DNA of 64,000 bases from positions 1 through 64,000 of the forward strand of contig DASVWD010000218.1 of the NCBI GenBank assembly GCA_036389795.1, given 5' to 3'. This stretch comes from Longimicrobium sp. (lineage in GTDB: Bacteria; Gemmatimonadota; Gemmatimonadetes; Longimicrobiales; Longimicrobiaceae). How positions within the stretch are numbered: the first letter of the stretch is position 1; every line of letters starts with the position of its first letter. A program made the position numbers and the translations under genes. The notes under the pieces were generated by a model. It saw only the letters and a program-made list of their open reading frames with translations. It was not told the DNA's origin and made no database searches. This document shows, in pieces, positions 1 through 64,000 of this stretch.

Positions 1-13
1 TCTCCCGCGCAGC

Positions 14-34
14 GGGGGAGGGCCGGGGAGGGGG
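14..34 (+). other. G-quadruplex-capable G-run upstream of NRPS gene 1
   Basis: Four G-tracts (5, 3, 4 and 5 G) are separated by 1-2 nt spacers. The same G-run recurs at 3582-3602 and 7248-7268, about 90-115 bp before the start of each of the three NRPS genes. G4 formation is inferred from sequence only. Confidence 0.5.
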
Positions 35-81
35 CACCCCCGGTCGCACCGCGCCAATGCCAACCGAAGCAGGGTCGAAGT

Positions 82-122
82 CGCACTTCGCACCTCGCAC
101 CTCGCACCTCGCACTTCGCACT
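82..122 (+). repeat. Heptamer tandem repeat (CGCACTT/CGCACCT, about 5.9 copies)
   Basis: A perfect-phase 7-bp array lies 27 bp before the start of the first NRPS gene. It is matched by a 4.9-copy array at the same place before the second NRPS gene. It belongs to the repeat family found in many spacers of this window. Confidence 0.9.
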
Positions 123-148
123 CGTGAACGCGAATCGATGAAGAACCG

Positions 149-3526
<3,378 letters not shown>

Positions 3527-3581
3527 CGGCAGGGGACAAAGGACAGCCTGCGGGACGGCTGGGAGGTGGCCCCCACGCGGA

Positions 3582-3602
3582 GGGGGAGGGCCGGGGAGGG
3601 GG
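3582..3602 (+). other. G-quadruplex-capable G-run upstream of NRPS gene 2
   Basis: This is the same four G-tract motif as at 14-34 and lies 115 bp before the ATG at 3717. The whole spacer (about 3580-3716) is a diverged copy of the spacer before gene 1, so it moved with the gene duplication. Confidence 0.5.
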
Positions 3603-3649
3603 CACCCCCGGTGGCGCCACGCCTACGTCAGCCGAAGCGGGATCGAAGT

Positions 3650-3683
3650 CGCACTTCGCACTTCGCACTTCGCACTTCGCACT
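3650..3683 (+). repeat. Heptamer tandem repeat (CGCACTT, about 4.9 copies)
   Basis: Uninterrupted 7-bp units end 34 bp before the second NRPS start. The copy before gene 1 has one more unit and three CGCACCT variants, so copy number differs between the two duplicated spacers. Confidence 0.9.
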
Positions 3684-3716
3684 CGTGAACGCGAATCGAC
3701 CAGAGGACCGACGACC

Positions 3717-7073
<3,357 letters not shown>

Positions 7074-7247
7074 ACCGCAGGGGACAGGGGATAGGGAACA
7101 GGGGACAGCCGGCACGATGGCTCCGATCCGCGCGAACGCTCGTAGGGGCGAGGCCTGCCTAAGGCCTGCCTCGCCCGCAGAGGCGGCCCCCGCGCGGATG
7201 GTGGCGGCGCGCGCAGTTCTCCCTCCCCCGCCCCGCTCCTGCGGGGC
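7074..7247. other. Spacer with GGGGACAG-type repeats, no gene seen
   Basis: Right after the second NRPS stop are units of CAGGGGACAGGGG and variants. The same kind of phrase occurs after the first NRPS stop (about 3531-3545). In the opposite orientation it occurs at about 41450-41470, beyond the 3' end of the RNA helicase. The rest holds no coding region I can support. Confidence 0.5.
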
Positions 7248-7268
7248 GGGGGAGGGCCGGGGAGGGGG
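7248..7268 (+). other. G-quadruplex-capable G-run upstream of NRPS gene 3
   Basis: Third copy of the four G-tract motif, 92 bp before the ATG at 7360. This spacer lacks the heptamer array seen before genes 1 and 2, so only the G-run is shared by all three. Confidence 0.5.
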
Positions 7269-7359
7269 CGCCCCCGCCGGCGCCCGCACCGATGTCATTC
7301 GCACGCACGATCACGACCGGCTGACCAACGCCGGTCTCGATGAGGGATAGCAGTACCAG

Positions 7360-28032
<20,673 letters not shown>

Positions 28033-28114
28033 ATTCTTCGCAGTGCGTGTGTACGAACCCGGTGTACGGCCGATCGACTTCGGTCCGGCCGATGATTCCC
28101 CGCTCCCTCACACT

Positions 28115-28120
28115 GGAGGT
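28115..28120 (+). promoter_or_regulatory. Ribosome-binding site GGAGGT of the Cys-rich precursor
   Basis: A perfect GGAGGT lies 6 nt before ATG 28127. It fixes the start of the short gene and rejects a longer reading from 27953. Confidence 0.85.
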
Positions 28121-28126
28121 AATCCC

Positions 28127-28456
28127 ATGAAGACCCTGAAGCTGCATCTGGACGACCTGGCGGTCGAGTCGTTCCAGACCCTGCCGCAGGACGAGGCGCG
28201 CGGCACCGTACGTGCCGCTAACGCGCCGACGGTCTACGCGTGGGAGTACTCGTGCGAGAATTCGTGCCCCGACAGCGAATGCTGGCCCGTTCCCCCGGAG
28301 ACGGCGGGTTGGACCTGTCCCGATTCCTTTGCCGACACCTGCTGGGATACCTGCGTCGGCTGCGGCACCAACGTGACCTGCACCTGCTACACCTGCAACG
28401 CGACGTGCGCAGGAGACACGTGCTATGAGACGTGCGCATTCACGTGCTCTTGCTAG
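28127..28456 (+). CDS. Cys-rich RiPP precursor, lanthipeptide-like (pinensin-type leader)
   Basis: The 109-residue product has an acidic/hydrophobic leader (residues 4-18, LKLHLDDLAVESFQT). From memory this resembles the LxLDxLxVESFxT leaders of pinensin-family lanthipeptide precursors. A linker RGTV follows, then a core from about residue 41 with 15 Cys, no Lys and many Thr. Thirteen of the 15 Cys are directly preceded by Thr or Ser, a spacing that would suit dehydration of Thr/Ser followed by thioether closure, or disulfides. Start and RBS are clear. It lies 180 bp downstream of the NRPS thioesterase and is followed by a strong hairpin, so it is its own unit. No LanB, LanC, LanM, peptidase or exporter is in the window, so any modifying enzymes would act from elsewhere. 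Other possibilities are a metal-binding or disulfide-rich secreted peptide. Confidence 0.75.
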   Translation: MKTLKLHLDDLAVESFQTLPQDEARGTVRAANAPTVYAWEYSCENSCPDSECWPVPPETAGWTCPDSFADTCWDTCVGCGTNVTCTCYTCNATCAGDTCYETCAFTCSC

Positions 28457-28530
28457 CCCGAGACCTGCGTATGAGCTGCCGCCAGCACGACGGTAACCCG
28501 TAGACGGGGTGCCGCCACGGACAGGAGACG

Positions 28531-28567
28531 AGAGAGCCGGCCACCCTCGCGGGGCGGCCGGCTCTCT
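28531..28567 (+). terminator. Hairpin after the Cys-rich precursor
   Basis: A perfect 12-bp stem (AGAGAGCCGGCC with its complement) closes a 13-nt loop, 75 bp after the stop codon. Only a weak T-rich tail follows. Confidence 0.7.
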
Positions 28568-28674
28568 TCGGGTGCGAGGCGAGGGAGGCGTGCGAGGCCG
28601 CGTGGGCGATCGACGGCACGGGCACGCACCTTCCGGTGGAGCGTCGGCGAGAGCCCCGCTTCACCGGAGAGAGC

Positions 28675-29271
28675 ATGACCGGACGAGCCTTCACCCTCTG
28701 CGCGCTGCTGCTGGCGGCCGCCGCCCCCGCCGCGGCGCAGAGGGCGTCCAACGGGGGATTCGCCGCCCTCGGCGTGGCCGGCGCCGACAGCCGCTACCTG
28801 GAGCCGAGCTGGACCATCGTCTTCGGCTGGGACCGGAGGTGGCCGGTGGCGCGCGACTTCCGGCTGGGGGTGCGCGGCGCCGCCGAGTACAGCCGCCTGG
28901 AGCCCGACGAGGCCGCGTACCTGGACTCCCTCGGCCTCGACGCCGGCGAGGTGGACGGCGGCGTCGCCAGCGTGGTGGCGACGGGCTTCGACGTGCTGGG
29001 CGGCTACCGGGCCGGCCGGTTCGGCGGCCACCTCTTCGCCGGCATCCGCTACGTGCGCGACCGGCGCGAAGAGCTGGAGATCGACTCCGGCGGCGGCGTC
29101 TTCACGGTGCGCGGCGACTCGGACTCGGGGCTGGGCGGAACCTGGGGCGCGGGCGTCACCTGGGACTTCGGCCCCGCCGGCCTCCTCGCCGAGTACTTCC
29201 GCACCGGCGGCTTCGGGGACGGGAGGGTCCAGGTGGAAGGGGTGCGCGCCGGCGTCTCCTGGGCGTGGTGA
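28675..29271 (+). CDS. Secreted outer-membrane beta-barrel-like protein, hypothetical
   Basis: The protein has 198 residues from ATG 28675 (GGAGAGA upstream). A longer reading from GTG 28636 would put a charged stretch before a clear signal peptide (MTGRAFTLCALLLAAAAPAAAQ), so the ATG is preferred. The mature part has alternating short strands with Gly and aromatic residues (GWDRRWPV, GGYRAGRFGGHLFAGIRYVRDRR, GAGVTWDFGPAGLLAEYFR) and ends GVSWAW. That terminal aromatic is typical of small outer-membrane barrels. I do not recognise a specific family. It stands alone between two hairpins. Confidence 0.75.
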   Translation: MTGRAFTLCALLLAAAAPAAAQRASNGGFAALGVAGADSRYLEPSWTIVFGWDRRWPVARDFRLGVRGAAEYSRLEPDEAAYLDSLGLDAGEVDGGVASVVATGFDVLGGYRAGRFGGHLFAGIRYVRDRREELEIDSGGGVFTVRGDSDSGLGGTWGAGVTWDFGPAGLLAEYFRTGGFGDGRVQVEGVRAGVSWAW

Positions 29272-29288
29272 CCCCTGGACCTGGAAAG

Positions 29289-29329
29289 CGAGCGAGCGCC
29301 CCGCGGCAGCCGCGGGGCGCTCGCTCGTT
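29289..29329. terminator. Bidirectional terminator between convergent genes
   Basis: An 18-bp perfect stem (29289-29306 with 29310-29327) closes a 3-nt loop. It lies between the barrel gene (+) and the large secreted protein gene (-), whose stop is 16 bp away. Confidence 0.85.
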
Positions 29330-29344
29330 CTGCTCGCATCGAGT

Positions 29345-32017
29345 TCAGGGGAAGAGCGGGATGTCGAAGGCGATGAAGAACCCGCGCCGCACGGCGTCCA
29401 CCTGCACCTCGCCCGGGTCGTCGGGATCCTCGGTCAGCGTGCGCAGCGCGGGGCTCAGCGCCCAGCCGTAGCCCAGCGTCAGCGGCGCGTCGTGCACGTC
29501 GAACACCACGAAGAGGCCCGGCGAGAAGACCTGCGCCAGCCCGATCTCGGGCCGCTGCTCGACGTCGTCGCTGTTCTCCAGCCGCCACGAGGCCAGCGCG
29601 CCCAGGTCGATCGCCTGGGCGAAGAGGCCGAACCGCCCCAGCCTGCGCCGGTGCCGCCAGACCACGTCCCACGGCGTGGTGAGCTCGAGCCCGACGGGGA
29701 GGTACAGCCCGGCGAACTTCGCGCGCTCGCCCCCCGCGGCCTCGCCGCTGAACAGCCCCGCCGAGAAGCCGAAGTACGCCCCTCCGAACGCGTTCAGGCT
29801 CAGGTGCGGGCCCCTGCCGGTCCGCTTGCCCATGAAGCCGCCGCCCGAATCCACGAACCCGGCGAGCGCCGTGTTGACCTGGTCCGGGCTGGACGCGTTC
29901 ACCAGGTCGGAGACGAAGACGATCCCCCGCGTCCAGCTCTGCGTGGCGGGTGCGTTGGATGGGAGGTACGGCGCGACCTGGCGGCTGAGCGCCAGCAGCC
30001 CCGCGCTGTAGTCGCCGTCGAGGATCGGGAACACCACCTCCTGCACCCCCTCGACGATCCGCTGCGCCCCCACGAGCCGCTCCAGGCCCGCTCCGCCGCG
30101 GAACTCCGGGAGCTGCGACGCCTCGGCCAGCAGGTTCTCGACGGCCGAGAAGGCGCCCTGGGCCAGCCGCGCCTGCGCGGTCCGAACCACGCCCGTGCTG
30201 TCGGGCTTCGTCCGGCGCAGGTTCTCCAGCTCGCTCCGCAGCTCCTGGAGACGGTTGAAATCCTCGTGCAGCGTGAACGCGATCCGGACGAAGCGCCACG
30301 GCTCGAAGTCGAGCTCGCCCGCGGACGCCGGGGCGCCGCGCTCCTGCAGGTTCGCCATGGTCGCGATGAGCTGGAACCTGATCAGTTCCTCGGGCTCGAG
30401 CGCGGGAGGGACCAGGTTGCGCAGCCGCAGGGCGTCGAAGCGCGTGGACGCCAGGGCCGACAGGCCGAGCAGGATCTCCGTCACCGGCAGCGTGGAGTCG
30501 ACCACCAGTCCCTCGAAGTGGCGCCGTACGTCGGCGAGCTGGCTGCGGGCCCGGTGCAGCTCCCACTGGAGGTCGACCAGGCCGCCGCGCGCGCGCAGCT
30601 CGGCGCGCGCGGCGTCTCGCAGCCGCTCGATCTCGGCGATCCGCTGCCGGAGGCGCTCGCGCTGTGCCGCGGCATCTTCCGCCAGCTCCCGCACGCGGTC
30701 TTGCGCCGCGGACAGCTCTCTCGACAGGCTGTCGACGCGCTCCCCGAGCGAGAGCGTGCTCGCGAGGCTGTCGACCTGCCGCTCGAGCGCCGCGCGGAGG
30801 AGGGTGACGCTGTCGCCGGCGCCCGCGAACCGCAGTCCCAGGTTCCCCAGCGCGAGCCACGGGTCTTCGCCGCGCGCGGCGTCGAGGGCGAAGCGCGTCA
30901 CCTGCAGCGCGGTGAGCACGTTGTCGGCGTTCGGCCCCTGCAGCTTGAGCGAGTCGGCGTACCGCGCGTACGTCCAGTCGAGCGTCGTGTACGGGAGCGC
31001 CTGGAGATCCGCGCGCACCGCGCTGCGCAGGAGGGTGACGCCCGGCCTCGACAGCCCGAACTCATGGGACCGGAGCATCTGGCAGGACTCGCGCAGCACC
31101 ATCCCTCCCAGGTCGCCGCACAGCCTGGCGGTGAAGCCCCGGAGCGCGTAGGCCTGGAGCTGCTGCTGCACGCGCGTGACCACGAAGTCCGTGGTCCCCC
31201 ACAGCAGGTCCGACTGCCGGCTCAGCGACGACGGCCGGGCGCTGGTGCCGGCGACCAGCTCCTGCGCGGCCGCGCGGCTGAGGATCTGGCGCACGTTCGG
31301 GTCGGAGCTCCTCTTCTGCAGCAGGGTCGCGACGGTGGAGTCTCCGGCGAGATCCTTCAACACGCTCTGCTCGATCCGCGGCACCCGGGAGAGGAGGAGC
31401 GCCAGCTGGGCCGGCTCGAACCTCAGGATGGAATCCCTCACCGCTGCCACGATCTGGTGCGGCAGGCTGTCGGTGGACTGCCGGGCGCTCCGCAGCCGCG
31501 ACGCGAGCAGCTGGATCGACTCTCCGGCCGTGTCCTGGACCGCGCTGTCGGTGGCGGCGTTGTACAGCTCCAGGATGTCCTCGTTCGCCAGGGCCCGCAC
31601 GCGGCCGCGCAGCCGGTTCCGGTCCGAGAACAGCCGTTCGAACACCGCTGCGCGCTCGCGGACGCCCAGGTTGTCGAGCACCTCTCTCAGGGGGAGCTGC
31701 GCGGGGTCGACCCGCGAGTTCCGGATCGAATCCGCGAGCGCGGGGTTTTCGGCCAGCACGGCCCGCCAGTCTCTCCACTCCGTGGAATCCGCCAGCTGCT
31801 CGTACCTGGGCAGCTTCAGCCTGCAGAGCCTGTTCATCGCCGGCCCCCTCAGGCTGTCCGGCTTCAGGCAGATGAGCCGGACGTCGAGCAGGGTGACGGG
31901 GGCGCGGCGGGGCGGTGTCGCGACCGTGGCGGTCCCGGGCCGGGCTTGCGCCGCGAGGCCGGACGGCGCGAGCGCCCCGAGCGTGAGCGCTCCCAGCAGC
32001 AGCAGGTTCCTGTTCAT
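29345..32017 (-). CDS. Large secreted coiled-coil protein with C-terminal barrel-like region, unknown
   Basis: From ATG 32017 the protein has 890 residues. The start is chosen because a signal peptide (MNRNLLLLGALTLGALAPSGLAAQ) begins there, while the longer reading adds 52 unlikely residues. A helical body follows, with a strong heptad stretch around residues 420-480 (SLGERVDSLSRELSAAQDRVRELAEDAAAQ and onward). The C-terminal third is Gly- and aromatic-rich (GGGFMGKRTGRGPHLSLNAFGGAYFGFSAG) and ends GFFIAFDIPLFP. This suggests an envelope protein with an outer-membrane or surface domain. I recognise no family or catalytic motif. It is convergent with the small barrel gene and separated by a bidirectional hairpin. 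Confidence 0.75.
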   Translation of the reverse strand: MNRNLLLLGALTLGALAPSGLAAQARPGTATVATPPRRAPVTLLDVRLICLKPDSLRGPAMNRLCRLKLPRYEQLADSTEWRDWRAVLAENPALADSIRNSRVDPAQLPLREVLDNLGVRERAAVFERLFSDRNRLRGRVRALANEDILELYNAATDSAVQDTAGESIQLLASRLRSARQSTDSLPHQIVAAVRDSILRFEPAQLALLLSRVPRIEQSVLKDLAGDSTVATLLQKRSSDPNVRQILSRAAAQELVAGTSARPSSLSRQSDLLWGTTDFVVTRVQQQLQAYALRGFTARLCGDLGGMVLRESCQMLRSHEFGLSRPGVTLLRSAVRADLQALPYTTLDWTYARYADSLKLQGPNADNVLTALQVTRFALDAARGEDPWLALGNLGLRFAGAGDSVTLLRAALERQVDSLASTLSLGERVDSLSRELSAAQDRVRELAEDAAAQRERLRQRIAEIERLRDAARAELRARGGLVDLQWELHRARSQLADVRRHFEGLVVDSTLPVTEILLGLSALASTRFDALRLRNLVPPALEPEELIRFQLIATMANLQERGAPASAGELDFEPWRFVRIAFTLHEDFNRLQELRSELENLRRTKPDSTGVVRTAQARLAQGAFSAVENLLAEASQLPEFRGGAGLERLVGAQRIVEGVQEVVFPILDGDYSAGLLALSRQVAPYLPSNAPATQSWTRGIVFVSDLVNASSPDQVNTALAGFVDSGGGFMGKRTGRGPHLSLNAFGGAYFGFSAGLFSGEAAGGERAKFAGLYLPVGLELTTPWDVVWRHRRRLGRFGLFAQAIDLGALASWRLENSDDVEQRPEIGLAQVFSPGLFVVFDVHDAPLTLGYGWALSPALRTLTEDPDDPGEVQVDAVRRGFFIAFDIPLFP

Positions 32018-32240
32018 GGAGGCCGGGGAGAGAGATGGCTGACCGGCCGGCGTGCAGCCGACCGGGAAGGGACCGCTTCGGGAGTGGCGGGAGAAACGCA
32101 TGGGAGGCCCTGCCGCTGAATTATTACGCAGGCGAATCCTCGACGCAACCGACGGATGCGAGCGATCGACCAAACGTGACGAGGCCCCCGCGAGCGCTCG
32201 CGGGGGCCGGTCCGTTGTCGCCGGGTGGCGGGGCGGACGG
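32018..32240. other. Spacer between two minus-strand genes
   Basis: Apart from the hairpin at 32183-32208 I see no gene here. Codon use over 32018-32173 does not support extending the downstream protein into it. Confidence 0.5.
32183..32208 (-). terminator. Terminator hairpin after the DUF4097-like gene
   Basis: A 26-nt perfect palindrome (13+13, GGCCCCCGCGAGC and complement) lies 33 bp past the stop of the gene at 32241-33050. Confidence 0.75.
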
Positions 32241-33050
32241 CTACGACCGCCGCACCGTCACGGGCCCGTTGGTGGTGATCACGCGGATCGGGGGGCCGCC
32301 GCGGCCCAGGGTGGTGTTGATGCGGCGGTTCAGGCGGCCCTGTACGGTGACGGGGAAGTCGATGTTCATCGGCCCGTTCACGGTGCCCGTCTCCAGCTCG
32401 GCCGAGTAGCCGGCGGGGATGGTGAGGGTGACGGGGCCGTTGGTGGTCTCGGCGTCGAGCCCCTCGCCGCTCCAGCGCGAGCCCTCCAGCGACACGTGCA
32501 GCGGGCCGTTGGTGGTGCGCGCGTGCACGTCGCCGCCCACGCCGCGCAGCGCCAGGGGGCCGTTGTGGGCGCGCAGCTCCATGTCGCCGCTCACGCCGGT
32601 GACCGAGAGGGGCCCGTTGTTGGTCTCCACCTCCAGGTCGATCCGGCGCGGGACGAAGATCACGTAGCTCACCGACCAGTGGCGCCGGCGCCCCACGTCG
32701 GGCCCCTCGGCGTAGATCTCCCCGCCGGTGCTGACCCGCACCTGCCGGGCGATGTCGCGGGCCTCGTCGCGGGTCTCGGCGTGGGTCTGGATCTGCGCGC
32801 GGACCAGGATGTCGCGCCCGTCCCAGGCGCGGATCGACACGCCGCCGTTCTGGCGCCCGTCCACCCGCAGCTCGTCGCGCGCGCCCAGGCGCGTCTCGCG
32901 CTCCTCGCAGAAGACCTCGCGGTCGTTGTCGCGGTTGTTGCGGTAGCACCGCGAGACGAAGTCGCTGTCGTCCTGCGCGTGCGCGGGGAGCGCGAAGAGC
33001 GAGAGCGCCGCGGCGAGCGGGAGGGCGGCGCGGGCGATTCGGGTCTGCAT
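32241..33050 (-). CDS. Secreted DUF4097-like beta-repeat protein
   Basis: The protein has 269 residues from ATG 33050, where the signal peptide MQTRIARAALPLAAALSLFALPAHAQ begins; upstream residues of the longer frame look non-coding. After a short region with two Cys (about 42 and 52) the chain is a series of strands with the repeated phrase NGPL/NGPV (NNGPLSVTGVSGDMELRAHNGPLALRGVGG and later copies). This is characteristic of the DUF4097/LiaG-like right-handed beta repeat family. These proteins are periplasmic or cell-surface and have no defined enzymatic role. It is a single gene with its own terminator, divergent from the small gene at 33366 across a 315-bp gap. Confidence 0.85.
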   Translation of the reverse strand: MQTRIARAALPLAAALSLFALPAHAQDDSDFVSRCYRNNRDNDREVFCEERETRLGARDELRVDGRQNGGVSIRAWDGRDILVRAQIQTHAETRDEARDIARQVRVSTGGEIYAEGPDVGRRRHWSVSYVIFVPRRIDLEVETNNGPLSVTGVSGDMELRAHNGPLALRGVGGDVHARTTNGPLHVSLEGSRWSGEGLDAETTNGPVTLTIPAGYSAELETGTVNGPMNIDFPVTVQGRLNRRINTTLGRGGPPIRVITTNGPVTVRRS

Positions 33051-33365
33051 CGGAGGGCTCCAGCGGGTGAGGGTTCTGCGGGCGTCAGACAGCGTGCCCG
33101 CCATAACGGACCCTTGGACATCGTGGAACGCCGGATGGTTTGAATCGCTTCGGCGGCAAGGGGTTGCCCCAATCCGGCCGGTCGTCGGGCGTGAGGAGGC
33201 AACCCGCGTGCGCGGCTCTCGACCCTGCCGGGTGCGCTTGCCGAGGTGCAGCTGGAAGGCGATCTTGCGCCCCTGGGAGTTGATTCGCAAGGAGGCGGAG
33301 GGGCTTCAGCCTGGTGCTGCAAAGATACTGAAAACTTCCCCCAACAAGATGCGCGGAGGTGCAAC
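33051..33365. other. Divergent intergenic region, partly low GC
   Basis: The space between divergent genes should contain both promoters. I find no clear -35/-10 pair. GC drops from about 33290 rightwards, where the lower-GC hypothetical gene starts. Confidence 0.4.
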
Positions 33366-33665
33366 GTGGTCAAGCCGCTCAAGAACGTCTTCGTCCGGAG
33401 AATCGATTTCGAGCCGAAGGGGGATTTCCTGGGCTTCCGCACCTACGCCCATGTCTTCTTGAGAAACGAGCGAGACGAGGAGGTTGATGTTTACACGGAT
33501 GATCCACGTCTCGAGGCGGCTCTGCTGGCAGCGTACGACCCATTCGCTCCCCAACCGCCCAAGGTCGAGGTTCACTACGAGGAAATCGAGAACGTGAAGA
33601 AGATTGTCCGCGTCATCCTGGATCGCGAATTCAATAAGCGGCCTGGCGTTCCAAGGCCGGCCTGA
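33366..33665 (+). CDS. Small hypothetical protein, lower GC
   Basis: The protein has 99 residues from GTG 33366, chosen because GGAGGT (33355-33360) sits 5 nt upstream and the sequence turns protein-like there (VKPLKNVFVRRIDFEPKG). The longer reading from 33246 is composition-poor. It is a soluble mixed alpha/beta protein with an acidic middle (NERDEEVDVYTDDPRLEAALLAAYDP) and a basic end (VKKIVRVILDREFNKRPG). No signal peptide, membrane segment or known motif is seen. Base composition is clearly below that of the flanking genes, suggesting acquisition. Confidence 0.7.
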   Translation: MVKPLKNVFVRRIDFEPKGDFLGFRTYAHVFLRNERDEEVDVYTDDPRLEAALLAAYDPFAPQPPKVEVHYEEIENVKKIVRVILDREFNKRPGVPRPA

Positions 33666-33754
33666 CCAGGCGCTGCACCGGATCCGGCGGGTGCGTTGGT
33701 TCCCCGGATGTCACAGTTCATCCAGCCCGCCACGCACCCACGCACCGGCCATCC

Positions 33755-34579
33755 ATGCCCACCCTGCGCGTCAACGGCGCGACCCTGCATTACGAGGACA
33801 CCGGCTCCGGGCCCGAGACCGTGGTGTTCGCGCACGGGCTGCTGTGGAGCGGGCGGATGTTCGACGCGCAGGTGGCCGCGCTCCGTGACCGCTACCGCTG
33901 CATCACCTTCGACTTCCGCGGGCAGGGGCAGAGCGAGGTCACGGCGGACGGCTACGACATGGACACGCTCACCGGAGACGCGGCGGCGCTGATCGAGTCG
34001 TTGGGCGCGGCGCCGTGCCACTTCGTGGGGCTCTCCATGGGCGGGTTCGTCGGGATGCGGCTGGCGATCCGCCGCCCCGGGCTGCTGCGCTCGCTGGTGC
34101 TGATGGAGACCTCGGCCGACCCCGAGCCGAACGTGCTGAAGTACCGCGTGCTGGGCGGCGTCGTGCGGTTGTTCGGCCGGCGCGGCTTCCGCCTGGTGAT
34201 GCCGCGGGTGATGCGCATCATGTTCGGCCGCAGGTTCCTGGAAGACCCGGCGCGCGAGGACGAGCGGCGGCTCTGGCGGGAGCGGGGGATGGAGAACCAC
34301 CCCGTCGGCATCCTGCGCGCGCTGGACGGCGTGATCGAGCGCCGCGCCGTCTACGACGAGCTGGACCGCATCGCCCTTCCCACGCTGGTGATGGTGGGCG
34401 ACCAGGACGTGGCCACCGTCCCCGCGAAGGCCGAGCGCATCGCCGCCCGCATCCCCGGCGCCAGGCTGGTGACGATCCCCGGCGCCGGCCACACCTCGTC
34501 CGTCGAGGAGCCCGAGCTCGTCAACCGCACACTGACGGAATTCCTGGCCTCCGTCTCCGCCGCCCCCACCCCGGCGTGA
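33755..34579 (+). CDS. Alpha/beta hydrolase
   Basis: The protein has 274 residues. It is a cytoplasmic serine hydrolase of the alpha/beta fold, similar in layout to 3-oxoadipate enol-lactonase (PcaD) and related esterases. The oxyanion-side HGLLWSGRMF is at about 27-36. The nucleophile elbow GLSMGG has Ser94. The acid is Asp216 or Asp218 in VGDQD, and His246 is in GAGHTSSVEEPELVN. A cap region rich in Arg/Met (about 130-180) covers the active site. The substrate cannot be told from sequence. It is followed 141 bp later by an acyl-CoA dehydrogenase gene, so a role in acyl or aromatic catabolism is possible but unproven. Confidence 0.88.
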   Translation: MPTLRVNGATLHYEDTGSGPETVVFAHGLLWSGRMFDAQVAALRDRYRCITFDFRGQGQSEVTADGYDMDTLTGDAAALIESLGAAPCHFVGLSMGGFVGMRLAIRRPGLLRSLVLMETSADPEPNVLKYRVLGGVVRLFGRRGFRLVMPRVMRIMFGRRFLEDPAREDERRLWRERGMENHPVGILRALDGVIERRAVYDELDRIALPTLVMVGDQDVATVPAKAERIAARIPGARLVTIPGAGHTSSVEEPELVNRTLTEFLASVSAAPTPA

Positions 34580-34720
34580 ACGGGACCTCCGGAAGCCCGC
34601 AGCGCGCGCCGACCTCGACTCCGCGCCGACGCCGGTAGTCCGCGCAGGCGGACTTCGTGTGGTCGTTGCAGCGAATTCCATTCGCCCTTGCCCCCCAACC
34701 ACCGGCGCCCCCGGCCCCGC

Positions 34721-35920
34721 ATGACCGACGACCCGACCTCCCCCAACCTCGCCGCGCGCGTGCGCGCCTTCGTGCGCGAGGAGCTGGTGCCGCTGGAGGG
34801 GCGCTTCATGGCGGAGCCGTTCCGCGCGCTGCTGCCGGCGCTCGGCGAGGCGCGCGCGCGGGCGAAGGCGGCGGGGCTCTGGGCGCCGCACCTGCCGCGC
34901 GAGCTGGGCGGGCAGGGACTGTCGCTGGCGGTGTTCGCGCGGGTGAGCGAGGCGCTGGGGTGGAGCCCGCTCGGGCACTACGCGCTCAACTGCCAGGCCC
35001 CCGACGTCGGCAACATGGAGCTGCTGCACGCGCACGGCTCGCCCGAGCAGCGGCGGCGCTGGCTGGAGCCGCTTGCGCGCGGCGAAATCCGCAGCTGCTT
35101 CTCGATGACCGAGCCCGACCGCGCCGGCTCCAACCCCGTCTGGCTGTCGACGACGGCCGTGCGCGACGGCGGCCAGTACGTGATCAACGGGCGCAAGTGG
35201 TTCACCTCGTCCGCCGACGGCGCCGCGTTCGCCATCGTGATGGCGGTGACCAACCCCGACGCGGAGAAGCCGCACGCGCGCGCCAGCCAGATCGTCGTCC
35301 CCGCCGACACGCCGGGCTTCCGCCTGGTGCGCAACATCCCCGTGATGGGCGAGGCGGGCGAGGACTACTTCAGCCACGGCGAAGTCGCCTACGAAGACTG
35401 CCGCGTCCCGGTGGAGAACCGCATCGGCCCCGAGGGCGCCGGCTTCCTCCTGGCGCAGGAGCGGCTGGGGTCGGGGCGCATCCACCACTGCATGCGCTGG
35501 ATCGGCGTGGCCGAGCGCGCCTTCGACCTCATGTGCCGCCGCGCCGCCGAACGCGAGCTGGCCCCCGGCGACGTGCTGGGGACGCGGCAGGCGGTGCAGC
35601 ACTGGATCGCCGAGAGCCGCGCCGAGATCGACGCGGCGCGGCTCCTCACGCTGGACGCCGCGGAGAAGATCGACCGCGGCGGGGCGCGCGCGGCGCGGGT
35701 GGAGATCTCCACCATCAAGTTCTACGTGGCCGGCGTCCTCCAGCGCGTCCTCGACCGCGCGATCCAGGTGCACGGCGCCGCGGGAATGACCGACGACCTG
35801 CTGCTCTCCTTCTGGTACCGCCACGAGCGCGGCGCCCGCATCTACGACGGCCCCGACGAGGTGCACAAGTCGCTCGTCGCCCGCGAGGTGCTCAAGGGCT
35901 ACGGCGTGCGGGGCGATTGA
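34721..35920 (+). CDS. Acyl-CoA dehydrogenase family protein
   Basis: The protein has 399 residues from ATG 34721; a TTG 33 nt upstream gives only a Pro/Arg-rich extension. It is a flavoprotein that would oxidise acyl-CoA at the alpha-beta bond and pass electrons to ETF. It shows the N-terminal helical domain with LGGQGLSLAVFARVSEALG, the FAD-binding middle (CFSMTEPDRAGSNP, VINGRKWFTSSADGAAFAIVMA), and a C-terminal bundle with QERLGSGRIHHCMRWIG and IQVHGAAGMTDD. It ends in GARIYDGPDEVHKSLVAREVLK, a signature of the family. The length is usual for the larger ACAD10/11-like members. The gene pairs with the hydrolase upstream. Confidence 0.9.
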   Translation: MTDDPTSPNLAARVRAFVREELVPLEGRFMAEPFRALLPALGEARARAKAAGLWAPHLPRELGGQGLSLAVFARVSEALGWSPLGHYALNCQAPDVGNMELLHAHGSPEQRRRWLEPLARGEIRSCFSMTEPDRAGSNPVWLSTTAVRDGGQYVINGRKWFTSSADGAAFAIVMAVTNPDAEKPHARASQIVVPADTPGFRLVRNIPVMGEAGEDYFSHGEVAYEDCRVPVENRIGPEGAGFLLAQERLGSGRIHHCMRWIGVAERAFDLMCRRAAERELAPGDVLGTRQAVQHWIAESRAEIDAARLLTLDAAEKIDRGGARAARVEISTIKFYVAGVLQRVLDRAIQVHGAAGMTDDLLLSFWYRHERGARIYDGPDEVHKSLVAREVLKGYGVRGD

Positions 35921-36360
35921 GCGCGCGGATGCCTCCACCTTCCCGCCCCCCCGTCGGCCGGGCCGGGCCTCGTCTACGCAGGCGCGGGTCTCCTGGAAGG
36001 TGAATCCCTGGCCCGGGCGATTGGCAGCCGGGCGGAATACCTCAGCCGGCGCGGCCACGCTCCGAAGCTCAGGGTAGAGGCGCGAGCACGTCATACCAGA
36101 TTCCGAGATTGAATGTGCATTACAGAAAGGTGTCATCCTGAGGCCGGCCAGACCGCAGCCGCCTGCGCGCGAATGCTCGCAGGCCGAAGGATCTATGGCC
36201 CGCATGCGAAAGATCTACGCAGTGCGGGCCATAGATCCTTCGGTCGCGTCCAACCATCGGTGCGGGAGCGAATCACGCGCAGACGCTCCCCTCGGGATGA
36301 CACCCTTCGGGGCGCGGAATGCACGATCGATCGTGGAATCCGGTATCACCGATCGGACAC
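35921..36360. other. Intergenic region of about 440 bp with dispersed-repeat features
   Basis: No gene is supported. It holds GTCATCCTGAGGC and GAAGGATCTA phrases of the kind dispersed through many bacterial genomes, and the long inverted repeat at 36184-36243. The strong bias to such phrases argues for non-coding repeat DNA. Confidence 0.6.
36184..36243. repeat. Perfect 21-bp inverted repeat
   Basis: Arms 36184-36204 and 36223-36243 are exact reverse complements around an 18-nt loop that itself contains GAAAGATCTACGC. It resembles REP/BIME-like extragenic elements rather than a terminator (no T-run). Confidence 0.8.
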
Positions 36361-36399
36361 GCGAGAGCCCCTCGCCGAACTCGGACGAGGGGCTCTCGC
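36361..36399 (-). terminator. Terminator hairpin attached to the esterase remnant
   Basis: A 14-bp perfect stem (GCGAGAGCCCCTCG and complement) closes an 11-nt loop. It is homologous to the hairpin at 36911-36953 downstream of the intact esterase gene. Confidence 0.8.
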
Positions 36400-36414
36400 T
36401 GTGCGGGGCCCGCC

Positions 36415-36480
36415 TCACATCCCGCCCCGGTACGTCTCGGGCACCTCGTGCTCGGGGACGGGAGCCAGGTACAGCGAGTT
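36415..36480 (-). pseudogene. Remnant of an erythromycin-esterase-type gene (last 21 codons)
   Basis: Read on the minus strand this encodes NSLYLAPVPEHEVPETYRGGM and a stop. It matches the C-terminus of the intact esterase at 36967-38271 (LHLAPVPEHEVPETYPSGM). The hairpin beyond it is also duplicated. Nothing upstream belongs to the esterase: the small membrane protein gene abuts it and its stop codon lies at the junction. This is a leftover of a duplicated and then replaced gene. Confidence 0.85.
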
Positions 36481-36809
36481 CAGACCGGCTCAGATCCACG
36501 ATCCTCGTGATCTCGACCCAGCGGGCCGGCGGCCGATTCCCCGCCCGCGCGGAGCTGGCGATCGAAGGCTGCGCTCTCGGATAGATCCTCCACCCTGTCG
36601 CGCAGCGTCATCACTTCCGCCTCCAGTGCGGCGAAGCGCTGCGCAGAAATGCTCGGATTCGGGGGGGCAGCGGACGCCTCTCGCAAGCGCAGGATCGCCT
36701 CGGCCACGGGCCGAATCGCGATGCGTGCGGCAATGGCCAGGGCAGGGATCCCGAAGACGATGAACATGAGGACCAGAAAGGCGGCTTCCTTGATCACTTC
36801 GAAGTCCAT
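36480..36809 (-). CDS. Small membrane protein with C-terminal coiled coil
   Basis: The protein has 109 residues from ATG 36809, with GGAG about 8 nt upstream. One membrane helix (about residues 9-31, AAFLVLMFIVFGIPALAIAARIA) is followed by a cytoplasmic basic stretch and a heptad region (RFAALEAEVMTLRDRVEDLSESAAFDRQLRAG). The layout and the last motif match the 86-residue protein at 41011-41271 (RLQAEVDELRAQVERLSTAESFYAQLQAG), so the two are paralogues. Function unknown. The stop codon falls at the edge of the esterase remnant, so the last residues (GRDHEDRGSEPV) may be acquired. Confidence 0.7.
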   Translation of the reverse strand: MDFEVIKEAAFLVLMFIVFGIPALAIAARIAIRPVAEAILRLREASAAPPNPSISAQRFAALEAEVMTLRDRVEDLSESAAFDRQLRAGGESAAGPLGRDHEDRGSEPV

Positions 36810-36910
36810 GGGGCACTCCGGGGCTTCCGGGAAGGAGGGACCTGCACCACCGTCTGTACGCAGGAGATGCCGAAGAGTGTCAGCCGCGGAGTGATCCCGA
36901 CATGGGACGC

Positions 36911-36953
36911 GTGGAGAGCCCCCTCGCCCGCGCTCGTGCGAGGGGCTCTCCAC
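36911..36953 (-). terminator. Terminator hairpin after the erythromycin-esterase-family gene
   Basis: The stem GTGGAGAGCCCCTCGC pairs with its complement, with one bulged C. It lies 14 bp past the stop codon at 36967. Confidence 0.8.
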
Positions 36954-36966
36954 GTGGTGATCCGCC

Positions 36967-38271
36967 TCACATCCCGCTCGGGTACGTCTCGGGCACCTCG
37001 TGCTCGGGGACGGGGGCCAGGTGCAGCGGGTGCACGGCGTGGCTCTCGTCGATGTAGAGCATGGCGTCGTAGCGGTACGGCATCACGGTGGGGACGTAGT
37101 TCCCGTAGCGCTCGGCGTCGGGGTTGTAGACCACGCCGATGGCCCGGTGGCCGCGCGGGTCCAGCGCGCCCGGCACCTCGTCGAAGCCCTCCAGCAGGAG
37201 CAGCTTGTCCTGCGCCCCCGCCTCGTGGAAGACGGCCTCCCAGCTCCCACCGCGCGCCTCGGGCACGCGCATCCGCTCCATCGGCGACCCCCACGCGTCA
37301 CCCGCGATCACGCTCCCCCGGTAGCTCGAGAAGCCGACGATCACGCACTCGTCGCCGTATTCCTGGCGCGCGAGCTGGCCGACGTTGACCATCCCGGCGC
37401 GCGCCATGTCGGTGGCGCGCGCGTCGCCCACGTGCGTGTTGTGCTCCCAGACGATGGCCTTCGCGTCGGGGCCGTGGTGCTTCATCAGCCGCTGCAGCGT
37501 CTCCATCATGTGCGTGTCGCGCACGTTCCAGCTCGCCGAGCCGCCGCGCACCATCGTCCGGTAGTACAGCTCTGCGTTCAGCGCCACCAGCGCGTTCTGC
37601 TCGGCGTTGAAGTACGCCTCGCGGCCGTGCTCGCGGAACTGCGGCCCCTTCGAGCGCATCTCCCGGAGCATCTGCACCACCTCCTCCTCGCAGTCGGTGG
37701 GGACGAAGGCGGTGGCGAAGGCGTACTCCTGCACGTCCTCCTCGTACGGGTCGAAGCAGCCGTACGCCCGGCGCGCGCGCTCGGCCAGCGCGGGGTCGCG
37801 CCGCTCCAGGTAGCGGGTGACCACCTCCATCGAGTCCCACAGCGAGTAGACGTCGAGCCCGTAGAAGCCCGCCTTGCGCTCGTCGGGGCGGTCGCGGTTC
37901 GTCTCCCGCATCCACTCGGCGAGCGCCACCACCTCCTCGTTGGCCCACATCCAGGTGGGCCAGCGGTGGAAGGCGTGCAGCACCTCGCGGGCGCTCTCGC
38001 CCACGTCGCCCCACTCCTTCACGAACAGGTTGACGGCGTAGCAGTCGGGCCAGTCGCCCTCGACGGCGATGAACGAGAAGTCCTTCTCGGCGATCAGGCG
38101 GCGGCTGATGCGGTCGCGCCAGGTGTAGTACTCGCCGGTGCCGTGCGACGCCTCGCCCAGCAGCACCACCCGCGCGTCACCGATGCGCTCCAGCAGCGGG
38201 TCCAGGTCGCGGTCGTCCTCCAGCGGCAGCGCGTGCTCCTTCACCCCCTCGACGAGCTTCTCCACGGCCAT
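36967..38271 (-). CDS. Erythromycin esterase family protein
   Basis: The protein has 434 residues from ATG 38271, with GGGAGGGAG directly upstream. Family hallmarks are LGEASHGTGEYYTWRDRI (Glu40, His43), AVEGDWPDCYAVN (Glu71) and WEHNTHVGDAR (His277, His280). These match the Glu/His active-site set of EreA/EreB-type hydrolases. Most chromosomal members are not proven to open macrolides, so the substrate here is open. The gene sits 50 bp after the GH13 gene on the same strand and may be co-transcribed with it. A truncated second copy of its 3' end lies about 490 bp downstream. Confidence 0.88.
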   Translation of the reverse strand: MAVEKLVEGVKEHALPLEDDRDLDPLLERIGDARVVLLGEASHGTGEYYTWRDRISRRLIAEKDFSFIAVEGDWPDCYAVNLFVKEWGDVGESAREVLHAFHRWPTWMWANEEVVALAEWMRETNRDRPDERKAGFYGLDVYSLWDSMEVVTRYLERRDPALAERARRAYGCFDPYEEDVQEYAFATAFVPTDCEEEVVQMLREMRSKGPQFREHGREAYFNAEQNALVALNAELYYRTMVRGGSASWNVRDTHMMETLQRLMKHHGPDAKAIVWEHNTHVGDARATDMARAGMVNVGQLARQEYGDECVIVGFSSYRGSVIAGDAWGSPMERMRVPEARGGSWEAVFHEAGAQDKLLLLEGFDEVPGALDPRGHRAIGVVYNPDAERYGNYVPTVMPYRYDAMLYIDESHAVHPLHLAPVPEHEVPETYPSGM

Positions 38272-38321
38272 CGCTCCCTCCCGTCGTTCGTCTCCAGCAG
38301 CCAGGCACCGAGCCGCACGTT

Positions 38322-39917
<1,596 letters not shown>

Positions 39918-39937
39918 GACGCTATTCGACGCTAACC

Positions 39938-40741
39938 TTATCGGACCGTCGCTCTTTTCAATCGCCTGTGCACGTAGGACGCCAACGACAGCAAATCAAG
40001 AGCATCCTCCTCGCCCATCGGCCATTCCAGCCGTGGTGCGTGCGCTGTAGGGTTTCTAAATGTACCGAAAAGCCCCACAAGCAGGTTGGCAAACCCACGT
40101 TGCTCGCCTTTCTCCGTATCGGTCGTGAAATTATTGATTCGGACTCGTGGGTCACCTCCCCCGAGCGCGTCTTGAACTAAGGTCGCACCATCCGAACCTA
40201 GTCCGGTCATTTGGCGAAGCTTAGCTGCAACGCTCTTGGTTGCTTCTAGTACAGCATGGAAGTAGTTGTCCTGAAGCAACTCGGCTCGACAGAACGCGAG
40301 TACCTCAGGCTCAACGTTCCGCTGCTCCAACTTAGCTCTTAATCGATGAGCACGCTCTTCAGCCTCGCCGAGCGTGCTGGCGGGGGCACACCGGTAAAAC
40401 TTGCCATCCGCACCGTACTCCAATCCGTAAAATGCAAGCGGCACGTTTACAGCGGAGCGCCGGTGCTCGAATGCGTCTCTTTGACCCGCGTATCGTGCAG
40501 GATTTAAGGCGGCGCCAATAAACGCCAAAACCCTATCACCGCTCTGGTCCCTGTTCTGTCTCCCCGCGAGTGCGTTGTATAGGCGCTTCCACTTTGTTAA
40601 GCCCGGATCAACGTCATTGACATGGATCTGCCGCAGAATCTGGCCAATCTCAGATCCCGTTAGCCCCTTCTCAGTGTCAGCAAGAGCTTTGCAGAGCGCT
40701 TCTAATTGCGCAGCAGAAAAGTTGGGAGGACGAGAAGTCAT
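39938..40741 (-). CDS. TIGR02391/Ymh-like protein with HEPN RNase-type motif
   Basis: The protein has 267 residues. The N-terminal third looks helical (SAAQLEALCKALADTEKGLTGSEIGQIL). The C-terminal half (ELLQDNYFHAVLEATKSVAAKLRQMTGL, then FANLLVGLFGTFRNPTAHAPRLEW) matches my memory of the TIGR02391 'Ymh' family. FRNPTAH gives Arg229-x4-His234 with Asn after Arg, the RxxxxH pattern of HEPN-type RNases found in defence and toxin systems. Base composition (near 50% GC) is far below the roughly 70% around it, so the gene is probably acquired. It has no obvious partner: the next gene downstream is metabolic. Function as a phage-defence or toxin gene is inference. Confidence 0.8.
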   Translation of the reverse strand: MTSRPPNFSAAQLEALCKALADTEKGLTGSEIGQILRQIHVNDVDPGLTKWKRLYNALAGRQNRDQSGDRVLAFIGAALNPARYAGQRDAFEHRRSAVNVPLAFYGLEYGADGKFYRCAPASTLGEAEERAHRLRAKLEQRNVEPEVLAFCRAELLQDNYFHAVLEATKSVAAKLRQMTGLGSDGATLVQDALGGGDPRVRINNFTTDTEKGEQRGFANLLVGLFGTFRNPTAHAPRLEWPMGEEDALDLLSLASYVHRRLKRATVR

Positions 40742-41010
40742 TTCTGATCTGGCATGCCAAATGTTGGCTCTCCCGCGCTCCAGACGCTCACCGGCTGTCT
40801 TTGATGGAATTGCGCATACGGCCGATCACATGCTCGGCGTCCCACAACTCGGTCGGCGTTCAGGAGCCATGGATCTCACCCGCCGCCACCGGATCTCCCC
40901 CGCTCGCCATCTCCCCCGTTATCTTTCACGTTCCGCGAACCTCGCGCGGCGTTCCCACGCAGACGCATCGCCTCCCGTTCCGCCACACACCCGCCTCCCG
41001 GAGCACAGCC
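40742..41010. other. Intergenic region upstream of two divergent genes
   Basis: No gene is supported in these 270 bp. The first part is low in GC like the HEPN-like gene and should hold its promoter, but I see no convincing -35/-10 pair. Confidence 0.4.
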
Positions 41011-41271
41011 TTGGGCCCGCACGACATCCCCCTCGCCGGCCTCACCGTAATCGCCATCCCAGTGCTCGCCGTCAGCTTCCGCATCGTGGTGCGCGCCATC
41101 GCCGACGCCGTGGCCCAGGTGCGCGCGGCGTCACGCCCCCAGCCGGTCGCGCCCGACCCGCAGGTCGCGCGGCTCCAGGCCGAGGTGGACGAGCTCCGCG
41201 CGCAGGTGGAGCGCCTCTCCACCGCCGAGTCGTTCTACGCGCAGCTCCAGGCGGGCCCGGACCGGGGCTGA
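41011..41271 (+). CDS. Small membrane protein with coiled coil (paralogue of 36480-36809)
   Basis: The protein has 86 residues from TTG 41011, with GGAG (41000-41003) 7 nt upstream. The longer frame upstream has no protein character. A single membrane helix (about 8-26, LAGLTVIAIPVLAVSFRIVV) is followed by a Pro/Ala linker and the heptad segment VARLQAEVDELRAQVERLSTAESFYAQLQAG. It is the same architecture as the 109-residue protein on the opposite strand at 36480-36809. Function unknown. Confidence 0.65.
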   Translation: MGPHDIPLAGLTVIAIPVLAVSFRIVVRAIADAVAQVRAASRPQPVAPDPQVARLQAEVDELRAQVERLSTAESFYAQLQAGPDRG

Positions 41272-41468
41272 GACTGTCGGACGGGGATCGCGCGTCCCTC
41301 AGGCTCACGCTCGCATCCACCCGCAGATCCTTCGTCGCCGCCCGGGCGTTCGCTCGTTCCGCCAGTCACGTGCGGGCGGCTCCTCAGGATGACAGCATGA
41401 GGGTTCGAGCCTTCCGAGGCGAAGCGCCCCGTGCGCCGAAGAGCCGGCTGTCCCCTGTCCCCTGCCGT
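41272..41468. repeat. Dispersed-repeat spacer
   Basis: It contains GCAGATCCTTCG and CTCAGGATGACA phrases, the same repeat type as at 36130-36300 in the opposite sense. A CCCCTGTCCCCTG run near 41455 matches the GGGGACAG repeats after the NRPS genes. No gene seen. Confidence 0.55.
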
Positions 41469-43208
41469 TCAGCTTTCCCGCGCCCGTCGAATGCTCACCG
41501 GCCGCCCCTTGATGGTGGCGCTGCGCATGCGCTCGATCACCTGGTCGGCGTACTGCGAACCGACCTCGACCAGCGTGAACTGGTCGGCGATCTCGATGGC
41601 GCCGATCGACTCGCCCGGGATCCCCGTCTCCCCCGCCAGCGCGCCCACGATGTCGGACGGGCGGATGCCGCGCCGCCGGCCCACGCCGATGAAGAGGCGC
41701 GTGGTGTCGCCCCCGCCGCGGAGTCCCCGCGACGGGCCTCGCCCGCCGCCGCCGTCCCGCTCCTCGAAGCGGTCGCGCCGCCCGCGCGGGCCGCGGCCCT
41801 CGTCGCGCTCGCGGTCCCGCGGCCCGCGGTCGCGCGTCTCCCACTGCGGGATCTCCACCTCGTTCTCGGGCTCCTCGCCGCGGGTGGCGTCGGCCGCCAG
41901 CTTGGCCGCCGCGGCCGCGATCTCCAGCGGGTCGAACTGCTCGGCCAGCGGGCGCACCGCCTCGCGGTAGGCGTCGTACTCCGCCTCCTCCAGCGTCTCG
42001 CAGATCGCCGAGCGCAGCAGCTCCAGCCGCCGCGCCCGCAGGTCGGCCACCGTGGGCACCCGCGCCCGCTCGATCGGGCGCCCCACCACGCGCTCGATGC
42101 CGCGCAGCAGGAACTGCTCGCGCGGCTGCACCAGCGTCACCGCCGTCCCCTCGCGCCCCGCGCGCCCCGTGCGGCCGATGCGGTGCACGTACGCCTCGGG
42201 CGTCTGCGGGATGTCGTAGTTGATCACGTGGCTCACGTGCTCCACGTCCAGCCCGCGCGCCGCCACGTCGGTGGCGATCAGCAGGTCGGCGGTGCCCTCC
42301 CGGAAGCGCTTCATCACCCGGTCGCGCTGCACCTGGTTGAGCCCGCCGTGCAGCGCCTCGGGGCGGTAGCCGCGCACCCCCAGCGCCTCGGTCAGCTCGT
42401 CCACCTCGTTGCGCGTGCGGCAGAAGAGGATGGCCGACTGCGGCGCCTCCAGGTCCAGGATGCGCGTGAGCGCCTCCAGCTTGTAGGGCCGCGGGACCAC
42501 GTACGCCACCTGCCGCACCAGCGGCGTCTCCAGCTGCTCCTGCCGGACGGTCACCCGCTCCGGGTCGCGCATGTGCCGCTCGGCCAGCTCGGCGATGCGC
42601 GGGGGGAAGGTGGCCGAGAAGAGCGCCGTCTGCCGCTCGCGCGGGGTCTCCTCGAGGATCGCCTCGATGTCCTCGATGAACCCCATGTCGAGCATCTCGT
42701 CGGCCTCGTCGAGCACCACGTAGCCCACGCCCGAGAGGTCCAGCGAGCGCCGCCGGATGTGGTCCAGGATGCGCCCGGGGGTGCCCACCACCACGTGCAC
42801 CCCGCGCCTCAGCTCGCGCAGCTGCCGGTCGATGGCCTGGCCGCCGTACACCGCCAGCACGCGCAGCCCCCGCCGGGCGCCGTAGCGGTGCGTGGCCTCG
42901 GCCACCTGCACCGCCAGCTCGCGCGTGGGCGCCAGGATCAGCGCCTGCACCGCGCCGCGGCCGGTGTCCAGCCGCTCCACCAGCGGCAGCGCGAACGCCG
43001 CCGTCTTCCCCGTCCCCGTGGCCGCCCGCCCGATCACGTCGCGCCCCCCGAGGAGGAGCGGGATCGCCTGCACCTGGATCGGGGTGGGCTCCTCGTACCC
43101 CAGCGAGTCCAGCGCCTGCACGATCTCGGGCGAGAGCCCCAGCTCCGCGAACGCGGAACCCGCCTCGACCTCCGCCCCCTGCTCGATCACGTCCGTTTCG
43201 TCCGTCAC
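41469..43208 (-). CDS. DEAD-box ATP-dependent RNA helicase (DeaD/CsdA-like)
   Basis: The protein has 579 residues from GTG 43208 (AGGAG 8 nt upstream); the longer frame adds an Arg-rich non-coding stretch. It unwinds structured RNA using ATP, in ribosome assembly or mRNA decay. Motifs in order are the Q motif (EPTPIQ), ATGTGKT at 63-69, PTRELA, GTPGR, DEAD at 167-170, LFSAT, ATDVAARGLD and HRIGRTGR. After a charged linker (RDRGPRDRERDEGRGPRGRRDR) comes a DbpA/CsdA-type RNA-binding RRM (RLFIGVGRRRGIRPSDIVGALAGE). That C-terminal domain favours the DeaD/CsdA or DbpA branch over RhlE. Confidence 0.93.
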   Translation of the reverse strand: MTDETDVIEQGAEVEAGSAFAELGLSPEIVQALDSLGYEEPTPIQVQAIPLLLGGRDVIGRAATGTGKTAAFALPLVERLDTGRGAVQALILAPTRELAVQVAEATHRYGARRGLRVLAVYGGQAIDRQLRELRRGVHVVVGTPGRILDHIRRRSLDLSGVGYVVLDEADEMLDMGFIEDIEAILEETPRERQTALFSATFPPRIAELAERHMRDPERVTVRQEQLETPLVRQVAYVVPRPYKLEALTRILDLEAPQSAILFCRTRNEVDELTEALGVRGYRPEALHGGLNQVQRDRVMKRFREGTADLLIATDVAARGLDVEHVSHVINYDIPQTPEAYVHRIGRTGRAGREGTAVTLVQPREQFLLRGIERVVGRPIERARVPTVADLRARRLELLRSAICETLEEAEYDAYREAVRPLAEQFDPLEIAAAAAKLAADATRGEEPENEVEIPQWETRDRGPRDRERDEGRGPRGRRDRFEERDGGGGRGPSRGLRGGGDTTRLFIGVGRRRGIRPSDIVGALAGETGIPGESIGAIEIADQFTLVEVGSQYADQVIERMRSATIKGRPVSIRRARES

Positions 43209-43347
43209 CGTCCGTCTCCTGGAAACCGTCGCCGTAGAACCACCGCCGCCCGCCGTCCGCACCCGGCGGCGGCGCGCGGCCGAAAGACTCCCCGCCCCGG
43301 CGGCCGGACCCCCGCGTAAGGGTATCCGGCGCGCCGGGTGTCTTCCT

Positions 43348-43887
43348 TCAGTAACCGTACTGGCCCACGTCCGGCTCGCGGGCGAAGGCGCGCAGCGCCT
43401 CCTCCGGGTCGGCATGACGCTCCAGCAGCGAACGCAGGCGGCGGAACGACATGCGCAGCATCCTCTCGCGCAGCACCGCGTCGGTGGGCACCGGCGGGTA
43501 CAGCCACTCGGGCACGTACTTGTCGGTGGTGGGCTGCGAGGGCGCGTTGGCCACCCCGTCGGACGGGGGGCACACCCCCAGCCCGGAGCGCACCAGCTCG
43601 TACGCCAGCACGGGGTCGAGCCCCTCGTCGCGGGCCACCTCGTACATCATCTCCGCCAGCTCGGGCGGCATCCCCGCGGCCTCGGCCTCTCCCAGCACGT
43701 CCAGCCGCCGCCGCGACAGCTCCGCCGCGTCCGCCCCGGCCTCCGCGTTCACCAGCAGGCAGTCGGCGCTGCCGAAGTACGTGTCCTCGGCCCGGCGGCG
43801 GCGGCGGCGCTCGCGGTACGCGTGCAGGGCCCGCCCCGCCGTCTCCTCTCGCGCGGCCATCTCCCGTTCGTCCTGCGTGGCGTCCAA
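43348..43887 (-). CDS. Hypothetical protein, soluble, helical
   Basis: The protein has 179 residues from TTG 43887, which has GGAGG about 6 nt upstream. An ATG at 43860 is possible but has its purine run directly against it. An Arg cluster (YRERRRRRRAEDTYFGSAD) is followed by helical segments (AELSRRRLDVLGEAEAAGMPPELAEMMYEVARDEGLDPVLAYELVRSG) and a C-terminal MRMSFRRLRSLLERHADPEEALRAFAREPDVGQYGY. No family recognised. It lies upstream of the helicase gene on the same strand with a 139-bp gap. Confidence 0.6.
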   Translation of the reverse strand: MDATQDEREMAAREETAGRALHAYRERRRRRRAEDTYFGSADCLLVNAEAGADAAELSRRRLDVLGEAEAAGMPPELAEMMYEVARDEGLDPVLAYELVRSGLGVCPPSDGVANAPSQPTTDKYVPEWLYPPVPTDAVLRERMLRMSFRRLRSLLERHADPEEALRAFAREPDVGQYGY

Positions 43888-44180
43888 CGCACCCTCCTCG
43901 CGTCTCGCTCCGGGACACCGTGCAGCACCCCGGAGACAGGTCTCCGCGCGAGGGAGCAAGCGGCGGACCATCCCGCGCGCACCCCGTGGAGGGAAGGCGT
44001 CGCCCTGCGCAGCGGCAGCGCGCGGAACAGGTTGGGCAAAGCCGCCGCGGGCCCAGCGTTCGGGGTGCCCCGCGTGTCGGGGTACAGGGCACGATCCGTG
44101 CGTTCCGCGGCTGTCCCGGAGCGCGTCCCGGCGCCCCGGTCGCGGGGGATTTCGAGCGGCGGAAGGAGATCCGGGAGCAG

Positions 44181-44360
44181 GTGGCGGACACCCGAGCGGA
44201 GCCGGGGCGGCCCGGCGCATGGCCGTGGATCGGCGGGCTCCTGGTGCTGGCGCTCCTGATCTGGGGGATCACCCGGCTGCTGGGCGCCGGCGGCGACCAC
44301 GCGGTCGAGGCGGCCGTCCCCCCGCCCGCGGCGGCCCCCGCCGCGCCGGCCGCCCCGTGA
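44181..44360 (+). CDS. Very small membrane protein
   Basis: The protein has 59 residues from GTG 44181, with GGGAG 3 nt upstream and a further AAGGAG 12 nt upstream. A short acidic/basic N-terminus precedes one membrane helix (WIGGLLVLALLIWGITRLL, about 15-33) and an Ala/Pro-rich tail (VPPPAAAPAAPAAP). The start is uncertain because the open frame continues upstream without an ATG. Function unknown. Confidence 0.5.
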   Translation: MADTRAEPGRPGAWPWIGGLLVLALLIWGITRLLGAGGDHAVEAAVPPPAAAPAAPAAP

Positions 44361-44564
44361 CGGACCCGCGACGGCGGACGACGGCCTGGACGGGGCGCGC
44401 AAACGCCTGGCGGAGCGCCCTCCGGACCGTCAGAAGCCTTGCAGGATAGACGTTGTGAGCGAACGGGCGACGGACGCCCGCTCGCGCCGCACCGGACGCA
44501 TCAGCCCGGCGCGGTTTTCCAGGCCGTCCACGCCACACCGTCGGTCAGGGTGGAAGGAGCCCCG

Positions 44565-47500
44565 ATGTCGCCCTTCGTCCGCAGGACCGCGCGGCTCACG
44601 GCAGCCGCGCTGGCGCTGGCCCTCGCGGCCGCGCCGGGACCCGTGCACGCCCAGTACTTCGGGCAGAACCAGGTCCAGTACCGCAACTTCGACTTCCGCG
44701 TGCTGCGGACGCCGCACTTCGACGTCTACTTCTACCCCGAGGAGGAGGCGGCCGTCCGCGACGCGGCGCGCATGGCCGAGCGCTGGTACGCGCGGCTGTC
44801 GCGCATCCTCGACTACGAGTTCGAGTCGCGCCAGCCGGTGATCCTCTACGCCGCCCACCCGCACTTCCAGCAGACCACCGCGCTGGGCGGCGAGGTGGGC
44901 GAGGGCACGGGCGGCGTCACCGAGGCGTTCAAGCAGCGCGTGCTCCTTCCCTTCGCCGCCAGCTACGAGGAGACCGACCACGTCCTCGGCCACGAGTTGG
45001 TGCACGCCTTCCAGTACGACATCTCGGGGCTGGGGCGCGCCGGGGGCGGGCTGGAGGAGGCGTCGCAGCGCTTCAACGTGCCGCTCTGGTTCATCGAGGG
45101 GATGGCCGAGTACCTCTCGGTGGGGCCGGTGGACCCGCACACCGCCATGTGGCTGCGCGACGCTGCGCTCACCGGGCGGCTCCCCACCATCGAGCAGCTG
45201 AACTACGACCCCAGCTTCTTCCCCTACCGCTGGGGGCAGGCGCTCTGGGCGTACATCGGCGGGCGCTGGGGCGACGCCACCATCGGGCAGATCCTCAAGC
45301 AGGTGGGGCAGGGCGTGCCGTTCGAGGACGCCTTCCAGCGCATCCTGAACTCCGACCTGGAAGAGATCGTCCGCGACTGGCAGGAGTCGATCCGCCGCAC
45401 CTACCTGCCGCTGATCGCCGAGCGGCGCGAGGCGCGCGAAGAGGCGCGGCCGCTCGTCACCCGGCGCGAGCGCGGCGGGCGCTACAACGTCTCGCCCGCC
45501 CTCTCGCCCGACGGGCGGCGGGTGGTGTTCCTCTCCGAGCTGAACTTCCTGGACATCGAGCTCTTCGTGGCCGACGCCCAGACCGGGCAGGTGCAGCGGC
45601 GGCTGGTGCGGGGCACCTCGTTCGACCCGCACTTCGGCTCCCTGCGGTTCATCAACTCGGCCGGCACCTGGTCGCCCGACGGGACGCGCTTCGCCTTCTC
45701 GGCGCTGCGCAAGGCGCAGGACGTGGTGGTGGTGCTGGACGTGGACCGCGCCCGCATCGTGCGTGAGTACGAGGTCGACGGGGTGGACGAGATCACCAAC
45801 CCCACCTGGAGTCCCGACGGGAGCACCCTGGTGTTCTCGGGGATGAGCGGGGGCGTCAGCGACCTGTGGGCGCTGGAGCTGGCCAGCGGGCGCTCGCGCC
45901 GGCTCACCAGCGACGCGTACGCCGACATGCAGCCGGCGTTCTCGCCCGACGGGCGCACCCTGGCGTTCGTGACCGACCGCGGGGCGGGGACCAACCTGGA
46001 GCAGCTCACCTACGGCAACTACCAGGTCGCCACCATGGCCTGGCCGGGCGGCGAGATCACCAGCCTGAGGGGCTTCGAGCGGGGGAAGAACATCAACCCG
46101 CAGTGGGCCTCCGACGGCGCGAGCTTCTACTTCATCTCCGATCGCGAGGGGATCTCCAACGTCTACCGCTACTACCTGGCCGACGGGCGCACCACCCAGG
46201 TGACCGACCTGTTCACCGGGGTGAGCGGGATCACCGACCTCTCGCCCGCCATCTCCTCGGCCACCCGGGCGGACCGGCTGGTGTTCACGGCGTACGAGCG
46301 GGGCGTGTACAACATGTACGCGCTCGCCGACCCCGCCGAGCTGGCCGGGAGCGCGCCCCGGGCGCCGCAGGTGGCGCAGGGGGGCGACCCGCTCCCGGCG
46401 GTGCTGCCGCCCAGCCCGCGCCCCACCGAGCCGGCGTACAACCGGGTGCTGTCGCTGCTGCGCAACCCCGAGTTCGGCCGCCCCGAGCCCTCGGCCGAGC
46501 AGACGTACGCGGCGGCCCCGTACCGGGCGCGGCTCTCGCTCGACTACCTGGGGCAGCCCTCGGTGGGGGTGGCCGGGAGCACGGGCCCGTACGCCCGCGG
46601 CGGCGTGTACGGCGGCGTGGGGGCCATCTTCAGCGACATGCTGGGCCGCCACACCGTGTACGGCGTGGTGCAGGCGCAGGGGCAGCTCGACGAGATCGGC
46701 TTCAACGTGGTGTACCTGAACCGGCAGAACCGGGTCAACTGGGGCGCCGCCGCGCAGCGCGTCCCCTACCTGGCGGGCGGGCGCCGCACGGTGCGCGAGG
46801 GCAACGAGCTGCTCGACCAGGTGGTGATCTACCGCTACTTCGACAACAGCGTCTACGGCATCGCCCAGTACCCGTTCTCGCGGGTGCAGCGCGTCGAGGC
46901 GGCGGCCGGGGCGCGGCGGATCACGCAGGACCTGCAGATCCGCGAGTACGTCTACCAGGCCGTCACCACGGGCGGGCAGACCGTCTTCCAGGGGCCGGTG
47001 GACTACCGCGAGCGCGAGGAGCCGCTGGAGTCGTTCAACCTGGCCGAGGGCTCTCTGGCGCTGGTGTACGACAACGCGTTCTTCGGCTACACCTCGCCGC
47101 TGGCGGGGCAGCGCTACCGCTTCGAGGTGGCGCCCACGGTGGGCGACCTGCACTGGAACTCGCTGACGGCCGACTACCGCCGCTACCTGTTCCTGCGCCC
47201 CTTCACGGTGGCGTTGCGCGGGCTGCACTTCGGCCGCTACGGCCGCGACGAGGCGATCCCCAGCGCGATCTTCCTGGGCTACCCCTCGCTGCTGCGCGGC
47301 TACGGCTACGGGAGCGTGGCCGACGGCTGCATCGCCGAGCTGCAGAACTCCCCCGACGGCGGGTCGGAGTGCGAGGCGTTCGAGGAGCTCTTCGGCAGCC
47401 GCGTGGCGGTGGCCAACTTCGAGGTGCGCCTGCCGCTGATCCGGCAGCTGATCGTGGGGAACACGCTGGGGCTGCCCCCGATCGAGGCGTTCGGCTTCTT

Positions 47501-47738
47501 CGACGCCGGCGCCGCGTGGGGCAAGCTGCGCGACCGCAGCGACACCCAGACCGTGACCAACTTCAACTTCGACTTCGGCGTGCAGCCGGGCTTCGAGGAG
47601 CGCGGCATCCTGGCCAGCACGGGCGTGGGCACCCGCGTGAACCTGTTCGGCTACCTGATCCTGGAGGTCGACTTCGTGCGGCCGCTCCACCGCGACAAGG
47701 GGTGGCACTGGCAGTTCGCCTTCCAGCCGGGCTTCTGA
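44565..47738 (+). CDS. Secreted metallopeptidase-like domain + TolB/PD40 propeller + BamA-like barrel fusion
   Basis: The protein has 1057 residues from ATG 44565 (AAGGAG 5 nt upstream), where a signal peptide ending VHAQ begins. Residues about 40-300 form a gluzincin-like domain with HELVH at 143-147 and FIEGMAEY supplying Glu178 or Glu182, a complete zinc-binding set. Residues about 315-600 contain repeated SPDG motifs (LSPDGRRVVF, WSPDGTRFAF, WSPDGSTLVF, FSPDGRTLAF) of a TolB-type beta propeller. The C-terminal 350 residues are strand-rich (GYPSLLRGYGYGS, FFDAGAAWG, GVGTRVNLFGYLILEVDFVRPL) and end in Phe, like Omp85/BamA surface-antigen barrels. It is probably an outer-membrane protein with a periplasmic or surface protease. 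Substrate unknown. Confidence 0.88.
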   Translation: MSPFVRRTARLTAAALALALAAAPGPVHAQYFGQNQVQYRNFDFRVLRTPHFDVYFYPEEEAAVRDAARMAERWYARLSRILDYEFESRQPVILYAAHPHFQQTTALGGEVGEGTGGVTEAFKQRVLLPFAASYEETDHVLGHELVHAFQYDISGLGRAGGGLEEASQRFNVPLWFIEGMAEYLSVGPVDPHTAMWLRDAALTGRLPTIEQLNYDPSFFPYRWGQALWAYIGGRWGDATIGQILKQVGQGVPFEDAFQRILNSDLEEIVRDWQESIRRTYLPLIAERREAREEARPLVTRRERGGRYNVSPALSPDGRRVVFLSELNFLDIELFVADAQTGQVQRRLVRGTSFDPHFGSLRFINSAGTWSPDGTRFAFSALRKAQDVVVVLDVDRARIVREYEVDGVDEITNPTWSPDGSTLVFSGMSGGVSDLWALELASGRSRRLTSDAYADMQPAFSPDGRTLAFVTDRGAGTNLEQLTYGNYQVATMAWPGGEITSLRGFERGKNINPQWASDGASFYFISDREGISNVYRYYLADGRTTQVTDLFTGVSGITDLSPAISSATRADRLVFTAYERGVYNMYALADPAELAGSAPRAPQVAQGGDPLPAVLPPSPRPTEPAYNRVLSLLRNPEFGRPEPSAEQTYAAAPYRARLSLDYLGQPSVGVAGSTGPYARGGVYGGVGAIFSDMLGRHTVYGVVQAQGQLDEIGFNVVYLNRQNRVNWGAAAQRVPYLAGGRRTVREGNELLDQVVIYRYFDNSVYGIAQYPFSRVQRVEAAAGARRITQDLQIREYVYQAVTTGGQTVFQGPVDYREREEPLESFNLAEGSLALVYDNAFFGYTSPLAGQRYRFEVAPTVGDLHWNSLTADYRRYLFLRPFTVALRGLHFGRYGRDEAIPSAIFLGYPSLLRGYGYGSVADGCIAELQNSPDGGSECEAFEELFGSRVAVANFEVRLPLIRQLIVGNTLGLPPIEAFGFFDAGAAWGKLRDRSDTQTVTNFNFDFGVQPGFEERGILASTGVGTRVNLFGYLILEVDFVRPLHRDKGWHWQFAFQPGF

Positions 47739-47877
47739 ACGGCAAGTGCGAAGTGCGAAGTCCTGAGTGCTAAGTGCTCGAATGCAGAGTGCGTGGGTGC
47801 GGCTCCGGCCGCATCCACGCACTCTCGCTTTCTCCCGCTCGGCAACTGCCGCGAGGCGCAGGACTTCCCGGATCTCC
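47739..47877. terminator. Repeat-rich spacer with a 17-bp hairpin (47787-47824)
   Basis: Just after the stop are GTGCGAAG units and the phrase GTGCGAAGTCCTGAGTGC, also present at 57616-57633. Positions 47787-47803 pair with 47808-47824 (one G-T pair) over a 4-nt loop, which probably ends the upstream gene. Confidence 0.65.
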
Positions 47878-47976
47878 CGCACTTCGCACTTCGCACTTCG
47901 CACCTCGCACTTCGCACTTCGCACTTCGCACTTCGCACTCCCGTACTTTCGTACTCTCGTACTCCCGTACTATAAT
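47878..47976 (+). repeat. CGCACTT heptamer array running into CGTACTNN octamers
   Basis: About nine CGCACTT/CGCACCT units are followed by CGTACTTT, CGTACTCT, CGTACTCC and CGTACTAT. The last octamer overlaps TATAAT at 47971-47976, the apparent -10 box of the TetR gene. Confidence 0.92.
47971..47976 (+). promoter_or_regulatory. -10 box TATAAT of the TetR gene, inside the repeat array
   Basis: The consensus TATAAT ends 7 nt before ATG 47984. Transcription would start at or within a base or two of the start codon, giving a leaderless mRNA. No GGAGG precedes the ATG, which agrees. The -35 region (TTCGTA near 47948) is repeat sequence and weak. Confidence 0.6.
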
Positions 47977-47983
47977 CCCGCCC

Positions 47984-48583
47984 ATGCCTGAGCAAGCGCT
48001 CACCGACAGCAAGGAAGCGCGGCGCCGCGCCATCCTCGACTCGGCGGTGCGGGTGTTCGCCGAGCACGGCTTCTTCGCCGCGCGCATCCGCGACATCGCG
48101 GCCGGGGCGGGAGTGGCCGAGGGCACCATCTACCTCTACTTCGACGGCAAGGACGACCTGCTGCTCACCGCCTTCCGCGAGAAGGTGGCCGAGTTCGTCT
48201 CGTCCGTGCGCCAGGTGCTCGACTCGGGCGAGCCGTTCGAGCGGCGGCTGGCGCGCTTCATCGAGATGCAGTTCGAGAGCATCGAGGCCGAGCCGCAGCT
48301 GGCCACCGTGCTCCTCCTGGAGTCGCGCCAGTCCAGCAAGTTCTACGGCGGCGCCGTGCGCGACGTGCTGCGCACCTACGCCCAGGCCATCGACGAGCTG
48401 ATGATGAGCGGCGAGGCCGAGGGCGCCATCCGCGCGGGCGCCGACTTCCCCCTCGCCCGCCGCATGCTCATCGGCTCGCTGGAGGAGATCGAGCTGGAGT
48501 GGCTCCTGGGCGAGCGCACCCGCCCCCTGGTCCCCCTCGCCCCCAAGCTCGCCGCCGCCTTCTACCGCGGCCTCGCCCCGTAA
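47984..48583 (+). CDS. TetR/AcrR family transcriptional regulator
   Basis: The protein has 199 residues. The N-terminal HTH spans about residues 12-58 (RRAILDSAVRVFAEHGFFAARIRDIAAGAGVAEGTIYLYFDGKDDLL), a textbook TetR domain. The C-terminal ligand domain (FIEMQFESIEAEPQLATVLLLESRQSSKFY) resembles FadR-type acyl-CoA-responsive TetR repressors, which is only a suggestion. The start is ATG 47984. No RBS is seen, but a TATAAT sits immediately upstream, so a leaderless transcript is likely. The next gene is over 500 bp away and the upstream one encodes the outer-membrane fusion, so its targets are not obvious. Confidence 0.92.
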   Translation: MPEQALTDSKEARRRAILDSAVRVFAEHGFFAARIRDIAAGAGVAEGTIYLYFDGKDDLLLTAFREKVAEFVSSVRQVLDSGEPFERRLARFIEMQFESIEAEPQLATVLLLESRQSSKFYGGAVRDVLRTYAQAIDELMMSGEAEGAIRAGADFPLARRMLIGSLEEIELEWLLGERTRPLVPLAPKLAAAFYRGLAP

Positions 48584-48620
48584 GCACTTTCGCACTTTCG
48601 CACTTTCGCACTCACGCACT
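48584..48620 (+). repeat. GCACTTTC/GCACTCAC octamer array after the TetR stop
   Basis: The first GCACTTTC unit begins directly after the TAA (48581-48583). Three GCACTTTC units are followed by GCACTCAC and GCACTGCG. The last two match the unit type found inside the NRPS adenylation domains. Confidence 0.92.
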
Positions 48621-49018
48621 GCGGTTTCCGGGCATGTCCCTCCGCTGCGCTCCGGGCCGGGCTGCGCGCGCGGTAGGGCACGATACGACCGTGCCCAACC
48701 GCGCCGGGCCACCGCCGCCACGATACCCCCTGTGGCGGCGGCGTCCCGGCCCTGTCGGGCGCGCATCCCTCATGCGACCGCGAACGGCCTTCGCCCCGGG
48801 AATCCGGGAAGATCAGCTGGTGTTTGCCGTCATTCTGCCCGGCCACACCGAACCAGCATCCGGACGGATCGCCCCAGGGCCGAAGAATCTTCTCACCCCG
48901 GCAGGTGGGTGGGGCGCGGCAGCGGCACGGATCCCGGCCCCGGCTCATCCCTCGATCGTCCAGGCCGTTCCCCGGAACCCGGTCCACCGCGACCCGTGCG
49001 GCGACGCACGCCCGGTTG
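48621..49018. other. Intergenic region with paired hairpins, no gene seen
   Basis: Two strong stems stand in tandem: 48669-48682 with 48690-48703 (one mismatch), and 48712-48721 with 48732-48741 inside an outer GCCGGG/CCCGGC pair. Both loops begin GATAC. This looks like a BIME-type repeat or a structured RNA. The rest of the stretch shows nothing I can name. Confidence 0.55.
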
Positions 49019-49047
49019 TTGCGTCGCGGGAGCGCGGGTGCTACAAT
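49019..49047 (+). promoter_or_regulatory. Sigma-70-type promoter of the 51-aa membrane protein
   Basis: TTGCGT (49019-49024) and TACAAT (49042-49047) are separated by 17 bp. They predict a start near 49054 and a 40-nt leader before ATG 49094. Confidence 0.6.
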
Positions 49048-49093
49048 ACCGCCGCTTCCGGGGCGACCTGAACGAGCGAGCCGAGCAACCGCC

Positions 49094-49249
49094 ATGGCAG
49101 ACCTGAACGTCCAGCGCGAGCGCGAGTCCTTCGAGGACGACTACTCCTGGTGGGAGGTCGTCTACTGGCTGATCGGCATCCTGATGATCCCGCTGGTGCC
49201 GATCCTCATGATCGCGCTCTTCGCCCCCTACAGCGGCGTCGGCAAGTAG
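49094..49249 (+). CDS. 51-residue single-pass membrane protein
   Basis: The protein has an N-terminal acidic/basic tail (MADLNVQRERESFEDDYSWW) followed by one strongly hydrophobic helix (VVYWLIGILMIPLVPILMIALFAPY, about 22-46) and a short GVGK end. It carries its own promoter upstream and a strong terminator 22 bp downstream, which supports a real, independently expressed gene despite its size. Function unknown. Such proteins often modulate membrane complexes, but nothing here points to a partner. Confidence 0.75.
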   Translation: MADLNVQRERESFEDDYSWWEVVYWLIGILMIPLVPILMIALFAPYSGVGK

Positions 49250-49271
49250 GCGCACCCGCTCGACAGACGTG

Positions 49272-49309
49272 GCGAGGCCCCGCCCGGGATCATCCCGGCG
49301 GGGCCTCGC
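49272..49309 (+). terminator. Terminator after the 51-aa gene
   Basis: GCGAGGCCCCGCC (49272-49284) pairs with 49297-49309 over a short loop, with an inner CGGGA/TCCCG extension. Confidence 0.8.
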
Positions 49310-49317
49310 TGTTCCTT

Positions 49318-49344
49318 CGCACTTCGCACCTCGCACTTCGCACT
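49318..49344. repeat. CGCACTT heptamer array overlapping a stop codon
   Basis: Nearly four 7-bp units end in CACT. The final CT plus A (49343-49345) forms the TAG stop of the minus-strand lipoprotein gene, so the repeat contributes its last codon. Confidence 0.85.
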
Positions 49345-49870
49345 AGTCGTTCACCGCTGCCGTCGCTCCTCCGCCGAAGCTGCACCGCCGCACCACCTCG
49401 CGCGCGTGCTGGGCGGTGGGGCCCGGGTTCACCCGGCGCGGGCCGCTGCTGCGCGGGCGCGGGCGCCCGATCACGTCGGTGGTGTCGTACGGGCGCGGCC
49501 GGCCCCCGGGGGGACGGGGCATCGGCTCCGGCCGCGGCCCCACGGCGCCCACCCGGCGCCCGCCCTCCGCGAAGCGCTCCGCGTACACCCGCAGCTTCTG
49601 GTCGCGCTCGCGGTCCACCGCGACGGTTAGGTAGCCGCGCGTGTACTCCCCGTCCGCGCCGCCGCGGTCGAAGTCCTGCGAGGCCCGCAGGTACTCGCTG
49701 GGCACGTCCAGCGAGCTCACCGCGTAGCCGAGGTCGCTCACCGCGCGCTGGGCGCAGCGGAACGAGTCGCCGTACGCCGTGCCCTGGGCCGAGTAGGCGT
49801 CCACCCCCGGGTTGAAGACGCTGCACCCGGCGAGGGCCAGGACGAGCGGGAGAGAGGTCTGTCTGCGCAT
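49343..49870 (-). CDS. Lipoprotein, hypothetical (last gene of LpoB operon)
   Basis: The protein has 175 residues with a lipoprotein signal (MRRQTSLPLVLALAGCS, lipobox LAGC with Cys16). A short domain follows with QGTAYGDSFRCAQRAVSDLGYAVSSLD and SEYLRASQDFDRGGADGEYTRGYLTVAVDRE, two helices and strands of the kind seen in small envelope-anchored proteins. A Pro/Arg-rich linker (about 105-150) leads to a C-terminal Cys. No family recognised. It lies 27 bp after the COG3014-like gene and is probably co-transcribed. Its stop codon is inside a heptamer repeat. Confidence 0.8.
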   Translation of the reverse strand: MRRQTSLPLVLALAGCSVFNPGVDAYSAQGTAYGDSFRCAQRAVSDLGYAVSSLDVPSEYLRASQDFDRGGADGEYTRGYLTVAVDRERDQKLRVYAERFAEGGRRVGAVGPRPEPMPRPPGGRPRPYDTTDVIGRPRPRSSGPRRVNPGPTAQHAREVVRRCSFGGGATAAVND

Positions 49871-49897
49871 GGTGCGGCTCCGGTTGGGTGACTCGGC

Positions 49898-51523
49898 TCA
49901 CTGCGCGGGAACGGCCTGCACGTCGGCGGTGAGGCGGGCGCTCGCGGCGTGGGGGGCCAGCCGCCGCACGTCGCCCATCTCGGCGCCCCACACCCGGCGG
50001 TTGAGGATCAGCGTCCCGCGCGGGGCCAGGGTGACGGTGCCCAGGTCCACCGTCTCGGCCACGGCGCCGTCGGGCCCCAGCACCTCCACCCGCACCCGGT
50101 GCTCGCCGGGCGGCAGGGTGAAACGCGCCACCGAGATGCGGTCCGGGAGCAGCGACCAGCTGCGCGTGTCGGCGCGCTCCAGGGCGTTGCCCACCAGGTT
50201 GCCCACGCGGCCCACCAGCCAGCCCAGGCTCTCGTCCTCCTTCTTCGCCTTCTTCTCCATCTCGCGCACCGCCAGGAACTTGACGATGCCGCGCCCCACC
50301 AGGCGGGTGAACACCCCCGGGCGCTGCCCCGTCCAGCGGCGGAACATCACCGCCGAGAGGTCCTGCACCACCGGCCCCTCCACCGCCTGGCTGTCCACCA
50401 GCACCCGCACCCGCGGCGCCTCGGCCGCCTCCAGCCGGTACTCGGGCCAGGCCAGCTTCATCACGTACGCCCCGTCCAGCGCCGCGCCCAGCTGGAAGGC
50501 CGGGTGCTCGTCCAGCGCCTCGCCCCAGTACGCCTGCTCGGAGAGGTTCCCCACCAGCCGCCCGACCACCCCGGCGGCGGCCTCCAGCACGCTCCCCTCC
50601 TCGCCGCCGTCCAGCTCCTCCAGCTCTTCGGGGAAGATGGGGACGTGGATGTCGGCGTGCGCCCGGTGCGCTACCCAGCCGTTCTCGACGAAGACCACCA
50701 GCTCGGCCGCGTCGCCCGCGCCTCGGACGTCGGACGCCAGCCGGTAGCGCGACGCCGCCGAGTCGGCCACCTCGCGCACCCCCGCCTCCAGCGCCGCACG
50801 GTAGAGGTCGAGCCCCAGCCACTCCGGCGCCCGCGCCTCGTCGCGGCCGTCGCACGCCAGGAAGGACCGCTCGGCGTTGCGGTACGCCACCAGCGCGTCG
50901 CCGCGCTCGCCCGCCCCGCGGAACGTGGTCCCCGCCAGGTAGTGCACGAAGCCGTCGCCCACGCACGGCGCACGGTCCTCGGAGAGGCGGCCGAGCGTCG
51001 CCGCCGCCTTGCGCGCCTCCACCAGCGCGTCGTCCGCGCCGCCGATCGCCAGGTAGTTCAGCAGCCGGTAGTAGGGGATCATCGCCAGCTCGCCGGGGGG
51101 CGGCACGTACTCCACCACGGCGTCGTTCAGCAGCAGCGAGCCCGCCTGCCGCGACAGGCTGCGCGTCCAGCGGGCCTCCGCCTCGGCCTCGGCCCAGGCG
51201 AAGGCCGCGTTGCTCTCCTCCCACTTCCCCGCGTGGTGCAGCACCACGCCCAGCTGCAGCTGGCGCAGCAGCTCGTCGCCCGGCCTCACCCGCGAGCGGG
51301 CGTCCAGCAGCAGCGCCGCCGAGTCGGGCTTCCCCTCCATCAGGTAGTACCTGAGCCACGCGTCGGTCTCGCCCAGCGTGCGGGAGAGGAGCGGCGAGTT
51401 CGAAGGAAGCGATTCCGGCCGCGGGCGCGCCGGGTACCCCGAGCGCCCCGCGCACGCGCCGAGCGCGGGAAGGAGCAGGGCCGCGGCGAGGGCGGCCCGG
51501 GCGGCGCGCCGCGTGGGGCTCAT
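49898..51523 (-). CDS. COG3014-like lipoprotein
   Basis: The protein has 541 residues with a lipoprotein signal (RAALAAALLLPALGACAG, Cys at about 24). The body has TPR-like helical pairs (ETDAWLRYYLMEGKPDSAALLLDARSR, RNAERSFLACDG), then VENGWVAHRAHADIHVPIFPEE, and a C-terminal beta domain (WSLLPDRISVARFTLPPGEHRVRVEVLGPDG) ending in a short linker. This layout matches uncharacterised COG3014 proteins, which I recall occurring next to LpoB-type genes. Its ATG overlaps the stop of the preceding gene by 4 bp (ATGA), so the two are translationally coupled. Role in peptidoglycan synthesis control is inferred from context. Confidence 0.8.
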   Translation of the reverse strand: MSPTRRAARAALAAALLLPALGACAGRSGYPARPRPESLPSNSPLLSRTLGETDAWLRYYLMEGKPDSAALLLDARSRVRPGDELLRQLQLGVVLHHAGKWEESNAAFAWAEAEAEARWTRSLSRQAGSLLLNDAVVEYVPPPGELAMIPYYRLLNYLAIGGADDALVEARKAAATLGRLSEDRAPCVGDGFVHYLAGTTFRGAGERGDALVAYRNAERSFLACDGRDEARAPEWLGLDLYRAALEAGVREVADSAASRYRLASDVRGAGDAAELVVFVENGWVAHRAHADIHVPIFPEELEELDGGEEGSVLEAAAGVVGRLVGNLSEQAYWGEALDEHPAFQLGAALDGAYVMKLAWPEYRLEAAEAPRVRVLVDSQAVEGPVVQDLSAVMFRRWTGQRPGVFTRLVGRGIVKFLAVREMEKKAKKEDESLGWLVGRVGNLVGNALERADTRSWSLLPDRISVARFTLPPGEHRVRVEVLGPDGAVAETVDLGTVTLAPRGTLILNRRVWGAEMGDVRRLAPHAASARLTADVQAVPAQ

Positions 51524-52329
51524 CGCCCGCCGCGCTCCAGGACGATGATGCGGCTGCGCGCCTCGGCGATCGCCGCGGCCATGCCGGCGTAGACCTCGCC
51601 GTAGGCGCGGATCCGCTCGATCTCCAGCTGGTGCAGGAAGAGCCGGTAGCGGATCGCCGCCTCGTACGGCCGGAGCTGCTTGTCGAGCGCCCGGGCGATG
51701 CGCAGCGTGGTCTCGGGGTCGTTCGGCACGATCACGTCCGCCCGGTCGTAGCGGTCGAGCGCGCGCCGGAAGTCGCCCGCCAGCGCGAACTCGTCGCCCT
51801 CGCGGCGGAGCGCCCCGGCGCGGGCGCGGGCCTGCGCCTCGGGCGTCGCGTCGGCGGGCGAGGCCACCAGGCGCACCCCCTGCGGCTCGCGGTAGGCGTA
51901 GCTGCGGACGCGGCCGTTCTCCAGCGTCACGTACGCGACTTCGGCCACGGCGTCGCGCGGGCCCCGCCCCTCGTCGCGAGGGGTGAGCGTGGTGACGAAG
52001 CCGCCGCCGCGCTCCTCCCAGGCCACGGCCGAGGTGTGGGTGGCGGCCAGCACCTGCTCGCGGGTGAGCCCGATGGCCAGCTCGCCGCGGGCGATGGCGT
52101 CGCACGCCGCGCCCGAGCACGCCTGCAGCGCGCGGGCGATCGCCTGGTCGTGCTCGGCGGCGATCCGCTCGCGCTCGCTGCGCCCCTCTGCGTGCGCGCG
52201 CTCGACGGATTCCGGGGCGGTGGAGGGGACGATGGCGCCGTTGGGCTGCACGGCGCGCACGGGCTGCATCCGCGGCGCGCACGCGGCGGCCGCGAGGGCG
52301 AGCGCGGCGGCGGCTGGGATCCTTCTCAT
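51520..52329 (-). CDS. Lipoprotein of LpoB operon, hypothetical
   Basis: The protein has 269 residues from ATG 52329 (AGGAG upstream) with a lipoprotein signal (AALALAAAACAP, Cys17). The mature part contains two Cys in CSGAACDAI, the phrase ELAIGLTREQVLAATHTSAVAWEE (like small outer-membrane SmpA/BamE-type folds), and a helical tail (RALDRYDRADVIVPNDPETTLRIARALDKQL) with TPR-like character. It starts 40 bp after the lpoB stop, and its own stop overlaps the next start. It is part of a four-gene envelope operon. No exact family recognised. Confidence 0.78.
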   Translation of the reverse strand: MRRIPAAAALALAAAACAPRMQPVRAVQPNGAIVPSTAPESVERAHAEGRSERERIAAEHDQAIARALQACSGAACDAIARGELAIGLTREQVLAATHTSAVAWEERGGGFVTTLTPRDEGRGPRDAVAEVAYVTLENGRVRSYAYREPQGVRLVASPADATPEAQARARAGALRREGDEFALAGDFRRALDRYDRADVIVPNDPETTLRIARALDKQLRPYEAAIRYRLFLHQLEIERIRAYGEVYAGMAAAIAEARSRIIVLERGGR

Positions 52330-52368
52330 CTCAGGAGTCTCCTGCGAAGGGTTCGCGTCGCCGCGGGG

Positions 52369-52995
52369 CTAGAGGCGGAAGCGGGGCCGCTCGACGAACT
52401 TCTTGATGCGGTGCTGCCCGGTCCACGTCTTGGCGTTGCTCTCCAGGTCCACCAGCGTCATGTCGACCTGGTAGTAGACCACGCGGCGGCCGCCCTCGCG
52501 GTCTTCGATGGAGCTGATGTCGCCCTGGAGCATGTACTGCGCGCCGCGCTCCTTCCCCAGCCGGGCGCGGGTGTCGGCCGAGGCGTGCTCCTGCTGGTCG
52601 AGCCGCTCCTCGCGCACCTCGCCGCGCTCCTCGGCGCTGGCCACCACCTGCACCTGGCCGCTGGCCAGGTAGGCCCGCTCCAGCTCGCGCACGAAGGTGG
52701 TGACGGGGATGTGCTCCATGCTGCGGTTGCGGATGCTGCCGACGATCACGGTGGGGCGGCGGCCGGCGTTGGCCTGCGCGTACTGCAGCGCCCAGCTCTG
52801 CCCGAACTGGCTCTCGAAGCTCTGGTGGATGATGGCGTCGGCCACCTGGCGGCTGTCGACGTCGTTCCAGCGCCCGGAGAGGTCGATCTGCTGGTCGGGC
52901 GAGATGCGGGTGACCTGCGTGGCGCAGCCTCCCGAGACGAGGACTACCGCCAGGGCGGCGGCCGCGCGAAGCGATGCGCGTGCGAGCGGGTTCAT
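52369..52995 (-). CDS. lpoB: Penicillin-binding protein activator LpoB-like lipoprotein
   Basis: The protein has 208 residues with a lipoprotein signal (VVLVSGGCAT, Cys24). The mature domain matches the LpoB/COG3417 pattern: DLSGRWNDVDSRQVADAIIHQ, PTVIVGSIRNRSMEHIPVTTFVRELERAYLASGQVQVV, GAQYMLQGDISSIED and VVYYQVDMTLVDLESNAKTWTGQHRIKKFVER. In E. coli, LpoB reaches from the outer membrane to activate PBP1b. The long linker of E. coli LpoB is absent here, as in many other members. It is the first gene of a minus-strand operon followed by two lipoproteins and a third small one. The start at 52995 has GGAGA upstream. Confidence 0.9.
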   Translation of the reverse strand: MNPLARASLRAAAALAVVLVSGGCATQVTRISPDQQIDLSGRWNDVDSRQVADAIIHQSFESQFGQSWALQYAQANAGRRPTVIVGSIRNRSMEHIPVTTFVRELERAYLASGQVQVVASAEERGEVREERLDQQEHASADTRARLGKERGAQYMLQGDISSIEDREGGRRVVYYQVDMTLVDLESNAKTWTGQHRIKKFVERPRFRL

Positions 52996-53259
52996 CGGGT
53001 CTCCACGGACTGGGTTTCCTGCGGCGGGTGGTGTTTCAGACGGCGCGGCGGGCCTGCATCGGCCGTACCGGATTTGCGGCCGAAATCATCTCGTTTGCAA
53101 GCAACGACTTAGCTTTTTCGCTCGACGGGCGTCCAGCCGTCGGTGTCATCGCCGGTGGACAGGCGTTCGCGGCGGAGGGACACGGGCGATGGCGTCGGAC
53201 GACCGTCTTCCATCATCCACGCCGACGATCTCTCACTCGAGATCCGATGAACTGCATGT
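52996..53259. other. Intergenic region upstream of lpoB, lower GC
   Basis: About 260 bp without a supported gene. It should hold the lpoB promoter. A near-palindrome TTTGCAAGCAA lies near 53093 and a modest GC drop is visible. I see no firm promoter. Confidence 0.4.
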
Positions 53260-53336
53260 CTCACGCAGAGTCAGCAGAGTTAGCAGAGGAACCCCTGTTG
53301 TTCTCTGCTGACTCTGCTAACTCTGCGTGAGGCTTT
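53260..53336. repeat. Long inverted repeat (29-bp arms) with T-run
   Basis: Arms 53260-53288 and 53303-53331 pair with two mismatches. Each arm is itself built from repeats of GCAGAGT(C/T)A. A GCTTTTC run follows the right arm. It could end transcription reading from the left, but no plus-strand gene precedes it; it may be a mobile repeat. Confidence 0.75.
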
Positions 53337-53390
53337 TCAGTAGCAGGATTCGCAATCGGGACTGTCTTGGGCGGAATGGCGGATCTCGCC

Positions 53391-54812
53391 CTACGTGCTG
53401 AAGGCGGGCGGGGTGCGGCGGTGCCAGTCGGTGCGGCGCTGGTACTCGGCGGCGAGGGCGATCAGCACGCCCTCGTCCCAGGCGCGGCCGGTGAGCGAGA
53501 ACGAGGTGGGGAGGCTCTCGCGCCCGAAGCCGTTCGGCAGGGCGATGCCGGGGAGCCCCAGCAGGTTGGCCGCGCCGCCGATCGGCTCGCCGCCGCCACG
53601 GGCGTCGCTGTAGGCCTCGCTGAACTTCTTCCCCACCGGGTAGGCCACCGTCGGGCGGGTGGGGTGCGCCAGCGCGTCGAAGCCGCCTTCGACGAAGAAG
53701 CGGTCCATCGCCACCGCCGCGGGGGTGCGGATGCGCATCGCCCGCAGGTAGTCCTTGGCCAGCACCACCTGCCCCGGGTAGCCGCCGATGCGGTCCTCGG
53801 GCGCGGTGAGCTCGTGCACGCGCCCCGAGTCGACCAGCTCCTCGAAGATGCTGGCCGCCTCGGCGTCGATGATGATCCCCGCCGCGGCGCCGTAGGGGAA
53901 CTTCGGCAGGGTCACGTCGCGCACGATCTCGGCGACGTCGGAGAGCGCCTCGACCGACGCGGCGAAGTTGCGCTGCACCTCGGGCTGCGAGCCCTCCGCC
54001 AGCCCCTTCAGCACGCCGATGCGCGGCTTCCTCCCGGCCGGGAGACGCGCGTCGTGGCGGTACGGGCGGTCGGCCGAGGCCTCGTCGAGCGGGTCGGGCC
54101 CGGCGACCGCCTGGAGGATGAGCCCGCAGTCCTCGGCCGTGCGGCAGAGCGGGCCGATCTTGTCCATCGTCCACGACAGCGCCATGGCGCCGGCGCGGCT
54201 CACCCGGCCGTACGTCGGGCGCAGCCCCGTGACCCCGGAGAACGCTGCCGGGGTGGTGATGGAGCCCCACGTCTCCGAGCCGATGGCGAAGGGGACGAGC
54301 GCGGCCGCCACCGCCGCGCCGGGGCCGCTGGACGAGCCGCCGCTCCAGTACTCCGGGTTCCAGGGCGTCCTCCCCGGCCCGGTGAACGAGGCGTTCGCCT
54401 GCTCGTAGCCCATCCTGCCCGCCAGCTCCACCGAGGCCAGCTTGGCCACCAGCACCGCGCCGGCCTCCTTCAGCCTGGCGACCACCGTGGCGTCGCGGTC
54501 GAAGCGCTGCTCGCGGTACGGCTGCGCCCCCCACGTGGTGGGGTAGCCCGCGGCGGCGATCAGGTCCTTGGCGCCGTACGGGACGCCGTGCAGCGGCCCG
54601 CGGTAGCGCCCGGCGGCGATCTCGGCCCTGGCGGCGCGCGCCTCCGCCAGCGCCCGCTCGCGCGTGAGCGTCACCACGGCGCCGAGCCGCGGCCCCAGGC
54701 GCTCCAGCCGGTCCAGGTACGCTTCCGCCAGCTCCACCGGGTCCAGCCGGCGCGAGCGGAGCTGCTCCGCCAGCGCGGCGACGGGGAGGTAGAGCGTCTC
54801 GACCGGGATCAC
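53391..54812 (-). CDS. Amidase signature family protein
   Basis: The protein has 473 residues from GTG 54812 (GGAGGT 5 nt upstream). It hydrolyses amide bonds with a Ser-cisSer-Lys triad: Lys in YGAKDLI, cis-Ser in GGSSSGPGAA and nucleophile Ser in GSETWGSITTPAAFSGVTGLRPTYGRVS. The last Ser/Gly-rich stretch is diagnostic of the family. Specific substrate is not inferable; GatA-type function is unlikely because no gatB/gatC is nearby. The GTG overlaps the stop of the Tat-signal gene by 4 bp, so the two are coupled. The Tat protein may escort, or the amidase may act in the same envelope process. Confidence 0.9.
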   Translation of the reverse strand: MIPVETLYLPVAALAEQLRSRRLDPVELAEAYLDRLERLGPRLGAVVTLTRERALAEARAARAEIAAGRYRGPLHGVPYGAKDLIAAAGYPTTWGAQPYREQRFDRDATVVARLKEAGAVLVAKLASVELAGRMGYEQANASFTGPGRTPWNPEYWSGGSSSGPGAAVAAALVPFAIGSETWGSITTPAAFSGVTGLRPTYGRVSRAGAMALSWTMDKIGPLCRTAEDCGLILQAVAGPDPLDEASADRPYRHDARLPAGRKPRIGVLKGLAEGSQPEVQRNFAASVEALSDVAEIVRDVTLPKFPYGAAAGIIIDAEAASIFEELVDSGRVHELTAPEDRIGGYPGQVVLAKDYLRAMRIRTPAAVAMDRFFVEGGFDALAHPTRPTVAYPVGKKFSEAYSDARGGGEPIGGAANLLGLPGIALPNGFGRESLPTSFSLTGRAWDEGVLIALAAEYQRRTDWHRRTPPAFST

Positions 54813-55216
54813 CGCCCACCTCCGCGGTAGGCGCGGAAGGCGAACGGCGGCTCGGTGGAGATCGGCAGCTCGAACTCGCGCAGCGTCCTGGCGGCGCGCA
54901 GGTTCCCCTCGATCCCCCTGCGCACCTCCTCCCACTGCTCGGCAGTGAGCCGGTCGCGGTACTTCGCCCGGAGCGCCTCCATCAGCTCTTCGGCCACGGG
55001 GTCGCGCTCCTGCTCGTTCTGCCGCTGCGGCGGCGCGGAAGGCGCCGTCGGCGTCCCGCCCGGCGCGGCGGCAGCCGGAGCGGGAGCCGGCGACGGCGCG
55101 GGCTCGGGGCCGCCGGACGCGCACGCGGCCAGCGGACCCAGCACGGGCGCCACCGCGGCCGCGACGGCGGCCTTCGCGAAGTCGCGGCGGGTGGGGTTCT
55201 GCGGTGTCTCGGTCAT
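54809..55216 (-). CDS. Tat-signal small protein, hypothetical
   Basis: The protein has 135 residues. The N-terminus TRRDFAKAAVAAAVAPVLGPLAACAS has a twin-arginine motif followed by a hydrophobic stretch and a Cys, so it may be exported folded and even lipidated. A Pro/Ala-rich linker (about 38-65) leads to a helical C-terminal domain (EELMEALRAKYRDRLTAEQWEEVRRGIEGNLRAARTLREFEL). The small domain resembles subunits that accompany exported amidases or oxidoreductases, but I recognise no exact family. Its stop overlaps the amidase start, so it is the first gene of a two-gene operon. Confidence 0.8.
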   Translation of the reverse strand: MTETPQNPTRRDFAKAAVAAAVAPVLGPLAACASGGPEPAPSPAPAPAAAAPGGTPTAPSAPPQRQNEQERDPVAEELMEALRAKYRDRLTAEQWEEVRRGIEGNLRAARTLREFELPISTEPPFAFRAYRGGGR

Positions 55217-55261
55217 GCGGATGCGGATGGTGGAGGAGACAATGGTGGCTCTCCCTCGCGC

Positions 55262-55906
55262 TCAACCATCCGCCGGCGGATGATGGGGGAGGGGAAAAAG
55301 GCCGATCCAATTTGCGATGAGGACCGTCAACTCGCGAAAAGTGAGCTTCGCCGGATCGAGCCGCAACTCTGTGCAGTACTGCGGCAGCTCGCGGCGGAAC
55401 TCCCGGTAGCGCCCCACCAGCGCCTCACCGCCTGGCAGCAGGACGTCCGGTGGACAGTGCGTGGAGAGGAAGTCCCGCACCACGTGGATCGCGCGGTCGG
55501 CCTTCCGGCCATGAGCCCGGATGTCCTGGCCCGCGATGTCGGAAAGGAACTTCTGGTAGCGGTACCGCTCGCTGTCGAGCACGACGCACGCCTTCCGCCG
55601 GTGCTCCTGCGCGCCGAACGCCTTCGCCCCCATGAAGATCCCGAACTCGAAGGGCATGTTGAAGCGCGGGAGCCGGTTGGCCCTGTCGAGCTGCGTGCGG
55701 GAGATGTCGTGGATCGCGAGACGGCACTGCCGGATCATGCCGTTGATCTTCTCGATCCGCACCTGGCTGCTGTCTTCCGACTCCAGCGCGCAGCGGGGAT
55801 AGAAGCCGCAGTCGTAGACGGCAAAAACAACGGCCTCGAAGAGAGGCCGGTACGCGGAATCGAAAGGGCAGTTGAGGAAGACGCTACTGTCGTAGCTGGG
55901 TGGCAT
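55262..55906 (-). CDS. Rossmann/TIR- or nucleoside-deoxyribosyltransferase-like protein, hypothetical
   Basis: The protein has 214 residues. The opening VFLNCPFDSAYRPLFEAVVFAVYDCGFYPRCALESEDSSQVRIEKINGMIRQCRLAIHDISR belongs to a widespread uncharacterised family I have seen before. The strand-loop-helix start, the D-I-S turn after the third strand and the later FNMPFEFGIFMGAKAFG resemble the Glu-containing active-site region of TIR and nucleoside deoxyribosyltransferase folds. That comparison is inference. The C-terminal part is helical. It starts 30 bp after a 52-aa basic protein gene on the same strand. Lower GC than the neighbours suggests acquisition. A defence or toxin role is possible; no direct evidence. 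Confidence 0.75.
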   Translation of the reverse strand: MPPSYDSSVFLNCPFDSAYRPLFEAVVFAVYDCGFYPRCALESEDSSQVRIEKINGMIRQCRLAIHDISRTQLDRANRLPRFNMPFEFGIFMGAKAFGAQEHRRKACVVLDSERYRYQKFLSDIAGQDIRAHGRKADRAIHVVRDFLSTHCPPDVLLPGGEALVGRYREFRRELPQYCTELRLDPAKLTFRELTVLIANWIGLFPLPHHPPADG

Positions 55907-55936
55907 ACGATGTAAGCACGGGTGGGCAGCCTGCGC

Positions 55937-56095
55937 CTACGGCGCAAGCTCGGCGGGACGGTTCTCCTGGCTCTTGCGCTTCTTCCGCTTCGCCTCCGCT
56001 TCAGCCCTCACCTTCAGGATCGCCTTACGAGCCTGTGCGGACGTGAGGGTCTTGCTCTTGTGCGGGGGCTGCACGGTACGGAGAACCTTCTTCAT
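55937..56095 (-). CDS. Small basic protein, first gene of two-gene unit
   Basis: The protein has 52 residues from ATG 56095 with GGGAGA directly upstream. It is strongly basic and helical (KKVLRTVQPPHKSKTLTSAQARKAILKVRAEAEAKRKKRKSQ). It has a promoter with two palindromes just upstream and ends 30 bp before the Rossmann/TIR-like gene. The size, charge, palindromic promoter and partner are reminiscent of a toxin-antitoxin or autoregulated pair, but no known family is recognised. An upstream ATG at 56122 lacks an RBS. Confidence 0.65.
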   Translation of the reverse strand: MKKVLRTVQPPHKSKTLTSAQARKAILKVRAEAEAKRKKRKSQENRPAELAP

Positions 56096-56109
56096 ATCTC
56101 CCTCTCGTG

Positions 56110-56151
56110 ATGGAGTCTCCATAAGCTAGCACGACCGGTCGTCCATTTCAA
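56110..56151 (-). promoter_or_regulatory. Promoter with two palindromes for the small basic protein gene
   Basis: On the minus strand TTGAAA (56146-56151) and TAGCTT (56123-56128) are 17 bp apart. A perfect 12-bp palindrome ACGACCGGTCGT (56131-56142) fills the spacer. ATGGAGTCTCCAT (56110-56122, 6+1+6) covers the predicted start. Both are candidate operators. Confidence 0.6.
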
Positions 56152-56238
56152 GAGGAGAATGACGAACCAGCACAACACTTCTTTCCTGTCAGTGCTCCAA
56201 AACGGACACGGGCGAGACGATCGCCCGCAGGCCGGCGC

Positions 56239-57615
<1,377 letters not shown>

Positions 57616-57650
57616 GGTGCGAAGTCCTGAGTGCGAAAGTGCGAAAGTGC
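57616..57650 (-). repeat. GCACTTTC/GCACTCA repeat between kinase and regulator genes
   Basis: Read on the minus strand, two GCACTTTC units, then GCACTCAGGACTTCGCAC, fill the whole spacer from the kinase stop to the regulator start. The phrase GTGCGAAGTCCTGAGTGC is shared with 47748-47765. Confidence 0.88.
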
Positions 57651-59423
57651 TCAGGCGGCGGCCGCGGCCGCTTCCTCGTCGGGGCGCGGCTCGCCGGGGG
57701 CGGCGGCCTCGTCGAGCGTCTCGCGGGGGAGCCGCACGGTGAAGCGGCTCCCGTCGCCCGGGCGGCTCTCCACCGAGAGGCGGCCGCGGTGGCCGCGGAT
57801 GATCCCCTCCGACACGAAGAGCCCCAGCCCGATCCCCGCCACCCCCGGCTTGGTGGTGTAGAACGCCTCGAAGATGTGCGGCAGGTCGGCCTCGGCGATC
57901 CCCGTCCCCGTGTCCTCCACCACCACCTCCACCGCGTCGGCGTCGGCGCGGGTCGACAGCCGGAGCCGCCCTCCGCCCGGCATGGCGTCGAGCGCGTTGT
58001 TCACCAGGTTGGCCAGCACCTGCTGCACCCCCTCGGGGTGCACCACCACGCGCGGCAGGTCCGCCGCCAGGTCGGTCTCGGCGCGGATGCCGCGCGCCTG
58101 CAGCTCGGGGCCGGCCAGCGTGAGCACCCGGTGCACCAGCGTGTTCAGGCTCACCGGCTGGGCGGCGTCGGAGAGCGGCCGGCTCTGGTCCAGCAGCTGG
58201 CGGGTGAGGGTGGCCATGCGCGCCAGCTCCTCCTGCGCCAGCTCCAGGAACTCGCGGTTGGGGTCGCCGGGGTCGCCGCGGCGCTCCAGCGCCTCCAGGC
58301 AGTTCTGGATGTTGTAGATCGGGTTGTTGATCTCGTGCGAGAGCTGCGCCACCAGCCGCCCCATGGCCGCCAGCTTCTCGCGGTGGATCATCTCCGCCTG
58401 CGCCGAGCGCAGCCGCGCGTCGCGCTCGGCCAGGGTGCGCCGCATCTCGCCGAAGGTGCGGGAGAGCTGCCCGATCTCGTCGCCCGAGTCGCGCGGCAGG
58501 GGCGCGTCGTAGTCGCCCCGCGCCAGCCGCTTGGCCGCCTCGGCCAGCGCCTGGGTGGGGCGCGCCACGATGCGCGCCACCAGCGCCGCCAGCGCCACGG
58601 CGGTGAGCAGCGCCAGGAAGCCGATCCCGAAGAGCGACTTGGTGATCCCCTCCGCGATGCGCAGCTCCTCGGCCACCGGGCGGAAGACCGCCACCCGCAC
58701 CGGAAGTCCCGCCCCGGGGACCCGATAGATCCGCGACAGGTAGGTCTGCCCCCCCACCGGGTAGCGCTCGGTGGCCCCCTGCGGCTGCCCCACCACCGCC
58801 CGGCTCAGGGCCTCGACCTCGGCGCGCGGGGCGCTGTCGGGGTCGAAGGTGAGCCCCACCACCGACTCGCCCACCAGGAGCGCCAGCTCGGCGTTCGACT
58901 CGGCGAGCTGCTTCTTGAGCCCCGAGGCCGAGAGCCGCTCCCCCACCCCCACCCACCCCAGGCGGACGGTGTCGCGCGACGCCTCGCGCACCGCCAGGAG
59001 GAGGGGGAGCCCCGAGTCGGGGAGCACCACCAGCGGCCTCCCCCCGGCGGCGGCCGTCTCCAGCACCTCGCGCTGGAGCTCGGGCCCCAGGAGCGTGCGG
59101 AAGGTGGTGTCGACGACGACCACCACCTCCTTGTCGGCATCGTTGCGCAGGCGCCGCTCCAGGGCCCGCTCGCGGCCGGCCAGCCAGGCGGCGGTGGCGA
59201 CGGAGTCGGCCGCCTTCACCTGCACCTTGTCCTGCAGCCCCTCGGCGCGGAGCGCCCAGTAGCGCAAGAGCTGCGCGCCGGCGTTCTCCACGTCGGCGGT
59301 GGCGCGCTGGTACGCCTGCCGCTTCACCGCGTCGGCGATCAGCAGGAGCGCGGGGACCACGATCAGGAGCGCGGCCCCGGCGAAGAGGAAGAAGACCTTG
59401 ACGCGGAGGGAGAGTCCTCGCAT
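57651..59423 (-). CDS. Sensor histidine kinase, membrane-bound
   Basis: The protein has 590 residues from ATG 59423, where a membrane helix begins; the longer frame adds a non-coding stretch. Layout: TM1 about 9-31, an extracytoplasmic sensor domain of about 230 residues, TM2 about 263-283, HAMP (ARPTQALAEAAKRLARGDYDAPLP), a coiled dimerisation helix with His363 (QLSHEINNPIYNIQNCLEAL), and a HATPase with NLVNNALDAM, VVEDTGTGI and GIGLGLFVSEGI. The H-box form HEINNPI is typical of kinases paired with NtrC-family regulators. It is encoded upstream of its regulator with a repeat spacer, and diverges from the lipoprotein array. Confidence 0.94.
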   Translation of the reverse strand: MRGLSLRVKVFFLFAGAALLIVVPALLLIADAVKRQAYQRATADVENAGAQLLRYWALRAEGLQDKVQVKAADSVATAAWLAGRERALERRLRNDADKEVVVVVDTTFRTLLGPELQREVLETAAAGGRPLVVLPDSGLPLLLAVREASRDTVRLGWVGVGERLSASGLKKQLAESNAELALLVGESVVGLTFDPDSAPRAEVEALSRAVVGQPQGATERYPVGGQTYLSRIYRVPGAGLPVRVAVFRPVAEELRIAEGITKSLFGIGFLALLTAVALAALVARIVARPTQALAEAAKRLARGDYDAPLPRDSGDEIGQLSRTFGEMRRTLAERDARLRSAQAEMIHREKLAAMGRLVAQLSHEINNPIYNIQNCLEALERRGDPGDPNREFLELAQEELARMATLTRQLLDQSRPLSDAAQPVSLNTLVHRVLTLAGPELQARGIRAETDLAADLPRVVVHPEGVQQVLANLVNNALDAMPGGGRLRLSTRADADAVEVVVEDTGTGIAEADLPHIFEAFYTTKPGVAGIGLGLFVSEGIIRGHRGRLSVESRPGDGSRFTVRLPRETLDEAAAPGEPRPDEEAAAAAA

Positions 59424-59480
59424 GGCACCCTGCGTTTTCCCGCGGGAGCGGCGTTCCGTCCGCTGCACGGCCGGACGCCC

Positions 59481-59495
59481 GCGTTCACTGAACGC
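59481..59495. promoter_or_regulatory. Dyad 1, candidate upstream activating site
   Basis: GCGTTCACTGAACGC is a perfect 7+1+7 palindrome. Its core TTCACTGAA is shared with dyad 2, whose centre is 22 bp away (about two helical turns). It lies about 140 bp upstream of the -24/-12 promoter. Confidence 0.65.
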
Positions 59496-59500
59496 CCGCC

Positions 59501-59519
59501 GGGTGTTCACTGAACACCC
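59501..59519. promoter_or_regulatory. Dyad 2, candidate upstream activating site
   Basis: GGGTGTTCACTGAACACCC is a perfect 9+1+9 palindrome with the same core as dyad 1. Paired dyads in phase are the usual binding sites of NtrC-family activators. It could also act on the kinase gene, which starts 78 bp away. Confidence 0.68.
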
Positions 59520-59628
59520 GCCGCAGGCTCCGGAACGGGGGGACGGACGCCCCCGGACGCGCTCCCCGATGCGTGGAAAGTAAGCAGCGGCGCCACTTTC
59601 CGCCACTGCGCCCCACCCTGGCCGACCC

Positions 59629-59644
59629 CGGCACACCCGTTGCC
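59629..59644 (+). promoter_or_regulatory. Sigma-54 promoter (-24/-12)
   Basis: CGGCACACCCGTTGCC matches TGGCAC-N5-TTGC except for the first base, with GG at 59630-59631 and GC at 59642-59643. It predicts a start near 59655, about 92 bp before ATG 59747. Two dyads lie 110-150 bp upstream. Confidence 0.65.
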
Positions 59645-59746
59645 CCTACCCGGGGCCCGGCCGCGGACCCACTGCGAAAGGGGCGCCGCGGGACCGAGGG
59701 ACCACCCGGCCGGCAGAGCCCGGCCTCACAACCGAAGGAGACCACG

Positions 59747-59992
59747 ATGAGCAAGAGCCGCTATCTCGCGATCCTGGCGCTGTCGGCGTTCGTCGGCCTG
59801 ACGGCCTGCGGCGGCGACGACGCCGACGGCGACGACGCGACGGCCCAGGACACCTCGGTGGTGGCGGGCCAGGACACCATCAACCAGCCGACGGTGGTGC
59901 CGACCCAGGACTCGGTGGTGACGACCACGGACGTCGACACCATCCAGGGCGAGGCCGACGACGACACCACCGCGAAGGACACGACTCCCTGA
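59747..59992 (+). CDS. Small lipoprotein 1 of tandem array
   Basis: The protein has 81 residues from ATG 59747 (AAGGAG 6 nt upstream). A signal peptide with lipobox (ILALSAFVGLTACGG, Cys20) is followed by an acidic, Thr/Asp-rich disordered mature part (GGDDADGDDATAQDTSVVAGQ and so on) with no fold recognised. It is the first of four paralogues sharing this design. It is the nearest plus-strand gene to the -24/-12 promoter at 59629, so it is a likely target of the divergent two-component system. It ends 18 bp before a hairpin. Confidence 0.82.
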   Translation: MSKSRYLAILALSAFVGLTACGGDDADGDDATAQDTSVVAGQDTINQPTVVPTQDSVVTTTDVDTIQGEADDDTTAKDTTP

Positions 59993-60009
59993 CCCGAGCG
60001 AGCAGCACC

Positions 60010-60035
60010 GGGCCCGCGCACCGGCGCGCGGGCCC
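60010..60035 (+). terminator. Hairpin between lipoproteins 1 and 2
   Basis: GGGCCCGCGC pairs with GCGCGGGCCC over a 6-nt loop. No T-run follows, so attenuation or mRNA stabilisation is as likely as full termination. Confidence 0.6.
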
Positions 60036-60064
60036 GCCTCTACCCAGCCTGGAGCCTTGAGACG

Positions 60065-60298
60065 ATGAAGCTGCGCACCCTCTCGATCTTCGCGGCGGCC
60101 CTGGTCGTGTCGCTCGCCGCCTGCGGCGGCGACGACGGCGACGACACCGGCGGCGACACCACCACCGTGAACGTCGACACCGGGATGGCCGTGCCGCCCC
60201 CGGCGCCGATGACGCCCGACACCTCGATGATGCCGCCGGCCGGCGACACCACCGGCGGGATGATGGACACCACCGCGACCGACACGGCCGCGCCGTGA
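60065..60298 (+). CDS. Small lipoprotein 2 of tandem array
   Basis: The protein has 77 residues from ATG 60065. The signal MKLRTLSIFAAALVVSLAACGG (Cys20) is almost the same as in lipoproteins 3 and 4. The mature part is Asp/Thr/Pro-rich (GDTTTVNVDTGMAVPPPAPMTPDTS) and low-complexity. Weak purine run upstream. Function unknown; it may be a surface-charge or stress lipoprotein. Confidence 0.8.
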   Translation: MKLRTLSIFAAALVVSLAACGGDDGDDTGGDTTTVNVDTGMAVPPPAPMTPDTSMMPPAGDTTGGMMDTTATDTAAP

Positions 60299-60307
60299 GT
60301 CCTCCCG

Positions 60308-60334
60308 GGGCCCGCGCGCGCCGCGCGGGCCCCG
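60308..60334 (+). terminator. Hairpin between lipoproteins 2 and 3
   Basis: A 12-bp perfect stem (GGGGCCCGCGCG and complement) closes a 3-nt loop, 10 bp after the lipoprotein 2 stop. Its arms resemble those after lipoproteins 1 and 4. Confidence 0.6.
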
Positions 60335-60360
60335 CTTCACGTCCCAGGCAAGGGCGAGAG

Positions 60361-60588
60361 ATGAAGATCCGTACCCTGTCCGTCTTCGCCGCGGCGGCCC
60401 TGGTGCTGGCGGCCTGCGGCGGCGGCGACGAGGGCGACGACGCGGCGGGCGGCGACACCACCGCCGTGGAGACCGCCGCCCCGGTGACGCCGCCGACGGT
60501 CACGCCCGCGGACACCATGATGCCCCAGCCGGCCGACACCGGCATGGGCGGCGACACCGTCACGGCCGACACGGCCGCCAAGATGTGA
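60361..60588 (+). CDS. Small lipoprotein 3 of tandem array
   Basis: The protein has 75 residues from ATG 60361; the longer reading from 60295 adds an Arg/Pro-rich stretch and lacks a signal. The signal MKIRTLSVFAAAALVLAACGG (Cys19) is followed by an acidic, Thr-rich tail ending TVTADTAAKM. It is a paralogue of its neighbours. Confidence 0.8.
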   Translation: MKIRTLSVFAAAALVLAACGGGDEGDDAAGGDTTAVETAAPVTPPTVTPADTMMPQPADTGMGGDTVTADTAAKM

Positions 60589-60652
60589 TTTCCCGGGTCC
60601 GCGCCGACCGCGCGCGGGCCCGTCTTCACGTCCGACCAACGGAGGCAAAGGC

Positions 60653-60874
60653 ATGAAGATCCGCACCCTCTCCATCTTCGCGGCCGCCGCGATCGTGTCG
60701 CTCACGGCCTGCGGCGGCGGCGAAGACGACACCGACACCGACGGCGACACCACCACCGTGGTGCCCGCCCCGATGCCGGCCCCGCTGCCGCCGCCGGCCC
60801 CGATGCCGATGGACACGACCGGCATGGACACCATGTCGCACGACACCATGGGCGGCGACACCACCAAGATGTAA
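60653..60874 (+). CDS. Small lipoprotein 4 of tandem array
   Basis: The protein has 73 residues. GGAGG about 10 nt upstream fixes ATG 60653. The signal MKIRTLSIFAAAAIVSLTACGG (Cys20) is followed by a Pro/Met/Asp-rich tail (PAPMPAPLPPPAPMPMDTTGMDTMSHDTMGGDTTKM). The Met-rich end differs from lipoproteins 1 and 2. It is the last of the array and is followed by a GC-rich hairpin. Confidence 0.8.
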   Translation: MKIRTLSIFAAAAIVSLTACGGGEDDTDTDGDTTTVVPAPMPAPLPPPAPMPMDTTGMDTMSHDTMGGDTTKM

Positions 60875-60905
60875 GCAGGTCCACGCGTCCCACGCGGGCC
60901 GTGGA

Positions 60906-60934
60906 GCGGGCCCGGACGCCGAGTCCGGGCCCGC
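60906..60934 (+). terminator. Hairpin after lipoprotein 4
   Basis: A 12-bp stem GCGGGCCCGGAC with complement over a 5-nt loop, 32 bp after the stop. It probably ends the array transcript. Confidence 0.7.
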
Positions 60935-60952
60935 CTCTTCGTTTCCACGGGG

Positions 60953-61040
60953 AAGTGCGAGAGTACGAAGGTACGAGGTACGAAGGTACGAGGTACGAAG
61001 GTACGAGAGTACGAAAGTACGGGGTACGAAGTACGGGGTG
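60953..61040 (+). repeat. GTACGAAG/GTACGAG-type tandem repeat array
   Basis: About ten imperfect 7-9 bp units (GTACGAAG, GTACGAG, GTACGGG) lie between the lipoprotein array and the glycosidase gene. They are the reverse-strand relatives of the CGTACTTT octamers at 47942-47973. Confidence 0.88.
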
Positions 61041-61108
61041 CGGAGATGCGGGAGCGGCGGTAGATTCGGCGGGACCGGAGCGGTGGACCTCGACCGGAAG
61101 AGGGGATC

Positions 61109-62518
61109 GTGAGAGCGACGGGTTCTCGGCGGCTGCTGGCGCTGGCGGGGCTGGCCTGCGCGCTGGCGGCGTGCGGCGAGTCGGAGGGGCGCACGCGCCC
61201 GGGCGGCGCGCGCGGGCGGGGGGAGGGCGACTCCGCGGCCGCGGCGCGGCGGGCGCGCGAGGACTCGCTGGCGCGCTGGCGGGCGCGCTTCGGCGACCGG
61301 GTGCCGCGCCCCGACTCGGTGCGCGCGCTCTACGTGAACGCCTGGGCGGCGGGGTCGCGCTCGCGGATGCGCGAGCTGATCCGCGTGGCCGACGAGACCG
61401 AGATCAACGCCTTCGTCATCGACGTCAAGGAGTCGGACACCTACCTCACGCACGACTCCACGGGGATCGCGCTGGCCAGGGAGATCGGCGCCGACCAGCG
61501 CCCCGGGTCGAAGTGGCTCCCCCAGCTGGTGGACACGCTCCAGGCGCACGGCATCTACCCGATCGCCCGCATCGTGGTGTTCAAGGACCGCATGCTGGCC
61601 GAGAAGAAGCCGGAGCTGGCCATCCGGCACGTCGACGGCAGCGTGTGGCTGGACCAGAAGGGGAAGCCGTGGGTGAACCCGTACCACCGCACGGTGTGGG
61701 ACTACAACGTCGCCATCGCGCGCGAGGCGCTCGACATGGGCTTCGCGGAGGTGCAGTGGGACTACGTGCGCTTCCCCGACGTGGTGGAGGCGCGCCGGCG
61801 CACCATGGCCTTCCCCGGCGCGGGCGGGAAGAGCCGCGCGGACAACATCCACGACTTCATCGTCTACTCGAAGCAGCAGCTCGCCCAGTACCAGGTGCCG
61901 GTCACCGCCGACGTCTTCGGGCTGGTGACGCACCTGGAGGGCGACGTGGGGATCGGGCAGAACTGGGAGCAGGTGATCACCGCGGCCGACGCGGTGCTGC
62001 CGATGGTCTACCCGTCGCACTACTACGCGGGGATGTACGGCTTCGCCCGGCCCAACGCGCACCCGTACGAGATCGTGCGCATCTCCATGCAGGACGCGGT
62101 GGAGCGCACCCGCTTCGTGCAGCAACAGGGGAAGAAGACGGGCGAGATCGTCCCCTGGCTGCAGGCGTTCACCGCCGACTACCTGCACGACGGCCTCACC
62201 TACGGCGCCGGCCACGTGCGCAGCCAGATCCAGGCGGCGTACGACGCGGGGCTGAAGAGCTGGGTGCTGTGGAATCCCGGGAGCAACTACCAGGTCTACT
62301 ACGCGGCGCTGCGCCCGAAGGACGGCTCGCCCTCGCCGCTGGAGCGCGGCGGCTGGCGGCCGCTGCGCTGGGAGGTGCCGCGCGGGCGGCTCAGCAAGGT
62401 GATCCGGCAGCGCGAGGCGGCCGAGCGGGCGGCGCAGGCCGCGCGGGACTCGGCGGCGCGGGCGGGAGGTGCGGGGGCGGATTCGTCTCGCGCGGTCGGC
62501 TCGGGGAAGGGCGGCTGA
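61109..62518 (+). CDS. Putative glycoside hydrolase lipoprotein (DUF4015-like)
   Basis: The protein has 469 residues from GTG 61109 with GAGGGG upstream. The lipoprotein signal LLALAGLACALAACGE (Cys22) is followed by a charged linker and a TIM-barrel-like domain: VRALYVNAWAAGS, NAFVIDVKESDTYLTHDSTG, GIYPIARIVVFKD, GFAEVQWDYVRFPD, VTADVFGLVTHLEGDVGIGQNWEQV and VLPMVYPSHYYAGMYG. These phrases match the DUF4015/PF13200 putative glycosyl hydrolase family as I remember it. The C-terminus is helical and Ala-rich. Substrate unknown. Followed by two hairpins. Confidence 0.85.
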   Translation: MRATGSRRLLALAGLACALAACGESEGRTRPGGARGRGEGDSAAAARRAREDSLARWRARFGDRVPRPDSVRALYVNAWAAGSRSRMRELIRVADETEINAFVIDVKESDTYLTHDSTGIALAREIGADQRPGSKWLPQLVDTLQAHGIYPIARIVVFKDRMLAEKKPELAIRHVDGSVWLDQKGKPWVNPYHRTVWDYNVAIAREALDMGFAEVQWDYVRFPDVVEARRRTMAFPGAGGKSRADNIHDFIVYSKQQLAQYQVPVTADVFGLVTHLEGDVGIGQNWEQVITAADAVLPMVYPSHYYAGMYGFARPNAHPYEIVRISMQDAVERTRFVQQQGKKTGEIVPWLQAFTADYLHDGLTYGAGHVRSQIQAAYDAGLKSWVLWNPGSNYQVYYAALRPKDGSPSPLERGGWRPLRWEVPRGRLSKVIRQREAAERAAQAARDSAARAGGAGADSSRAVGSGKGG

Positions 62519-62539
62519 AGCCGCGGCAACGACTGCAGA

Positions 62540-62564
62540 AAGCCTCACGAACCCCGTGAGGCTT
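62540..62564. terminator. Hairpin after the glycosidase gene
   Basis: AAGCCTCACG pairs perfectly with CGTGAGGCTT over a 5-nt loop, 22 bp after the stop. Confidence 0.75.
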
Positions 62565-62578
62565 CAACTACGACGAGG

Positions 62579-62610
62579 CGCCGCACCGCTCAACGGGGGT
62601 GCGGCGTTTT
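62579..62610 (+). terminator. Rho-independent terminator with TTTT
   Basis: CGCCGCACC pairs with GGTGCGGCG, directly followed by TTTT on the plus strand. It lies 18 bp before the convergent aminotransferase stop. Confidence 0.88.
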
Positions 62611-62627
62611 CGCTTGTCACCTAACCT

Positions 62628-63758
62628 TTATGAGAAGAACTCCGCGATCCGCTCGATGCCCGCGGCCAGCGCGTCCGGCTCGGCCACCCAGGACAGCCGC
62701 AGCCACCCCTCCCCGCCCTCCCCGAACGCGATCCCCGGCACCGTGACCACGCGGTGCTCCTCCAGCAGCCGCTCCGCCGCGGCGAGCGAATCGCCCGCCA
62801 GCTTCTCCGGGAGACGGACGAAGCAGTAGAAGGCACCCTCGATGGGGGCATGCCTGATGTCGTGCCGATCCAGAAGATCGACGAGCTGCGCGCGGCGCGC
62901 GGCGTAGAGCGGGCGGTGCGCGGCCAGCGACTCGGGGCGGGCGAAGATCTCCAGCGCCACGTGGTTGGCGAAGGTGCTGGCGGCGGTGTTCACGATCTGG
63001 TGCACCTTCACCGCCGCGGCGACCGGCTCCGCCTCGGCGACCAGCCAGCCCAGGCGCAGGCCGGTGAGCGCGTTGCTCTTCGACAGCGAGCCGACCACCA
63101 GCGAATGGGGATACAGCTCGGCGATCGAGGGCGGGCGGTGGGGGAGGTAGTACAGCTCGCGGTAGACCTCGTCGGCCAGCACGTGCACGGGCGGGCCGGG
63201 GCGCTCCGCCAGCCCGTCGGCGAGCCGGCGCAGCTCCTCTTCGGGCCAGACGCGCCCGGTGGGGTTGCAGGGGGTGTTGAGGATCACCAGCCGCGTGTCG
63301 GGGCCGAGCGCGCCCAGCACGGCGTCGGCGCGGGGGCGGAAGCCGTCCGCCGGGTCGAGGGCCGCGGTGCGGTGGCGGACTCCCTCCAGCGCGCAGAGCT
63401 TGGGGTAGGCCAGGTAGCACGGCTCCACGACGAGCGCCTCGTCGCGCGCCGGGTCCAGGAGCGTCTTGACGACCAGGTAGAGCGCCTCCTCGGAGCCGAT
63501 GGTGACGCAGACGTTCGTCCCGGCGGTCTTCCCCGGGAAGGCGAAGTAGCCCGCGACGGCCTCGCGCAGCTCGGGGAGGCCGGCGTTGGGGGTGTAGGGG
63601 ATCCCCTCGGCGCGCACCCGCTCGAGCGCGGCCTCGAACGGCGCCAGGTCGGGGCGCAGGGTGGGCTCGCCCATCCCCAGGTCGACGTCGCCGGGCCGCT
63701 TGCGCGCGGCGATGGCCCGGATGAGCGACGGCGCGATGCCGGCCAGCAGCGGGTTCAC
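62628..63758 (-). CDS. Pyridoxal-phosphate aminotransferase, probably N-succinyldiaminopimelate aminotransferase
   Basis: The protein has 376 residues from GTG 63758, which overlaps the dapE stop by 4 bp. It is a class I/II fold with GMGEPTLRPD, YTPNAGLPELREAVAGYF, the GSEEALYLV PLP region, LNTPCNPTGRVW, LADEVYRELYY, and Schiff-base Lys in SLSKSNALTGLRLGW, ending RLSWVAEPDALAAGIERIAEFFS. Coupling to dapE suggests it transfers the amino group in the succinylase branch of diaminopimelate/lysine synthesis (DapC). Sequence alone cannot exclude another amino acid aminotransferase. Confidence 0.88.
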   Translation of the reverse strand: MNPLLAGIAPSLIRAIAARKRPGDVDLGMGEPTLRPDLAPFEAALERVRAEGIPYTPNAGLPELREAVAGYFAFPGKTAGTNVCVTIGSEEALYLVVKTLLDPARDEALVVEPCYLAYPKLCALEGVRHRTAALDPADGFRPRADAVLGALGPDTRLVILNTPCNPTGRVWPEEELRRLADGLAERPGPPVHVLADEVYRELYYLPHRPPSIAELYPHSLVVGSLSKSNALTGLRLGWLVAEAEPVAAAVKVHQIVNTAASTFANHVALEIFARPESLAAHRPLYAARRAQLVDLLDRHDIRHAPIEGAFYCFVRLPEKLAGDSLAAAERLLEEHRVVTVPGIAFGEGGEGWLRLSWVAEPDALAAGIERIAEFFS

Positions 63759-64000
63759 GGGGTGAAGAAGCGCCGGAGTGCCCGGTAGCACGACTCCAGC
63801 GAGTCGATGGAGCACCACTCGTTGGCCTGGTGCGCCTGCGCCGTCTCGCCGGGGCCGAAGTTGACGGCGGGGATGCCGTGCGAGGTGAAGCGCGCCACGT
63901 CGGTCCACGCCTGCTTGGGGGTGACGGCGAGCCCCTCGCGCAGGCGCCAGCCGCGGATCAGCGGGTGGTCGGCGTGCACCTCGCCGGCGGGGGCGCAGTC
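63755..64000 (-). CDS. dapE: Succinyl-diaminopimelate desuccinylase, C-terminal part (window edge)
   Basis: Only the last 81 residues lie inside the window; the 5' part continues past 64000. The segment LAVTPKQAWTDVARFTSHGIPAVNFGPGETAQAHQANEW is the metal-binding and dimer-side end typical of DapE M20 peptidases. DapE removes succinate from N-succinyl-LL-2,6-diaminopimelate in the cytoplasm. Its stop overlaps the start of the aminotransferase gene, so the two are an operon. Confidence 0.88.
   Translation of the reverse strand, partial: DCAPAGEVHADHPLIRGWRLREGLAVTPKQAWTDVARFTSHGIPAVNFGPGETAQAHQANEWCSIDSLESCYRALRRFFTP

Follow-up and report, generated by a model that had tools for sequence, protein, structure and literature searches.

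A cysteine-rich gene of Longimicrobium sp. as part of a candidate class I lanthipeptide system with many dispersed precursors

Main finding

The gene at positions 28127-28456 of the window (the whole stretch of 64,000 nucleotides that was analysed) encodes a Cys-rich peptide and is best read as one piece of a larger class I lanthipeptide system in which many precursors are modified in trans. A preliminary description of this DNA had called the gene an orphan, which it is not: the same genome carries at least 138 different complete precursors with a common leader, read from fetched DNA on 59 contigs, as well as a class I set of LanB, SpaB_C and LanC. This one, presumably promiscuous, machinery is encoded on contig C225 and probably takes the peptide as an in-trans substrate. 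The modification step is suggested by the co-occurrence of leader and LanB, and modification of this particular precursor appears likely; its expression, binding by the enzymes, ring choice, cleavage and export are presumed.

The gene and its product

The features of the region are as follows.

28115..28119, + strand: Shine-Dalgarno sequence GGAGG, 7 nt upstream of the ATG, read from the sequence
28127..28456, + strand: precursor gene, 109 aa, containing 15 Cys of which 13 stand behind Thr or Ser
28127..28216, + strand: pinensin-type leader, residues 1-30, MKTLKLHLDDLAVESFQTLPQDEARGTVRA, from profile scores and the leader alignment
28217..28453, + strand: hypervariable Cys/Thr-rich core; the border is putative and placed at the end of the GTV motif
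28529..28570, + strand: strong, terminator-like hairpin lacking an evident T run (-48.7 kcal/mol on folding, z -2.3)

The reading frame opens with an ATG at 28127 and comprises 109 codons before a stop ending at 28456. Its translation confirms the earlier count of 13 Cys out of 15 behind Thr or Ser, the other two being preceded by Glu and Gly. This number is far above chance: 200,000 shuffles of the core gave a mean of 3.4 and a maximum of 10 such pairs. There is no Lys beyond the leader, as had also been stated. The core length proposed at that time, about 68 residues, is approximate; cleavage behind the GTV motif would leave about 79 residues. Cys-Cys distances of 4 and 8 are enriched and CxxxC spacings are numerous. 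Neither a Pfam search with the 109-residue sequence nor a comparison with plasmids returned a match.

Among the NCBIfam models, the precursor has one weak match, to the pinensin leader NF038180, with 16.2 bits and thus below the cut-off of 24 that defines the pinensin family; about 20 paralogues of the same genome exceed this value. A leader profile built from the paralogues, with the precursor held out, recognizes it at 48.7 bits (E 1e-12). The leader motif derived from the alignment of 34 leaders is M-x-K-L-x-L-x-L-D-x-L-x-V-[ED]-[ST]-F-x-T ... R-G-T-V, with invariant positions L6, L11, V13, F16, G26, T27 and V28, and the first 30 or so residues of the precursor read LxLDxLxVESFxT...RGTV. 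The leader had been described as lanthipeptide-like from its letters; the match of 49 bits to the held-out profile and the presence of LanB, SpaB_C and LanC in the genome agree with that description.

A large family dispersed over the genome

Paralogues were collected from profile, pattern and BLAST matches and then re-read from fetched DNA. The count takes in complete open reading frames 40 to 150 aa long that have two or more Cys beyond residue 28, and 138 is a lower bound. The profile of 34 leaders matches at least 149 places in the source genome, where 150 candidates were scored, and 104 of the 138 precursors lie outside its building set (median 52 bits for these). Further queries were applied to this genome: at E<=10 the precursor itself matches 75 places, at E<=1 NF038180 matches 99 (about 20 of them above its cut-off), and a DNA pattern for LxV[ED][ST]F gives 110 matches, against 2 for the reversed control, recovering 70 of 86 known members. 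The genes stand singly on 33 of the 59 contigs, and up to 14 copies occur on the others. The assembly has draft status, with 98% completeness and 3.75% contamination, and, because of this, a few of the copies could be on foreign contigs; some copies may also be silent or decaying.

Most of the paralogues whose 5' DNA was inspected likewise have a GGAG-type site ahead of the gene. A search for a shared promoter motif upstream of the paralogues brought out only the ribosome site and words rich in Cys codons.

One set of class I enzymes

Three neighbouring genes of contig C225 constitute the sole class I dehydratase set of the genome.

C225:8739-10970: LanB_N, glutamylation protein (PF04738, 1.8e-41)
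C225:11527-12456: SpaB_C protein (PF14028, 9.5e-41)
C225:13182-14300: LanC cyclase (PF05147; zinc motifs WCHG and LCHG)

Both the glutamylation and the elimination parts of a LanB-type dehydratase are thus present, and a LanC with zinc ligands adjoins LanB. A precursor inside the LanB cluster, another mark of a class I system, is not found at 28127-28456 but is found for family members in relatives. The contig terminates about 340 bp after LanC, so that precursors and a transporter of this locus are out of sight. The genome search suggested in the preliminary description, for LanB/LanC or LanM and for further precursors, yielded LanB/LanC, LanM and at least 138 precursors; the lack of lanthipeptide-type enzymes that it had named as counter-evidence is thus not observed.

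Among solved structures, LanB_N matches best 6ec7, a lantibiotic dehydratase domain protein, and SpaB_C matches 5ehk. We take 6ec7 to be TbtB, a thiopeptide enzyme. The best-scoring model for SpaB_C is the thiopeptide-type TIGR03891 and that for LanC is a LanM model. In LanC proteins of this clade the C-terminus is extended by some 240 residues or more, and this extension has no clear Pfam match (L056 12546-15038, L108 10489-12600, L122 5424-7748).

Two LanM genes lie on contig C28 of the source genome (L058, 7451-19167) with several small VAGG-leader precursors, forming a separate class II system. A LanC-like gene adjoins a HopA1-family gene on contig C285 (L057, 9899-12215), a pair resembling class V lanthipeptide enzymes.

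Leader and LanB in relatives

The leader is present in 10 of 21 genomes of the bacterial family (G000, the source genome, G001, G004, G007, G009, G011, G012, G014, G015 and G017) and absent from the other 11. The NCBIfam leader model and our 34-leader profile delimit the same ten genomes. Matches reach at least 150 in G011 and in G012, 86 in G017, 80 in G001 and 51 in G007. LanB (PF04738) occurs in exactly these ten genomes; under independence the coincidence would have a probability of 1/352,716, a figure that overstates independence for 21 related genomes. G010, G013 and G016, although of the same genus as leader-bearing genomes, have neither leader nor LanB.

Adjacency to LanB is more direct evidence than co-occurrence. 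In G014, a precursor of 80 aa with 14 Cys in SC/TC/GC repeats lies about 320 bp upstream of LanB on the same strand, and precursors are located within a few kb of LanB in G001, G007, G012 and G017. A LanB scan of the genomes of 84,980 species gave 11 loci, of which 8 have a VESF-leader, mostly TC-rich precursor in the flanking DNA. The named loci closest to the query come from Gemmatimonadota metagenome bins, and loci with a precursor include Ignavibacteriales (L122), Thermoanaerobaculia (L124) and Acidobacteriota (L125, L126). The gene order is LanB, a 319-aa ORF, LanC, a nucleotidyltransferase-like gene, precursor, ABC transporter, HlyD and subtilase in L122, and LanB, a 314-aa ORF, precursor, LanC, ABC transporter and subtilase in L126; the two ORFs are candidate SpaB_C proteins by position only. 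Almost perfect STCG repeats form the cores of precursors near LanB in L124 (at 13983) and L126 (at 13936).

Core pattern and possible rings

The core pattern, regarded as unusual in the preliminary description, is a habit of the whole family and is also seen in precursors beside LanB in relatives. In the family cores, 545 of 1,068 Cys follow Thr or Ser, 2.6 times the number in shuffles (210 +/- 12). Ranked by the fraction of Thr/Ser-Cys pairs among the 106 cores with at least five Cys, the precursor at 28127-28456 is third and is therefore an extreme but ordinary member. Its lack of Lys is no family rule, as Lys is present in 44 of the 138 cores. Leaders of paralogues are 49% identical and cores 23%, against 20% for shuffled cores. 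The nearest own paralogue is 40% identical to this core, and no orthologue of the core was detected in 20 relatives, the only matches at E<=1e-6 being one own paralogue and a weak one in G011 (34-43% identity).

We know of no lanthionine register for direct TC pairs, and the earlier remark that rings would have to skip from adjacent pairs to other Cys is a fair one. If lanthionines form, the natural registers in TCxxTC would be Thr(i)-Cys(i+5) or Thr(i)-Cys(i-3). Ser/Thr are enriched at -1 and -5 relative to Cys and also at +3, but the enrichment at -5/+3 does not prove a ring register because a spacing of 4 between TC pairs is enough to produce it. To our knowledge, the ring register of such TCxxTC-periodic cores would have no precedent in a characterised lanthipeptide.

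Alternative readings

With 15 Cys, many CxxxC spacings and enriched Cys-Cys distances of 4 and 8, the product might be an unmodified protein, either metal-binding (metallothionein-like) or disulfide-folded, whose N-terminus is merely a targeting sequence, and the lack of an enzyme gene beside it would agree with this. Such a role is nevertheless quite unlikely: the protein has no Pfam match, the cores have almost no pattern conserved between paralogues, Cys follow Thr or Ser (the LanB substrates) at 2.6 times the frequency seen after shuffling, and the leader is restricted to LanB genomes and lies near LanB in several phyla. A somewhat better, though still small, chance is given to decay of this one copy, the family being functional but the isolated gene being no longer expressed or processed. 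It is a single copy behind an NRPS gene that is itself frameshifted and its core has no orthologue in relatives; however, it has retained an intact frame along with its leader motif, ribosome site and terminator-like hairpin, and 33 of the 59 contigs carry such genes singly.

The genome also encodes two other types of synthetase, the two LanMs on C28 and, on C285, the HopA1/LanC pair that resembles class V, but it is very unlikely that the precursor is a substrate of either. LanM is missing from G012 (at least 150 leaders), G009 and G004 while being present in the leaderless G010, and the small precursors that accompany the LanM genes bear another type of leader, VAGG. HopA1 is limited to 3 of the 21 genomes, G000, G001 and G013, the last of which is leaderless. 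Both were rejected as partners since their distribution in the 21 genomes does not follow the leader. The affinities of LanB_N to 6ec7 and of SpaB_C to TIGR03891 might point to a thiopeptide or azole-type product in which Thr/Ser-Cys pairs become azolines. We consider this hardly probable, since the partner gene is a LanC with zinc motifs, LanC also stands beside LanB at several other loci, and no YcaO was identified among the scanned neighbours of LanB.

Proposed pathway and known systems

In the preferred reading, modification in trans by the C225 enzymes, the conserved leader would dock on the split LanB. The LanB_N protein would glutamylate Thr and Ser of the core using glutamyl-tRNA, the separate SpaB_C protein would eliminate glutamate to give Dhb or Dha, and LanC would couple Cys thiols to these residues, after which the leader would be removed and the product exported. 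One enzyme set would serve all scattered precursors (at least 138), leaders being kept while cores vary freely. The family probably provides many antagonistic or signalling peptides. The full proposal, that a single split LanB with LanC serves some 140 or more dispersed hypervariable precursors, the largest lanthipeptide substrate set that we found reported, and installs ring ladders in TCxxTC-periodic cores, we rate at about even chances.

In-trans combinatorial lanthipeptide biosynthesis is known mainly from class II enzymes of marine cyanobacteria. If true, the present system would be a second, independent case, in class I, and the variety of ring-shaped peptides that this bacterium makes with one enzyme set may exceed that of any case reported so far. 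It would imply a leader-directed dehydratase of very wide tolerance, useful for peptide engineering, and, with nearly every Cys behind Thr or Ser, natural test material for the choice of ring register by LanC. Most of the repertoire has probably been overlooked because cluster-based genome miners detect only the few precursors near LanB. No paper describing this system came up in the open literature searched.

The closest relatives by leader are the pinensins of Chitinophaga pinensis (NF038180), to whose leader family the roughly 20 paralogues above the cut-off belong. The pinensin LanB is likewise split into two proteins and LanCs of that family are near LanM cyclase domains (PMC7268733), as the C225 LanC scores best with the LanM model. 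In contrast to the single pinensin cluster, at least 138 copies are dispersed here over the genome, many of their cores are much richer in Cys, LanC has the extension of about 240 aa, and the precursor at 28127-28456 itself falls below the leader cut-off. The arrangement resembles that of prochlorosins and synechococsins, where one enzyme set serves many scattered or tandem precursors with a conserved leader and a hypervariable core. ProcM has 29 precursors and SyncM 79, the 79 SyncA of one Synechococcus being the largest set found in print (PMC10783134, PMC9872173). Unlike prochlorosins, the system described here has more precursors, a pinensin-type leader without GG site, and a class I split LanB with LanC instead of a class II LanM, and it is LanB, not LanM, that tracks the leader. 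It is best regarded as a class I counterpart of the prochlorosins, exceeding the largest reported set found. A separate glutamylation protein and a SpaB_C-like protein also characterize the split LanB of TbtB/TbtD-type thiopeptide systems, which differ from this one by its LanC partner and the lack of YcaO in its scanned neighbourhood.

Surroundings in the window

The precursor gene lies directly behind a large NRPS gene, as previously noted, and the terminal part of that gene is a thioesterase. No modifying enzyme was seen nearby in the parts examined, again in line with the earlier account, and the eight other stretches of the window that were scanned gave no RiPP enzyme.

The NRPS gene contains arrays of the octamer ACGCACTC near the ends of adenylation domains (window 10074-10103, 21583-21612 and 26484-26506). 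The last is shorter than the other two by about one unit, and at this array the NRPS gene goes out of frame, its terminal PCP-thioesterase part continuing in another frame (26543-27946). This may reflect either slipped-strand variation or an assembly error. Many short tandem arrays of 7 and 8 bases, of the TCGCACT/CGCACTT/GTACGAAG type and some of them related to the NRPS octamer, occur in the window, as listed here.

81-121, 3649-3683, 47878-47939, 48584-48620, 57630-57650 and 60958-61039: 7-/8-base tandem arrays
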